Source of the DNA: Solirubrobacterales bacterium
GTDB taxonomy: Bacteria > Actinomycetota > Thermoleophilia > Solirubrobacterales > Solirubrobacteraceae
Assembly (NCBI GenBank): GCA_003132505.1
Contig: PKXY01000045.1
Coordinates: 30,569-94,568, forward strand
Reading direction: 5' to 3'
DNA length: 64,000 bases
The position numbers were made by a program, and so were the translations under genes. Below the pieces are notes generated by a model, which saw only the letters and a list, made by a program, of their open reading frames with translations, did no database searches and had not been told where the DNA came from. Below are positions 1-64,000 of this stretch, piece after piece. Positions within the stretch are counted from its first letter, which is position 1; each line of letters opens with the position of its first letter.

Positions 1-156
1 GTCGCCGGCCGCTTCGCGCTCAGTCCGAAGCGCTGGGCGCAACTCGACGCCCACCTCCTCTCGATCCCCGAGCCGCGCGTGCCTACCGTCATCTCGACCA
101 CAGCGCTCTCCAGCAAGCAGGACGCAAGCGCGCAGGGCGCCAAGAAGCGCGCCTGA
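1..156 (+). CDS. C-terminal end of an unidentified protein truncated by the window edge
   Basis: Open frame from base 1 (VAGRFALSPKRWAQLDAHLL...GAKKRA) ending at TGA 154-156, directly abutting the convergent stop of the next gene. Confidence 0.4.
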   Translation, partial: VAGRFALSPKRWAQLDAHLLSIPEPRVPTVISTTALSSKQDASAQGAKKRA

Positions 157-789
157 TCAGCGGCGCCGGCGGTCCCGCAGCGCGATGCCTTCGAGCAGGT
201 GCGCGACGGTCTCGCAAGCGTCCACTGCAGCCTCGAGCGACTCGAAGATGTCGCGCCAGCGGATCACGACCATTGGATCCGTGCCGCCCACGAACAGCGA
301 TGCGACGGCATCACGGCGGATGCGATCGCCTTCGTTCTCGAGCCGATGGATCTCGACGAGGTGCGGCGCCAAGCCGCTGCCGGTGCGCATGCAACGGAGA
401 GCATGCGCGACCTGCTCGCTGGCGCCGACGAGCACGTCTGCGAGATCGACGGCCGCCTCCATCGTGGCCTCCACCGCGTACAGGCCAAGTGTGTCTGCCA
501 CCTGCTCGGCTTCGTCGACGATGTCGTCAAGCGCCGTCGCCAGGCGGTAGCCGTCGCCGGCGTCGAACGGCGCGCGCACGCGACGGGTGCTGTTCAGCCT
601 GTGAATCAGGTCGTGCGTGATCCGGTCGCCCTCCTGCTCGCAGAGCCGGAGATCCTGCGCAAGCGTCGCCCGCTCGGGGTAGTCAATCAGCAGGTCGCGC
701 AGCAGCAGCGACGTGCGCTGAACGTTGCGTCCGGACTCCTCGAGGAGCGCGAGCAGCGGCTCGTCGATCGACCTACGCAGCAGCGGCAT
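157..789 (-). CDS. DUF47 / PhoU-like phosphate transport regulator
   Basis: 210 aa; helical PhoU-like pattern (LLEESGRNVQRTSLLLRDLL...EGDRITHDLIHRL...DDIVDEAEQVADTL); phosphate gene context. Confidence 0.8.
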   Translation of the reverse strand: MPLLRRSIDEPLLALLEESGRNVQRTSLLLRDLLIDYPERATLAQDLRLCEQEGDRITHDLIHRLNSTRRVRAPFDAGDGYRLATALDDIVDEAEQVADTLGLYAVEATMEAAVDLADVLVGASEQVAHALRCMRTGSGLAPHLVEIHRLENEGDRIRRDAVASLFVGGTDPMVVIRWRDIFESLEAAVDACETVAHLLEGIALRDRRRR

Positions 790-829
790 GGAAGCCCAGC
801 GTAGACAGCCGCGTGCGGCAGTGCCGTTG

Positions 830-873
830 TTTCACGACTTGTTCACCGTTACGTCACCGCATCTTAACCCGAT
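830..873 (+). promoter_or_regulatory. Putative PHO box array (four 11-nt direct-repeat units)
   Basis: TTTCACGACTT GTTCACCGTTA CGTCACCGCAT CTTAACCCGAT in exact 11-nt phase between divergent phosphate genes; resembles the Streptomyces PhoP 11-nt direct-repeat site. Confidence 0.6.
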
Positions 874-903
874 CTTGCGCGCTGGGCGGGAGGCTGGGGG
901 CCG

Positions 904-1293
904 ATGGTCGCTCATGCGCACCAGCAGGAACCGCGAACGATCCGGATCGACGATGTCGAGATCAGGACCGCCGAGGGCCTCGTGCTCGCAGGCGGAGAGG
1001 CGCTCACGCTGTCGATGCGCGAGTTCCAGCTGCTCGTGGCGATGGTCGACCGTGCCGGCGGAATCGTGCGCCGGGACGAACTCTGCCATGCTGTGTGGGG
1101 ACGCGAGCTGCGCCCCGGCGACCGCTCGGTCGACGTTTACGTCAGCAAGTTGCGCGCGAAGCTGGAAGCCGCCGCACCGGGGCGCCGGTTCATCCACACC
1201 CACCCCGGATTCGGCTACCGCTTCCAGCCGCAGCTTTCACGAGAAATTGACACCGGCGCCTCGCCGAGGACCGAGACTGGCCACAAAGCGTGA
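904..1293 (+). CDS. Stand-alone OmpR/PhoB-type winged-helix DNA-binding protein without receiver domain
   Basis: Trans_reg_C signature (LSMREFQLLVAMVDRAGGIVRRDELCHAVWG...RSVDVYVSKLRAKLE...FIHTHPGFGYRF); only 129 aa. Confidence 0.85.
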   Translation: MVAHAHQQEPRTIRIDDVEIRTAEGLVLAGGEALTLSMREFQLLVAMVDRAGGIVRRDELCHAVWGRELRPGDRSVDVYVSKLRAKLEAAAPGRRFIHTHPGFGYRFQPQLSREIDTGASPRTETGHKA

Positions 1294-1365
1294 GGCGGCC
1301 GGACGCGGACGGCGCGGGAACGGCGTAGCCTCCCCTCGGTCCCACACGCAAGCGAAGCGAGCCAA

Positions 1366-2076
1366 ATGTCAGCGACGTCGCCCACACATCCCGCCCGACC
1401 GCACTTCCACGACGAGCTGCGCGAGCTCGAGACGCACACGCTGGAGGGCCTCGACCTCGTTCTCGAGCAGCTCGATCGCTCGCTCGAAGCCGTCGCGCAC
1501 CAGGATGTCGAGCTGGCGTCCATGGTGATCGCTGATGACGACCGCGTCGACGGTCGCTATCTGGAGATCCACCAGGGCGTCCTGTCGCTGCTGGCGCGCC
1601 AGAGTCCGGTGGCCGGCGATCTGCGCATCGTTGCGGCGCTCCTGCACGTCATCCGCAACGTCGAGCGGATGGGTGACCAGTGCGTCAACATCTGCAAGCT
1701 ACTGCCGTTGGCGGGTAACGAGCCGCCAACGCGCCCGGAGATTCTGGCCAAGCTCGCCCGCATGGGCGAGGTCGTGCGCTCCGAGGTCTCGCAGTCAAAG
1801 CGGGCGTTCGCCGATCGCGACGTCGAGTTGGCGGAGGACCTGGTGCGGCAGGACAGTGAGGTCAACCAGATCCAGCGCGACATCTTCCAGCTCGCGGTCG
1901 CGGTCGGAGACGACATTGACACCCGGGAATGGGCAATGTGCATGACGATGGTCGCGCGGGCGCTGGAGCGCGTCGGCGACAACGCGGTCGACATCGGCGA
2001 GCAAACGGCGTTCGTGGTCACGGGGCTCTTCCGCGAGTTCTCCGACTCCTCCCACGTCCCCGCCGCCAAGTCCTGA
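1366..2076 (+). CDS. phoU: Phosphate signaling complex protein PhoU
   Basis: 236 aa with two PhoU repeats (FHDELRELETHTLEGLDLVLEQLDRSLEA...RNVERMGDQCVNI...RALERVGDNAVDIGEQ). Confidence 0.93.
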   Translation: MSATSPTHPARPHFHDELRELETHTLEGLDLVLEQLDRSLEAVAHQDVELASMVIADDDRVDGRYLEIHQGVLSLLARQSPVAGDLRIVAALLHVIRNVERMGDQCVNICKLLPLAGNEPPTRPEILAKLARMGEVVRSEVSQSKRAFADRDVELAEDLVRQDSEVNQIQRDIFQLAVAVGDDIDTREWAMCMTMVARALERVGDNAVDIGEQTAFVVTGLFREFSDSSHVPAAKS

Positions 2077-2110
2077 GAGCGGGAATCCCGCACCTAGCGA
2101 CCTCGCTCCT

Positions 2111-2127
2111 GTGAACAACCTGTGACC
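2111..2127 (-). promoter_or_regulatory. Putative PHO box pair, inverted orientation
   Basis: GTGAAC (2111) and GTGACC (2122) are exactly 11 nt apart, reading GGTCAC-N5-GTTCAC on the minus strand; 55 nt upstream of the response regulator start. Confidence 0.4.
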
Positions 2128-2181
2128 GGAGCTTACCGGCGCTCCCACGCCGCGCCGGTGCGCCACTACAATCGAGCGTAG

Positions 2182-3021
2182 ATGACGGAAGACGCCTCCG
2201 CTGATCGGGCGCTTCAGGGCGAGGGACTCCCCGTGGATCCGGCTGCGACGCTGCGGATCGCCATCCTCGACCGCGACTCCGGCTTTCTGCAGGTGCTCGA
2301 CAAGCGCCTCGAGCGCATCGGCTGGGAACGCCGCGTGCTGGCCTCCTCAGTCTCGCCACAGACGATCGTGCCGATGCGGCTGAGCGCGGTGATCGTTGAT
2401 CTCGCCGTGCTCGGACCGGCGTGCTGGGAGTGGCTCGAGCGTCTCTGCGGCGAGCTGCCCGAGCTCCCGGTCGTCGTCTGCACCGGCTCCTCGACGGTGG
2501 CTCAGCGCGTCCGCGGCCTGCGGCTCGGCGCCGACGACTGGTTGACGAAGCCGTGTCATCCGGAGGAGCTGATTGCCCGCGTCGAGGCTGTCGTGCGCCG
2601 CCGGCGCCGGCTCGAGTCGCCCCAGGACAGCATGCCGATCCTCGCCGGTGAGGTCGAGATCCACCGCGACCAGTACCAGGCATTCGTGAACAGCGTCAGC
2701 ATCGATCTGACGCGGCGGGAGTTCGAGTTGATCGAGCTGCTCGCCGGTTCGGGCGGCCGCGTGCTCGAGCGTGAGTTCATCTACCAGCGCCTCTGGGGTT
2801 ATTCCATGGTCCGGGGCGATCGCTCGGTCGATGTGTTCGTACGCAAGCTGCGCCAGAAGCTCGAGCGCGTCTCCCCCAGCTGGCGCTACATCCACACGCA
2901 CTTCGGCATCGGCTACCGCTTTGCCGCCGAGCCGGTCGATGGCCTTTCAACGGTCGCTGAGCTGGCGGCGCTCGCCGTCCTCTCAACCCCCGGCGAGGAG
3001 CTCGATCTCGCGCGGACGTAG
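2182..3021 (+). CDS. OmpR-family two-component response regulator
   Basis: 279 aa; receiver with Asp (VIVDLAVLG), Thr/Ser (CTGSS) and Lys (LTKP) followed by a winged helix (RSVDVFVRKLRQKLERVSPSWRYIHTHFGIGYRF). Confidence 0.9.
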   Translation: MTEDASADRALQGEGLPVDPAATLRIAILDRDSGFLQVLDKRLERIGWERRVLASSVSPQTIVPMRLSAVIVDLAVLGPACWEWLERLCGELPELPVVVCTGSSTVAQRVRGLRLGADDWLTKPCHPEELIARVEAVVRRRRRLESPQDSMPILAGEVEIHRDQYQAFVNSVSIDLTRREFELIELLAGSGGRVLEREFIYQRLWGYSMVRGDRSVDVFVRKLRQKLERVSPSWRYIHTHFGIGYRFAAEPVDGLSTVAELAALAVLSTPGEELDLART

Positions 3022-3459
3022 GAGAAGCACGAGTTCTCCGCGCACCCCGGCGAGCCGGATCGCAGCGAGGCCGCCCTTCTTCATTGCGACGTACCCGCCG
3101 GTGAGCGTCGCGACAAGCCCGGACATGTCTGGCTCGTGCCCGACGAGCATGAGCGAGCCGTCCTCGCTGGTCGCAGCGATCAGCTCGGCAGCGGCATCGG
3201 CTCCGAAGTCGCCGCCGAGCGGCTCGTGCAGGATCGGCTCGATCCGCAGCTCGACGCAGGCGATCCGTGCCGTGTCGCGGGCGCGCACACGTGGGCTCGC
3301 GAACACGAGCTCGAAGGTGACCCCGAGCCGGGACAGAGCGCGACCCGCGGCGCGGGACTGATGCTCGCCGCGCTCGGTCAGGCGGCGCTCGAAATCGGGA
3401 CCGCGGCCGTGTCCCTCGGCGTCGCCATGGCGGAGTAGCCAAAGTGTTTTCGCCATCAC
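2983..3459 (-). CDS. sixA: Phosphohistidine phosphatase SixA
   Basis: LWLLRHGDAEG...RAAGRALSRLG...VFASPRVRARDTARI...LMLVGHEPDMSGLVATLTG. Confidence 0.9.
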   Translation of the reverse strand: MMAKTLWLLRHGDAEGHGRGPDFERRLTERGEHQSRAAGRALSRLGVTFELVFASPRVRARDTARIACVELRIEPILHEPLGGDFGADAAAELIAATSEDGSLMLVGHEPDMSGLVATLTGGYVAMKKGGLAAIRLAGVRGELVLLLRPREIELLAGG

Positions 3460-3462
3460 CTG

Positions 3463-3474
3463 AGGCTATAGCCT
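3463..3474. promoter_or_regulatory. Palindromic -10-like element AGGCTATAGCCT between divergent genes
   Basis: 12-nt perfect palindrome containing TATAGC on both strands, between sixA (-) and the ppx remnant/CHAD operon (+). Confidence 0.4.
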
Positions 3475-3480
3475 GAGTGG

Positions 3481-3537
3481 GTGATCTGTGCGCGCATCGA
3501 CATCGGCTCGAACACGACCCGCCTGCTGGGGGCGTAG
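3481..3537 (+). pseudogene. Ppx/GppA exopolyphosphatase N-terminal remnant (18 codons then TAG), possible upstream ORF
   Basis: GTG ORF VICARIDIGSNTTRLLGA*, matching the Ppx/GppA N-terminal phosphate-binding motif (xIDIGSNTxRLLVA); stop is 3 nt before the CHAD ATG. Confidence 0.65.
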
Positions 3538-3540
3538 CGA

Positions 3541-3993
3541 ATGGCTGACATCGAGCTGCGCGCGGACCAGTCCTACAGCGAGGCGGGGCAGGCGGTCATT
3601 GGGGCGCGCGCCCGCGAGATGTTTGCCCGCGCCGAAGGCGTGCTTGACACGGATGACCCTGAGCGCGTGCACAAGATGCGAGTCGCGACGCGGCGCCTGC
3701 GCGCCGCCCTCGAGGTCTTCGGCGCCGGCCTCCCGCGCAAGCCGACGCGCGCCGCGCTCGCCGATGTGAAAAAACTCGCCGGTGCGCTCGGCGAGCGCCG
3801 CGACTGCGACGTGCTGATCGAGCTGTTGGACTCGCTGCGCCGCGAAGCTCGCAGCGCCGAACGAGCCGCCATCGACCAAGTCGTCAGCGAGCTGCGCGAC
3901 GAGCAACTCGAGGCCAACGCGCACTTGGCGAAGGCGCTCGCCCATGCCGAGGAGGTCGGCCTCGTGCGTTGCCTGCGAAAGCTTTCGCCGTGA
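3541..3993 (+). CDS. CHAD domain protein, N-terminal half
   Basis: VHKMRVATRRLRAALEVF...DCDVLIELL; ends at TGA 3991-3993. Confidence 0.8.
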   Translation: MADIELRADQSYSEAGQAVIGARAREMFARAEGVLDTDDPERVHKMRVATRRLRAALEVFGAGLPRKPTRAALADVKKLAGALGERRDCDVLIELLDSLRREARSAERAAIDQVVSELRDEQLEANAHLAKALAHAEEVGLVRCLRKLSP

Positions 3994-4466
3994 AGGCGCG
4001 AGAGATCGGCGCACTCGACCCGAAGATGGGTCTCGCCCGGGCGGCGCGGCGTATCGTCGCGGTTCGCACCGACGAGGTGTACTCGCTCGCGCCGGGCGCG
4101 CTCGCCGGCCAGGACGCGACGGCGCTCCACGACCTGCGAATCGCCGCAAAACGGCTGCGATACGTACTCGAGCTGGTCGGCTTCTTCTTGGGAGACGTGG
4201 CTGGCGAGGCCGAGACGCGCATGCGCGACCTGCAGACGCTGATCGGCGACGTCCACGACTGCGACGTCCTACTCGCACGTCTCGGGCAGCGCGAGCAGTC
4301 GCAGAGCAAGGGTATGCGCCGGCTCGCAGGTCGGCTGAGGACGCGCCGCCGCAGGCTGTTCGGCGAGTTCGTGGTCCTGTGGTCGACGATCGAGACTAGT
4401 CGGCTACACGAGCGAATCGTTGCCGCAACGAACTATTCACCGAATGGCACCCCCTTCGGCGCATAA
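3990..4466 (+). CDS. CHAD domain protein, C-terminal half (GTG start overlapping previous stop; TTG 3969 also possible)
   Basis: LHDLRIAAKRLRYVLELVGFFLG...DLQTLIGDVHDCDVLLARL; 4-nt GTGA overlap with the upstream stop. Confidence 0.75.
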   Translation: MKAREIGALDPKMGLARAARRIVAVRTDEVYSLAPGALAGQDATALHDLRIAAKRLRYVLELVGFFLGDVAGEAETRMRDLQTLIGDVHDCDVLLARLGQREQSQSKGMRRLAGRLRTRRRRLFGEFVVLWSTIETSRLHERIVAATNYSPNGTPFGA

Positions 4467-4469
4467 TGG

Positions 4470-6620
4470 ATGCTCGGCATGAGCAGCACAGACGCGATCG
4501 CACGCACGGATGGTGGCGATGGACTCGGCGAGCGAGCGCGCTTCGCTGATCCCGCGCTCTACATCAACCGCGAGCTGTCCTGGCTCGAATTCAACCTGCG
4601 CGTCTGCCAGCTTGCCGAGGACGCGTCACTACCACTCCTCGAGCGCGTCAAGTTCGCCGCGATCTACACGTCGAACCTCGATGAGTTCTTCATGGTCCGC
4701 GTCGCCGGCCTGCACGACCAGATCGACGCCGGCGTCGAGCGCACGAGCCTCGATGGCCTGACGCCGGCCCAGACGCTCGAGCTCGTTCACAAGCGCACGC
4801 TCGGGCACAGCATCCGCTTGCAGCGCTGCGTCAACGAGCGGCTGCTGCCAGCGCTCTCAGAGCACGGCATCGTCGTCAAGAAGGTGAGCGAGGTCAGTGA
4901 GACCGAGCGAGACGCGCTCAAGGCGCATTTCCGGCGCGTCATCTTCCCCGCCCTCACCCCGCTCGCGGTCGGCCCTGGCCAGCCTTTCCCCTACATCTCC
5001 AACCTCTCGCTGAGTCTTGGCGTGATCGTCAGCGACCCCGACTCCGGCCACACGGTATTCGCCAGGGTAAAGGTCCCGACCGAGATACTGCCGCGCTTCG
5101 TGTCGATCGGCTCCGGGGACACCTTCGTGCTGCTCGAAGACGTGATCGCCCACAACCTCGACGCGCTGTTCCCCGGCATGGTCATCGACGAGTACGACTG
5201 CTTCCGCGTCACGCGTGACGCGGATCTGTCGATCTCCGACGAGGCCGACGACCTGTTGCAGGCGGTCGAGAACGAGCTGCGCCGGCGTCGTTTCGGCGAG
5301 GTTGTGCGTGTCGAGGTTGGGGCTCGGATGTCGCCGCGAGTGCTCGAAGAGATCACCGCCGCGCTGCATCTCGAGCCGCGTGACGTCTACCAGGTCGACG
5401 GCCTGCTCGACCTCACCGGGCTGCTCCAGCTGACGAAACTCGCGGGTTACAGCGAGCTTCGCGTCACGCCCTGGGCCCCACTGACGCCGCCGCGGTTCCG
5501 CAGCGACGACGAGGGGCGCGCCGACGTGATGGCCGCGATGCGCTCCGGCGACGTGCTGGTGCATCACCCCTACGACTCGTTCTCCGCGTCGGTCGAGCGC
5601 TTCGTCGAGCAGGCGGTAGCCGATCCGCAGGTGCTCGCGATCAAGCAGACCGTGTATCGCACGAGCGATGACTCGCCGCTGGTGCCGGCGCTGATCCGCG
5701 CCGTCGAGCGCGGCAAGCAGGCGGTCTGCCTGGTCGAGCTGCAGGCGCGCTTCGACGAGCAGACGAACATCCAATGGGCGAACGCTCTCGAGGAAGCCGG
5801 CGTTCACGTCGTCTACGGTCACCCGGCGCTGAAGACGCACGCCAAGTGCGTGCTGGTTGTGCGTCGCGAGGGCAGCGGTGTGCGCAACTACGTGCATATC
5901 GGCACCGGCAACTATCACTCGACGACGGCACGCCTCTACACGGACTTCGGCCTGTTCACAACCGACGACGCAATCGGCTCCGACGTGGCGGAACTGTTCA
6001 ACTTCCTCACAGGGTTCGCGCGCCAGCGCAGCTACCGCAAGGTTCTCGTCGCCCCAAGCCACCTGCGGGATGCGATCCTCGACGAGATCGAGCAGACGGT
6101 CGCGGCTCACTCGGCGGACTCTCCAGCGCGGATCCTGATCAAGATCAACGCGCTCGTCGACAAGGGGTGCATCGAAGCGCTCTATGCCGCGTCGCAAGCC
6201 GGGGTACGGGTCGACCTCAACGTCCGCGGCATCTGCTGCCTTCGGCCCGGTCTACCAGGCATCTCCGAGACGATCCGCGTGGTCTCCGTCGTCGGACGCT
6301 TCCTCGAGCATTCGCGCGTCTATGCCTTCGAGCGCGGCGGCGAGCAGATCGTCTACATCTCCTCCGCCGACCTGATGCCACGCAACCTCGAGCACCGTGT
6401 CGAGCTTGCTGTGCCGATCGAGGACCCGCAACTGCGCGCCGAGGTTCTCGGAACCGTCGAGATGTGCCTCCGCGATAACCAGAACGCCTGGCAGCTCGAC
6501 GCCAACGCGCGCTGGACGAGACTGGGCGTGGGCGATGGGGAGCAGCCGTTCAGCGCGCAGGAGGAGCTGATGCGCCTACACCTGCTGCGCGCGGGCGAAA
6601 CGCCGTCAAGCAGCGGCTGA
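4470..6620 (+). CDS. ppk1: Polyphosphate kinase 1
   Basis: 716 aa; YINRELSWLEFNLRVCQLAED, TSNLDEFFMVRVAGL, HHPYDSF, IKQTVYRTS, HAKCVLVVRREG, HIGTGNYHSTTARLYTDFGLFT, RGICCLRPGLPG. Confidence 0.97.
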   Translation: MLGMSSTDAIARTDGGDGLGERARFADPALYINRELSWLEFNLRVCQLAEDASLPLLERVKFAAIYTSNLDEFFMVRVAGLHDQIDAGVERTSLDGLTPAQTLELVHKRTLGHSIRLQRCVNERLLPALSEHGIVVKKVSEVSETERDALKAHFRRVIFPALTPLAVGPGQPFPYISNLSLSLGVIVSDPDSGHTVFARVKVPTEILPRFVSIGSGDTFVLLEDVIAHNLDALFPGMVIDEYDCFRVTRDADLSISDEADDLLQAVENELRRRRFGEVVRVEVGARMSPRVLEEITAALHLEPRDVYQVDGLLDLTGLLQLTKLAGYSELRVTPWAPLTPPRFRSDDEGRADVMAAMRSGDVLVHHPYDSFSASVERFVEQAVADPQVLAIKQTVYRTSDDSPLVPALIRAVERGKQAVCLVELQARFDEQTNIQWANALEEAGVHVVYGHPALKTHAKCVLVVRREGSGVRNYVHIGTGNYHSTTARLYTDFGLFTTDDAIGSDVAELFNFLTGFARQRSYRKVLVAPSHLRDAILDEIEQTVAAHSADSPARILIKINALVDKGCIEALYAASQAGVRVDLNVRGICCLRPGLPGISETIRVVSVVGRFLEHSRVYAFERGGEQIVYISSADLMPRNLEHRVELAVPIEDPQLRAEVLGTVEMCLRDNQNAWQLDANARWTRLGVGDGEQPFSAQEELMRLHLLRAGETPSSSG

Positions 6621-6665
6621 GCGCCCCGCAGCGCGTAGCCGCGAGGCGCTCTCGGGCCGTCCGCC

Positions 6666-7448
6666 TTACGAGTTCTTCACGCCGGTGTAACCGGTTGTCC
6701 CGTCCACCGGCTCGGTCGTCGTGATCCAGACGCCCTTCTTCGTCTTCGTCTTCAGAACGACGATTGGCGGCGTGTTGCCAAGGCGCGTGTCGCCCCTGAA
6801 CTCGTCGTGCTTCACGTTGACCGGCCGTCCGAGATCGAACGGACCGGACATGTACTGCGTGACGACGGGGGTCACCGTCACCGGCGCGGTCTTGCTCGCG
6901 CTCGTCACCGTCGTCGCAGGCACCGTTGCCTCCGTCACGGTCAGGATCGCGTCGACCAGCGGCTCGGCGTTGAGCTTGCCCTGGATCGCGAACTGACCGG
7001 TTATGACCTCACCGGCGGCCGAGGACTGACCGACGCAGTTGATCGCGACGCCCGGTGTGATGCCCTGACATTCGAAGGTGTCCGTCGTCGGTACGTCGCC
7101 GATCGTCGCGACCGGCGACGCGTCGTAGTAGACGATCTGATGCGGCTCGGTCTCGATCTGGTATCCGGTGATCGGCCCGTCGCAGGAGAAGCGGTACTGG
7201 ACCTGGGTTCCGGAAGTCCCGGCCTCTGGCGTGCCCTTGCGGAGTTGGCCGCTGCACGTGTAGTCGTTCGGATCGGCACCGGTCGTACCGGTCGTGCCGG
7301 TCCCGCCGGTGGTCACCGGCTGGATGCTGTCGGCCTGGACGAGCGACGGGCCGACGACCGCTGCCAGAGCGGCGGTTGTCCCGAGCACCCCGAGCGTTGC
7401 CGCTAGCCGGCGTCGGGCGGGCGAAGAGTTGAGCAACTTTTTCTCCAT
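6666..7448 (-). CDS. Secreted hypothetical protein
   Basis: 260 aa; N-terminal signal-like segment (RRRLAATLGVLGTTAALAAVVGPSLVQADS) followed by a Gly/Thr linker; no family recognised. Confidence 0.7.
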   Translation of the reverse strand: MEKKLLNSSPARRRLAATLGVLGTTAALAAVVGPSLVQADSIQPVTTGGTGTTGTTGADPNDYTCSGQLRKGTPEAGTSGTQVQYRFSCDGPITGYQIETEPHQIVYYDASPVATIGDVPTTDTFECQGITPGVAINCVGQSSAAGEVITGQFAIQGKLNAEPLVDAILTVTEATVPATTVTSASKTAPVTVTPVVTQYMSGPFDLGRPVNVKHDEFRGDTRLGNTPPIVVLKTKTKKGVWITTTEPVDGTTGYTGVKNS

Positions 7449-7565
7449 TCGTAGGTGTGAGGCGCCTAGCCTAGCGCAATCAACGGTTTGTGGATCGGGT
7501 TTGTGGGCTTTATGCTAGGCTCGCCCCAATCCGTTTGTCAAACCTGCGCACAGGGAGTTCCCTAG

Positions 7566-8423
7566 TTGATTGAAAGACCACGTCGTCTCCTCGTTCCAAT
7601 CCTCGCGGCCGCGGCGCTTGCGATCGCGCTGCCCGCTGTCGCGTTCGCGACGCAGGTCATCCTCCTGTCGGGTTCGACGGCCGCATTCCCGCTGCTCGAG
7701 CTCTTGACCGACAAGTACTCAGCGCTCCAGCACCACAAGGTGAAGTTCATCGTCGCCCAGGGCGGCAGCACCGTTGGCATCAACGATGTCGCGGCCGGCA
7801 AGGTCAACATCGGCGACGCCTCGGCTGCACCGACGTCAACGACGCCCGGAGGTCTCGACTTCTACCCGATCGCCAAGTACTTCGTCTGCGTCGTGACCAA
7901 CAAGTCGAACCCGATCTCGAACCTTACGACGTCGCAGGTCGAGAGCATCTTCGAGGGCAAGGTGACCAACTGGAGCCAGGTGTCAGGCTCGACCCTCACC
8001 ACGCCGATCGATGTCGAGAGCCGCACGTCGGTGGCCGGCGTCCTGACGACGTTTGCGAGCACGCTGCTCGGCGGAGCCAAGTCCACCGTCGTGACCTCGC
8101 ACGCCACACAGTGGGCGAGCGAAGGCCTGATGCAGAACGCCGTCGCGAACGACCCGAACGCCGTCGGCTTCCTGTCGGACTACTACGCGCTCGACGACAA
8201 GAAGATCGGCGCCGTCGCCTATAACGGCATCGGCTGTAACGTGGCCAATACGGTGAACGAGACCTACCCGGGCTGGGCGTTCTTCTATGAGGTCACGAGG
8301 GGGTCGGCAACCGGCACAGCCGAGGGCCGCTTCATCAACTGGATCCAGACGAGCAAGCCTGCGAAGAAGATCATCGAGAAGCAATGGATCCCGCTGACGC
8401 TGCCGAAGACCGTCGGCGGCTGA
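7566..8423 (+). CDS. pstS: Phosphate ABC transporter substrate-binding protein PstS (TTG start)
   Basis: Signal peptide then LSGSTAAFPLLELLTDKYSALQHHKVKFIVAQGGSTVGINDVAAGKVNIGDASA; followed by pstCAB. Confidence 0.92.
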   Translation: MIERPRRLLVPILAAAALAIALPAVAFATQVILLSGSTAAFPLLELLTDKYSALQHHKVKFIVAQGGSTVGINDVAAGKVNIGDASAAPTSTTPGGLDFYPIAKYFVCVVTNKSNPISNLTTSQVESIFEGKVTNWSQVSGSTLTTPIDVESRTSVAGVLTTFASTLLGGAKSTVVTSHATQWASEGLMQNAVANDPNAVGFLSDYYALDDKKIGAVAYNGIGCNVANTVNETYPGWAFFYEVTRGSATGTAEGRFINWIQTSKPAKKIIEKQWIPLTLPKTVGG

Positions 8424-8447
8424 GAGCGAGGCGCCCTAAGCCGGCCA

Positions 8448-9431
8448 ATGCTCGAACGACTACGCAGACCATGGAGCGACCACCGCGCCGAGCAACTGCT
8501 CGGCGCGGTGGCTTGTCTGCTCGCCATCGGGATCATCCTGATGATCGTGTTCATCGTCCGGGGCGCGTGGCCGACGTTCAGCCACCTGGGGCTGTCCTGG
8601 CTGGGCTCGGGGGGCAACCTCGATAACCAGGTCGGGGCGATGGTCAACACGAGCGCGCACCCGGCGGCGTCAGCGTTTGCATTTCATGCGTGGCCGCTGA
8701 TCTGGGGCACCCTGCTGACGGCCGGCTTTGCGGTGCTGTTCGGCCTCGCGATCTCGCTCGCGGCCGCGATCTTCATCGTCGACTTCGCTCCGCCCTTCGT
8801 GCAGCGCACGATGAAGCCGGTCATCAGGCTGCTCGCGGCAATCCCGGGTGTTCTCTACGGACTGATCGGGATCCTCGTGCTCGTGCCATTCATCGACAAG
8901 CACATCCTCACCACGGCCGAGCAGAACTCGGTCATCAACGTGATTCAACTCAGCGGCGGCGGCCTCGGAGTCACGATCCTCCTCGTGACGCTGATGATCA
9001 CGCCGATCCTGACTGCGCTGATCACCGACGCACTCGAATCGGTCCCCCGCGCCTGGCGCGAGGGGGCGATCGCCCTCGGACTCAATCCGCTCCGGGCGAC
9101 CATCGCCGTGTCGCTTCGTGCGATCCGTCCGGCAATCGTCGCCGCCACCGCGCTTGCGACCGCGCGCGCGCTCGGTGAGGCGGTCGTCGTGTCGATGGTC
9201 TCCGGCGGCAAGGCATTCGCACCGAACCCGCTCGACGGGAAGATCTTCTTCCTCGAGCCGGTGGAAACGCTGGCATCGGAGATCGTGCGCCAGGCTGACA
9301 ACCTCAGCATTCCGGTCCTGCACTCAACCCTCTACGCGATCGCTGCGCTGCTGCTCTTCTCGAGCTTCGCGCTGTCGCTGGCCAGCTATCTGATCAGGTT
9401 GCCGATGCGCCGCTACCAGGTGAGCAACTGA
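8448..9431 (+). CDS. pstC: Phosphate ABC transporter permease PstC
   Basis: 327 aa; AIPGVLYGLIGILVLVPF, ATARALGEAVVVSMVSGG; order pstS-C-A-B. Confidence 0.95.
   Translation: MLERLRRPWSDHRAEQLLGAVACLLAIGIILMIVFIVRGAWPTFSHLGLSWLGSGGNLDNQVGAMVNTSAHPAASAFAFHAWPLIWGTLLTAGFAVLFGLAISLAAAIFIVDFAPPFVQRTMKPVIRLLAAIPGVLYGLIGILVLVPFIDKHILTTAEQNSVINVIQLSGGGLGVTILLVTLMITPILTALITDALESVPRAWREGAIALGLNPLRATIAVSLRAIRPAIVAATALATARALGEAVVVSMVSGGKAFAPNPLDGKIFFLEPVETLASEIVRQADNLSIPVLHSTLYAIAALLLFSSFALSLASYLIRLPMRRYQVSN
8480..8511. promoter_or_regulatory. Perfect 14-bp stem with AACT tetraloop inside the 5' end of pstC
   Basis: CCACCGCGCCGAGC-AACT-GCTCGGCGCGGTGG, 57 nt after the pstS stop. Confidence 0.7.
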
Positions 9432-10423
9432 TGGCGAGTGCGCAACCGGTGGACTCGACGAGGCCCGCGCCGCCACGGCGCCGTCGGCACGGACGGCGCT
9501 CGTCGCTGCGCAGCTGGCGCCTGCGCGATCAGATCACCTTCGTGTTGGCGTGGACGGTCGGGCTCGGCCTGTGCGCAGTCGCCATATCGGTGGTCGTGTT
9601 CTTCGCCGTTGAGGGCATCCAATACCTGCGGCCGAGCCTACTCGTGACGCACCCCAGCGCGTCGGTGAGCCAGTCGGGATCGGGCGGCTTCCTCGATGCG
9701 ATCGAGGGCACGGTCCTGCTGGGGGCGATCGGGCTCCTGATCGCCGTGCCGATCGGCGTTGTGACGGCAGTTTGGGTGATCGAGTACGGCCGGCCACGCT
9801 GGCTCGGGCGCATCGTCGAGTCGACCGTCGAGATCATCGCCGGCACCCCCGACATCGTGATCGCGATCTTTGGACTCGCGCTTTTTCAGCTCGGGGCCTT
9901 CTCGTTCCTCTCGTTCAGCGAGCCGGGAGGCGCCTTTGGCCGCTCGTTCCTCACTGCGGGCGCGATGATGTCGTTCCTAGCCATCCCACCGGTCTATACG
10001 GCGACCCGGAACGGGCTCATCGCGACGCCGCGGCAGATGCGCGAGGCGTCATTTGCGCTGGGCAAGACACGCATCGCGACTATTCGCCGCGTCGTGCTGC
10101 CGGCCGTCCGCCGCGACATCGCGACCGGCTCGACGCTCGGCCTCGCACGGATCATCGGCGACACGGCAATCGTGATCCTGCTGCTGGGCGCGACCCTGCG
10201 CCTCCAGTCGGACGGCGCGCTTGGCTTCCTCAGCGGCACCGGCTCGAGCCTGACCAGCTACATCTACAACAATTCGCCGGCGGGCGACGGCAACGCGCCG
10301 GACAAGGCCTACGCGGCGGCGGCCGTCCTGCTGCTGCTGGTCCTCGTGCTCAACTGGGGCGTCGGACGGATCGGCCGGATCGGCGGGCCTCCGATCCACG
10401 CGGAGCGGAGGCTCGGAGCATGA
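9431..10423 (+). CDS. pstA: Phosphate ABC transporter permease PstA
   Basis: 330 aa; EIIAGTPDIVIAIFGLALF, REASFALGKTRIATIRRVVLPAVRRDIATGSTLGLARIIGDTAIVILL; TGATG overlap with pstC. Confidence 0.94.
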   Translation: MASAQPVDSTRPAPPRRRRHGRRSSLRSWRLRDQITFVLAWTVGLGLCAVAISVVVFFAVEGIQYLRPSLLVTHPSASVSQSGSGGFLDAIEGTVLLGAIGLLIAVPIGVVTAVWVIEYGRPRWLGRIVESTVEIIAGTPDIVIAIFGLALFQLGAFSFLSFSEPGGAFGRSFLTAGAMMSFLAIPPVYTATRNGLIATPRQMREASFALGKTRIATIRRVVLPAVRRDIATGSTLGLARIIGDTAIVILLLGATLRLQSDGALGFLSGTGSSLTSYIYNNSPAGDGNAPDKAYAAAAVLLLLVLVLNWGVGRIGRIGGPPIHAERRLGA

Positions 10424-11340
10424 ACGGCCGCGCCGGCGCCGTGAGAAATCGCCTCGCGCCCGAGAGCCCGGCATGGCAGAATGGACCATTGCCGATCGAA
10501 AAGCTCGACTTAGAAGCGCAGTTGATGGCCATCGCACCCGAACAAACCAACACTCGGCCGCGCCGCGCGCGCGCGGCCGTCACGGCCGTCGAGCGTCTGC
10601 GCCTCGAGGACGTCAGCGTCTTCTACGGCAACACTCCGGCGGTCAAGAACGTGTCGCTATCGATTCGCCAGGGCGAGGTGCTGGCGCTCATCGGACCGTC
10701 CGGCTGCGGCAAGACGACGCTGCTGCGAACGCTGAACCGCCTGACGGAGCTGACGCCGAATGCAAGCCACAGCGGACGCGTCCTGCTCGACGGCGAGGAC
10801 ACCGACGACATCGTCGACACGGAGCTGCGGCGGCGCGTCTCGATGGTCTTCCAGCAGCCGAACCCGTTCCCGATGTCGATCTTTGATAACGTCGGCTTCG
10901 CACTGCGCGAGCAGTCGCGCAAGCGCCCGCGTCGCCGCGAGCTGGAACCGCTCGTCGACCACGCCCTGCAGCGCGCGGGCCTGCATGACGAGGTCCGCGC
11001 GGACCTCAACCGCTCGGCACTACGCCTGTCTGGCGGGCAGCAGCAGCGGCTCTGCATCGCTCGCGCGATTGCTCAGGAGCCGGAGATCCTGTTGATGGAC
11101 GAGCCGTGCTCAGCGCTCGACCCGCGCTCGACGGCCGTGATCGAGGACCTGATCCTGCAACTGCGCGAGGATCTCGCGATCGTGGTCGTCACGCACAACC
11201 TCCAGCAGGCGCACCGAATCGCCGATCGCGTCGCATTCATGTACCTCGGCGACCTCGTCGAGGCGGGTGAGACGGAGCAGGTCTTCAGCGACCCGCGCGA
11301 AGAACAGACGCGCGAGTACATCGCCGGCGTCTTCGGATGA
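10420..11340 (+). CDS. pstB: Phosphate ABC transporter ATP-binding protein PstB
   Basis: Walker A GPSGCGKTT, LSGGQQQRLCIARAIA, LLMDEPCSALDPRST; ATG 10420 overlaps pstA stop (ATGA); ATG 10525 is an alternative. Confidence 0.94.
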   Translation: MNGRAGAVRNRLAPESPAWQNGPLPIEKLDLEAQLMAIAPEQTNTRPRRARAAVTAVERLRLEDVSVFYGNTPAVKNVSLSIRQGEVLALIGPSGCGKTTLLRTLNRLTELTPNASHSGRVLLDGEDTDDIVDTELRRRVSMVFQQPNPFPMSIFDNVGFALREQSRKRPRRRELEPLVDHALQRAGLHDEVRADLNRSALRLSGGQQQRLCIARAIAQEPEILLMDEPCSALDPRSTAVIEDLILQLREDLAIVVVTHNLQQAHRIADRVAFMYLGDLVEAGETEQVFSDPREEQTREYIAGVFG

Positions 11341-12059
11341 GTCGCCGCAGCGCGGCGCTGCTCACGCTCCTCGCCGCGATCGCCCTGGCGGGCTGCGAGA
11401 GCACCGAACAAGAGAGCGCAAAGATCGCCAAGCGGCTCGGCCACCAACGCGCCTCGGCCGCAGTCACCAAGATCAAGGGCGCTAACTCGAGCGTACGCAT
11501 CGTCTCGGCCCAGATCGTCAGCTCCGCCGGTGGGACCGCCGCCGTGCTCGAGCTCAGCAACAGCTCGAGCCACGCGCAGGCCGACATCCCAATCCTGATC
11601 ACCGTCTACGACGCAGCCGGCAAGGCGGTGTACAGCAACTCGACGGTCGGTGAGAGCTCACCCAGCGGGGAGCTGTCCCTCCTCGGAGCTCACGCGACCG
11701 TGTGGTGGGTCGACTCAAACGTGCTCGCAAGCGGTGGGACGCCGGTGCGCGTCGTCGTAAAGATCGGTGCGCCCACGGCCAGCCCTCCAGCACAATCGTT
11801 GAGCGCCAGCAGGCTCGCCAGCGGCAGCAACTTCGTTGGGCCGTTCATCAGCGGCAGCGCGAACAACAGCTCGGCTGCAGCCGAGACCGACGTCACGGTC
11901 TACGCGGTCGCGCTCGCGGGTGCGCGGGTCGTGGCCGCAGGACAGAGCCTGATCCCGTCGCTTCCGGCTCACGGCTCCGCTTCCTTCCAGGTGAACGTGG
12001 ACGGAAAGGCCAAGGGCGCGACGCCAGCCGCGACAATCGCACCGGCCCACCTCGGCTAG
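11337..12059 (+). CDS. Putative lipoprotein coupled to the pst operon
   Basis: Lipobox-like MSRRSAALLTLLAAIALAGC; ATGA overlap with pstB; no recognised domain. Confidence 0.75.
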   Translation: MSRRSAALLTLLAAIALAGCESTEQESAKIAKRLGHQRASAAVTKIKGANSSVRIVSAQIVSSAGGTAAVLELSNSSSHAQADIPILITVYDAAGKAVYSNSTVGESSPSGELSLLGAHATVWWVDSNVLASGGTPVRVVVKIGAPTASPPAQSLSASRLASGSNFVGPFISGSANNSSAAAETDVTVYAVALAGARVVAAGQSLIPSLPAHGSASFQVNVDGKAKGATPAATIAPAHLG

Positions 12060-12068
12060 ACGCTAGCC

Positions 12069-13586
12069 TTGGAAGGGATGAGGACGGTTAACCGCCGCGT
12101 GATCGCCGGCACGGCGGCGCTGTGTGCAGCAGCGGCCACCATCGTGGCAGTTCGCTCGCCCGGCGAGGCTCCAGCCCAGACGACTGCACACGTCATCGCC
12201 ACGGGCCACGTCGCCAGTGCCAACCGCGCCAGGGCTGCTGCGCCGCTTGGCGACTGGCCCGAGTTCGGGCTGAATCCGCAGCGAACCAACGCGACCGGCG
12301 CCGCAACCGGGATCACGGCGGCAAACGTTAAGCAGCTCCACCTGCGCCAGGTGCACCTGCCGGGCACGGCCGACAATTCGGCGATCTTCCTCAGCAGCGT
12401 CAACGTCGACGGCACCGTCCAGAACGCGGTGATCGTCACGACGACCTACGGCATCACGGAGGCGATCGACCCGAGCGACGGTCACACGCTCTGGCAGTTC
12501 ACGCCACCCGGGATCGGGGCGTGGTCGGGCACCTACCAGTTCACGACCGCCAGCCCGATCGCCGACTCGAGCCACCAGTACGTCTACACGACCTCGCCAA
12601 ACGGCCTGGTCCACAAGCTGAGCCTCGAGAACGGCCAGGAGGCCGCCGGCTGGCCTGCGCGGATCACGGTGCTGCCGGCGCGCGAGAAGCTGACCGCCTC
12701 GCTCAACATCGCCGACGGCGAGCTGCTCGCTACGACCGGCGGCTACATCGGCGACCAGCCGCCGTACGTCGGCCACATCGTCGCGATCAACCTCCAGAGC
12801 GGCCAGATCGAGCACGTCTTCAACACGCTCTGCGCCAACCGGCACGCGATCATCTCCCCGCCGACCTGCTCGGCGAGCGACTCCGCGATCCTCTCGCGGA
12901 GCGGCCCGGTCGTACTGCCCGGCGGGCACCGCGTGCTGATCGCCACCGGTAACGCTCCTTGGAACGGCACCACGGACTTCGGCGACAGCTTGATCGAGCT
13001 GAGCCTGCCCAACCTGCGGCTGATCCAGGCCTACACACCCACCGACCAGGCGACCCTCAATAGCTCCGACAGCGACGAGGGCTCGGGCTCGCCGGCGCTG
13101 CTTCCCGGCCACCTGGCGCTGATCGGTGGCAAGGACGGCCTGCTGCGCGTGCTGAGCCTCGGCGATCTCGACGGCCGCCGCCATCGCCTGCCTGAACAGA
13201 CCGGCGGCCAGCTGCAGATCCTCCGCACACCGGGCGGCGCGATGCTGTTCAGCGCGCCAGCAGTCTCGCACTCGATGGTCTTCGTCGCCGATGGCGGCGG
13301 CACCGCCGGCTACTACGTCTCGCACCGGCGCATGCATATCGCCTGGAGCAACGCCACACACGGGACCACGCCGGTGCTCGCGGGCGGCCTGCTCTTCGTC
13401 TACGACATGGACTCCGGCGGCGTCAACGTCTATCACCCGCACAGCGGCAAGCTGATAGCAACGCTGAGCTCGGGTACCGGGCACTGGAACAGCCCGATCG
13501 TGGTCGACGGCTACGTGATCGAGCCCGAAGGCAACGCCAACAGCGACAGCCGGAGCGGCATCCTCGACGTCTGGTCGGCCAGCTAG
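12069..13586 (+). CDS. Secreted PQQ-repeat-like beta-propeller protein
   Basis: Signal-like N-terminus and repeat motifs (TEAIDPSDGHTLWQFTPPG, PLLGG-like HLALIGGKDGLLRVLSL, VNVYHPHSGKLIATLSSG); ATG 12078 is an alternative start. Confidence 0.75.
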   Translation: MEGMRTVNRRVIAGTAALCAAAATIVAVRSPGEAPAQTTAHVIATGHVASANRARAAAPLGDWPEFGLNPQRTNATGAATGITAANVKQLHLRQVHLPGTADNSAIFLSSVNVDGTVQNAVIVTTTYGITEAIDPSDGHTLWQFTPPGIGAWSGTYQFTTASPIADSSHQYVYTTSPNGLVHKLSLENGQEAAGWPARITVLPAREKLTASLNIADGELLATTGGYIGDQPPYVGHIVAINLQSGQIEHVFNTLCANRHAIISPPTCSASDSAILSRSGPVVLPGGHRVLIATGNAPWNGTTDFGDSLIELSLPNLRLIQAYTPTDQATLNSSDSDEGSGSPALLPGHLALIGGKDGLLRVLSLGDLDGRRHRLPEQTGGQLQILRTPGGAMLFSAPAVSHSMVFVADGGGTAGYYVSHRRMHIAWSNATHGTTPVLAGGLLFVYDMDSGGVNVYHPHSGKLIATLSSGTGHWNSPIVVDGYVIEPEGNANSDSRSGILDVWSAS

Positions 13587-13587
13587 G

Positions 13588-13686
13588 CGTCAGCTCGACG
13601 CCGTGGCAGAAGGCGAAGTGGTCCTTGATCTCGGCCGCTGCGTCCTTCGGCTCTGGGTAGTACAAGGCTGCGTCGGCTCTCCGATT
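13588..13686 (-). pseudogene. DUF427-like C-terminal remnant
   Basis: Minus-strand translation ADAALYYPEPKDAAAEIKDHFAFCHGVEL resembles the DUF427 C-terminus (xxWYYPxPKxAAxxIKxxVAF); no room for an intact gene. Confidence 0.5.
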
Positions 13687-13712
13687 CACGTCACGGAGGC
13701 CCGAGGCGCGGC

Positions 13713-15863
13713 TCAGACTCCCTCGGTGGCGATCTCCGCTCCCCTCGGGTCGACGTTGAGCCGCGGCAGTGCGCGGTCGAGACCGCGCGGCAGCCACCAG
13801 GCGCGCGGTCCCATCAGGGCCATGATCGCCGGCACCAGGATGGCGCGAATCAGGAACGCGTCGAGGAACACGGCTGCTGCCAGACCGACGCCGAACAGCT
13901 TGATCGTGAGGCTGTCGCCGAGCACGAACGATGCAAAGACGCAGACCATGATCGCGGCGGCAGCCGTGATCACCCGACCGGTTGCGGCGAGGCCGTGGCG
14001 CATCGCGTGCGCGGCGTCGCCGGTCCGCTCCCATTCCTCCTGCATGCGCGACATCAGGAAGACCTCGTAGTCCATCGAGAGGCCGAACACGATCGCGAAC
14101 ACCATCACGGGGAGGAACGAGGCAATCGGCGAGGTCGCCGAGATACCGACGATGCTGCCGAGCCAGCCCCACTGGAAGACCGCGACGACAACGCCGAACG
14201 CCGCGCCGACGCTCAGGAGATTCATCACGATCGCCTTCAGCGCGATGAACACCGAGCGGAACACAACGAGCAACAGGAGCGCCGAGATCAGGACGACGGC
14301 GCCGATGAAGAGCGGCAGCTTGCTGGCCATGTAGCTCGAGAAGTCGGCGAACAGGGCTGTCGTGCCGCCGACGTAGACGACAGCGCCGGTGCGCTTCTCG
14401 AGCGCTGGGATCACGTCGTTGCGAAGCGTGTTCAGCAACGTCGAGGTCGCCTTTGCCCGCGGCGTCGTCTTTGGAACGACGTTGATCACCGCGATCCCGC
14501 CGTTCGGGCTGTAGGTCGCAGGAGTCACGGCGGCGACGTCCTTCTGCCGGGCGAACGCGGCGCTGAGGATCGCCGCGACCGCCGTGTCGTGCGGCTTCGG
14601 TGTCTTCGTGACCGTCTCGATCGGGCCAGTCGAGCCGGGGCCAAAGCCCTTGGACTCAAGCTGGTAGGCCTGGTAGGTGGTCGTGCTCGTCGCGTCGGTA
14701 CCGGCGTCGGTCGCGCCGAGGCGCAGCGAGAGTATTGGCGAGGCGAGCACGAGCAGGACCGCCAGTGAGGCGGCCGCGCAGACGATTGGCCGGCGCTGAA
14801 CGAAGGCCGCCCAGCGTTCCCAGAAGCCGCCGCCCTTGCTCTGGCGATGGCGCAGGTGGAAGGGATCGAGGCGATCGATGCCGCGACCGAGCTTCGAGAG
14901 CACGGCCGGCAGCAGCGTGATCGCGGCGAGCATGGTGAGAAGCACGGTCAACGAGGAACCGACCGCCGGGCCGCGCAGGAACGCCACACCAACGAGCAGC
15001 TGACCGAGCATCGCGATCACGACGGTCACACCAGCGAACAGCACGGCGCGTCCCGACGTGTCCATCGCCGTTACGATCGCCTCGTCCGGCTCGAGTCCCG
15101 CGTCGAGCCCCGAGCGGTAGCGCGTGACGACGAAGAGCGCGTAGTCGATGCCGACCCCGAGGCCGATCATCGCGGCGAGCTCGGGGGTGAAGTTGACGAC
15201 GTCGAGGACGTGGGTCAGCAGCTCGATCACGCCGAGCGATGTGCCCAGCGCGAGCAGGGCAGTGAGTAGCGGCAGACCAGCCGCGACCACGGTGCCGAAG
15301 GTCAGCAGCAGGATGATGATCGCCGCGATGATGCCCACGCCGGTCGCCGGGCCGGTCTTCGGAGGCTCGACCTGCTCGATCGGCTGACCGCCGAGCTGGA
15401 CTGCGAGCGTCGCGCTGCGCGCGGCCTCGGCGGTCGAGATCACACGGTCGATCGACGTGGTCGGCAGCTGGAAGGAGCGTTCGTCGAAGAGGACCGTCGC
15501 GTAGGCGATGTGCCCGTCGGGCGCGATCTGGTGCGCTCCGACGTAGGGCGAGATGACGCCGCTGACGTGGGCGTCGCCGGCGATCTTCGAAAGCAGACGG
15601 CCGATGTCGGAGCGCACCGCCTAGCTGACGATCGGCGCCTTGGACTCGAAGACGATCGCCGCCTGGTCGCCGCGACGCTGGGGAAAGTCCTTGGTCAGGA
15701 GGTTGATCGCGAGCTGTGAGCCCGAGGTGCTCGGGCCCTTGAAGTTGCTGTTGTAGCTCGAGCCGGCCGCCAGCCCGGCGGCATTTGCTGCGATCAGGAC
15801 GACTACCCAGCCGACGATCACGGTGCGGCGGTGCGCGATACACCAGCGTGCGAGTCCTTTCAT
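13713..15863 (-). pseudogene. MMPL/RND-family transporter interrupted by an in-frame TAG
   Basis: 15621-15863 encodes the N-terminus (MKGLARWCIAHRRTVIVGWVVVLIAANAAGLAAGSSYNSNF...SKAPIVS*); 13713-15617 continues in the same frame (AVRSDIGRLLSKIAGDAHVSGVISPY...) with MMPL motifs (GLGVGIDYALFVVTRYR, GLSMDYEVFLMSRMQEEW). Confidence 0.85.
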
Positions 15864-15922
15864 CGATCAACCCCCGGCTGGTCGCTTTCTCGGTTTCGGC
15901 GAACACGCTAGCACAAGTGAGA

Positions 15923-15944
15923 GTTACCGTTCCGCTTTGGTAAC
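15923..15944. promoter_or_regulatory. Inverted-repeat operator candidate for the TetR regulator
   Basis: GTTACC-N10-GGTAAC in the divergent MMPL/TetR intergenic region. Confidence 0.5.
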
Positions 15945-15956
15945 ATACGTCACAAC

Positions 15957-16559
15957 ATGGCCACGACCTCGCCCGACCGCGCGCTGCGCGTCGACGCGCA
16001 GCGCAACCAGGACCGAATCGTCGCGGCGGCGCACGAAGCGTTCGCCGAGTTGGGCTACGAGGTCACGATCGAGGAGATCGCGCGGCGCGCCGGCGTCGGC
16101 GCAGCGACTATCTACCGGCGCTTCCCGACGAAGGAACGACTGCTGCACGCGATCTTCGACACCCGTATCGGCGAGCTCGAGCTCGACATCGCGGCCGCCA
16201 CGGCGATGCCCGATCCGTGGGAGGCGCTGCTCGCCGGCATCCGCGCGCTGATCGAGATTCAGACCGCGAACATGGTCTTCCTCCAAGCGCTCGACCAGTC
16301 AGGCGTGATGCTCGAGCTGAAGGACGAGATCAACGTCCGTGTCTTCGAGCCGCTCAGCGTCCTCTTCTCTCGCGCCCAGGCCAGCGGACAGATCCGCGGC
16401 GACCTCGACCCCTCAGAGCTCCCGCTCCTGATCCAGATGGTCACCGCAACGGCAAAACACACCCCCACGTGCCCGACGCCGGCGAGCGCTGTGCGCTACC
16501 TGGCGCTCCTCGCCGACGCTCTGCGCACGCCAACCCCCAGCGTGCTCCCGCCCGGCTAG
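15957..16559 (+). CDS. TetR/AcrR-family transcriptional regulator
   Basis: NQDRIVAAAHEAFAELGYEVTIEEIARRAGVGAATIYRRFPTKERLLHAIF. Confidence 0.93.
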   Translation: MATTSPDRALRVDAQRNQDRIVAAAHEAFAELGYEVTIEEIARRAGVGAATIYRRFPTKERLLHAIFDTRIGELELDIAAATAMPDPWEALLAGIRALIEIQTANMVFLQALDQSGVMLELKDEINVRVFEPLSVLFSRAQASGQIRGDLDPSELPLLIQMVTATAKHTPTCPTPASAVRYLALLADALRTPTPSVLPPG

Positions 16560-16597
16560 CAGCGGCGAGCGTGCGCTAAGACGGCCTCTGAGGTACC

Positions 16598-16627
16598 CGA
16601 TTGATCCGGCGACGGCCGGATCAATCG
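16598..16627. terminator. Bidirectional hairpin between convergent genes
   Basis: CGATTGATCCGGC-GACG-GCCGGATCAATCG, 13-bp perfect stem, overlaps the aldehyde DH stop codon. Confidence 0.6.
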
Positions 16628-18048
16628 AGCTTGGCCATCACGTGCTTGATGACCGTGTAGTCCTCCAGCGAGTAGATCGAGAGATCCTTGCCGTAGCCGG
16701 ATTGCTTGAAGCCACCGTGCGGCATCTCGGAGACAAGCGGGATGTGGTCGTTGATCCAGACGCAGCCGAAGCGCAGCGCCTTGGAGACGCGAAGCGCCCG
16801 CTTGACGTCGCGCGTCCAGACCGAGGAAGCCAGACCGTAGGGCGTTCCGTTGGCCCACTTGATCGCCTCCTCCTCGTCGCTGAAGCGCTGCACCGTGATG
16901 ACCGGCCCGAAGATCTCGCGCTGAATCAGCTCGTCGTCCTGCTCCAGCCCGGCGAGCACCGTGGGTTCGAGGAAGAAGCCTGAACCAGCCGGTTCGTTGC
17001 CGCCCGTGACGAGCTCGACGTGCTTGCCGCGCCGCTCGAGCAGACCCTCCACACGCTCGCGCTGGCGCGCCGAGTTGAGCGGCCCGAGCGTCGTGTCCTC
17101 GGCCAAGGTGTCGCCGAGGACGAGCCCTTGGGCCTGTTCGGAGAGTCCAGCGACGACCTCGTCGTAGACCTTGGGACCGGCGAGTACGCGCGTCGCAGCG
17201 GTGCAGTCTTGCCCGGCGTTGTAGTAGCCGGTGCCGGCGATCGTCTCGAGCGCGCTCTCCAGCTCGACGTCGTCGAACACCACGACCGGGGCCTTGCCGC
17301 CAAGCTCGAGGTGGACGCGCTTCAGCGTCGTCGCCGCGCTGGCGGCGATCCGCTTCCCGGTCTCAACCGAACCGGTGAGCGAGACCATGTCGACGTCCGG
17401 ATGGTCGACGAGCGCCTGCCCGGCCGGGTCGCCGTGGCCGCAGACCACGTTGAGGACTCCCGCCGGCAGGAACTCGGCCGCCAGTTCAGCGAGGCGGAGC
17501 GCGGTGATCGGGGTTGTCTCGGCCGGTTTGAGCACGATCGTGTTGCCGGTCGCCAGCGCCGGGCCGATCTTCCAGATCGCCATCAACAACGGGTAGTTCC
17601 AAGGCGCGATCTGACCGATCACGCCCACCGGCTCGCGCCGGACGTAGGACGTGTAGCCCTCGAGATACTCGCCCGCGGCGCGGCCTTCAAGGCAACGAGC
17701 TGCGCTCGCAAAGAACCGCAGGTTGTCTGCCGCGACCGGAATCTCGTCGTTTCGCATCGCCGACAGCGGCTTGCCGGCATTCATCGAGTCATCGCGGGCG
17801 AGCTCGTCGCCGTGCTCCTCGACCGCGGTCGCCAGGCCGAGCAGCGCCTCAGCGCGCTCGGCGGGCGTCGTCTGCGACCAGCCCTCGAACGCGCGGCGCG
17901 CGGCGCCCACCGCGGCATCGATGTCGACGGCACCGGAAAGCGGCGCCTGTGCGATCGTCTCGCCGGTCGCGGGGTTCAGAACCGGCTCGCTCGCGCCGTC
18001 CGCCGGTGCGACGAAGGCGCCATTGATGAAGTTCTCGAGTTCTCGCAA
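16621..18048 (-). CDS. Aldehyde dehydrogenase, aminobutyraldehyde/betaine-aldehyde type
   Basis: 475 aa; [73 protein letters not shown]. Confidence 0.92.
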
Positions 18049-18062
18049 CGTCCCTCCCTTGA

Positions 18063-19184
18063 TTAGGCGGCGCCGAGCGCCGCCTCGATAGGCACCGGCT
18101 CCTCGCCGATGCTGCGAGCAACCGCCGCGTGCGTTGCCACGCCGCCGGCGACGTTGACACCTCGGCGGAGCCCCGGATCGACGGCCACCGCCCCAGCGAC
18201 GCCGCGGTCGGCGAGCGCCAGCACGTACGGCAGCGTCGCGTTCGCGAGCGCGTGCGTGGCGGTCACCGGCACCGCCCCGGGCATGTTCGTGACGCAGTAG
18301 TGCGTGATTCCGTCGACCTCGAACGTCGGCTCGTGATGGGTGGTCGGTCGCGACGTCTCGAAGCAGCCGCCCTGGTCGATCGCAACATCGACCAGAACGG
18401 TGCCGGGCCGCATCATCGCGAGCTGGCTGCGACGGATCACGTACGGAGCGCGGTCACCGACGACGAGCACCGCTCCGATCACCAGGTCGACTCGCGGCAG
18501 CATCTCCTCGATCGCGAGCGTCGAGGAGTGGACGGTCGAGCAGCGACCGCCGAGCGCCACCTCAAGCTCGCGCAGGCGGTCGATCGAGATGTCGAAGATG
18601 AAGACGTCGGCACCGAGACCGATAGCGACGGCGGCGGCGTGCTGGCCAACATTGCCGCCGCCGATGATCATCACGTTCGCGGCGGCGACCCCGGGGACGC
18701 CGCCGAGCAGCACGCCGCGGCCGCCGAGCGGCTTCTCGAGCATGAAGGCGCCGGCTTGCGTCGCGAGCCGGCCCGCGATCTCCGACATCGGCGCGAGCAG
18801 CGGCAACCGTCCGTGGCGATCCTCGACCGTCTCGTAGGCGATGCACGTGGCGCCCGACGCGCAGAGCGCACGCGTGAGCTCGGGCGCCGGCGCGAGGTGC
18901 AGGTAGGTGAACAGGATCTGTCCCGGACGCAGGCGCGCAACCTCGAAGTCGAGCGGCTCCTTGACCTTGACCACCATGTCGGCGTCCGCGAAGAGCGACT
19001 GCGCGTCTGCGACGATTGCTGCGCCCTGGCCCGTGAACTGCTCGTCGGAGAAGCCGCTCGCGAGGCCGGCGCCGGCCTCGACCAGCACCTCGTGATCGTG
19101 CTCGCACAGCTCGCGCACGCCGGCCGGCGTGATCGATATGCGGTACTCGTCAGCCTTCGTCTCGCGCGGGACGCCGACCTTCAT
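18063..19184 (-). CDS. ald: Alanine dehydrogenase
   Basis: [99 protein letters not shown]. Confidence 0.96.
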
Positions 19185-20290
19185 GCTGCGAGCTCTTCAA
19201 CCTGGACGCTGATCTCACAGCTGCGCGTCGCAACCTCGGCGAAGAGATCCTCTGGAGCGATGCAGCGCTCCGGGAATTGGGCGCCGATTGCATCGATCCG
19301 CCCGCGCGCCAGGAGCCGCACCGCAGCCACCGCGGGGGCCGCAGTCGAGACGACCGAGCCACCGAGACGAAACGGCACATGAGGGTTCGTGACGCTTCGA
19401 ACACGAACCGCTCGGCCGCCGCCGCGCGCCTCGATCAAATGTATGGAGACCGTTTCATCTGATGGTGGCGCGGCCTCGCGCTGCGCGCGGGCGATGTCCT
19501 CCAGGCCCCCCTGGGCGAGCTCGCGCAGGCGCTTCTCGATGGTCGGCGATAGCGACAGACGGAAGGAGCACTCGGCGCAGTCGAAGCTCTTACCGAAGCT
19601 GACGAGCTCGGAGTGGAGCGTGTAGATCGTTTCGGCGCTGCCGATCGGGTCGCCAAAATCGACCGTGCCGCCACTGGTGAGCGGTTTGATCTCAGTCGGC
19701 CTGCCGTCGCGGAGCACGACGGGCTTGAGCGTCACCTCGTCGATCAGCGTCTGGACCGCGTAGGGCGGGCTGAAGGATCCCGGCGGGTTGAAGTCGCGGC
19801 CGCCGGCGACGATGTCGATCGAGTCGACGGCACCGAGCTCCGCGACGGCGCGGGCCGCCATCAGGTTCGTCTTGCCGGGGCTCGAGCCCATGCCGAGCAG
19901 GGCAAGCCGCCCCGCGTGCTCGAAGCGATCATTCAGCTCGAGCTGCTCCATCGTGACGTGGTAGAGACCGCCGAGGTCGATGTAGTCGCAGCTGGCCGCA
20001 AGACAGGCCTCCATCGCGTCGAGGTTCACGCGGTATGACGCGGTGTTGATCAGTACATCGTGTCCCGCAAGCTGCTCCGCGAGCCCGGCGCGCGCATCGG
20101 CCGCCCGCGCGGCGGCCTTCTCGCCGCCGTGCGCAGTCGCGGCAGCTGCCGCGCGCTCGCCGTCGAGATCCAGCGCGAGCACGCTCACAACCTCGTCGGA
20201 GGCCGCAAGGTCCTCGAGGATCGCAGGCGCGATCGTGCCCGCTGCGCCCAGGACGACGACGCGCAACTGCCCTTTGCCGTTCGCGCTCAC
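19181..20290 (-). CDS. Saccharopine dehydrogenase-family protein
   Basis: Rossmann motif VVVLGAAGTIAPAILEDLA; ACLAASCDYIDLGG, ALLGMGSSPGKTNLMAARAV; ATGA overlap with ald. Confidence 0.85.
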   Translation of the reverse strand: MSANGKGQLRVVVLGAAGTIAPAILEDLAASDEVVSVLALDLDGERAAAAATAHGGEKAAARAADARAGLAEQLAGHDVLINTASYRVNLDAMEACLAASCDYIDLGGLYHVTMEQLELNDRFEHAGRLALLGMGSSPGKTNLMAARAVAELGAVDSIDIVAGGRDFNPPGSFSPPYAVQTLIDEVTLKPVVLRDGRPTEIKPLTSGGTVDFGDPIGSAETIYTLHSELVSFGKSFDCAECSFRLSLSPTIEKRLRELAQGGLEDIARAQREAAPPSDETVSIHLIEARGGGRAVRVRSVTNPHVPFRLGGSVVSTAAPAVAAVRLLARGRIDAIGAQFPERCIAPEDLFAEVATRSCEISVQVEELAA

Positions 20291-20300
20291 TGCGGGCCGC

Positions 20301-21680
20301 TCAGGCGATGCGCTCGCTCGCGGCGGTGAGCACCGTACGCAGCACGTGTCCGACCTCCTCGAACTGTTCGCTGTCGGCGATCAGCGGCAGCGCGAGTTGA
20401 ATCACCGGGTCACCGCGATCATCGGCGCGGCAGATCAGACCGTTGCGGTACAGCTCGCCGGAGAGAAAGCCGCGCAGCAGGTCCTCGGACTCGTCGTCGT
20501 TGAACGTCTCCTTGGTTGTCTGGTCCTTGACGAGCTCTACAGCCTGGAAGAAGCCGGCGCCGCGAACATCGCCGACGATCGGGATGTCCCGCAGATCCTC
20601 AAGCATCGCGCGGAACTCGCCCTCCTTGTCGCGGACGTGCGCGCAGAGGTCCTCGCGCTCGAAGATGTCGAGGTTCGCCATGGCGACCGCAGCCGCCACC
20701 GGGTGACCACCGAAGGTGAAGCCGTGCGCGAAGCTGCGCGTTCCCTGTAGGAACGGTTCGGCAAGGCGATCGGAGACGATCATCGCCCCCATCGGGACGT
20801 TGGCCGACGTCAGTCCCTTCGCAGTCGTGATGATGTCCGGGATGTAGCCGAAGCGCTCGGAACCGAAGTAGTAGCCGAGCCGGCCCCAGGAGCAGATCAC
20901 CTCATCGGAGATCAGCAGCACGTTGTTGGCGTCGCAGATCTCCCGCACCCGCTGGAAATAGCCCTCCTGCGGCACCAGGCAGCCGCCGCCGTTCTGGACC
21001 GGCTCGAGGATCACGGCGGCGACCGTGTCCGGGCCCTCGAACTCGATCCGCTCGGCAATCGCCTCAGCGGCCCACAGCGGGTCGCGGTCCGCGGGCCAAC
21101 GGTAGCTGTTCGTGTTCGGCACGTGGCAGCCGCCGGGCGTGAGCGGCTCGAACTGCTCGCGAATCGAGGTGATCCCGGTCGCTGACAGCGCCCCGAGCGA
21201 GGTGCCGTGATAGGCGATCTCGCGCGCGATCACCTTCGTCTTCTGGGCGTAGCCCGTGAGGCGGTGGTAGTTGCGCGCGAGCTTCAGGGCGCTCTCAACC
21301 GCCTCCGAGCCGCCGGAGGTAAAGAAGACGCGGTTCAGGTCCGCCGGGGCAAGCGAGGCGATCCGTGTCGCGAGCTCGATCGCGCGCGGGTGCGCGTAGC
21401 TCCAAGTCGTGTAGAAGTCGAGCTCGCGGATCTGTGCCGCCGCCGCCTCGGCCAGCTCCGGCCTGCCATGTCCAGCGTTGACGCAGAACAGCGCGGCGAG
21501 GCCGTCGAGGTAGCGTTTGCCATCCGCGTCATAGACGTAGCAACCCTCTCCCGCGACGATGATCGGCAGCGGCGCGTGCGGGTCGCTGCCAAGCCGCGAG
21601 AAGTGCATCCAGAGGTGCCGGCGAGCAAGCTCGGACAGCTCAATGGTCGAGTACTCGTGGGTGGCGGTGATGGACACGAC
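20301..21680 (-). CDS. Class III (omega-amino acid/polyamine type) aminotransferase
   Basis: LDGLAALFCVNAGHGRPELAEA, FFTSGGSEAVESALKLARNYH, LLISDEVICSWGRLG, DIITTAKGLTSANVPMGAMI; start near the VVSITATHEYSTIEL segment, exact codon uncertain. Confidence 0.92.
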   Translation of the reverse strand, partial: VVSITATHEYSTIELSELARRHLWMHFSRLGSDPHAPLPIIVAGEGCYVYDADGKRYLDGLAALFCVNAGHGRPELAEAAAAQIRELDFYTTWSYAHPRAIELATRIASLAPADLNRVFFTSGGSEAVESALKLARNYHRLTGYAQKTKVIAREIAYHGTSLGALSATGITSIREQFEPLTPGGCHVPNTNSYRWPADRDPLWAAEAIAERIEFEGPDTVAAVILEPVQNGGGCLVPQEGYFQRVREICDANNVLLISDEVICSWGRLGYYFGSERFGYIPDIITTAKGLTSANVPMGAMIVSDRLAEPFLQGTRSFAHGFTFGGHPVAAAVAMANLDIFEREDLCAHVRDKEGEFRAMLEDLRDIPIVGDVRGAGFFQAVELVKDQTTKETFNDDESEDLLRGFLSGELYRNGLICRADDRGDPVIQLALPLIADSEQFEEVGHVLRTVLTAASERIA

Positions 21681-21781
21681 GCTCTGCCTCCGATGCCGGT
21701 TGCCTAGCTCACACGCTAACACCACCGCGGGGAGCGCATCACGACACCGCGGTTTGCGATTCAATACGCGCCTTCCCAGGG

Positions 21782-23380
21782 GTGTGGGCAAGGTCGACTA
21801 GGGAGGCAGCCGTGGAGAGCGCAGCCGTTCCGGTAAGTCCAGACACACCGAAGCGCTCGAGCGCCCCTGGTGAGAAGGGCCTCAAGACCAACGCGATCGG
21901 CTATGCGTCGAACGTCGTGGTCGCCGTCGCCTCGACTGCGCCGGCATACAGCATCGCCGTGACGCTCGGCTTCATCGTCGCCGTCGGCGGCCTCGGTGTT
22001 CACGCGCCGGCGATCATGATCGTCTCGTTCATTCCGATTCTGTTCGTGTCGCTCGGCTATCGCTGGTTCAACCTCCACGACCCGGACGCCGGTACGACCT
22101 TCGCCTGGCTGACGCGCGCAATGGGTCCACAGCTCGGCTGGATCAACGGCTGGGCGATCTTCCTCGCCGACGTGCTCGTGATGGCTTCGCTGGCTGCGAT
22201 CGCGGGGTCCTACACGTTTCTTCTCGTCGGCTGGACGGCTGCCGCCCACTCGACGTTCGCGCTGATCGTCGCGTCGGTCATTTGGATCGCTCTGATGACC
22301 TGGATCTGCTGGCGAGGGATCGAGCTCTCGGCGCGTATCCAGCAATTCCTACTGACCTTCGAGGTAGTGATCCTGGCGATCTTCGCGATCGTCGCACTGG
22401 TCGATGTCTATTCCGGGCACGCTCTCACAGGTGCGGGGGTCCACCCCCTCCACCCCGAGCTGTCTTGGTTCAACCCGTTCGCGCTCAGCTGGGGCGCGCT
22501 CGCTGACGGCGTGCTGCTGGGTATCTTCGTGTACTGGGGTTGGGACTCCGGCGTCGCGATCAACGAGGAGTCGGAGAACCCCGCCGAGGGACCCGGCCGT
22601 GCGGCAGTCGTGTCGACGCTGCTGCTGCTGCTGATCTACGTGCTCGTCACCACCGGCGCCCAGTCGGTCGGTGGACTCGACTTCCTCAAAAGCAACTCGG
22701 CCGACATTCTCAGTCCGCTCGGCAACGTGGTGTTCGGCCATGGCATTCTGCAGAAACTGCTGCTCTTCTCCGTGCTGACGTCAGCTTCGGCTTCGACGCA
22801 GACGACGATCCTGCCGACCGCGCGGACCACACTCTCGATGGCCGCTTGGGGAGCGATCCCGAAGATATTCGGCCACACCCACCCGAAGTTCCAGACGCCC
22901 GACGTCTCGACGCTCGCGATGGGCGCGATCTCGACGGTCTGGACGGTCGGCGTAATAGCCTTGAACCCAGGCAAGAACGGGAGCCCGGGCAACGTGCTCC
23001 TGGACTCGATCACCGCGGTCGGCTTCGCGATCTGCTTCTACTACGGCTTCACCGGGTTCGCCTGCGCGGTCTATTACCGAAGGGAGCTGCTCGTCAACGC
23101 GCGCCGCTTCTTCCTCGTCGGCGTGCTCCCGATGATAGGCGGGCTCTTGATGTTCGCCGTCTTCTACAAGGCCTACGTCTCCTACAGCGTCGCGGGCGCC
23201 AACTACTCGCCACCGTTCGACGGCTTCCAGGTGCCGATCGTCATCGGCATCGGTGGGCTGCTGCTCGGCGTCGTCCTGATGTTCATCGCGTGGCCGTTGC
23301 AGCGCGAGTACTTCAAGCGCCGGCCCGAGACGGCCGACCCGGCAGTCCTCGAAGCGCACTTCGCACACAAGAAGACATGA
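21782..23380 (+). CDS. APC-family amino acid/polyamine permease
   Basis: 532 aa membrane protein; TNAIGYASNVVVAVASTAPAYSIAVTLGFIV, ESENPAEGPGRAAVVST; exact start uncertain. Confidence 0.88.
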   Translation: MWARSTREAAVESAAVPVSPDTPKRSSAPGEKGLKTNAIGYASNVVVAVASTAPAYSIAVTLGFIVAVGGLGVHAPAIMIVSFIPILFVSLGYRWFNLHDPDAGTTFAWLTRAMGPQLGWINGWAIFLADVLVMASLAAIAGSYTFLLVGWTAAAHSTFALIVASVIWIALMTWICWRGIELSARIQQFLLTFEVVILAIFAIVALVDVYSGHALTGAGVHPLHPELSWFNPFALSWGALADGVLLGIFVYWGWDSGVAINEESENPAEGPGRAAVVSTLLLLLIYVLVTTGAQSVGGLDFLKSNSADILSPLGNVVFGHGILQKLLLFSVLTSASASTQTTILPTARTTLSMAAWGAIPKIFGHTHPKFQTPDVSTLAMGAISTVWTVGVIALNPGKNGSPGNVLLDSITAVGFAICFYYGFTGFACAVYYRRELLVNARRFFLVGVLPMIGGLLMFAVFYKAYVSYSVAGANYSPPFDGFQVPIVIGIGGLLLGVVLMFIAWPLQREYFKRRPETADPAVLEAHFAHKKT

Positions 23381-23835
23381 CCGACTTCGGGATCGCCCGC
23401 GTGAGCGCGCGCGACATCGACGAGGTGATGCCGCTGCTGCGGGGCTACTGCGAGTTCTACGAGGCGGCGCCCAGCGAAGCCGCGCTGCGCGGTGTCTGCG
23501 AGGCGCTGCTGGAGGCGCCGGATACTGCCGGCATCCAGCTGCTCGCGCGCCTCGGCGACGGTACCGCGGTCGGGCTTGCAACGCTGCTTTGGACCTTCTC
23601 TACGCTCAATGCCGGGCCGATCGGTCTGATGAACGACCTCTACGTCGCCCCCGCCGCGCGCGGCGGCGGGATCGGCGCGACACTGATCGAGGCCTGCGCC
23701 GGCGAGTGCGTGCACCACGGCGCAGTCGCGCTGGAGTGGTACACAGCGCCGACGAACAAGCGGGCGCAGGCCGTCTACGATCGCACTGGCGCTAGCCGCG
23801 AGGAGTGGATCAACTACTCGCTGCCGGTGTCCTGA
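23377..23835 (+). CDS. GNAT-family N-acetyltransferase
   Basis: DLYVAPAARGGGIGATLIEACAGECVHHGAVALEWYTAPTNKRAQAVYDRTGA; ATGA overlap with the permease. Confidence 0.9.
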   Translation: MTDFGIARVSARDIDEVMPLLRGYCEFYEAAPSEAALRGVCEALLEAPDTAGIQLLARLGDGTAVGLATLLWTFSTLNAGPIGLMNDLYVAPAARGGGIGATLIEACAGECVHHGAVALEWYTAPTNKRAQAVYDRTGASREEWINYSLPVS

Positions 23836-24277
23836 GGGGCTCGCCGCCGATCCGCTTCCACAGTGCGGCCAGCGCGACCTGCTCGTCGGCGTCGATATGC
23901 GCGAGGAAGCGGCGCCGCACGTCGCCGCGGTGCGTCTCGCGCGCGCGATCCAGAAGCTCGCGGCCGGTGGGCGTGAGCACGAGCTCAAATCCGCGGCCGT
24001 CGCTGCGCAAGCGCTCACGCGCGACCAGCCCTTCCGCGCACAAGCGGTCGGCAAGCCGCGTGAAGCCGCCCGAGCTCATCAGAACCGCTTCGGCAAGCTC
24101 ACTCATCCGCAGCCGGCGACCCGGAGACTCGTCGAGCAGCACGAGCACGTCGTAGGCGCCGAGCGAGATCCCATGCCCGCGTTCGAGGCCAGCCTCGAGC
24201 TCGCGCCAGAGGAGCGCGTGGGTACGGGTGAAGCCACGCCAGGCGGCGAGCTCGCGCGCGTTCAGCTGGTCGTTCAT
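23810..24277 (-). CDS. MarR-family transcriptional regulator
   Basis: GISLGAYDVLVLLDESPGRRLRMSELAEAVLMSSGGFTRLADRLCAEGLVAR...DGRGFELVLTPTGREL. Confidence 0.92.
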   Translation of the reverse strand: MNDQLNARELAAWRGFTRTHALLWRELEAGLERGHGISLGAYDVLVLLDESPGRRLRMSELAEAVLMSSGGFTRLADRLCAEGLVARERLRSDGRGFELVLTPTGRELLDRARETHRGDVRRRFLAHIDADEQVALAALWKRIGGEPLRTPAASS

Positions 24278-24289
24278 CAGTAAGGCTTA

Positions 24290-24307
24290 GTTGCCTGCGC
24301 AGGCAAC
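24290..24307. promoter_or_regulatory. 18-nt perfect palindrome, probable MarR operator
   Basis: GTTGCCTGCGCAGGCAAC, 12 nt upstream of the marR start. Confidence 0.75.
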
Positions 24308-24326
24308 CAGCCGCGCCTCGCAGCGG

Positions 24327-24800
24327 CTAGGCGACTGACAGCACGGTCAGCTCGCGCGTGCCACGCGGCAGCGAGACCGCTGCGACGTCGCCCGCCCGGC
24401 GCCCCAGCAGTGCCTTGGCGACGGGCGATTCGATCGAGATCTGCCCAGCGCTCGGGGACGCCGAGCGCGAACTGACGAGCTCGAAGCGTTGCTCGCGCCC
24501 CTGCTCGTCGCGAACGATCACGACCGAGCCGAACGCGACGGCTCCGTTGGGACCGCCGTCCTCGGCCACCTCGACCACCTGGGCTCGCGCGAGGCGATCG
24601 CGCAGCATCGCGATCCGTGTCTCGAGATGCGCCTGCTCGTTCTTGGCGTCGTGGTACTCGCTGTTTTCCTTCAGGTCGCCCCACTCGCGGGCGGTCTTGA
24701 TCCTCGAGGCAATGTCGCGCCGACCCTCGCCCTCGAGCTGCGCCAGCTCCGCTTGCAGCGCCTCGAGGTCGGCAGCCGTCATCAGCGTGGCGTCGTCCAT
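24327..24800 (-). CDS. GreA/GreB-family transcription elongation factor
   Basis: LEALQAELAQLEGEGRRDIASRIKTAREWGDLKENSEYHDAKNEQAHLETRIAMLRDRL; SPVAKALLGRRAGDVAAVSLP. Confidence 0.95.
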   Translation of the reverse strand: MDDATLMTAADLEALQAELAQLEGEGRRDIASRIKTAREWGDLKENSEYHDAKNEQAHLETRIAMLRDRLARAQVVEVAEDGGPNGAVAFGSVVIVRDEQGREQRFELVSSRSASPSAGQISIESPVAKALLGRRAGDVAAVSLPRGTRELTVLSVA

Positions 24801-25000
24801 ACCTGCAGAGTAGTGATACGACTCGCGCGTCACGCGACGATGCAGGTGGAGGGAGCCTCCACACACGAGCGATGACAGTACGCCCCGCCTGCTCATCGAC
24901 GGCAGGGAGCGGATCGCACTCCGGCGCAGGAGCTTGCCGAGCTCGGCGTCGCTCTGCCTGTTGACGCGGCCTCCTGAAGCAGGCGGCTAGCCGACGGGGG

Positions 25001-25876
25001 CTAGTAACCGAACGGGTGCCGCTTGACGAAGCCGGCGTTGTCAGGACGCAGCGGACGCCAGCGCGGACCCTGGAGCCCCGCCGGGTCGTTGGCCGGGCTG
25101 GTGTCGAGGCGCAGGCCAGCGACGTCGAGATAGGCGTGGCCGGCATTCGTAAGGATCGTCATCCACTGGCCCTGACCGTGGGCGCCCCAGCTCATGAATT
25201 GCCCGGAGTCCAGCGGAGCTTTCAGCATGCCGCCGCCATGCAAGGCATAGGAGACGGTCCCTGAGCAGTCGTAGCCCCAGGACTGGAAGGACTTGTGACC
25301 ACCGCCGTAGACGTAGGGGCGCCCGATGATCCTATCGGCAGCCCAGATCACTTCCTGGACGACGATCGGGGCGTTCTCCGGCGCCGCGGCGAAACCGAGC
25401 CCATTGACCTTGACCTCCTCGGCGGTGCTCCCGGGAACCTCCAGCTGAGGCAGGCCAGTGGAGAGGCTGCTTTCAGCTGCTGCGGTCGTGCCACCAGCGA
25501 CGTCCGTCGAGCTCGTGGCAGCGTCACTCCCCGCGTCGTAGGGCACGAGGCCACCGGCCGTGACCTCAAAGATAGGGCCGCTGTAGACGGCGGTCGCGCT
25601 CTCGTGCTTGCCAAGCACGATCGGCGCAAGATCGGCGAGCGGCGCCGTCGGGTTGATCGAACCGCTACTTCCGGTCGAACCGCTGATTCCGGTCGAACCG
25701 CTGATTCCGGTCGAACCGCTGATTCCGGTCAACCCCGTCGTCCCACCTGTGGCCGTCGATACCGGAGCCACGGCACCGCCGGCGTCCTTGGCCTTGGCCT
25801 TCGCCCCTGCGGTGGCGGCAAAACCTCCGAGCAGGAGGATCGTCGTCGCAATGGCGCAGATGGGGCGTTGCCGCAC
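25001..25876 (-). CDS. Secreted NlpC/P60-like cell-wall hydrolase (GTG start)
   Basis: Signal peptide, GISGST repeat linker, catalytic-like GRPYVYGGGHKSFQSWGYDCSGTVSYALHGGG and downstream GHAYLDV. Confidence 0.8.
   Translation of the reverse strand: MRQRPICAIATTILLLGGFAATAGAKAKAKDAGGAVAPVSTATGGTTGLTGISGSTGISGSTGISGSTGSSGSINPTAPLADLAPIVLGKHESATAVYSGPIFEVTAGGLVPYDAGSDAATSSTDVAGGTTAAAESSLSTGLPQLEVPGSTAEEVKVNGLGFAAAPENAPIVVQEVIWAADRIIGRPYVYGGGHKSFQSWGYDCSGTVSYALHGGGMLKAPLDSGQFMSWGAHGQGQWMTILTNAGHAYLDVAGLRLDTSPANDPAGLQGPRWRPLRPDNAGFVKRHPFGY
25665..25735. repeat. Short 18-nt tandem repeat encoding (GISGST)n
   Basis: Repeated CCGGTCGAACCGCTGATT units on the plus strand within the NlpC/P60-like gene. 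Confidence 0.85.
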
Positions 25877-25892
25877 AGCTACCTCTCTCTAA

Positions 25893-26027
25893 GGCCTGCG
25901 GAGTTAGCTGACGGGCTAGCGCTGAAAGAGCCGCGCTTCCCACAGCTTTACTGTGGGATTCGCCCCAACCACCTGGTTTCCCCGCTCCTCGGCCATCTCG
26001 CCGAGGATTCGGCATTTCCGCGCCAGC
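25893..26027 (-). ncRNA. ydaO/yuaA-type (c-di-AMP) riboswitch
   Basis: Minus strand reads GCGGAAAUGCCGAAUCCUCGGCGAGAUGGCCGAGGAGCGGGGAAACCAGGUGGUUGGGGCGAAUCCCACAG...CUGUGGG...CCCGUCAGCUAACUCCGCAGGCC, with conserved GGGGAAACCA, UUGGGGCGAAUCC, CCGUCAGCUAAC and a GCGGA/UCCGC closing stem; ends about 17 nt before the GTG start. Confidence 0.88.
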
Positions 26028-26035
26028 CTACCATG

Positions 26036-26053
26036 CTGCACGGATCCGTGCAG
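26036..26053. promoter_or_regulatory. 18-nt perfect palindrome upstream of the riboswitch
   Basis: CTGCACGGATCCGTGCAG. Confidence 0.5.
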
Positions 26054-26230
26054 ACAATCGGTTTCGGGCCGTCTCGGCCCCTTTTCAGGCCATCCGCAAG
26101 GCCTCGACGGCGTCGACGACAGGCCTTCGCTCCCAGCTTCCTCTCAGCTTCGTCCAAGGCTAGCCGCAGCTGAGGGCCAGAGAATCGGCCCACCAAGCAA
26201 GCGCCGCGGTACGCGGGATTGGAGCGATCA

Positions 26231-28399
26231 ATGGGCATGACGGAACAGACAGCAGTGGCGCCGTCGGGCACGCACCGGCAGCCACGATGGCGGACCGGCA
26301 GTTGGTCGGGAACACGGGACGACGAGCGCGTCGCGGAGCAGCGCTGGGTCCGACCGGCGCTGATCGCACTGCTCGTGGTGACCGCGGGTGCCTACACGTG
26401 GAACCTCAGCGACTCGGGCTACGCGAACAGCTTCTACGCGGCGGCAGTGCAGGCCGGAACGGAGAGCTGGAAAGCGTTCTTCTTCGGCGCGCTCGACTCT
26501 TCCAGCTTCATCAGCGTTGACAAGCCACCGGCGTCGCTGTGGCTGATGGCACTCTCCGGGCGCATCTTTGGCTTCAGCAGCTGGAGCATGCTGCTGCCCA
26601 ACGCATTGGAGGGCGTAGCCGCCGTCGCCCTGCTCTATGGCGCCGTCAAGCGCTGGTTCGGTGCGCCAGCCGGTCTCCTGGCGGGGGCGATGCTCGCGAT
26701 GACGCCGGCCGCGGCGCTGATGTTCCGCTTCAACAACCCCGACGCGGTACTCGTCGCCCTGCTGGTTGCCTCCGCCTACTGCCTGACGCGGGCGATCGAA
26801 GCTGCGAGCTCGCGCTGGATCATCGCGACGGGCGCGCTGATCGGCTTCGCCTTCCTCGCGAAACTGGGTCAGGCGTTTCTCGTTGTGCCGGCGTTCGCGG
26901 GCGCCTACCTCCTGGCGGCGCCGACCTCGCTGCGCCGACGGCTGGCGCAACTTTGCTACGGCCTTGTCGCGATCGTCGTCGCTGCCGGCTGGTGGGTCGC
27001 GATCGTCGCGCTGCTGCCCGCCGGCTCGCGCCCGTTCATCGACGGCTCGCCTGACAACAACATCTTCAACCTGATCTTCAACTACGACGGGTTCAGCCGA
27101 ATCTTCGGTGGCGGCGGACCTGGGGGCGGTGGTGGCGGGTCGATGTTCAGCGGGCCGACGGGGATCCTGAGGCTGTTCAACGATCTACTCGGTGGACAGG
27201 CTTCCTGGCTGCTCCCGGCGGCGCTGGTCGCTCTCGCGCTTGGTCTGTGGCTACGGCGCCGCGCGCCTCGCGTCGACCGCGCCCGCGCGGCACTGATCAT
27301 CTGGGGCGGTTGGCTGCTCGTGACGGCGGCGATCTTCAGCTTCTCGACCGGCGTGATCCACACCTATTACACGGTCGCGTTGGCGCCCGCGATCGCGGCG
27401 CTCGTCGCGATCGGCACGGCCCTGCTGTGGCAGCAGCGCGACGCGCTGTGGGCGCGAATCGTCGCTGCGACCACGGTGCTCGGGACCGGCGTCTGGGCCT
27501 ACGTGCTGCTCGACCGCACGCCGAGCTGGGAGCCATGGCTGCGGCCGCTCGTGCTCGTGACTGCGATCGTCGGGGCCGGAGGGCTGCTCGCGGCGCCGCT
27601 ACTCGGCCGGTTCGCGCGACGGACGGCGGTTATCGCCACGACGTGCGTGGCGGTCGGCTGCTTCGCCGGCCCGCTCGCCTACGCCGCCCAAACAGTCACG
27701 ACGCCGCACGCCGGTTCGCTTCCGAGCGCCGGCCCGACCGTCAGCGGAACGGCGAGTGGACTTGGCGGTGGTGGTGGAGTCGGCGGTCTCGGCGGCGCCG
27801 GGCGATCGGGTGGCTTTGCCGGTGGCCCTGGGCGGTCGGGCAGCTTGCCCGGCGGCGGGCTTCCGCATGGCGCTGCGTCCGGCTCTGGAGTAGGAGGCTC
27901 GGTGCGCGGCGGACTTCCGCGCGGCTCTGGCCCGCGACGCGGCCTGCCGGGCGCAGCGGCGGCAAGCGGATCAGGCCCCGCCAACAGCCTGTTCGGCTCG
28001 CGCGGACATCAATTCGCCGCAGCCGGCGGTGGCGGCACCGGCGGCGCGGGCAATGTGACGATCAGCCGCGCCCTGGCCGAGTTCCTCGAGCGGGACTCGA
28101 GCCATTACCGCTGGATAGCCGCGACCTCGGGCTCGACCTCGGCGGCTGGGATCGAGCTTGCGACCGGCGGTAAGGCCGTGATGGCGATCGGCGGCTTCAA
28201 CGGCAACGGCGGCGAGTTGACGCTGGCCCAGTTCGAGCGCTACGTCGACAACGGCGAGATCCATTACTACATCGATACGGGCGGCGGCTTCGGCGGCTTC
28301 GGCGGTCGGTCCTCGTCGAGCACGAGCGAGATCTCGACCTGGGTCTCCAGCCACTTCAAGTCGAAGACGATCGACGGCGTGACCGTGTACGTGCTCTAG
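26231..28399 (+). CDS. GT39-like (ArnT/PMT-type) membrane glycosyltransferase with Gly-rich C-terminal region
   Basis: Multi-TM; SYAAAVQAG-like NSFYAAAVQAGTESWKAFFFGALDSSSFISVDKPPASLWLMALSGRIFG; HTYYTVALAPAIAALV; Gly-rich tail; upstream in-frame start at 26219 possible. Confidence 0.85.
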   Translation: MGMTEQTAVAPSGTHRQPRWRTGSWSGTRDDERVAEQRWVRPALIALLVVTAGAYTWNLSDSGYANSFYAAAVQAGTESWKAFFFGALDSSSFISVDKPPASLWLMALSGRIFGFSSWSMLLPNALEGVAAVALLYGAVKRWFGAPAGLLAGAMLAMTPAAALMFRFNNPDAVLVALLVASAYCLTRAIEAASSRWIIATGALIGFAFLAKLGQAFLVVPAFAGAYLLAAPTSLRRRLAQLCYGLVAIVVAAGWWVAIVALLPAGSRPFIDGSPDNNIFNLIFNYDGFSRIFGGGGPGGGGGGSMFSGPTGILRLFNDLLGGQASWLLPAALVALALGLWLRRRAPRVDRARAALIIWGGWLLVTAAIFSFSTGVIHTYYTVALAPAIAALVAIGTALLWQQRDALWARIVAATTVLGTGVWAYVLLDRTPSWEPWLRPLVLVTAIVGAGGLLAAPLLGRFARRTAVIATTCVAVGCFAGPLAYAAQTVTTPHAGSLPSAGPTVSGTASGLGGGGGVGGLGGAGRSGGFAGGPGRSGSLPGGGLPHGAASGSGVGGSVRGGLPRGSGPRRGLPGAAAASGSGPANSLFGSRGHQFAAAGGGGTGGAGNVTISRALAEFLERDSSHYRWIAATSGSTSAAGIELATGGKAVMAIGGFNGNGGELTLAQFERYVDNGEIHYYIDTGGGFGGFGGRSSSSTSEISTWVSSHFKSKTIDGVTVYVL

Positions 28400-28414
28400 C
28401 CCTCCCGGCGGCGG

Positions 28415-28442
28415 TGCGGTCCGGCTTTCTCGCCGGACCGCA
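28415..28442. terminator. Bidirectional hairpin between convergent genes
   Basis: TGCGGTCCGGC-TTTCTC-GCCGGACCGCA, 11-bp perfect stem. Confidence 0.65.
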
Positions 28443-28455
28443 TGCCTCCCGCGAG

Positions 28456-29679
28456 CTAGTGCCAGCGGCGACCGCGGCGAGCGTCGCCGCCACCAGCGTG
28501 CTGCCCCGGCCCGACGAAGCGACCCGGATGTGCGCGCTCGTTGCCTCCGATCACGACCTGCGTCGCCGTGACGGTCTCCCCGGAGAGCGTGCCGAACACG
28601 GCCACGTCCTCGCCGGGCTTCACGTTGTCGATCGATACGCCCGTCGCGCCGCGCTCGACGAACGTCGTCGCCGTCGCGGTGGTGTCGACCGTGACCTGAG
28701 TGCGGTCGCCCGTCTCGATGACGAAGTCGCCCCCACTCGGATTCGTTTGGACGGTGCCGGCTGTGGCGAACGTGCCGGTGCTGGGCGGAGCTGCGGCGAG
28801 GATCACGGCGAGGGCTTTGACCGTGCTGGGGCCCGACGGGCTACCGAACACGCCGACGATGTCACCGCTGAGGACGCTCGCAAGGGTCACCTTGCCCGTG
28901 CCACGCTCGAAGTAGAGCGTCGATGAGGTCACCTCAACTGTCTCCGTCCCCCCTCCGCGCGTTTCGATCGTGAAGCTGGTCGCAGTCGATCCGGGGGTGC
29001 CTTGAACGACACCGGCGATCCCCAAGCCGCGGCGGAAGCCACGATGAATCACGACCGCCGACGCGGTGACCGTGGTGCCGGACATAGAGCCGAAGACGGC
29101 GACAAGCTCGCCGCTGGCCACGTCCGTGAGCGAGGCGCCTGGTAGCCAACGCTCGTAATAGGCCGTGGCGGCGCTCACATCGACGGTCTCGCTAACGCCG
29201 CCACGCGTCGTGATCGTGAACGAATTGCCGCTCGGAGTTGCCTGCACGATCCCGACCGTCGCTAGCGTCGCACCTGGCGCGCTGCGCGCCAGCGCGATCA
29301 CGACCTCGGTGGCGGTGACGCTAGCGGCCGATGTCGTCCCGAAAACGGCGACCAGATCGCCCTTCTGCACATCGCTCAGCGACGCGCTCGGCGTGCCGCG
29401 CTCGAGGTAAGTGGTCGAGCCGCCGACGTCGACCGTCTCGCTGGCCCCACCACGCAGCTCGATCGTGAAGCTTGTTGCACCCGCGTCCGGCGTTGCGGTC
29501 ACGACCCCGGCAGCCGCCGGAATGACTGCGCGACCACGCCCATCGCGCTTGACGTTCGCCGAAGCTGACGCCACCGCGATGGTGGCGGCCAGGGCGGCCA
29601 GGGCGGCCGCAGCGAGGACGGCCGAGACTACGCGGCGATGTCGCTTCGGCCCGCGCCGAAGCGCTGTTGGCTGATGCAT
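28456..29679 (-). CDS. Secreted protein with about five DUF5666-like repeats
   Basis: Repeated unit like GVVQGTPGSTATSFTIETRGGGTETVEVTSSTLYFERGTGKVTLASVLSGDIVGVFGSPSG; N-terminal signal segment. Confidence 0.7.
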   Translation of the reverse strand: MHQPTALRRGPKRHRRVVSAVLAAAALAALAATIAVASASANVKRDGRGRAVIPAAAGVVTATPDAGATSFTIELRGGASETVDVGGSTTYLERGTPSASLSDVQKGDLVAVFGTTSAASVTATEVVIALARSAPGATLATVGIVQATPSGNSFTITTRGGVSETVDVSAATAYYERWLPGASLTDVASGELVAVFGSMSGTTVTASAVVIHRGFRRGLGIAGVVQGTPGSTATSFTIETRGGGTETVEVTSSTLYFERGTGKVTLASVLSGDIVGVFGSPSGPSTVKALAVILAAAPPSTGTFATAGTVQTNPSGGDFVIETGDRTQVTVDTTATATTFVERGATGVSIDNVKPGEDVAVFGTLSGETVTATQVVIGGNERAHPGRFVGPGQHAGGGDARRGRRWH

Positions 29680-29809
29680 GTTCCGCCTCCTGTTGGGTTT
29701 GCTTCCGGGGATTGGCTCCCTCATGCGCAGAACCCGCCCGGCGAGCGAAAGGTGCGGCGTTCCCGAGTAACTGGGCAGATCGCCGCGGTGGACCTATACT
29801 GCGCCGCCG

Positions 29810-30157
29810 ATGGTCCTCGTCGGGCATTCGCAGCGCCTGGCCGAGCCGCTGACGCGCCGCCAGCGACGCGGGCTGCTCGGCTGCGGCCTTGGCGTCCTGG
29901 TGGCAACGGTCGTGGTCATCGTGGTCCTGGTGACGAACCACAGGGGCATCGCTCCGGTCTCCGGCCACGGGTGCGTCAGCGTCCTGGTCGCCGGCTCGAC
30001 CGGGGGTGCGCTGCTTTACGAATGCGGCACGACGGCTCGCGCGTGGTGCAAGACCGAGTATGCGCGTCACGACCGACTCGCGCTCGCAGTCCAGCCGCAA
30101 TGCCGACGAGCCGGCATCGCCGCGCCAAAGCAGACAACCGTTTCCGGCTCTTCGTAG
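29810..30157 (+). CDS. Small membrane-anchored hypothetical protein
   Basis: 115 aa with one TM helix (LLGCGLGVLVATVVVIVVLV) and Cys residues in the distal domain. Confidence 0.45.
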   Translation: MVLVGHSQRLAEPLTRRQRRGLLGCGLGVLVATVVVIVVLVTNHRGIAPVSGHGCVSVLVAGSTGGALLYECGTTARAWCKTEYARHDRLALAVQPQCRRAGIAAPKQTTVSGSS

Positions 30158-30237
30158 CAAGGCTGCGAGCGCGCTGGGCGCCAGACGGGGCAGGAAAACC
30201 CCCGGGCGTGCCGGAGAGATCCGCCTAGCCTGGACAG

Positions 30238-31062
30238 GTGGTCAACTGGCGCATCTTCCGCGCAATCAGCTTGAGATCCCTGGCCCTCGCGACGGTCGTC
30301 GCGGCCGGCAGCCTGTGTCTGAGTGCAGCTCCAGCCGGCGCGGCCTCCGTCGCCCGCAGCTTGGCGGCGAACATTCCGATCGGCGCGCTTCCGCAGACCT
30401 GCGACCGGGCGCCAGACGGCGATACCTGCGTCAACGCGGTCGTCGTGGCACTCGACACGGCCCGCGCGGACATCGGCCTCGGACCGTACGTCCTCCCAGC
30501 AGACTTCAACTCGCTCCATGGGACCGAACAGATCCTCGTCCTCTCGAACCTCGATCGCATCGCCTACGGCCTACCGCCGATCACGGGTCTGAGCACCACG
30601 CTTGGGAGCGCAGCGCAGAGCGCGATGTTGAGCGACGTCGACCCTGATCCAACCTCACTCCTCGGCGACCTATCGGTCTACGGCTGGACATCCAACTGGG
30701 CCGGCGAATGGGCCAACGCACCGTATGCCTACTACGAGTGGATGTACGACGACGGCTACGACGGCCCCGAGACCTCGAACATCGACTGCACGTCCGCCGC
30801 CGCGAACGGCTGCTGGGTTCACCGCCGCAACGTCCTTGCCTTCGCGAGCGCCGGGACTCTCTCGCTGGGCGCAGCGGTCGGGACGGACGCGAGTGGCAAC
30901 TCGAGCTACGCGACGACACTGGTATGGACACCGCGCATCAACTGGACGAGCTACAGCTTCACGTGGGCCCAGGCCCAGGCCGAGGGCGCCGGCGCAGCGC
31001 ACAACGGCCGGCTCGCACGCCACCGCCTAGCCAAGCGCCACCAGCATCACACGTCGCATTAG
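30238..31062 (+). CDS. Secreted hypothetical protein, possibly CAP/SCP-like
   Basis: Signal peptide LATVVAAGSLCLSAAPAGAAS; NAVVVALDTARADIGLGPYVLP...WVHRRNVLAF...LGAAVGTDASGNSSYATTLVW. Confidence 0.6.
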   Translation: MVNWRIFRAISLRSLALATVVAAGSLCLSAAPAGAASVARSLAANIPIGALPQTCDRAPDGDTCVNAVVVALDTARADIGLGPYVLPADFNSLHGTEQILVLSNLDRIAYGLPPITGLSTTLGSAAQSAMLSDVDPDPTSLLGDLSVYGWTSNWAGEWANAPYAYYEWMYDDGYDGPETSNIDCTSAAANGCWVHRRNVLAFASAGTLSLGAAVGTDASGNSSYATTLVWTPRINWTSYSFTWAQAQAEGAGAAHNGRLARHRLAKRHQHHTSH

Positions 31063-31104
31063 TGCCGCGTCAGCGCCGCCGCAAGGCTAGAGCTATCGTG
31101 GTTC

Positions 31105-31145
31105 TGGCCGTTTCGCCCGCTGGCGCTGCCGCCACGAAACGGCCA
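31105..31145. terminator. Hairpin downstream of the 30238-31062 gene
   Basis: TGGCCGTTTCG...CGAAACGGCCA, 11-bp perfect stem with a nested TGGCG/CGCCA stem. Confidence 0.5.
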
Positions 31146-31308
31146 CGCTGAGCATCACCCGACGGCGAGACGCAACGCGGCGCTGATCACTCTGCGCGAT
31201 CCCTTCCGGCCCTAGCGCGGCCCGGGCAGCACCCAGAGCGCCGTCAGTGCTCCGCATTCGACCACGGCAGCGATTGATTTCTTGCACCCGCCGGGTCTTA
31301 GCTAGAAG

Positions 31309-32304
31309 ATGACCGGCATGTCAGTGACCGCCAGCAATCGAGATTCCTTCGACGAGTTGATTACGCCGTACCGCTCCGAGCTGCGCGCGCACTGCTACCG
31401 GATGCTTGGCTCGGTCCACGACGCCGACGACGCGCTCCAGGACGCGCTGCTGCGAGCCTGGCGCGGGCTGCCCCGGTTTGAGGGGCGAAGCTCGCTGCGT
31501 TCGTGGCTCTACCAGATCGCAACCAACAGCTGCCTGCGGCTGATCGAGCGCCAGCCGCGGCGGGTGCTCCCGATCGATTACGGCCCGCCCACTGACGCGC
31601 ACGATGAGCCGGCGGCGCCGCTCGTCGAGTCGGTATGGCTGGAGCCGTACCCGGACGAGGCCGTCGCCGAGAGCTCCGCGGTGCCCGAGGCACGCTACGA
31701 GCAGCGCGAGAGCGTCGAGCTTGCCTTCGTGGCAGCGCTTCAGCACCTGCCCGCGCGCCAACGGGCCGTCCTGATCCTTCGCGACGTGCTCGGGTTCTCG
31801 GGCGCCGAGGTGGCCACGACGCTTGACACCTCGCCGGAGGCCGTCTACAGCGCGCTACAGCGCGCGCACAAGACCGTCGATCAGCAGTTGCCCGAGCAGA
31901 GCCAGCAGGCGACATTGCGCTCGCTCGGCGACGCGCGTGTCAAGGAGCTCGTCTCGAACTACGTTGACGCGTGGGAGCGCGGCGACATCGATGCGATCGT
32001 CGCGATGCTCACCGAAGAAGCGACGATCGCGATGCCCCCGGTACCGTCGTGGTACACCGGCATCGCGCAAGTGCGTGTGTTCCTCGCGCGTATACCCTTC
32101 GCCCCGGGATTTCAGCGTCGCGTGCGCGTCGGGCGCGCGAATGGGCAGCTGGCGCTTGGCACCTATAACACGCCGGAGGCCGGCGAGGCACACCATGCGC
32201 TGCAACTGCTGACGCTCACCCCCGAGGGCCGGATCGCGGCGATCACCGCGTTCGTCGGCGTCGAGCTGCAGCCGTTCGGACTGCCGGCCGTAGCGCCGGC
32301 GTAA
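31309..32304 (+). CDS. ECF RNA polymerase sigma factor with C-terminal SnoaL-like domain
   Basis: LRAHCYRMLGSVHDADDALQDALLRAWRGLPRFEGRSSLRSWLYQIATNSCLRLI; LPARQRAVLILRDVLGFSGAEVA; then YVDAWERGDIDAIVAMLTEEATIAMPP. Confidence 0.92.
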   Translation: MTGMSVTASNRDSFDELITPYRSELRAHCYRMLGSVHDADDALQDALLRAWRGLPRFEGRSSLRSWLYQIATNSCLRLIERQPRRVLPIDYGPPTDAHDEPAAPLVESVWLEPYPDEAVAESSAVPEARYEQRESVELAFVAALQHLPARQRAVLILRDVLGFSGAEVATTLDTSPEAVYSALQRAHKTVDQQLPEQSQQATLRSLGDARVKELVSNYVDAWERGDIDAIVAMLTEEATIAMPPVPSWYTGIAQVRVFLARIPFAPGFQRRVRVGRANGQLALGTYNTPEAGEAHHALQLLTLTPEGRIAAITAFVGVELQPFGLPAVAPA

Positions 32305-32381
32305 ATCTTTTCCGGGTCGCGATGGATTGCGACGGTCCGGCGGATCTCCATTGGAAAGAAGCACATACCAAGGAGATCAAA

Positions 32382-33107
32382 ATGACAATCGAAGGCAAGG
32401 CAGTTCTCGTGACCGGGGCCAATCGCGGCATCGGAGAGGCGCTGGTCGAGGAAGCTTTGAGGCGGGGCGCGAAGCGGGTGTACGCCGGTACCCGTCAGCC
32501 CCTGGCGCACGCGGATAGCCGCGTCACGCCGCTGCTTCTGGACGTGACGAACGCGGCGAACATCGAGGCCGCTGTCGAGGAAGTCGAGTCGCTCGACATC
32601 CTGATCAACAACGCCGGGATCGCGCTGTACGACGACCTCAGCGATCGCGTGGCGCTCGAGCAGAGCCTCGAAGTCAACCTCTACGGCACGCATGGTGTGA
32701 CCCAGGCGTTTCTCCCGCGCCTGACCGAGTCGCGCGGAGCGATCGTCAACAACCTCTCGATGATGGCGCTCGCCCCCTTGCCGTTCACTCCGGCATACGC
32801 GATCTCAAAGGCCGCCGCGTTCAACATGACGCAATCGCTGCGCGCCCTTCTGGCCGGACGGGGCGTGAGCGTTCATGCCGTACTGACCGGGCCAACGGAC
32901 ACCGATATGACGCGAGGCTTCGAGATACCGAAGGCCTCCGCGGAGTCCGTCGCGCAAGCCATCCTCGACGGCGTGGAGAGCGGGGACGAGGACATCTTCC
33001 CCGATCCCGCATCGGCGACGCTGGCCGAGAGTTGGCGCAACGGCGCGGTCAAGGCGTTCGAGCGTCAGAACGCCGCGTTCCTACAGGCGAATCCCGTCGC
33101 GGCATAA
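32382..33107 (+). CDS. Short-chain dehydrogenase/reductase
   Basis: VLVTGANRGIGEALVEEALRRGAKRVYAGTR; NNAGIALY; YAISKAAAFN. Confidence 0.94.
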   Translation: MTIEGKAVLVTGANRGIGEALVEEALRRGAKRVYAGTRQPLAHADSRVTPLLLDVTNAANIEAAVEEVESLDILINNAGIALYDDLSDRVALEQSLEVNLYGTHGVTQAFLPRLTESRGAIVNNLSMMALAPLPFTPAYAISKAAAFNMTQSLRALLAGRGVSVHAVLTGPTDTDMTRGFEIPKASAESVAQAILDGVESGDEDIFPDPASATLAESWRNGAVKAFERQNAAFLQANPVAA

Positions 33108-33218
33108 GCAGCACCCCGGATGCGGCACAAGTTTCGGGCACGCAGCGCCGACCGCGACACCCGAGCTTGCCGCCGCGTCCTAGGTGTACAACCCCACTTC
33201 AAAAACTGGAGAGAAATC

Positions 33219-33689
33219 ATGGATTACCACAACTTCACCACTACCTTTACCGTCGACCAGACGGCGGAACAAGCCTTCGCTGCCATCAACGATGTTCGCG
33301 GATGGTGGTCAGGAGAAATCGACGGTCGCACCGACAAACTCAACGACGAGTTCACCTATCGTTACGAGGACGTTCATTATTCCAAGCAGAGGATCACCGA
33401 ATCAATTCCCGGCGAGAGAATCGTTTGGCTCGTTTTGGACAGCTACCTCAACTTCGTCGAAGACACAACCGAGTGGACGGGCACAGAAATCACTTTTGAA
33501 ATCTCGCGAAAGGGCAATCAGACCGAGATTTGCTTTAACCACGTCGGCTTGGCCGAGCATGAGTGTTTCGATGTCTGTTCAAACGCATGGGGCACCTATG
33601 TCAACGGTAGTTTGCGGAGCCTGATCACTACGGGCAAGGGGCGGCCCAACCTGAAGGAAAAAGCGGAGGCTGGAAAGGCGTCTGTCTGA
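33219..33689 (+). CDS. SRPBCC/AHSA1-like protein
   Basis: FTVDQTAEQAFAAINDVRGWWSGEIDGRTDKLNDEFTYRYEDVHYSKQRITESIPGERIVW. Confidence 0.85.
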   Translation: MDYHNFTTTFTVDQTAEQAFAAINDVRGWWSGEIDGRTDKLNDEFTYRYEDVHYSKQRITESIPGERIVWLVLDSYLNFVEDTTEWTGTEITFEISRKGNQTEICFNHVGLAEHECFDVCSNAWGTYVNGSLRSLITTGKGRPNLKEKAEAGKASV

Positions 33690-33768
33690 GTGAGCGCACC
33701 AGTTGGCGAGCGCGAATGCGAGCGTGTAGCCGGCGCTGAGCGATCGGTCGAAAGAGCGGCTTTCGCTA

Positions 33769-34830
33769 TCACACGGCGGAGGCGGTGATCGTTGGGCTGT
33801 GCGCGCCGAGGAAGAAGATCCCGGGAAGGCCCGCGGTCTGGAACCCAGCGTTGCGATTTCGTCTGAGGCTGCTCGATGTGATCGCCATCGTTCCCGTGCG
33901 GTCGTCACTGACGAAGAAGATCGCCCCGCCGCCCTCGTTGGCATGGTTGCCCACGAACAGGCTGCCACCAATCGAGAGCGTCATGGCATCGCCATCGTTG
34001 TAGATGGCGCCACCGCTGCCGCCGCCCGGCGTGCCCGCCTGGGCCGGGTTGGCGCCCGTGCCGATAGCCCGGTTATCCAAGAAACGGCTGTCCAGCACGG
34101 TCCACGAGACGCCAATGCTGCTCAGCGCGCCGCCGTTGCTGCACGCATTTCGCTTGAAGCGGCTATCCACCACATACACGGGAAGGCCGTCGTATTGCGA
34201 CAGCGCTCGGACGGCTCCGCCTCCGATATCCGGTCCATCAGGGTCGCAGCGGTTGTCGCTGAACGTCGTGTTGACTATCCGCAGTCGGCCGCCGCGGGCG
34301 AAGATCGCGCCGCCGCCACCGCCATCGAAGCTCTCGCCGGTCGAGTTGCCGTCCTCGAACGTCAGGTTCTGGACGACCAGCTTGGGGGAGGACTGATCCT
34401 GACAGTGCGGCGTGGTCCAGACCTGCGCCGGATCGCAAGTGTCCATGTAGAGGATCCGCCGGTGGCCCTCGCCGCTGAGCGTCACCAGCCCGCCTCCGTC
34501 GAGCACGACCCGCGAACTGGTGTTCATCACCTTGGCGGTCGCGCTCATCCTGATCGTGACCGGATTGGGCCCGCACGAGAATCGGATGATCCCGCCGGCT
34601 CGCACCGCGGCGACCACCGCCGCAGAGCTGCAGCTGGCCGCAGTCCCGTGCCCCACGACATGCGTCGGATGCGATGTCTCCACCGGGCCCGCGTCGACGG
34701 GTACGGGCACGAAGCGTACGCCGGGGAGTGGCGTTGACGTGGCCGAGCTTGCCGCGGGCACGACGCTGGCGCCCACAACCGCAACGCAGAAGCAGAAGCA
34801 GCAGCAGAGGAAGGTCATCCGTCGTCGCAT
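33769..34830 (-). CDS. Secreted right-handed beta-helix protein
   Basis: Signal-like Cys-rich N-terminus and Pmp-like repeats (GGGGGAIFARGGRLRIVNTTFSDNRC, GGALSSIGVSWTVLDSRFLDNRA, GGGAIFFVSDD). Confidence 0.75.
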   Translation of the reverse strand: MRRRMTFLCCCFCFCVAVVGASVVPAASSATSTPLPGVRFVPVPVDAGPVETSHPTHVVGHGTAASCSSAAVVAAVRAGGIIRFSCGPNPVTIRMSATAKVMNTSSRVVLDGGGLVTLSGEGHRRILYMDTCDPAQVWTTPHCQDQSSPKLVVQNLTFEDGNSTGESFDGGGGGAIFARGGRLRIVNTTFSDNRCDPDGPDIGGGAVRALSQYDGLPVYVVDSRFKRNACSNGGALSSIGVSWTVLDSRFLDNRAIGTGANPAQAGTPGGGSGGAIYNDGDAMTLSIGGSLFVGNHANEGGGAIFFVSDDRTGTMAITSSSLRRNRNAGFQTAGLPGIFFLGAHSPTITASAV

Positions 34831-35084
34831 CGCCCAAAGCGTAGGTCGCGCCGATTAGCGGACGCCGACACTTGACACCGTTGCGGCCGAATGGTCGAGC
34901 GCCACGGCTGGGCACCGACCGAACGTCGGGCAGCCAGCAGCGCGCCGATAGAGCCTTCACCGCTCCCCGCTCTCGCCCAGGTCCGGGAGGGCAATCCGCG
35001 CGAGCACCAACTCGCGGTCAGCGGAGTCGGGTGAGCGGACCGCCGCTGCAGGCCTGCGGTTCCTCTGGTGGAAGCCGTGAAACA

Positions 35085-35603
35085 ATGTCGGGGGTACGGA
35101 TGCGCATCGACGCAACGCTTACTGACGCCGGAATCGGTGACCGAAAGGGCGCGGGTTCACGGCCGCTGACGAGCGTTCTAGTGCTTTTCGAGTCAACTCC
35201 AAGCGGCGTAGCCGCGCTCCAGGAGGCGGCTGAGCTGGCCGACGAGGGCACCGATCTGTCGGTCGTTACGCTCGCGCCACAGAGCGTCGATTCGCGGTGC
35301 TGCGCTCGCGGACCATCTGTCGAGGTCGTCAACTGCGTTGTCCGCGACGCGGCCGAGGACGACCTCCGCGAGGCACGGCAGATTCTCGGCGATACAGGCA
35401 CACGGACGACATTCACGAGTCTCGTAGGAAATCGCGAGCCGCCGCTAACAAAATGGGCCGCGGCGAACGCATTCGATCTCATCGTTCTTCCCGCACGCCG
35501 GTTCTCGGTTGGCGGCCATCCTCTCGCACGCAAGTTGCGGCGCGCGACGACAGCCGAGGTCCGGCTCATCGGGAAACCCAACCGGGCAGTAGGCAAGCGC
35601 TAA
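35085..35603 (+). CDS. Universal stress protein-like
   Basis: TSVLVLFESTPSGVAALQEAAELADEGTDLSVVTLAP...WAAANAFDLIVLPARRFSVGGHPLARKLRRATTAEVRLI. Confidence 0.6.
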   Translation: MSGVRMRIDATLTDAGIGDRKGAGSRPLTSVLVLFESTPSGVAALQEAAELADEGTDLSVVTLAPQSVDSRCCARGPSVEVVNCVVRDAAEDDLREARQILGDTGTRTTFTSLVGNREPPLTKWAAANAFDLIVLPARRFSVGGHPLARKLRRATTAEVRLIGKPNRAVGKR

Positions 35604-35663
35604 ACGCGCAAATCCAAGCGGCCGCGAATGTCGGGCGTTCGCACGACAGTGTCCGGGCCACCT

Positions 35664-36560
35664 CTACGGTTCACGGTGTTGCGCGGCGCTACGAGCCAGT
35701 TCAATGGCGCCGAGGACCCCAGCTCGGTCGCCCAAGGTCGGGGGCACGACGTAGCGGTCGATCGCGCCCGCCTGCTTCAGGTCCGGTGCGTCGAAGTAGC
35801 CGGCCAGCAGCTCGCGCAGCCGATGCCTGACGAGCGGAAGCAGGGAGGATTGTTTCGGAACGCCGCCGCCGATGATGATTCGCTGCGGCGACAGTGTGCA
35901 GATCACGTTCATCAGCCCGAGGGCGAGGTACTCGCTTTCGAGCTTCCAGACCTCGGCTTTGTCCGCAAGCTCTTGACCGGGGCGACCCCAGCGCTGGCGT
36001 ATTGCTTCACCGGACGCGAGACCTTCCAAGCAGTCTCCGTGATAGGGACACGCTCCGTCGAAGGGATCTCGGGCCTGGTCGTGCGGGATCCGCATATGGC
36101 CAATTTCCGGGTGGAGCAGTCCGTGGAGCACTTCGCCATTGACCATCGCTCCGCCGCCGATGCCGGTGCCGACGGTGATGTAGCAGAACGTCTTGAGGGC
36201 GACCGCTGCACCCCATCGCAATTCAGCAAGGGCGCTGGCGTTGACATCTGTATCGAGCGCCACGGGGACGTCAAGTGCGCTGCGCAGTGCTGCCACGACG
36301 TTGGTTCGCGCCCAGCCCGGCTTCGGGGTCGTCGTGATCTGTCCCCAAGTTGGCGATGCGCGGTGGACGTCAATTGGGCCGAACGAGCCTACGCCCACGC
36401 CGCCGAGGGCTCTGCCGTTCCGGAAGAACTGCGCAGCCAACGCGATCGTTTCTTCGGGCGTGGTTGTGGGAAACGTCTCTGACTCGAGCAGCTCGCCGTG
36501 ACCGTCGCCGATGCCGCAGACCCATTTGGTGCCTCCTGCTTCAATGCCTCCGTAGATCAC
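35664..36560 (-). CDS. ROK-family sugar kinase (fructokinase-like)
   Basis: YGGIEAGGTKWVCGIGDGHGEL, FYITVGTGIGGG-like CYITVGTGIGGGAMVNGEVLHGLLHPEIGHMRI, CPYHGDCLEGLASG. Confidence 0.93.
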   Translation of the reverse strand: MIYGGIEAGGTKWVCGIGDGHGELLESETFPTTTPEETIALAAQFFRNGRALGGVGVGSFGPIDVHRASPTWGQITTTPKPGWARTNVVAALRSALDVPVALDTDVNASALAELRWGAAVALKTFCYITVGTGIGGGAMVNGEVLHGLLHPEIGHMRIPHDQARDPFDGACPYHGDCLEGLASGEAIRQRWGRPGQELADKAEVWKLESEYLALGLMNVICTLSPQRIIIGGGVPKQSSLLPLVRHRLRELLAGYFDAPDLKQAGAIDRYVVPPTLGDRAGVLGAIELARSAAQHREP

Positions 36561-36669
36561 GAGACTGGCGCCCGAGCGCCGCAGGACTCGCGGATAATCA
36601 GGTCGGCGGGCAGCACAACGACCCTGCGTCGTTCATCGACTCGTCCGGCCAGACGATCGAGCAGGATCG

Positions 36670-37197
36670 TTACTCTTCGTCGTCGAGGGGGCAGCAGCGT
36701 GGGTCGTTCTGCGTGGCGAGCGCCGCTAGCATCGTGTGCAGTGCCTCACGGTTCGCCGAGTCAAGGGGCGCGAAGAACTCACCCTCAAGCTGGCTGATGA
36801 TCGCGCGGACTCGGGCAAGTTCCTTTCGGCCGCTGTTGGTGATGCTGACGACGTGGCGGCGGCGGTCTTGGGGGTCTCGCTGTCGCTCAACCATGTCGCG
36901 CTCCTCGAGTGAGTCGAGCAGCGCGACGAGCCGGCTGGGATCGAGCGTCAGCGCGTCGGCGATCGTCGCCTGTGTCTCGCGTGACCCCTCGCCGAGGATC
37001 GCGAGAACGCTGTAGTCGTAGAGCTCGAAACCGGATGCCTCTGCCCGCTCGGTGGCCTGGAGCTTGAACGCTAAACCGAGTCGCGCCAGCAGGTAGCCGC
37101 TGCTGTTCGCGAGCTCTCTAGCCACCAGCTGAACTGGACGAGACGTGTCGGCGGTGGCAAGTTCGTTCATATCAGCACAAGTGTACCGTACGAGCAT
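36670..37197 (-). CDS. MarR-family transcriptional regulator
   Basis: LYDYSVLAILGEGSRETQATIADALTLDPSRLVALLDSLEERDMVERQRDPQDRRRHVVSITNSGRKEL. Confidence 0.93.
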   Translation of the reverse strand: MLVRYTCADMNELATADTSRPVQLVARELANSSGYLLARLGLAFKLQATERAEASGFELYDYSVLAILGEGSRETQATIADALTLDPSRLVALLDSLEERDMVERQRDPQDRRRHVVSITNSGRKELARVRAIISQLEGEFFAPLDSANREALHTMLAALATQNDPRCCPLDDEE

Positions 37198-37208
37198 CGG
37201 CGCGTGCT

Positions 37209-37229
37209 ATCGTTGCAGCTATCAACGAT
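37209..37229. promoter_or_regulatory. Inverted-repeat operator candidate between marR and the MFS gene
   Basis: ATCGTTG-CAGCTAT-CAACGAT. Confidence 0.55.
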
Positions 37230-37244
37230 TTGGAGGCGCAAGCG

Positions 37245-38741
37245 ATGTCGACAGAAACTGTTTCACAGGCCTCGGATACTGCGGGCGATCGCCGCCGCTG
37301 GATAGTGCTCGCGCTGATCGTGACAGCCCAGTTCATGGTGGTGCTCGATATCGCCATCGTCAACGTCGCGCTGCCGTCGATCAAGACCGACCTGCACTTC
37401 TCCCAGGTCAGCCTCCAATGGGTGATCACGGCGTACTCGATCCTTTTCGGTGGCGTGCTCATGCTGGGTGGGCGGCTCGCCGATCTGCTCGGCCGCCGGC
37501 GCCTGTTCGTGATCGGACTCGGCATCTTCACCGCCAGCTCGCTGCTCGACGGCCTCGCATGGTCAGAGGGCTCGCTGATCGCGTTCCGCACGCTACAGGG
37601 CCTCGGCGCCGCGTTGCTCTCGCCGGCGGCGCTGTCGATCCTGACCACAACCTTCGAGGAGGGCCGCGAACGCAATCTCGCGCTCGGCATCTGGGGTGCG
37701 GTCTCGGGCAGTGGGGGCGCCGCAGGCGTGCTGCTCGGTGGTGCGCTGACGAGCGGCCTGGGCTGGTCGTGGATCTTCTTTATCAACGTGCCCGTCGGTA
37801 TCGCCGTGATCGCGTCGACCCCGTTCCTGCTACGCGAGAGCCGCGCCGACCTCCACCACCGCCACTTCGACTTCGCCGGCGCCGCCTCGATCACCTCCGG
37901 TCTGATGCTGCTCGTGTACGCCATGACACGCGCCGCGCAGCACGGCTGGGCCACAACCGAGTCGATCGTGCTGCTCGCCGCGTCCGCGGCGCTGATCGGC
38001 GTCTTCTTCGCAATCGAGGCGCGCTCGCCCGCCCCGCTACTGCCGCTGCGCATCTTTAAGCTGCGGACGCTTTCGGGATCGAACCTCGGCGGCCTCGCGC
38101 TCGGCGGTGCCGTCTTCGCCGAGTTCTTCCTGCTAACGCTCTACATGCAGCAGGTGCTGCACTACTCGGCCCTGCACACCGGCGTCGCGTACATCAGCCT
38201 GACCCTGACGATCATCATCTTCTCGGTCGTCGCACAGGCGCTCGTCAACCGCGTTGGCGTGCGCTGGGTGCTCCCGACCGGACTCGTGATCTCGAGCCTC
38301 GCGCTGGTTCTGTTCGCGCAACTGCCCGTGCACGGTCACTACTTCAGCGACCTCTTCCCGGCCTTCCTGCTCAGCGGCCTGGGGCTCGCGCTGTCGTTCG
38401 TGCCGATGTCAATCGGCGGCCTCGCCGGCGTGCGACCCGCCGACGCGGGCGTGGCCTCCGGGCTGATCAACACCACCCAGCAGGTCGGCGGAGCAATCGG
38501 AGTCGCGATCGCTACAACGATCGCGACGACGCTAACCGCGCACTTCGTCAGCGCGCACACGGGCTCAAGCGCAACCGCAGGGGCCGCCCTCACCCACGGC
38601 TTCCAAGGGGCCTTCTACGTCCTCGCCGGTATCGCAGCAGCGGGCGCCCTGTTCTCCGCACTCCTGCTCGAGCAGCGGCCGAGCGAGCAGACGTTCACGC
38701 TCAGCGAAGAAGCCCTACCCGAACTCGAAGCGGCAACCTAA
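37245..38741 (+). CDS. DHA2 (EmrB/QacA-like) MFS drug transporter
   Basis: MVVLDIAIVNVALPSIKTDLHFSQVSLQWVITAYSILFGGVLMLGGRLADLLGRRRLFVIGL; GLGAALLSPAALSIL. Confidence 0.95.
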   Translation: MSTETVSQASDTAGDRRRWIVLALIVTAQFMVVLDIAIVNVALPSIKTDLHFSQVSLQWVITAYSILFGGVLMLGGRLADLLGRRRLFVIGLGIFTASSLLDGLAWSEGSLIAFRTLQGLGAALLSPAALSILTTTFEEGRERNLALGIWGAVSGSGGAAGVLLGGALTSGLGWSWIFFINVPVGIAVIASTPFLLRESRADLHHRHFDFAGAASITSGLMLLVYAMTRAAQHGWATTESIVLLAASAALIGVFFAIEARSPAPLLPLRIFKLRTLSGSNLGGLALGGAVFAEFFLLTLYMQQVLHYSALHTGVAYISLTLTIIIFSVVAQALVNRVGVRWVLPTGLVISSLALVLFAQLPVHGHYFSDLFPAFLLSGLGLALSFVPMSIGGLAGVRPADAGVASGLINTTQQVGGAIGVAIATTIATTLTAHFVSAHTGSSATAGAALTHGFQGAFYVLAGIAAAGALFSALLLEQRPSEQTFTLSEEALPELEAAT

Positions 38742-38797
38742 CACCAAGACCACAAGAACATATCTGCGGGGTTCGGGAACTGTTTCGGGACCGGAGA

Positions 38798-38817
38798 CCG
38801 TCGCTTTTACTCGACGG
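38798..38817. terminator. Small hairpin between convergent MFS and CDF genes
   Basis: CCGTCG-CTTTTACT-CGACGG. Confidence 0.35.
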
Positions 38818-38894
38818 AGTCGTGTGTTGGGGGAACGTCGTCGCGCGCCGAGGGCGGGTGGGGCTGCTGCCGGCCCACTGCGCTGCGCCGTCGC

Positions 38895-39842
38895 CTACCG
38901 AGCGTTGACTGTCGCGCTTGGCTCGATCGCGATCAGGTTGTTGGCTTGATTTTCGACTTGGAGCGTGGTGTGGTCTAGGGCGAACTGCTGGTGGAGGAGC
39001 TGTTCGAGGTCTCGCCTGACGGCGTGGCAGTCGGTCTGTGTGCCGACGAGGACGTGGGCGGAGAGCGATGGAAATCCGGAGCTGACCTCCCAGACGTGGA
39101 GGTCGTGGACTTCGCTGACGCCCGGGTGGCTTGCCATCGCGCGTCCGATGAGCGTGGGGTCGAGGCCGCGGGGGGCCGCCTCCAGAAACACGCGGCCGGA
39201 GTCGCGTAGCAGCCCGTAGGCCGCCTTCAGCATGATTGCGGCGATGACGAGCGATGCGATGGCGTCGGCGCGCTTGAAGCTGGTCGTGATGATGACAAGC
39301 CCCGCGATCGCGGTAATGATGAACGCGGCGAGATCGGCGAGGATGTGCTGGAACGCGCCCTCAACGTTCATCGACCGTCGGTTGGCCTTCGAAAGCGTCG
39401 ACGTCGCGGCGAGGTTCACGACGACCCCGAGGAGGGCGACGATCAGGACCGGGGTGCCCTCGACGTTGGCCGGGTGCACGAGTCGCGTGATCGCTTCGTA
39501 AAAGATCAGCAGTGTAAGTACGAGCAGTGTCGCGCCGTTGAATTGCGCCGAGAGGATCTCCGCGCGTTTGAAGCCGTAGGTCATCGCGCCCTTCGCCGGC
39601 CGCGCTGCGAGACGAATCGCGAACAGGGACAGACCGATCGCGCCGGCGTCGGTGAGCATGTGTGCGGCGTCGGAGAGCAGCGCGAGCGAATGCACCAACG
39701 CGCCAACTACGACCTCCACCGCCATGAAGGCGATGATCAGCACGAGCGCAACGGTCAGCTTGCTCGCGTCGGCCTCCGCCGACACACCGTGAGAGTGGCC
39801 CACGTGCGCATCGTCAGATGAATGTGGTTCGGTCACGTCCAA
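38895..39842 (-). CDS. Cation diffusion facilitator family transporter
   Basis: HSLALLSDAAHMLTDAGAIGLSLFAIRLAARPA; AYGLLRDSGRVFLEAAPRGLDP; VHDLHVWEVSSGFPSLSAHVLV. Confidence 0.94.
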   Translation of the reverse strand: MDVTEPHSSDDAHVGHSHGVSAEADASKLTVALVLIIAFMAVEVVVGALVHSLALLSDAAHMLTDAGAIGLSLFAIRLAARPAKGAMTYGFKRAEILSAQFNGATLLVLTLLIFYEAITRLVHPANVEGTPVLIVALLGVVVNLAATSTLSKANRRSMNVEGAFQHILADLAAFIITAIAGLVIITTSFKRADAIASLVIAAIMLKAAYGLLRDSGRVFLEAAPRGLDPTLIGRAMASHPGVSEVHDLHVWEVSSGFPSLSAHVLVGTQTDCHAVRRDLEQLLHQQFALDHTTLQVENQANNLIAIEPSATVNAR

Positions 39843-39895
39843 TCCGGCAAGTCGTCTCGAGTTTCGCCGCTGGTACCCGGGAGGTCAGTCCAGCT

Positions 39896-40531
39896 TCAGA
39901 TCGCCAGGCTGAAGCGTGCTTCGGTCTGCTCGCGCACCTGCTCGAGCGCGACACCTTCCTGCAGTTCCACGAGCTGCATGCCGGCTGGGGTGAAGTCGAA
40001 GACGGCGAGGTCTGTGATCAGGCGGTGGACGACTTGGCGGCCGGTCAGAGGCAGCGTGCACTCGCGGCGTACTTTGCTCTCGACGGCCTTGTTGACGTGC
40101 TCCATCATCACGACAACGCGCTTGGCGCCGTTGACGAGATCCATCGCGCCGCCCATCCCCTTTACCAGCTTGCCGGGGACCATCCAGTTGGCAAGATCGC
40201 CGGCCTCGGATACCTCCATGCCGCCGAGGATCGCGAGGTCGATGTGGCCGCCGCGAATCATCGCGAACGATTCGGCGCTGTCGAAGAACGACGCTCCGGG
40301 GACAGCGGTGACCGTCTCCTTGCCGGCGTTGATCAGGTCCGCGCTCTCCTGCCCAGGCTGCGGGTAGGGCCCGATTCCGAGCAGTCCATTCTCTGATTGC
40401 AACATCACGCCTTGCAAGCCGCCTGCGTATTCGGCCAGCAGCGTCGGCAGCCCGATGCCGAGGTTGATGTTCATGCCGTCGGCGAGTTCGCGCGCGGCGC
40501 GCTTGACGATCCTGGTGCGCGCGTCGTCCAT
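39896..40531 (-). CDS. scoB: 3-oxoacid CoA-transferase subunit B
   Basis: ARELADGMNINLGIGLPTLLAEY, LQSENGLLGIGPYP, GGHIDLAILGGMEVSEAGDLANWMVPGKLVKGMGGAMDLV. Confidence 0.94.
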   Translation of the reverse strand: MDDARTRIVKRAARELADGMNINLGIGLPTLLAEYAGGLQGVMLQSENGLLGIGPYPQPGQESADLINAGKETVTAVPGASFFDSAESFAMIRGGHIDLAILGGMEVSEAGDLANWMVPGKLVKGMGGAMDLVNGAKRVVVMMEHVNKAVESKVRRECTLPLTGRQVVHRLITDLAVFDFTPAGMQLVELQEGVALEQVREQTEARFSLAI

Positions 40532-41280
40532 CAGGAAACACGCGCGCCTGCGAGTACTATGCGCTCGATCCGCTTCGCATAGTCGGTGCCCTTGATGATC
40601 CGCTGGACGAAGATCCCCGACGTGTGGATCTGGTTCGGGTCGAGCTCGCCAACGTCGACCAGCTCCTCGACCTCGGCGATCGTCACCTTGCCGGCCATCG
40701 CCGCGAGCGGGTTGAAGTTGCGTGCCGTGTCGCGATAGACGAGGTTGCCGAGAGGGTCGCCGCGCCAGGCTTTGACCAGCGCGAAGTCCGCTTGCAACGC
40801 GTGCTCGAGCAGGTATGTCCGCCCGCCGAAGTCGCGCGTCTCCCTGCCTTCGGCGATCGGCGTGCCAACTCCGGTCGCCGTGTAGAACGCGGGGATCCCG
40901 GCGCCGCCGGCCCGCAGGCGCTCGGCGAGCGTGCCCTGCGGCACCAGCTCAACCTCGAGCTCGCCCGACAAGTACTGCTGCTCGAAGATCTTGTTCTCGC
41001 CGACATAAGAGGAGACCATTTTGCGCAGCTGGCGGTTCGCCAGCAGGATGCCGAGGCCGAAATCGTCGACGCCGCAGTTGTTGGAGATCGCCGTCAGGTC
41101 GCGGACGCCCGCTTCATGCAGCGCGGCGATCAACTTCTCCGGAATCCCACACAGGCCGAAGCCGCCGACCGCGATCGTCGCTCCGTCGGCGATGTCCGAG
41201 ACGGCCCCGCTGAAGGAGTCGAGAACTTTGTCCCTCACAGACACCCCTACGAGCGAGAGTAGCTCTCGCTTTTGTCCCAT
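40531..41280 (-). CDS. scoA: 3-oxoacid CoA-transferase subunit A
   Basis: [60 protein letters not shown] overlap with scoB; the true start may be an internal GTG (VSVRDKVLD). Confidence 0.92.
41252..41270. promoter_or_regulatory. Hairpin at the annotated 5' end of scoA
   Basis: AGCGAGAG-TAG-CTCTCGCT, followed on the plus strand by TTT. Confidence 0.4.
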
Positions 41281-42279
41281 GGTCGCGTTTCGTTCAAGCG
41301 GTGGGCATACACTTGCGTCATCGTACGCGCACGCCTTAGCCACCACGTGGCTGGCGCTAAGACACGTGGACACGCCGTTCTGCGTCTTGCGTTGCGAGGC
41401 GTTCGACGTGACGGCTCGTGGGTCGTCGTAGCCGTCGTCCTGCTCGTGCCATGCACGGCAGCGTCGGGGCGGAGCGTGTCGCGCCCGCGGCTGACTGCCT
41501 CGATCACCGTTGGCGGCACCCTTGTCGCTTCCTCTGGGCGGGTCGGTGCGGGGAAGTTCGCTGGGGCGGGCGTCCGTGCGGGGTGGCGCGTCGTGCTCGA
41601 ACGGTACGGTGCGGTGTCGCACGGTCGAGCGTCGTGGCAGGCCCTTGCGAGTGCGGCGCTGAGTGCGAGCGGCAAGGCGAGCAGGTTTGCGCTGACGTGG
41701 ACGGCTTCCGTTCCAAAGACTGTGCGCCGGGTGATCCTGCGTGTCGAGCTGGTGTCGCACGGGCGACTGCTCGCCACTACCCATTCCAGACGCTTGGAGA
41801 TCCGCCCGCCAGCCATCGTCGCGGCGAAGACCATTAGCGCCGGTGGCTTCCACACGTGCGCGCTGCTCGTCACCGCCACCATCGACTGTTGGGGCGACAA
41901 CGAGGACGGGCAACTAGGGGACGGGACCACGAGTCTCGGGAGTGACCTGCCGCTGGCGGTCAGCGGCAGGTCACGCGCAACACAAATCGCCGCCGGCAAC
42001 GCTCACACGTGCGCGCTGCTCGTCACCGCCAGCATCGACTGCTGGGGCTACAACTACACCGGGCAACTCGGGGACGGGACCACGACCGACAGCGACCTCC
42101 CGGTAGCCGTCAGCGGCATCACCAACGCAACCCAGATCACCGCCGGCAGCGCCCACACGTGCGCGCTACTCGCTACCGGCGCCGTCGACTGCTGGGGCTA
42201 CGACGGGGCCGGGGAACTCGGGGACGGCATCACGACCTTCGACAGCGACCTACCGGTCGCGGTCAGGAGGATTGGATAG
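41272..42279 (+). CDS. Secreted or anchored protein with about three RCC1-type repeats, probably truncated
   Basis: Three units like [33 protein letters not shown]...DLPLAVSG; start codon uncertain. Confidence 0.65.
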
Positions 42280-43260
42280 TGCGCAGAGCGCAGCCGATCA
42301 CCGCGTCGAGGGTTTCCATGATCTCGACTGTTTCGTCGAGCGGCATCAGCGGGCTTTCGTGCAGCCCGGCCCGCAGACAGCGGCCGACCTCCTCGGCCTC
42401 ATGACGCATGCCGCGACTGTGATGAGCCTGCTCGTGGCGCGTCGGCTCGCCTCGCCGCGGAACGACGGTGAAGGATGTCGGCGCGAAGAACGGGCCGTCA
42501 ACTTCGATCCTCCCGTCGGTGCCGATGATCGTGGCGCGGTTCGGCAGGTCCGCGAGCAAGGTGCAATGGAGCAGAGCCTGAGCGCCATTCTCGTAGCCGA
42601 AGGCCATCGACACCTGGGCGTCAACGCCCGACGGTGCTGGGGCGGCCACAGCAGCGATCCGCTGTGGCCGCCCCAGCACCATCGACGCGAACGGCACCGT
42701 GTAAACGCCGAGGTCGAGTAGGGCCCCACCCCCAAGCGCTGGTGCGTAGATCCGGTGAGTGGGATCAGACGGGCACCTTCCCCCATGGTCGGCGTGCACG
42801 GCGACGATCGTGCCGAGAACATCCTCGTCCAACAGCCGCCTTATCTCCCGGATGTGAGGCAGAAAGCGCGTCCACATCGCCTCCATGAGGAAGAGCTGCT
42901 TGGCGCGCGCGGTCGCCACGAGCTCCCGGGCCTCGCCTGCATTGATCGTAAAAGGCTTCTCGACCACGACCGCCTTCCGCACTCGAGTGCCAGCATCGCG
43001 CCCGCCTGGTGCATCGCGTGGGGCGTGGCCACGTACACGACGTCGACCTCGGAATCAGCGACGAGCGTTTCGTAGGAGGCGTGCTGGCGCGGGATGTTAA
43101 ATTCGGCCCCGAAACGCTCTGCGCGTTCCTGCGTGCGCGAGCCCACTGCCACGACCGAGCCGGCGTCGCTCGAAGCCAGCTCCTCAGCGAACTGGTGAGC
43201 GATCGAGCCTGTGCCCACTATGCCCCACCGGAGTGCGCTCATCGCTCTGAAACCCTGCAA
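42263..43260 (-). pseudogene. Gfo/Idh/MocA-family oxidoreductase with a frameshift
   Basis: N-terminal part in frame of 42841-43260 (LRWGIVGTGSIAHQFAEEL...VDVVYVATPHAMHQAGAMLALECG); continues in another frame from about 42982 (RKAVVVEKPFTINAGEARELVATARAKQLFLMEAMWTRFLPHI...). Confidence 0.88.
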
Positions 43261-43347
43261 CCGAAGCCAGCCGTGCTCGAGGAGCAGCCGGCCGGTTCGG
43301 TTCTCTTTGCGCCGGCTTGCTATTGAAGCTCAGCGGCCTCTGGCAGC

Positions 43348-43872
43348 TCAGTCTGCGTAGAGCTTTCCGCCGCAGTCCCAGGACCCGCTGAACGGCTTGC
43401 CAGTGCCGAACGCTCCCTTGAACGACTGGAACGTGCCGCTCAGCGGCCTCGAGCCCGTGTCGTTCGTCTTCACCGTGTTGAGCGAGATCAGCGACCTCCC
43501 GCCCCATGAGGCGTTCACGGTCTCGATCGCGACCGGCTGCTCGTCGATTTGCAGCTGGAACAACCGACGGCCACCGTTGGTCTTGAGGTTGCCGTAGTCG
43601 ATCGTTCCAAGCGTGACACCCAGTGTCAACCCGATCGCCTTATCGCTGTTGCAGCGGCCATACCTGAACTTGTAGGTCTTGCCGCCGAGGAGCAAGGTCG
43701 CGGTCGCTGGACCGCAGTAGCGTATCTCCGTCTTTCCGTGCACGCTGGTGCTCTTCGTGACACACGAAGGCGAGGCCAAGGACACGCGGGGCTTGGCAGC
43801 CGAACCGCAGCCGCTCAAGGCAGCGGCGCAACCTGCAAGTGCGGCAAAGGCGACTGGAGCGGGCACCTTCAT
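43348..43872 (-). CDS. Putative lipoprotein/secreted hypothetical protein
   Basis: MKVPAPVAFAALAGCAAALSGCGS signal/lipobox-like N-terminus. Confidence 0.6.
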   Translation of the reverse strand: MKVPAPVAFAALAGCAAALSGCGSAAKPRVSLASPSCVTKSTSVHGKTEIRYCGPATATLLLGGKTYKFRYGRCNSDKAIGLTLGVTLGTIDYGNLKTNGGRRLFQLQIDEQPVAIETVNASWGGRSLISLNTVKTNDTGSRPLSGTFQSFKGAFGTGKPFSGSWDCGGKLYAD

Positions 43873-43986
43873 CGGACCCAGCCTCGTCTGCTGTGCGCGA
43901 CCAAAGCCCCGCGGCGGCAACGCATTATCGGTGAATTGCGTCGCTTCTCGGAGTCGGCGTGGCGCACTTCAGAACGTGCGCGCTGA

Positions 43987-45012
43987 TCACGACGGAGGGT
44001 CCGTCAGGAAGCCAGTGTCGACGGCGAAGAACAACAGCGCTTCGCGTGACACGGCGAAGGCTGCGGCCGTCCCGGGCTCGACGTGATCTGCCACGGGCAG
44101 TTTTGCCACGAGCGAGAGCTCGCCGAGGCGGAGGTGCGCAAGCTGTTCGTCGCCGAGGTACTCGACGACCTCCACCCCGGCGTTGAAGCCGACGCTGCCG
44201 TTCAGCGCCGGGCCGACTCGGATGTGCTCAGGCCGGAAGCCGACGAGGCTGGAGTCCGAGCCAAGCTTCAGGACCGGGGCGGGAACGACGTTCATCGCCG
44301 GCGAGCCGATGAACGTCGCGACGAACGTGTTGACGGGCCGAGTGTAGAGCTCCTCGGGCGTGCCTTGCTGTTGGAGGACTCCCTCGCGCATCACCGCTAT
44401 GCGGTCGCCCATCGTCATCGCCTCGACCTGATCGTGTGTGACGTAGATGGTGGTCGTCCCAAGCCGCTTCTGGAGCGTCAGGATCTCGCCTCGCGTTTGC
44501 ACGCGCAACGCCGCGTCGAGGTTAGAGAGCGGCTCGTCCATCAGGAACACCGCCGGCTCGCGCACGATCGCCCGCCCAAGCGCTACGCGTTGGCGTTGTC
44601 CTCCGGAGAGAGCCTTCGGCTTGCGCTGCAGGTGCTGGTCGAGGTTCAGTGCCGCCGCAGCCTCGTGGACCCGGCGCGCTATCTCGGGCTTGCTGATCTT
44701 GTGCAGCTTCAGTCCGAACGCGAGGTTTTGTTCGACGGTCATGTGCGGGTAGAGCGCATAGTTCTGGAAGACCATCGCGATGTCGCGATCCTTGGGCGAC
44801 ACATGATTCATCACACGGTCGCCGATCAGGATCGTGCCGTCGGTGATCTCCTCGAGGCCCGCCACCATCCGCAGGGCGGTCGTCTTCCCGCAGCCCGACG
44901 GCCCGACGAAGACCATGAACTCGCCTTCTCCAATCGCGAGATCCAGGTCGTTTACGGCGCGCGTGCCGTCCCCGTAAACCTTGGAGACGCCCTCGAAGTG
45001 AATCTCAGCCAT
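43987..45012 (-). CDS. Sugar ABC transporter ATP-binding protein (MsmK/UgpC type)
   Basis: GPSGCGKTTALRMVAGLEEITDGTILIGD, ALSGGQRQRVALGRAIVREPAVFLMDEPLSNLDAALR, IYVTHDQVEAMTMGDRIAVM. Confidence 0.96.
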   Translation of the reverse strand: MAEIHFEGVSKVYGDGTRAVNDLDLAIGEGEFMVFVGPSGCGKTTALRMVAGLEEITDGTILIGDRVMNHVSPKDRDIAMVFQNYALYPHMTVEQNLAFGLKLHKISKPEIARRVHEAAAALNLDQHLQRKPKALSGGQRQRVALGRAIVREPAVFLMDEPLSNLDAALRVQTRGEILTLQKRLGTTTIYVTHDQVEAMTMGDRIAVMREGVLQQQGTPEELYTRPVNTFVATFIGSPAMNVVPAPVLKLGSDSSLVGFRPEHIRVGPALNGSVGFNAGVEVVEYLGDEQLAHLRLGELSLVAKLPVADHVEPGTAAAFAVSREALLFFAVDTGFLTDPPS

Positions 45013-45938
45013 CAGCCCTTCAGCGCTCCACTCAGGCCGGTTCCGCGCAGGAACCCGCGCTGGAAGATTAGGAAGCCGACGATCGGGACCAGAGCCGACA
45101 GCGCCAGGGCCGCGAGGAAGTCACCAAGTGGCGTGAAGGGCTCGATTTGCGGCAGGTGCACCGCGACCGTCTGCAGGTTCGCGTTCGTGTCGCCGAGTAC
45201 CAGCAGCGGCCACAGGTAGTCCTTGAACGACGCCAGGATGGCGAAGATCGAGACGACGCCGAGGATCGGCCGCGACATCGGTATCACGATGTTGAAGAAC
45301 AGGCGGAAAGGACCGCAGCCGTCGATGCGGGCAGCCTCGAAAATCTCACGCGGCAAGTTGTCGAAGAAGCGCTTCATCAGTACGACGTTGAACGCGTTCG
45401 CCGATTCTGGCAGCCAGATCGCGAAGTAGTTGCCGGCGAAGGAATGGTGGATGAACGGCGGGTCCACGACCTCGACGTAGAGCGGCACGAGCAGCACGAC
45501 CGCCGGGACGAACAGGGTCGTCAGCAGCGCCGCCATGATGACCTTCCCGAACCTCGGCTGAAGGACCGAGAGCGCGTACGCGCCAGTCGTCGCGATGAAG
45601 ATCGCGCTGATCCACGAGCCGATCGCCACCACGACCGTGTTCTTCAGATACAGGCCGACATCGAGGTTGTTCCAGGCGTCGGTCAGGTTGCTCCAGGCAA
45701 TCCCGTGCGGGAAGAGCGCCATCGGCGACACGATCGTGTCTTGCGTCGTCGTAATCGCCGACTTGAAAAGCCAGAGGATCGGGCCGAGGCCCACGATCAC
45801 GAGCAGAACCAAGAGCAGCACGTGCGCAGTCCCAAGTCCCCACTTGACGCTCGGCCGGTGCCAGTCGTCGTCGAGCACCAGCCCCTGCTGGCGTGCCTCG
45901 TACGCGCGCTGTTTGCGCCGGAACGGGAGCACGGTCAT
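45012..45938 (-). CDS. Carbohydrate ABC transporter permease (MalG-like)
   Basis: NTVVVAIGSWISAIFIATTGAYALS; REIFEAARIDGCGPFRLFFNIVIPMSRPILGVVSIFAILASFKDYLWPLL. Confidence 0.94.
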   Translation of the reverse strand: MTVLPFRRKQRAYEARQQGLVLDDDWHRPSVKWGLGTAHVLLLVLLVIVGLGPILWLFKSAITTTQDTIVSPMALFPHGIAWSNLTDAWNNLDVGLYLKNTVVVAIGSWISAIFIATTGAYALSVLQPRFGKVIMAALLTTLFVPAVVLLVPLYVEVVDPPFIHHSFAGNYFAIWLPESANAFNVVLMKRFFDNLPREIFEAARIDGCGPFRLFFNIVIPMSRPILGVVSIFAILASFKDYLWPLLVLGDTNANLQTVAVHLPQIEPFTPLGDFLAALALSALVPIVGFLIFQRGFLRGTGLSGALKG

Positions 45939-46885
45939 GACGTGCTCCAGGCGCGCGTTGCGCGCAGATAGATGAGCGAGAACACTGCGAGGAACGCCAC
46001 CAGCATCAGACTGAGCGCCGCAGCTTCGCCGTACGCGGCGCCGATTGAGTTGCCGAACGCGTAGTCATAGATGAGCAGCAGCACGGTCAGGGTCGCGTTC
46101 GCGGGGCCGCCCTGGGTGAAGAGCCACGGCTCGATGAAGACCTGCGCGGTCCCAATGATCTGCAGGATCATCGTGATGAGGAGGATGGTGCGGAGCTGCG
46201 GCAGCGTGACATGCCAAAGCTTCTTCCAAAGCCCGGCACCGTCGACGGACGCGGCCTCATAGAGCTCACGATTCACGCCAGTGAGCGCTGCAAGGTAGAT
46301 GATCACCGTGCTGCCGGCGTTCGCCCACGTCGAATAGAGGACAAGCGAGGGTATCGCCTGTGACGTCGATTGGATCCACTCTTGTGGGTGGATGCCGACC
46401 CAGCCAAGGATCGTGTTGAAGACGCCTATCCCCCCCGAGTCACCGTAAAACGTCTTCCACAACAGCACCCCGACAACCGGCGGAATCACAACCGGCAGGT
46501 AGGCGAGCGCGCTATACAGACCGCGCCGCTTGCGTACCTCGCTGATCAGCACCGAGATAATCAGCGGGATCGGGTAGCCGAAGACGAGGGCGAGTCCGGC
46601 GAACTCCGCGGTGTTCTTGACAGCAATCAGGAACAACGGGTCGTGGATGACCTCGGAAAAGTTCGCGAGCCCAATCCACTTTGCCGGCTGGACGAGGTTG
46701 GTGAACTGCAGCGACATCATCACCAGACGGACGATCGGATACCACGAGAACAGGCCGAAGACCAAGAGCAAAGGCAGCAGGAAGAGGAACTTCGAGAGCC
46801 CGCCCCGCTTCACCCAAGTCGCGGGCGTGCGCCTGACGCGCTTACGCTTCGGAGCGGCGCCCGCCGGTTGAGGCGCTGTGCTCAC
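45935..46885 (-). CDS. Carbohydrate ABC transporter permease (MalF/UgpA-like)
   Basis: LLPLLLVFGLFSWYPIVRLVMMSL; LYEAASVDGAGLWKKLWHVTLPQLRTILLITMI. Confidence 0.94.
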   Translation of the reverse strand: MSTAPQPAGAAPKRKRVRRTPATWVKRGGLSKFLFLLPLLLVFGLFSWYPIVRLVMMSLQFTNLVQPAKWIGLANFSEVIHDPLFLIAVKNTAEFAGLALVFGYPIPLIISVLISEVRKRRGLYSALAYLPVVIPPVVGVLLWKTFYGDSGGIGVFNTILGWVGIHPQEWIQSTSQAIPSLVLYSTWANAGSTVIIYLAALTGVNRELYEAASVDGAGLWKKLWHVTLPQLRTILLITMILQIIGTAQVFIEPWLFTQGGPANATLTVLLLIYDYAFGNSIGAAYGEAAALSLMLVAFLAVFSLIYLRATRAWSTS

Positions 46886-46958
46886 GTCGTCTTCTCGAGC
46901 GTGGGGGTAATGGATTGTCTGGGTGTCATCGGCTGTTTGGGTCTCAGTCGGGCCTCCG

Positions 46959-47065
46959 GCCCGGTGGTCACGCTACTGCTAGCACGACCAACCCGCGCCG
47001 CCGGTCCGTCCTCATTCGGGCTCACCGGCCCGGGTGGTCGAGCTCCTTGGTAGCACGACCACCCG
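46959..47065. repeat. Two tandem related hairpins between solute-binding-protein and permease genes
   Basis: Distal copy 47031-47065 CGGGTGGTCG-N15-CGACCACCCG (10-bp perfect stem); proximal degenerate copy 46959-46995 GGCCCGGTGGTCACGCTACTGCTAGCACGACCAACCCG. Confidence 0.7.
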
Positions 47066-47084
47066 CGACCGGCAAGCGAGCGTC

Positions 47085-48497
47085 TTAGGACGACGCGGAT
47101 GCCTGCGCAATCGAGGCCTGTCCGGCGGAGTTAGCCGCCTGGAGCAGGGCCGGGATGTTTGCGTTCTGGTTGGTCAGGACCTGCTCGACGACCGAGTCCA
47201 GGTCGCCGTAGATCGCCTGCGTCGCCGCCTCGGGCTCCGGCACCAAGTTGTCCTTGAGGATGGACTTGTTGAACGGCGCGAACGCCGTCTCCGGAACGTT
47301 GATGTACGGCTCTTCCCACTTCAGATCCTGGTTGTAGATCTTCTGGCTGAAGATCGGGAAGGTCGGCACACCAACCGGCTGGTTGTCGTCGTCGAGCGAC
47401 TTCGCGTTGCGAATCGCCCCCGCCTTGGTTACGAGCGGCGAGATGTAGAAGAAGTTGATCCACTTCACCGCCGCGGCGATCTGCGCCTTGGAAGCAAACG
47501 GCGTGACTGCGGCAAGGGTGCCGCCGCCGAGTTCGCCAGGGCTGCTGGCGCCCGAACCGCTGCTCTGCTGCGGGAGCGCAGCCAGACCGTAGATACCGGC
47601 CGGGATGTTAAAGCCCTGGACCATGTTCGTGTACACGTCAGAACCACTGATGAACATGCCGATCTCACCAGCCGCGAAGGCCTGGTTGCTGGTGCCCCAA
47701 CTGAGGTTGAAGTTGGTGCCCATCGCGTTGTCATTCCAACGCAGGTTGTGGTCGAAGGTCAGAGCAGCAACTGCTCCCGGGTTGTCGAAGGTAGCGACGG
47801 CCTTGGCGCCGATGCCTTTCTCCATGCGACCACCGAATGCGTCGGCCATCGTCGTCAGGATCCAGCCAGCGGTGTTGTCATTCGCACCCATGACCGAGAA
47901 GCCGGCCACCTGCGCGTCGTGAAGTACGATCGCCTTCGCGTCGGTCTCGACCTGCGCCCACGTCTTCGGCGGGTCATTCGGGTTGAGGCCCGCGTTCGCG
48001 AAGAGGTTGCGGTTGTACTCGAGTCCCTGCGCATACGCCGCTTCGGGAATCGCGACAATCTGACCCTTCGCATCGGTGCCCTCGGCGATCGCCGCCTTGT
48101 CGAAGTCCTTGGACCACGAGTAGGTCTTGACGTACTTCGTCAGGTTGGCGAGCTGTCCAGCATCACCGAGCGAATCACCATCCGTGAACGGAACTGTGAA
48201 CACGGTCGGCAACGTCTTCGCGGCGAGCTCCGCGGCAAACGTCGGAGCGGTCCAGTCGTACTGAACCGACTTCACATTGATCCCCGGATTCGCCTTCTCG
48301 AACTGCTTGACCTGGTTGTTGAACTGCGCGGTCGCCGCCGCCGTGGCGCCCGGGACCAGCGACGCGACACTGATGCTCACCGACGAACTCGCCGACGCAC
48401 TGGAGGCCGAGCCCACAGCCACAGCCCCCAGGCTGATAGCTGCGACGGCAGCGCCCATGCGAAGCCTGCTGCTTAATTTCACTGATCTAATTTGCAT
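47085..48497 (-). CDS. Carbohydrate ABC transporter solute-binding protein (family 1)
   Basis: Signal peptide; FEKANPGINVKSVQYDW; AYAQGLEYNRNLFANAGLNPNDPPKTWAQVETDAKAI. Confidence 0.92.
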   Translation of the reverse strand: MQIRSVKLSSRLRMGAAVAAISLGAVAVGSASSASASSSVSISVASLVPGATAAATAQFNNQVKQFEKANPGINVKSVQYDWTAPTFAAELAAKTLPTVFTVPFTDGDSLGDAGQLANLTKYVKTYSWSKDFDKAAIAEGTDAKGQIVAIPEAAYAQGLEYNRNLFANAGLNPNDPPKTWAQVETDAKAIVLHDAQVAGFSVMGANDNTAGWILTTMADAFGGRMEKGIGAKAVATFDNPGAVAALTFDHNLRWNDNAMGTNFNLSWGTSNQAFAAGEIGMFISGSDVYTNMVQGFNIPAGIYGLAALPQQSSGSGASSPGELGGGTLAAVTPFASKAQIAAAVKWINFFYISPLVTKAGAIRNAKSLDDDNQPVGVPTFPIFSQKIYNQDLKWEEPYINVPETAFAPFNKSILKDNLVPEPEAATQAIYGDLDSVVEQVLTNQNANIPALLQAANSAGQASIAQASASS

Positions 48498-50230
48498 TAC
48501 CCTTCCTCTCCTTCTCCCTGATGGGTGTTCTGTTCAGTTGGATTCGACTCCGGATGAAGTTGAGCCCGGTCTGCGGCCTGCACCAACCAGACCGTGGTGT
48601 CCTGCGGCAGCGCGTTGCCGACCAGCGCGGCGCTTCCGATGAGAACGTCGGCCCCGGCGGGAAGTTCAACCGGCTGCGGGCCAAAATTGACGATGCAGAG
48701 GAAACGATCGCCGCGCGCGAACGCGATCACATCGTCGCCGTACTCGAGCCAGCGCGGCTCGGACCCGACGCCCCACGGCGCCTCGCGGCGGATGCGCAGC
48801 CCCGCGCGGTAGAGGCTGAGCATCGAGGCCGGGTCGTCAGTCTGCGCCTCGACCGAGAGCGACGCCCAGTCGCCGGGCTGGTCGAGCCAGAGAAGCACCT
48901 CCTCGTTCGGGCTGAAGCCGTAGGGCGGCTTCGCGCCCGACCACGGGATCGGGACCCGGCAGCCATCGCGGCCGGGATCCACGCCTCCTGAACGGTGCCA
49001 CATCGGATCCTGGCGGCGGTCGGAGGGGATGTCCTCCGCTTCCGGCAGTCCGAGCTCTTCGCCCTGGTAGACGTACATCGAGCCCGGCAGCGCCATCGCA
49101 AGCAGTGCGGCGGCCCGCGCGCGCCGCGTGCCGCGTAGGAGGTCGGTGGGCGTGCCCGCGCGCTTCGTCTCGAAGGAGAACCCGGTGTCGGCGCGGCCGT
49201 AGCGCGTGACCGGGCGGGTGACATCGTGGTTCGAGAGCACCCAGGTCGCCGGCGCGTCCACGGGCGCATGCGCCGCGAGCGCAGACTCGATCGAGGTCCG
49301 CATCGGACCGGGCTCCCACGGGCACGCCAGGAAGTCGAAGTTGAACGCGGTGTGGAGCTCATCGGGGCGCAGGTAGCGGACGAAGCGGTCGACGTCGGGC
49401 AGCCAGACCTCGCCGACGAGCATCCGGGGGTCCTCGTAGCCGTCCGCGATCGTGCGCCAGCGGCGGTAGATCTCGTGCAGCTCGTCTCGGTCGGTGAACG
49501 GATGCTCGCCCGGGGCGGCGTCCGGCCGCTCTTCGGGGAGCCCGGGGTCCTTGACCAGGAGCCCCGCTGAGTCGATGCGCACGCCGGCGACGCCGCGATC
49601 GAACCAGAAGCGAAGGATGTCCTCGTGCTCGGCCCACACCTCGGGGTGCTGCCAGTTGAGGTCGGGCTGCTCGGGGGCGAAGAGGTGGAGGTACCACTCG
49701 CCGTCGCCGACGCGCGTCCAGGCCGGACCGCCAAAGATCGACTGCCAGCCGTTCGGCGGCAGCTCGTGCTCTTCGCCGGTTCCGGGCCGGAACCAGAAGC
49801 GCTCGCGGGCCGGGGACCCCGCCGGTGCAGCCAGCGCCTCCCTGAACCACGGGTGCTCGTTCGAGACGTGGTTCGGGACGATATCGACGATCGTGCGGAT
49901 GCCGAGCGCCCGCGCCTCCTCGATCAGCTGTTCGGCTTCCCAGAGGGTCCCGAAAGCCGGATCGATCGACCGGTAATCCGCGATGTCGTAGCCGGCGTCG
50001 GCGAGCGGCGAGGGGTACCACGGGTTGAACCAGAGCGCGTCAACGCCGAGCGCGGCAAGATAGGGCAGGCATGCCCGCACTCCCGCCAGGTCGCCGATCC
50101 CATCGCCGTTCGCGTCGGCGAAGCTCCGAACGTAGACCTGGTAAACGACCGCGTCGCGCCACCACGGGCGCTCGATCGCGTCCGCGGGATCGCGCAACGG
50201 GAACGCCTTGGTTGCGTCCGTCTCCCTCAT
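48497..50230 (-). CDS. GH13 alpha-glucosidase
   Basis: WWRDAVVYQVYVRSFADANGDGIGDLAGVRACLPYLAALGVDALWFNPWYPSPLADAGYDIADY; DIVPNHVSNEHPWF; GVRIDSAG; LSNHDVTR. Confidence 0.95.
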   Translation of the reverse strand: MRETDATKAFPLRDPADAIERPWWRDAVVYQVYVRSFADANGDGIGDLAGVRACLPYLAALGVDALWFNPWYPSPLADAGYDIADYRSIDPAFGTLWEAEQLIEEARALGIRTIVDIVPNHVSNEHPWFREALAAPAGSPARERFWFRPGTGEEHELPPNGWQSIFGGPAWTRVGDGEWYLHLFAPEQPDLNWQHPEVWAEHEDILRFWFDRGVAGVRIDSAGLLVKDPGLPEERPDAAPGEHPFTDRDELHEIYRRWRTIADGYEDPRMLVGEVWLPDVDRFVRYLRPDELHTAFNFDFLACPWEPGPMRTSIESALAAHAPVDAPATWVLSNHDVTRPVTRYGRADTGFSFETKRAGTPTDLLRGTRRARAAALLAMALPGSMYVYQGEELGLPEAEDIPSDRRQDPMWHRSGGVDPGRDGCRVPIPWSGAKPPYGFSPNEEVLLWLDQPGDWASLSVEAQTDDPASMLSLYRAGLRIRREAPWGVGSEPRWLEYGDDVIAFARGDRFLCIVNFGPQPVELPAGADVLIGSAALVGNALPQDTTVWLVQAADRAQLHPESNPTEQNTHQGEGEEG

Positions 50231-50319
50231 CGGCGCGAGAATTACATACTCAACAAATTAATGCAAGGGGGAACCGCGCGCCTGAAATTTTCGTACTGTC
50301 TAGCGCAAGCGATCCAGCC

Positions 50320-51318
50320 TCAGCGTCCGGGCGCGTTCGCGGTCGAGCCCCGCGCCACCATCTCCGGCTCGAAGAAGAGCTCGTCCGCGGAGACCGGCGA
50401 ACCCTCGATCTGCCCCACGAGCATCTCGACAGCGGCGCGGCCGATCGCCTCTAGCGGCTGGCGGACGGTCGTGAGCGGCGGGCTGGTGCAGCTCATCAGC
50501 GCCGAGTCGTCGAAGCCGATCACCGAGAGGTCGCTGGGGACCGAAAGGCCCGCCCGGCGGGCGGCGCGGATCGCGCCGAGCGCCAGCGGATCGCTCGCGC
50601 AGATGATTCCCGTGACGCCACGCTCGATCAGGCGCGCGGCCGCCGCGTGGCCTCCCTCGAGCGAGAACCGCGTCCGCTCGACGAGCTCCGACGCCGTCGC
50701 CAGCTTCGCTACGCGCTCGAACGCCGCGAGCTTGCGCAGCGAGGGCACGTGGTCGGGCGGGCCCAGGATGAGGCCGATCCGCTCGTGGCCGAGGTCAGCC
50801 AGATGCGAGTAGGCCTGCTCCATGGCGACGGCGTCGTCGGTCGAGACGCGCGGGAAGTCGAGGTGCTCGGCGGCGGCGTTCACGAGCACGACTGGAAGGC
50901 GCAGCTTCAGCAGGCGCTCGTAGTGCTCGTGGGGCGCGTCCGCCTCCGCGTACTGGCCGCCGGCGAAGATCATCCCCGAGACCTGGCGCTCCAGGAGCAT
51001 CTCGACGTACTCAGCCTCCGACATGCTCCCCGTGCGCGTGCAGAGCACGGCGTTGAAACCACGCTGGGCGAGCGCGCCGCTCACCACCTCGGCGAGCGCC
51101 GGGAAGACCGGGTTCTGGAGCTCCGGCACGATCAGCCCGACCATCCGGGCGCGCCGGACGCGCAGGTGCGTCGGGCGCTCGTAGCCGATGACGTCAAGCG
51201 CCGTCAGGACGGCGGCGCGCGTCGCCTCCGAAATCCCGGGGCGGCCGTTCAGGACGCGGCTGACCGTCGCCTCGCTGACCCCGGCCTGCTTGGCGACGTC
51301 AGCAAGTTTGCGAGCCAC
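50320..51318 (-). CDS. LacI-family transcriptional regulator
   Basis: KLADVAKQAGVSEATVSRVLNGRPGISEATRAAVLTALDVIGYERP. Confidence 0.96.
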   Translation of the reverse strand: MARKLADVAKQAGVSEATVSRVLNGRPGISEATRAAVLTALDVIGYERPTHLRVRRARMVGLIVPELQNPVFPALAEVVSGALAQRGFNAVLCTRTGSMSEAEYVEMLLERQVSGMIFAGGQYAEADAPHEHYERLLKLRLPVVLVNAAAEHLDFPRVSTDDAVAMEQAYSHLADLGHERIGLILGPPDHVPSLRKLAAFERVAKLATASELVERTRFSLEGGHAAAARLIERGVTGIICASDPLALGAIRAARRAGLSVPSDLSVIGFDDSALMSCTSPPLTTVRQPLEAIGRAAVEMLVGQIEGSPVSADELFFEPEMVARGSTANAPGR

Positions 51319-51339
51319 GGCGCAATTCTATGCAACTTT

Positions 51340-51356
51340 CTGCAAACGGCTTGCAG
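51340..51356. promoter_or_regulatory. LacI-type operator candidate
   Basis: CTGCAA-ACGGC-TTGCAG immediately upstream of lacI. Confidence 0.6.
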
Positions 51357-51359
51357 GGA

Positions 51360-52133
51360 CTACGCGAGCAGTTGCCGGCTGAGCCGCCGCGTGGCAAGCG
51401 CAAGCCCGAACGACCCAACGGCGGCGAGGTAGAGCACGGCGACGGCGATGTTCCAGTGGAAGATGCCGAGCGCCGGCTCGCGCAGGAGCTGAATGCTCTG
51501 GTACAGCGGCAGGATCTCGACCACCGGCCGCGCCCATCCCGGGTACACGGAGAGCGGGTAGAAGGTCGTCGCGAACAGGAACATCGGCAACATCACGAGC
51601 TGGATCAGCTGGAAGTCCGAGAAGTCGCGGAGGTAGGTCGTCACCGCGAGCCCGGCGCCCCCGAACGCGTAGCCGACGAGCAGCGCGGCGGGGATCGTGA
51701 GCAGGATGCCAGGCGAGACGACAAGGCCGAGCGCGAGCATCACCAGCACGAATCCAACGGACGGGAGCAGGCTGCTCAAGACGGCGCTGACGACCTCGCC
51801 GAGCGCGATGTCGGCGATCGAAAGCGGCGTCGGCACGATCGCGTCGTAGGTGCGGTCTGTCTTCATCCGGGTGAAGACGACGAACGTCATCTGGTTGAAG
51901 GCGGCGTTCATCGCGGTCGTGGCCAGGATCGCGGGCGCGACGAACGCGGCGTAGCGCACGTCGATGCCAGGAACCTTGCCGACGAGCCTCCCGACGCCGA
52001 AGCCGATCGAGACCAGGTAGAGGACCGGCTCGAGGAGGCTCGCGAGCACCGGCGAGAGCGAGCGGCGATAGATGCGCGCGTTTCGCTCGACGAGGCTACC
52101 CGTGCGCCGGAGCGTCCAACCGCTGGCGATCAT
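51360..52133 (-). CDS. ABC-2 type transporter permease
   Basis: LVERNARIYRRSLSPVLASLLEPVLYLVSIGFGVG; YAAFVAPAILATTAMNAAFNQMTFVVFTRMKTDRTYDAIVPTPLS. Confidence 0.9.
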   Translation of the reverse strand: MIASGWTLRRTGSLVERNARIYRRSLSPVLASLLEPVLYLVSIGFGVGRLVGKVPGIDVRYAAFVAPAILATTAMNAAFNQMTFVVFTRMKTDRTYDAIVPTPLSIADIALGEVVSAVLSSLLPSVGFVLVMLALGLVVSPGILLTIPAALLVGYAFGGAGLAVTTYLRDFSDFQLIQLVMLPMFLFATTFYPLSVYPGWARPVVEILPLYQSIQLLREPALGIFHWNIAVAVLYLAAVGSFGLALATRRLSRQLLA

Positions 52134-52897
52134 GCGTGCAGCCGCCGACGGTAGGTGATGCGCGCGACGACGATGCCAACCACAACGAGGGCAAGGAGGT
52201 AGCCGGCCCGCGCCGCGACGGTTTGCGCGGACGCGGTGCCGAGGGTCAGGGAGCGGCAGAGGGCGACACCCTGGGAAAGCGGCAGTGCGGAGGCGACGAG
52301 CCGAATTCCGCTCGGCAGCTGGGACAGCGCAAAGAATGTGCCCGAGAACAGATACATGGGCATGAGCACGAAGCGATAGAGGGTCTGGGTCTTGGCGATC
52401 GAGCGCACACCGACCGCCCAGGCGGCCGCCGGAGCACCGAACGCGAGGCCCGTGAGCAGTGCGGCCGGCAGCGCCGCGAGCACCCACCAACCCGTTCCGA
52501 CACCGAACAGCGCCATCACTGCGACGAACACCGCGCTCGATGTGAGCACCCGGAAGGCGATGAAGAGCAGGTGGCCGGCCATGATCTCGCTTGGCTCCAG
52601 GGGCGTCGTCACGGCGGTCCGGTAAGCACCGACCGCGCCGGCGGCATTCGCGACGCGCCCGCCACCTTCGATGAAGCCGGTCTGCATCGCGGAGGCCGCC
52701 AGCAGCCCCGGCGCGAAGAACGCCGTGTAGGAGACGCCGCCGAGGGTCGTCGAGTGGCCGTGGTCGACGAGGTGACCGAGTCCGAGACCGATCCCGAGCA
52801 GGAAGAGCATCGGGTTCGCAAAGCTGATCACGATGGTGCCGCGCCAGGTGCGGGCGTAGACCGTCAGCCAGTAGCGGAAGGCGTACCAGGCGCGCAT
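52130..52897 (-). CDS. ABC-2 type transporter permease
   Basis: RAWYAFRYWLTVYARTWRGTIVISFANPMLFLLGIGLGLG; FFAPGLLAASAMQTGFIEGGGRVANAAG; ATGA overlap with next permease. Confidence 0.9.
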   Translation of the reverse strand: MRAWYAFRYWLTVYARTWRGTIVISFANPMLFLLGIGLGLGHLVDHGHSTTLGGVSYTAFFAPGLLAASAMQTGFIEGGGRVANAAGAVGAYRTAVTTPLEPSEIMAGHLLFIAFRVLTSSAVFVAVMALFGVGTGWWVLAALPAALLTGLAFGAPAAAWAVGVRSIAKTQTLYRFVLMPMYLFSGTFFALSQLPSGIRLVASALPLSQGVALCRSLTLGTASAQTVAARAGYLLALVVVGIVVARITYRRRLHA

Positions 52898-52901
52898 CAG
52901 G

Positions 52902-53855
52902 TCAGTCGACGAGCGAGCGGCCGGTGAGCTTCAGGAAGACGTCCTCGAGCGTCGCGCGCCGCACGAGCGCGGTGATCGGCGAGAGCGACATCTCGTGGAC
53001 GGCGACGAGCGCCACCTCGCCGTCGTCGGCGTAGACGACGACGCGATCCGGCAGCACCTCGATCCGCTCCCCGAGCTCGGCTGCACGGAGGCGCTCCGCA
53101 ACCTCTGCATGGACGTCCGGCTGGAAGCGCAGCTCGAGGACCTCGCGCGTCACGTGCGCGTCGATCAACTCGCGCGGCGAGCCCTCGGCCACGATCCTGC
53201 CGGCGTCCATCACCGCGAGCCGGTCGCAGAGCTGCTCTGCTTCGTCCATGTAGTGGGTCGTGATGATCAACGTGACGCCGTCGCGCTTCAGGCGGTAGAG
53301 CCGGTCCCAGAGCACGTGCCGCGCCTGCGGGTCGAGCCCGGTCGTGGGCTCGTCGAGCAGCAGGATCTCGGGCTCATTGATCAGCGAGCGAGCGATCGTG
53401 AGCCGGCGGCGCATGCCGCCGGAGAGCGTCTCGACCTGGGCGTCTGCCTTCTCCTCGAGTTGCGCGAATGCGAGCAGGCCGACGATGCGATCGCGGATGA
53501 CGTTCTTCGCGAGCCCGAAGTAGCGGCCGTAGACAAAGAGGTTCTCGCGAACGGTCAGCTCACGGTCGAGGCAATCGTCCTGCGGAACGACGCCGATGCG
53601 CGACCGGATCTCGGGCCCCTCGTGCGCGGGATCCATGCCGAGCACGCGGAGCGTGCCGGTGCTGACCGGGGAGATGGCGCCGAGCATCCGCATCGTCGAG
53701 GACTTCCCGGCGCCGTTCGGGCCCAGGAAGCCGAACACCTCGCCACGCCCCAACTCGAAGTCGATCCCGTCGACGGCGCGAAACGGCGGCACGCCCTTCC
53801 GGGCGCGATACGTCTTCGTGAGGCCCCTCGCCTCGACCAGGAGCCTGCCGGACAC
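52902..53855 (-). CDS. ABC exporter ATP-binding protein (DrrA/NodI-like)
   Basis: LGPNGAGKSSTMRMLGAISPVSTGTLRVLGMDP; LSGGMRRRLTIARSLINEPEILLLDEPTTGLDPQARHVLWDRL. Confidence 0.95.
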   Translation of the reverse strand: MSGRLLVEARGLTKTYRARKGVPPFRAVDGIDFELGRGEVFGFLGPNGAGKSSTMRMLGAISPVSTGTLRVLGMDPAHEGPEIRSRIGVVPQDDCLDRELTVRENLFVYGRYFGLAKNVIRDRIVGLLAFAQLEEKADAQVETLSGGMRRRLTIARSLINEPEILLLDEPTTGLDPQARHVLWDRLYRLKRDGVTLIITTHYMDEAEQLCDRLAVMDAGRIVAEGSPRELIDAHVTREVLELRFQPDVHAEVAERLRAAELGERIEVLPDRVVVYADDGEVALVAVHEMSLSPITALVRRATLEDVFLKLTGRSLVD

Positions 53856-54270
53856 CGCCCAACCCTACCGAAAGGCGACCGCCGGCCGCAACAACCGTAC
53901 GGGATCACGCAACTTCGCGAGCGCCTCCTGGGGCCCAGCCCGACCGGGCTGCCGGAAGGGCCGTTTCGCCGCCGACCTCCAGGCTGGCTTATCGGTGATC
54001 CGCGAGACGGGGCAGGAACGCGTTGACACGCGATGGATCCCCCGTTCTCGGGCAAATCACGCGCTCTGTTAACTGCTCTCAGATCACGTCAGGCGAGCTC
54101 ATACTTGCGGAGTTCAGGACCCGTTTTCGGAACCGATACTTGCTGGCAATAAAGCGGGCACTTACGAGCGAGTCGCCGGGTTACGCCTCTCTAAACCACC
54201 GTAATCGATCGCTTTAGCTCGGTCAAGCTAGACTGCGACCGATTTGGTAGTTCACGCCAAAATCGACCAG

Positions 54271-54729
54271 ATGCGCGTAGTCCATGTCGTTGCTATTTCA
54301 ATGGCACTGGCTGTCGCGGGCTGCGGCGCCGCGGGTCCCACCCAACACTTCGCCGCGACCGCCAACGCGATTTGCAAGGCAACCAACGCGCAGATCGAGG
54401 CGCTGCCTGCGCCGGGCCGCTCGCCACAGTCCGAAGCGAGTGTGTTGCGCAAGGGTTTCCGCTACGCAAGGACGGAGGTGGCGAAACTCGATCAACTCAC
54501 CGCACCCGGAAAAAGGGAGCCGATCTACGTGACGGCGCTGCAATCATCCCAGCGCCTCTTGGCTCTAGGCAAGAGAGAGATCGCCGACTTCTCAGCGGGC
54601 CGCGTCGCCGCAGCCAACAAGCTTCTCGACGAGGGCGACGAGTTCTCAGGCGAAACCGACGCCGCAATGAACGCGCTCGGCGCGACTCAATGCGCGGCGG
54701 ACCCGCAACCAAATGGCGTAACGCGGTGA
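54271..54729 (+). CDS. Putative lipoprotein
   Basis: MRVVHVVAISMALAVAGC lipobox-like; Ala-rich helical body. Confidence 0.6.
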   Translation: MRVVHVVAISMALAVAGCGAAGPTQHFAATANAICKATNAQIEALPAPGRSPQSEASVLRKGFRYARTEVAKLDQLTAPGKREPIYVTALQSSQRLLALGKREIADFSAGRVAAANKLLDEGDEFSGETDAAMNALGATQCAADPQPNGVTR

Positions 54730-55162
54730 GCGGACGAACTTAACCGCGCATAACCGCTCGACTGGTCCAGCCCTCCGGGACTCCGACCACGCGGCGTCGA
54801 AACGGGCGCACTTCGTGCACAGCGGTAAGGGTCTTGGTCCGAAATCGCTCCGGATCCGACTGGATAGCGACAACCGCCACATGTTGTCCTTTGATCGGAT
54901 ATGCTCGATCGGTGTGCGGGAGGGCCCACACTGGAACAGAAGCGAGCGCTCGCCGTAACGGCGGGATCACCGTGCAGGCGGGCTCGCAAGCGGCACCGGT
55001 ACGGCCTGACGCCCTGACCCCAACGGAGGGAGGTTGCGATCTGTCAGCGCGTTGAAAGCTGAGCCCGAGCCGCGACTCCGCCTAGGCGGACCGCTTTTTG
55101 GCGCGGGCACAAAATCGTTTATGTGCAGTTGATTCCACGATTCGCTGAAAGGACGTTCGATC

Positions 55163-56203
55163 ATGATTCAGTTGAGGAGAGGCAATGCGAGGCGGGTCGC
55201 CACAGGCGTGGCGCTGGCCTGCGCATTTGCAGGGGCGTCGATCGGCGTGGCATCCGCCGCGTCATCGTCGAAGCCGCTGAAGAAGGGCCTGTCGTTCGCC
55301 GTGATTCCGAAAAACCTTGGCAACTCGTATTTCACCACGTCGGACAGCGTGAAGACGCACGGCGCCCTTTACGCACTGAAGCAACTCGGCGAGAAGGGCT
55401 ATGAGACGAGCGGCTCGACAGCCCTCGCGTCGTCGCAGCTTCCCGCGATCACGGCTGCGATCGCCAAGAAGCCGACCGGCCTGATCATCTCGGCGACGGA
55501 CCCGACGGCTCTTTGTCCGACGCTCGATAGCTACATGAAGAAGGGCGGCATCGTCGTCACATACGACTCAGATGCCCCGACCTGCCGCACGATGTTCATC
55601 AACCAGGCAACGACCGCCGGGATCGGTGAGTCGGAGGTCGACATCATGGCCAAGGAGCTCAACGACACCGGCCAGATCGCGATCGTCTCTGCCGCTCAGA
55701 CCGCGACGAACCAGAACGCCTGGATCGGCTACATGCAGACCGAGCTGAAGAAGTACCCGAACATGTCGCTCGCGACGATCGTCTACGGCAACGATGTGCC
55801 AGCGACGGCGACGCAGGTGACGCAGGGTCTGCTGCAGCAGTACCCGAACCTGAAGGGCATCATCTCGCCCACGACGGTCGGCATCCTCGCGGCAGCGCAG
55901 GTGCTCGACACGCCGCAGTACAAGGGCAAGATCCAGCTCACCGGGCTCGGCACGCCGGACGCGATGAAGCCCTACGTCGAGGACGGCACCGTCACGCAGT
56001 TCGAGCTCTGGAACCCCGCGAACCTCGGCTACCTCGCCGGGTACACCGCGGTCGAGCTCGCCTCGAAGGCGATCACGAACAAGCCAGGCCAGACGTTCAA
56101 CGCCGGGTCACTAGGCAAGTACAAGGTCGGGTCGGGTCACACGATCCTGCTCGGCAAGCCTTACGTGTTCGACAAGGCCAACATCAACAACTTCAACTTC
56201 TAG
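55163..56203 (+). CDS. rhaS: Sugar ABC transporter substrate-binding protein (rhamnose operon)
   Basis: Signal peptide; LSFAVIPKNLGNSYFTTSDSVKTHGALYALKQLGEKGYETSG; periplasmic-binding-protein family pattern; first gene of the rha operon. Confidence 0.88.
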   Translation: MIQLRRGNARRVATGVALACAFAGASIGVASAASSSKPLKKGLSFAVIPKNLGNSYFTTSDSVKTHGALYALKQLGEKGYETSGSTALASSQLPAITAAIAKKPTGLIISATDPTALCPTLDSYMKKGGIVVTYDSDAPTCRTMFINQATTAGIGESEVDIMAKELNDTGQIAIVSAAQTATNQNAWIGYMQTELKKYPNMSLATIVYGNDVPATATQVTQGLLQQYPNLKGIISPTTVGILAAAQVLDTPQYKGKIQLTGLGTPDAMKPYVEDGTVTQFELWNPANLGYLAGYTAVELASKAITNKPGQTFNAGSLGKYKVGSGHTILLGKPYVFDKANINNFNF

Positions 56204-56223
56204 GAGTTACTCGAGTTAGCAGT

Positions 56224-56261
56224 CGATGCGAGCTGCCGTGTGGATCGGGCAGCTCGCATCG
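56224..56261. promoter_or_regulatory. Intercistronic perfect 14-bp hairpin after rhaS
   Basis: CGATGCGAGCTGCC-GTGTGGATCG-GGCAGCTCGCATCG, 21 nt after the stop codon. Confidence 0.8.
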
Positions 56262-56292
56262 CTGTGCCTAAATCAGCACCCACGAACCACCG

Positions 56293-57887
<1,595 letters not shown>

Positions 57888-57891
<4 letters not shown>

Positions 57892-58940
57892 GCACAGCCG
57901 CCACTGCAGAGACGCAGCCGCGCGAAGAACCGACCAACCAGACGCGGTTCGTCGATCTGGCGCTGCGTGCGCGCACATTCGGCATCGTCGGCGTGCTCGG
58001 GCTCGTCGTCCTCGTAACGACGTCGATCCAGTCGCGCTTCCTTAGCTCCAACGACGTCCAGTTCATCCTCTCCGGAGCGGCGATCTACGCCGTGATGGCG
58101 GTCGGCGAGGCGATGGTGATCGTCACACGCAACGTCGACCTCTCGGTCGGCTCAGTCGCCGGCCTGTCTGCCTTCGTTTGCGCTGGACTGTTCCACGAGC
58201 TGCCGGGGATTCCAACCGTCGCCGTATTCGCGATCGGTGCTCTGCTAGGCGGCGGCTGTGGGTTGATCACCGGACTACTGTCGGCGATCTGCCGCATTCC
58301 AAGCCTCGTCGTCACGCTCGCGATGCTCTGGATCGTTCGCTCGGTCGACGTCCTGCTGGTCGGCGGCGCGCAGGTGACGGCGGGCCAGGTTCCGCGCTCG
58401 TTCCTGCTGATCTTCTACGACACGATCCCTGGCATCGGCGTCCCGGACATCGCGGTCGGCGCGGCGGTCCTCGCGGTGGCCGTGTACTTCTACATGAGCT
58501 CGTTCCGGTCGGGCCGCGATCTCTACGCGATCGGTTCCGATCCCGACGCCGCGCGACTGGCCGGCATCCCGATCGCCAAGCGCATCACGACTGCGTTCGT
58601 GATGAGCGGTGCGCTCGCCGGGATCGCGGGGGTGCTCTACGCGTCCCAGATCGGGACCATCGATTCGACCGCGGCGACCGGCTACGAGCTGCAGGTGATC
58701 GCGTCCGTCGTGATCGGCGGCGTGGCGATATTCGGCGGCAGCGGCAACGTCATCGGCGCCGCGCTCGGCGCGCTCCTGCTCGGCACGATCACTTCAGCGC
58801 TCTACACGCTCGGCGTGAACCAGAACTGGGACGAGGCGTTCCAGGGGCTGCTAATCATCCTCGCGATCACGCTCGACCGCGGGATCCAGGCCCAGCTCGC
58901 AAGCGCGCTGCGCCGCCGGAGGGTCCGCCTTGGAGCCTGA
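57888..58940 (+). CDS. rhaP: Sugar ABC transporter permease
   Basis: 350 aa; IVTRNVDLSVGSVAGLSAFVCAGL; GVAIFGGSGNVIGAALGALLLGTITSAL; ATGA-type overlap (GTGA). Confidence 0.9.
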
Positions 58941-60060
58941 TACTCAGCTCAGTTCCGTTGCGAGCGCGCTCGCCGGCAGTGACGGGGCGCCCGGCGCAGG
59001 GCCTGAGCCGCTTCGTGGACGGCGGATCGGCGGCACGCTGTCCCCGCTCCTGCGCTGGGAGACAGGTCTTGTCGTCCTTCTGATCGGTGTCGTCATCTTC
59101 GGCCTGGACACCTCATCCGCGTTCACGAGCGACTCTTACCTCTTCAGCCAAGTCCTCGGGGGACAGGTGGGCGAGATCGCCCTGATGACGCTGCCGATGG
59201 CGTTGATCATCATCACCGGCGAGATCGACCTCTCAGTGGCCTCGACCGCCGGCATGGCGAGTTCGCTGATGGGCTACCTCTTCATGCATCACTGGTCGAT
59301 CGCGCTGATCTTCGTCACGGTGCTCGCGATGGGCGCCGTCGCCGGCGCCTTCAACGGCTTCCTCGTGACGCGCGTCGGCCTGCCCTCGCTCGCCGTGACG
59401 ATCGGCACGTTGACCCTCTACCGCGGGATCGCGATCGGCATCCTCGGCGCCAACACCTACTCGACGTTTCCGACGTTCTGGACGAACATCGGTGTCAATC
59501 CCGTGCCCGGGCTGCCGTTCATGTCGTGGGCGTTCCTGATCTTCCTCGTGATGGCGGCGCTGGTCGGCATCGTCCTGCACATGACGCCGCTCGGCCGGAC
59601 GCTGTTTGCGATCGGCGCAAACCGCGAGGCCGCCCAGTTCGCCGGCATCCGCGTCAAGCGAACCAAGTTCATGCTGTACACCTTCTCCGGCGTCGTCTGC
59701 GCCTTCGTTGGCATCCTGTTGACGTTCCGGCTCAACACCGCCGTCTCCAACAACGCCTACGGCCTCGAGCTGACTGTCGTCGCGACAGCGCTGCTCGGCG
59801 GCATCTCGATCTTCGGTGGCAAGGGGACGATCGTCGGCGTGCTGCTCGCGAACCTCGTCTTCGCCGGGATCGAGGGCGCGCTCTACCTGACGACCGGCTT
59901 CAACGAGTCGGCGTTCCCGATCGTCACCGGCGGGCTGCTGCTGGCGAGCGTACTCATCCCCAACTTCCCGGAGCTTCGCCGCCGCGCCCGCGAAGCGGTG
60001 CACCGCCGGCGCCGCCTCCACGGCGCCGCACCGTCGGTCGAGCAGGGTGTCTCGCGATGA
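58930..60060 (+). CDS. rhaQ: Sugar ABC transporter permease
   Basis: 376 aa; IITGEIDLSVASTAGMASSLMG; GISIFGGKGTIVGVLLANLVFAGIEGAL. Confidence 0.9.
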   Translation: MEPDTQLSSVASALAGSDGAPGAGPEPLRGRRIGGTLSPLLRWETGLVVLLIGVVIFGLDTSSAFTSDSYLFSQVLGGQVGEIALMTLPMALIIITGEIDLSVASTAGMASSLMGYLFMHHWSIALIFVTVLAMGAVAGAFNGFLVTRVGLPSLAVTIGTLTLYRGIAIGILGANTYSTFPTFWTNIGVNPVPGLPFMSWAFLIFLVMAALVGIVLHMTPLGRTLFAIGANREAAQFAGIRVKRTKFMLYTFSGVVCAFVGILLTFRLNTAVSNNAYGLELTVVATALLGGISIFGGKGTIVGVLLANLVFAGIEGALYLTTGFNESAFPIVTGGLLLASVLIPNFPELRRRAREAVHRRRRLHGAAPSVEQGVSR

Positions 60061-60262
60061 GCCAGCGCCGGCCGGCTGAGCGCGACAGCGACGGTCCACG
60101 AGCGATCGTTCCGGTCTCTCTTTCCTGCGGCCGTCGCTCGTCGCTCGTCGTGCCGTCTCGAGCGCTGACGATGGGCTATTGTGATCGAGTTCGGTTGATA
60201 TGCGACACACGATCGCGTTTTCACGCGCAAATAACCTCCAGCCGCGCCGCCCCGCCTGCCTG

Positions 60263-60595
60263 ATGACCGAGACGACCAGCAACCAGCGCGTCTGCTTTCT
60301 GATGCGCGCCGGCGCGGAAACACTCGACGAGTACAAGCGCCGCCATGCCGACGTCTGGCCGGAGATGCGCGACGCGCTGAGTGGCGCCGGCTGGCGCAAC
60401 TACTCGCTGTTCGCGCGCGACGACGGGCTGATCGTCGGCTACGTCGAGACCGACGACTTCGACGCCGCGCTCGCGGCGATGCAGGACCTTGCAGTCAATG
60501 AGCGCTGGCAGCTCGAGATGGCGCCACTGTTCGAGAGCCGTAGCGCACCCGATCAGGCGCTCGAGCGCCTCGAGGAGATCTTCCACCTTGACTAG
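60263..60595 (+). CDS. rhaM: L-rhamnose mutarotase
   Basis: VCFLMRAGAETLDEYKRRHADVWPEMRDALSGAGWRNYSLFARDDGLIVGYVETDDFDAALAAM. Confidence 0.94.
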   Translation: MTETTSNQRVCFLMRAGAETLDEYKRRHADVWPEMRDALSGAGWRNYSLFARDDGLIVGYVETDDFDAALAAMQDLAVNERWQLEMAPLFESRSAPDQALERLEEIFHLD

Positions 60596-62087
60596 TGGCG
60601 CAAGAGCATTCGCCGCGGTTGATCTCGGCGCCGAGAGCGGTCGTGTGATCGTCGGCGAGGTCGGCAGTGCGCGCTTGGAGCTGCACGAGGCGCACCGCTT
60701 CGCCAACACGACCGTCGCGCTGCCCGACGGGCTGCACTGGAACATCCTCTCGCTGTTCAACGAGCTGCTCAGCGGGCTCGCGAAGGCCGCCGCCAGCGCG
60801 AGGCGCCTGTCGGGGATCGGGATCGACTCGTGGGGCGTCGACTACGGCCTGCTCGACGGCTCATACCGGCTGCTCGGCATCCCGTTCCACTACCGCGACA
60901 CGCGCACACAGGGAATGATCGAGCTCGCGGCCAGCCGCGTCCCGCCGGCCGAGCTCTACGCGCGCACCGGCATCCAGACGATGCCGATCAACACGATCTT
61001 CCAGCTGCTCGCGGAGTCGGGCAGCGCGATCGCCGAGGCGGCGCAGCACATCGCGATGATCCCCGACCTGATGGGCCTGTGGCTGACCGGCACGTTCGCC
61101 AACGAGGCGACGATCGCGTCGACCACGGGGCTGATCGACGCCCGGACGGGCAGCTGGGCGCACGACCTGATCAAAACGCTCGGGCTGCCCACCGAGGCAA
61201 TGCGCGGAGCCCCGTGCGAGCCCGGCGGGTTGCTCGGAGACGTTCGCGGCGAGCACGCAGCGATCGCCGGCGTTCCGGTCTGGAGCGTCGCTTCGCACGA
61301 CACGGCCTCGGCCTTCGTCGCGGCACCGCTGAGCAGCCGCAACGCCGCGATCCTCTCTTCCGGTACCTGGTCACTGCTCGGCGTCGAGCTCGCCGCGCCG
61401 CTGCTGACGCCCGCCGCCGCCGCGGCGAACCTGACAAACGAGCGTGGCATCGACGGAACGATCCGTGCGCTGCGCAACGTCATGGGCCTGTGGCTCGTGC
61501 AGGAGTGCAAGCGCCACTGGGAGGAGAGCGGCCTCGCGCTCGACTACAGCGAGCTCGAGCGTCTCGCGACGATCCATCAGGACGACACCGCGCTGTTCGA
61601 CCCCGACCACCCGAGCCTCCTGCACCACGGCGATATGCCCTCGCGGATCACGACGCTCTGCGGCAACACTGGCCAGCGCGCGCCGCGCCACGCCGGCGAG
61701 TTCACGCGCGCGATCCTCGTCTCGCTTGCCTGCAAGTACAACCTTGTGCTGGCGCGCCTGCGCGCCAGCACAGGCCGCGCGATCGACGTAATCCACGTGA
61801 TCGGGGGTGGCGTCAGAAATCGCGCGCTCTGCCAGCTGACCGCCGACATCACCGGCCTGCCGGTGATCGCCGGCCCCGGCGAGGCGACGGCGATCGGCAA
61901 CATCCTCGTCCAGGCGCGCGCCGTCGGTGAGCTCTCCTCGCTGGGGCAGATGCGCGAGCTGGTCGGCGCATCCTTTGCGACCGAGCGCTACGAGCCGAGC
62001 CCCAACGACTCCGCGCTACAGACCTACGAGCGCTTCCTTGCGATGACCGGCCTCAGTGTCTCGACACCCGAGCCGAGCCTTGTCTGA
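60588..62087 (+). CDS. rhaB: Rhamnulokinase (TTG start overlapping rhaM end)
   Basis: FAAVDLGAESGRVIVGEV; GIDSWGVDYGLLDGSYRLLGIPFHYRDTRT; SSGTWSLLGVEL; VIGGGVRNRALCQLTADITGLPVIAGPGEATAIGNI. Confidence 0.95.
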   Translation: MTSGARAFAAVDLGAESGRVIVGEVGSARLELHEAHRFANTTVALPDGLHWNILSLFNELLSGLAKAAASARRLSGIGIDSWGVDYGLLDGSYRLLGIPFHYRDTRTQGMIELAASRVPPAELYARTGIQTMPINTIFQLLAESGSAIAEAAQHIAMIPDLMGLWLTGTFANEATIASTTGLIDARTGSWAHDLIKTLGLPTEAMRGAPCEPGGLLGDVRGEHAAIAGVPVWSVASHDTASAFVAAPLSSRNAAILSSGTWSLLGVELAAPLLTPAAAAANLTNERGIDGTIRALRNVMGLWLVQECKRHWEESGLALDYSELERLATIHQDDTALFDPDHPSLLHHGDMPSRITTLCGNTGQRAPRHAGEFTRAILVSLACKYNLVLARLRASTGRAIDVIHVIGGGVRNRALCQLTADITGLPVIAGPGEATAIGNILVQARAVGELSSLGQMRELVGASFATERYEPSPNDSALQTYERFLAMTGLSVSTPEPSLV

Positions 62088-62088
62088 G

Positions 62089-63249
62089 ATGGCCGACGAG
62101 CACGCGATCGAGCAGGCACTCGCGGTGTTCAGCGTCGAGACGCCGTCGTGGGGCTACGGCGACTCGGGCACGCGCTTCGGCGTCTTTCCCCAGCCGGGCA
62201 GGCCGCGCGACGTCTTTGAGAAGCTCGAGGACGCCGCCGAGGTCAACCGTTTGACCGGCGCCGCAGCCGGCGTCGCGCTCCACTTCCCCTGGGACGCGGT
62301 CGCTGACTACGCCGAGCTGCGCGCCTGCGCCGAGGGCCACGGCCTGCACATCGGCGCCGTCAACCCGAACCTCTTCCAGGACGACGACTACAAGCTCGGC
62401 TCGATCACGAACCCCGACGCGCGCGTCCGGCGCAAGGCGCTCGCGCACCTCCTGGAGTGCGTCGAGATCGCCCGCGCGCTCGGCTCGAGCGCGCAGTCGC
62501 TGTGGTTTGCCGACGGCACCAACTATGCAGGCCAGGACGACATCGGCGGGCGCCGCGAGCGGATGCTCGACTGCCTGATGGAGCTCTACGCGGCGCTCCC
62601 CTACGAGCAGGAGCTGCTCGTCGAGTACAAGCCGTTCGAGCCGGCGTTTTACGCGACCGACATCCCCGACTGGGGCTCGGCGCTGCTGATCTGCCAGCAG
62701 CTCGGCGAGCGGGCGCGCGTTCTGATCGACCTCGGCCACCATCTCCACGGGACGAACGTCGAGCAGATCGTCTCCCAGCTCGCCGCCGTCGAGCGTCTCG
62801 GCGGCCTCCACTTCAACAACCGCAAGTACGCCGACGACGACCTGATCGTCGGCTCGACCAACCCGTTCGAGCTGTTTCTGATCTTCTGCGAGCTGATCGG
62901 CTCGGGGCGTGCGCTGCCACGCCTGACGATCGACCAGTCCCACAACGTCGAGGCGAAGGTCGAGGCGATGGTGCTGAGCGTCGTCAACCTGCAGGAGGCC
63001 TACGCCAAGGCGCTGCGCGTCGACCGCGTCGCGCTCGCGGCGCGCCAGCTCGAAGGCGACGTGCTCGGCGGCCACGAAGTCCTGCTCGCGGCCTACAACT
63101 CCGACGTGCGCCCGCTCTGCGCGAAGGTCCGCGAAGCCCGTAGCGCCGCCGCCGACCCGATCGCCGAACTGCGCTCCTCTGGCTACCTGGCCCAAGCGGC
63201 AGAGCGCCGCGCCGCGACCGCGCCAATCACGCGAAAGGCCCGCACGTGA
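62089..63249 (+). CDS. rhaI: L-rhamnose isomerase (RhaI type)
   Basis: TPSWGYGDSGTRFGVFPQPGRPRDVFEKLEDAAEVNRLTGAA; LHFPWD; SLWFADGTNYAGQDD. Confidence 0.93.
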   Translation: MADEHAIEQALAVFSVETPSWGYGDSGTRFGVFPQPGRPRDVFEKLEDAAEVNRLTGAAAGVALHFPWDAVADYAELRACAEGHGLHIGAVNPNLFQDDDYKLGSITNPDARVRRKALAHLLECVEIARALGSSAQSLWFADGTNYAGQDDIGGRRERMLDCLMELYAALPYEQELLVEYKPFEPAFYATDIPDWGSALLICQQLGERARVLIDLGHHLHGTNVEQIVSQLAAVERLGGLHFNNRKYADDDLIVGSTNPFELFLIFCELIGSGRALPRLTIDQSHNVEAKVEAMVLSVVNLQEAYAKALRVDRVALAARQLEGDVLGGHEVLLAAYNSDVRPLCAKVREARSAAADPIAELRSSGYLAQAAERRAATAPITRKART

Positions 63250-64000
63250 ACATCATCACGCCAATGATCACGCCGGCGCCCGACCGCTGGTCGAGTCCCG
63301 AGGACGGCGGGCCCACCGGCACGCTCGGCGAGGTTCTGCACGCCTCACACCTGCTCGGCGCCGACCGCTCGGTCGCAAACTTCGGCGGCGGCAACACCTC
63401 CGCCAAGGGCCTCTCGCTCGACCACGCCGGCCGCGAGGTCGCGACGATGTGGGTCAAGGGCTCGGGCTGCGACCTCGCGACCATGGGCGCCGGCGACTTC
63501 ACGCCGCTGCGTCTCGAGGACATACTGCCGCTGTTCGAGCGCGACGCGATGTCAGACGAGGACATGGTCGCCTACCTCGCGCACTGCCAGCTCGACCCGG
63601 CGGCGCCGCGCTCCTCGATCGAGACGCTGCTGCACGCGTTCGTGCCGGCGGCGCACGTCCACCACACCCACCCCGACGCGATCAACGCGCTGGCCTGCGC
63701 CCAGGGCGGCAAGGAGCTGATCGTCGAGTGCTTCGGCGCCGACGCTGCCTGGATCGAGTACATCCGACCCGGCTTCGCACTCGCCAAGCAGGTCGGCGCG
63801 GCGGTCCGCGAGAACCCTGAGCTGCGCCTCGTCGTGCTGGCAAAGCACGGCCTCGTGGTCTGGGGCGAGTCGGCCGAGGAGGCCTACCGCCAGACGATCT
63901 CAGTGATCAACGAGGCGGCCGAGTTTGTCAACGAGCGCGCCGGCTCGTCGGCGCGGTTCGGCGGGCGCGCCGACGCCGGCGCCTACATCGGCGTTACCGG
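63246..64000 (+). CDS. Rhamnulose-1-phosphate aldolase/alcohol dehydrogenase-type protein, N-terminal part, truncated by window edge
   Basis: GTG start overlapping rhaI stop; ANFGGGNTSAKGLSLDHAGREVATMWVKGSGCDLATM; HVHHTHPDAINALACA; open to the window end (absent from ORF track because no stop). Confidence 0.88.
   Translation, partial: MNIITPMITPAPDRWSSPEDGGPTGTLGEVLHASHLLGADRSVANFGGGNTSAKGLSLDHAGREVATMWVKGSGCDLATMGAGDFTPLRLEDILPLFERDAMSDEDMVAYLAHCQLDPAAPRSSIETLLHAFVPAAHVHHTHPDAINALACAQGGKELIVECFGADAAWIEYIRPGFALAKQVGAAVRENPELRLVVLAKHGLVVWGESAEEAYRQTISVINEAAEFVNERAGSSARFGGRADAGAYIGVT

What the first reader, a model, noticed from the sequence alone, without database searches (positions are those of the whole stretch)
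3481..3541. 18-codon Ppx/GppA N-terminus retained as a possible upstream ORF of the CHAD-ppk operon
GTG ATC TGT GCG CGC ATC GAC ATC GGC TCG AAC ACG ACC CGC CTG CTG GGG GCG TAG encodes VICARIDIGSNTTRLLGA*, which matches the conserved N-terminal motif of exopolyphosphatases (Ppx/GppA, ASKHA fold). The rest of the enzyme is missing: three nucleotides after the TAG comes the ATG of the CHAD gene, followed by ppk1. The exopolyphosphatase, which opposes Ppk, seems to have been deleted while its start region was kept in front of the polyphosphate gene set. The remnant begins 7 nt after a TATAGC -10-like element, so the transcript could be leaderless and the remnant could serve as a translated leader coupled to CHAD. 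Decay versus function cannot be told from one sequence.
Basis: partly seen in the sequence, partly recalled or inferred. Interest (0 to 1): 0.72.

Follow-up and report, generated by a model that had tools for sequence, protein, structure and literature searches.

The report
Deletion scar of a polyphosphatase gene
The 18-codon reading frame is the two ends of a once complete ppx-type gene whose middle was lost in this species only; the species keeps two other ppx genes, so this is an ordinary recent gene loss whose leftover start site may still help translate the next genes.

Summary
Window 3481-3537 encodes VICARIDIGSNTTRLLGA*, the true start of a Ppx/GppA gene. All three held congeners carry an intact 295-296-codon ppx at this spot (sixA / ppx > CHAD > ppk1). 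In the window, codon 16 is joined to the last two codons and stop of a gene like that of congener G003 (...WGA*): about 831 bp lost in frame. No other of 61 relatives searched shows such a scar. The genome still has two intact Ppx paralogs; only the CHAD-linked one is gone, so 'the enzyme that opposes Ppk was deleted' overstates the case. The remnant shows one likely sign of decay: Arg where 17 of 17 orthologs have Cys. A TANNNT -10 ends 6 nt before its GTG; the same 6-7 nt spacing precedes ppx in all three congeners and three further relatives, and is enriched genome-wide, so a leaderless transcript starting at the remnant is likely. Coupling to CHAD (ATG 3 nt after the stop) is plausible but unproven; CHAD also has its own weak SD. 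Decay and function are compatible: the protein is dead, the start site may still be used. Side finding: the CHAD here is two half-domain genes with touching or overlapping ends, conserved across the class.

The parts
3463..3474 (.). AGGCTATAGCCT, a 12-bp palindrome. It supplies a TANNNT -10 (TAGCCT) on each strand, 6 nt from the remnant's GTG (3481) and 6 nt from the sixA ATG (3456): candidate symmetric bidirectional leaderless promoter
   Evidence: Read directly. TANNNT ends 6-7 nt before the ppx start in G001, G002, G003, G004, G008 and G028, and 6-7 nt before sixA in G001, G002, G003 and G008. Genome-wide TANNNT peak at 6-9 nt.
3481..3537 (+). Remnant ORF of the CHAD-linked ppx: codons 1-16 joined to what matches the last two codons and stop (GA*) of G003's gene
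   Evidence: Alignment with intact orthologs
3526..3531 (+). Deletion junction (CTG|GGG). The flanks of the deletion in congeners share only about 2-3 nt there
   Evidence: Comparison with the G001-G003 gene ends
2983..3456 (-). sixA-like phosphohistidine phosphatase, divergent from the remnant
   Evidence: PF00300; TIGR00249 E 1.3e-18, just below its cut-off
3541..3993 (+). N-terminal half of CHAD (first half of PF05235)
   Evidence: PF05235 positions 2-125 of 228
3990..4466 (+). C-terminal half of CHAD, starting GTG inside the TGA stop of the N-half (GTGA, 4-nt overlap)
   Evidence: PF05235 positions 142-227; conserved overlap
4470..6620 (+). ppk1, polyphosphate kinase
   Evidence: Four PP_kinase Pfam domains; conserved in 56 of 61 genomes

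Best explanation
The ORF is the scar of an internal deletion of about 831 bp in the CHAD-linked ppx paralog of a conserved sixA / ppx > CHAD-N > CHAD-C > ppk1 locus. It happened on this species' own branch, and two other Ppx paralogs remain. Shown: homology, the intact gene in congeners, the junction, the remaining paralogs. Inferred: the promoter and the GTG at the 5' end of a leaderless transcript survive, so ribosomes probably still load at the remnant, translate 18 codons, stop at TAG and re-initiate at the CHAD-N ATG 3 nt on, as they did when full ppx was coupled to CHAD. The peptide itself is most likely without function. The confidence given is for the deletion scar; I put the remnant being a needed entry site for CHAD at about 0.35.
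For: Three congeners have an intact ppx exactly here. A tree puts the Ppx proteins in three clades supported at 99-100; the window's genome lacks only the CHAD-linked one. Every other match to this 5' region in 61 genomes is followed by a Ppx domain, except one cut by a contig end. TANNNT 6-7 nt before the ppx start is conserved in six relatives, and 32 of 431 candidate starts in 252 kb of this genome have it at 6-9 nt against 0 of 301 internal controls. The ppx-CHAD junction overlaps or lies within 3 nt in close relatives. The 48-nt remnant differs from G003 at 5 positions, while fourfold sites of neighbouring genes differ at about 47%, so the scar is young or was long under constraint. CHAD and ppk1 show no faster change than in congeners.
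Against: Only one genome of this species is held, so fixation and raw-read support cannot be checked. The remnant has lost an invariant Cys (C5R). CHAD-N has a GGGGGC 7 nt before its ATG (about -8.4 kcal/mol with a generic anti-SD, between the 5% and 10% quantiles of random sites), so it may not need the remnant. The in-frame reading of the junction rests on an ancestor ending ...WGA* as in G003; G001 and G002 end differently, and a one-base alternative cannot be excluded.
Confidence: 0.8

Rival explanations
1. Pure decay: the remnant is an inert piece of the 5' leader; CHAD-N is translated from its own Shine-Dalgarno-like GGGGGC.
For: C5R at a residue invariant in 17 of 17 orthologs; SD-like GGGGGC at good spacing; young deletion, so sequence conservation needs no function.
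Against: The leaderless -10 places the transcript's first codon at the remnant GTG, so its translation is expected by default.
Confidence: 0.4
2. A selected regulatory uORF (attenuator or coupled leader) that was kept for its function.
For: Stop-to-ATG distance of 3 nt; the deletion reads in frame; leaderless transcripts and small proteins are common in mycobacteria (PMC4633059, title and abstract only).
Against: Seen in one genome only; no congener has it; no special codon run in the 18 codons; a one-in-three chance gives an in-frame join.
Confidence: 0.12
3. Assembly artefact: the real genome has an intact ppx.
For: Draft genome in 45 contigs, 91% complete; reads not available.
Against: The flanks of the deletion share only 2-3 nt, far too little for an overlap-based false join; no copy of this paralog elsewhere in the assembly; the join reads in frame.
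Confidence: 0.05
4. Chance similarity to the Ppx motif.
For: None found.
Against: DNA match to the ppx start of congeners at E 5.6e-18 in the same gene order.
Confidence: 0.01

Closest known systems
Ppx/GppA phosphatase family (PF02541; exopolyphosphatase and pppGpp phosphatase)
   Same: The 16 retained codons are its N-terminal phosphate-binding motif; the intact orthologs are full members
   Different: The remnant has no enzyme left; the lost paralog is a third clade distinct from the two Ppx kept in this genome
Leaderless short ORFs of mycobacteria (PMC4633059)
   Same: Short ORF starting at the likely transcript 5' end, in front of an operon, in a genome with many leaderless-type starts
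   Different: Arose by deletion inside a gene; translation not measured here
Symmetric bidirectional promoters (PMC10268837)
   Same: Palindromic -10 between divergent starts; start codons 25 bp apart, at the edge of the 7-25 bp definition
   Different: Transcription starts not mapped; both sides appear leaderless
CHAD polyphosphate-binding domain (PF05235, PMC6537752)
   Same: Both halves match the family and sit with ppk1
   Different: Encoded as two genes, one per four-helix bundle, rather than one chain

Membership tests
Ppx/GppA (as decayed gene) | Homologous start at the same locus in relatives | tested here: met
   G001-G003 intact ppx in identical gene order
Ppx/GppA (as functional enzyme) | Complete ASKHA domain with catalytic motifs | tested here: not met
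   Only 16 N-terminal codons remain; PF02541 does not hit here
Leaderless mRNA | TANNNT -10 about 10 bp upstream of the start codon | tested here: met
   TAGCCT ends 6 nt before GTG, conserved in relatives and enriched genome-wide
Leaderless mRNA | Transcription start at the start codon | not testable with these tools
   Needs TSS mapping
Translationally coupled leader/uORF | Stop close to the next start | tested here: met
   TAG, 3 nt, ATG
Translationally coupled leader/uORF | Conserved across species or strains | tested here: not met
   Only G000 among 4 genus members and 61 genomes
Translationally coupled leader/uORF | Translated, and needed for downstream expression | not testable with these tools
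   Needs Ribo-seq and reporters
Symmetric bidirectional promoter | Divergent starts within 7-25 bp sharing a palindromic -10 | tested here: inconclusive
   Sequence fits (25 bp between start codons); transcription starts not mapped

The most novel reading that the evidence does not exclude
Gene loss converted a leaderless enzyme gene into a minimal 18-codon leaderless translation-entry ORF that still drives the coupled CHAD-CHAD-ppk1 operon. That would show how leaderless operons constrain which deletions survive.
Probability: 0.35. Interest if true: 0.45.

Novelty: new member of a known kind. Interest (0 to 1): 0.27.

Why it matters
It is a clean, young example of paralog loss in a polyphosphate gene set. 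It gives a testable idea: when the first gene of a leaderless operon is lost, its start codon must stay to feed ribosomes to the coupled genes. It also corrects the metabolic inference: Ppx-type polyphosphate breakdown is not shown to be lost, since two paralogs remain. The neighbouring two-gene CHAD, conserved across the class, may interest specialists more than the scar.

Tried and rejected
Pfam on the remnant peptide joined to the CHAD start gave no hit; it is too short to score. A genome-contig scan with Ppk1 did not return this genus; it only identified one family member (G011) as an uncultured Solirubrobacter-labelled MAG, which places the family near Solirubrobacteraceae. A programmed frameshift joining the CHAD halves was rejected because the start-stop geometry changes between clades (-4, -1, 0, +1, +2), as expected for separate starts. 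No metagenome data could be searched for other strains of this species.

Full report
Observation. The 57-nt ORF at 3481-3537 is present exactly as written. The ATG of CHAD-N is at 3541, in the same frame, 3 nt after the TAG.

What it is. The DNA 3440-3600 matches the ppx start region of the three held congeners (G003 82%, E 5.6e-18; G002 81%; G001 81%). There, the gene order is phoU, response regulator, sixA on the other strand, ppx (295-296 codons), CHAD in two pieces, ppk1. In the window the ppx reads normally to codon 16 (CTG CTG) and then GGG GCG TAG. Congener G003 ends ...GGA TGG GGC GCG TAG, so the simplest reading is a join of codon 16 to the native last two codons and stop, with 277 codons (831 bp) lost in frame. 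The two flanks share only 2-3 bases. The other congeners end ...WGAA* and ...WSA*, so I hold the in-frame reading as likely, not certain.

How isolated it is. In the 61 genomes searched, every other match to this 5' region is followed by a Ppx domain match, except one cut by a contig end (searches compared row by row; G010). The genus holds four genomes; only this one has the scar. Other relatives lack this ppx without a visible remnant in the stretches I read: G006 keeps CHAD and ppk1, and G016 has sixA directly next to ppk1. So this paralog seems to be lost repeatedly in the family.

What is left. The window's genome has two other intact Ppx proteins, a 311-aa one and a 511-aa one with an HD-type extension. 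A maximum-likelihood tree gives three clades: Ppx-HD (100/100), the 311-aa type (100/99) and the CHAD-linked type (99/99). The window's species is present in the first two only (one G002 row of the HD type was not picked up by my filter). Hence the polyphosphatase function is not shown to be lost.

Age and constraint. Over the 48 retained bases the window differs from G003 at 5, from G002 at 5 and from G001 at 9; G003 and G002 differ at 6. Fourfold sites in ppk1, CHAD and phoU differ at about 41-61% between all pairs. The scar is therefore young relative to the species splits, or was under constraint for most of the time. The one amino-acid change unique to it, C5R, hits a residue that is Cys in all 17 intact orthologs, which suggests that the peptide is no longer selected as Ppx. 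CHAD and ppk1 do not differ more from congeners than congeners differ among themselves.

Promoter. A TANNNT hexamer ends 6 or 7 nt before the ppx start in the window, G001, G002, G003, G004, G008 and G028 (TAGCCT, TACCCT, TACAGT, TAGCGT). More distant relatives do not all show it. In 252 kb of this genome, TANNNT occurs 6-9 nt before 32 of 431 candidate starts and before none of 301 internal ATG/GTG controls. This agrees with published work: TANNNT about 10-12 bp upstream of starts marks leaderless genes (PMC3160421), and TANNNT is centred 7-12 bp upstream of transcription starts in M. tuberculosis (PMC3898074). On the other strand the same palindrome AGGCTATAGCCT (3463-3474) places TAGCCT 6 nt before the sixA ATG at 3456, with 6-7 nt also in G001, G002, G003 and G008. 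The two start codons are 25 bp apart, at the edge of the 7-25 bp range used to define bidirectional promoters (PMC10268837). Transcription starts are not mapped, so this remains a sequence-based inference. (My notebook gives slightly shifted palindrome coordinates; 3463-3474 is correct.)

Mechanism. If the transcript starts at 3481, ribosomes load on the remnant GTG, translate 18 codons and stop 3 nt before the CHAD-N ATG. In close relatives the full ppx stop overlaps the CHAD start or lies within 3 nt of it, so coupling is probably ancestral. Against necessity: GGGGGC ends 7 nt before the CHAD ATG, about -8.4 kcal/mol with a generic anti-SD, between the 5% and 10% quantiles of random sites. 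I give about 0.35 to the remnant being a needed entry site.

Side finding. The CHAD is two genes. In all 15 loci of the first set that hold both halves, the C-half start overlaps the N-half stop by exactly 4 nt (RTGA). In the wider class sample the geometry is -4 in most members of the same order and one other family, -1 (TGATG, TAATG), 0 or +2 in family f5, and +1 in G015; fused single frames occur in G047 and in families f6 and f7. PF05235 covers its first half in one gene and its second half in the other, and the solved CHAD domains consist of two four-helix bundles related by pseudo-twofold symmetry (PMC6537752). Term searches of the paper library found no mention of a split CHAD.

Verdict. 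An ordinary but clean and well-supported deletion scar, with a plausible, testable residual role as a translation entry point.

Noticed in passing
window 3541-4466; L063-L080, L212-L236: CHAD encoded as two half-domain genes, with 4-nt RTGA overlap in 15 of 15 family loci that hold both halves, and -1, 0, +1 or +2 geometry in other genomes of the class; separate initiation, one gene per four-helix bundle.
   Followed up: partly
window 3454-3483: Candidate palindromic bidirectional leaderless promoter between sixA and ppx, with a 6-7 nt spacer on both sides, conserved in the genus.
   Followed up: partly
L063-L066 ppx: In the CHAD-linked Ppx of G001-G003 and G008 the second phosphate loop reads GG[AS]S instead of the usual GGGS, which may alter activity.
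   Followed up: no
L076 (G016), L080 (G006): Other family members lack this ppx without a visible remnant: G016 has sixA next to ppk1 with neither ppx nor CHAD; G006 keeps CHAD and ppk1.
   Followed up: partly
upstream of ppx in L072, L073, L074, L082 and others: A recurring CATCATGGCAA motif lies some 10-20 nt before the ppx start in more distant relatives, where TANNNT is not seen at that spacing; role unknown.
   Followed up: no
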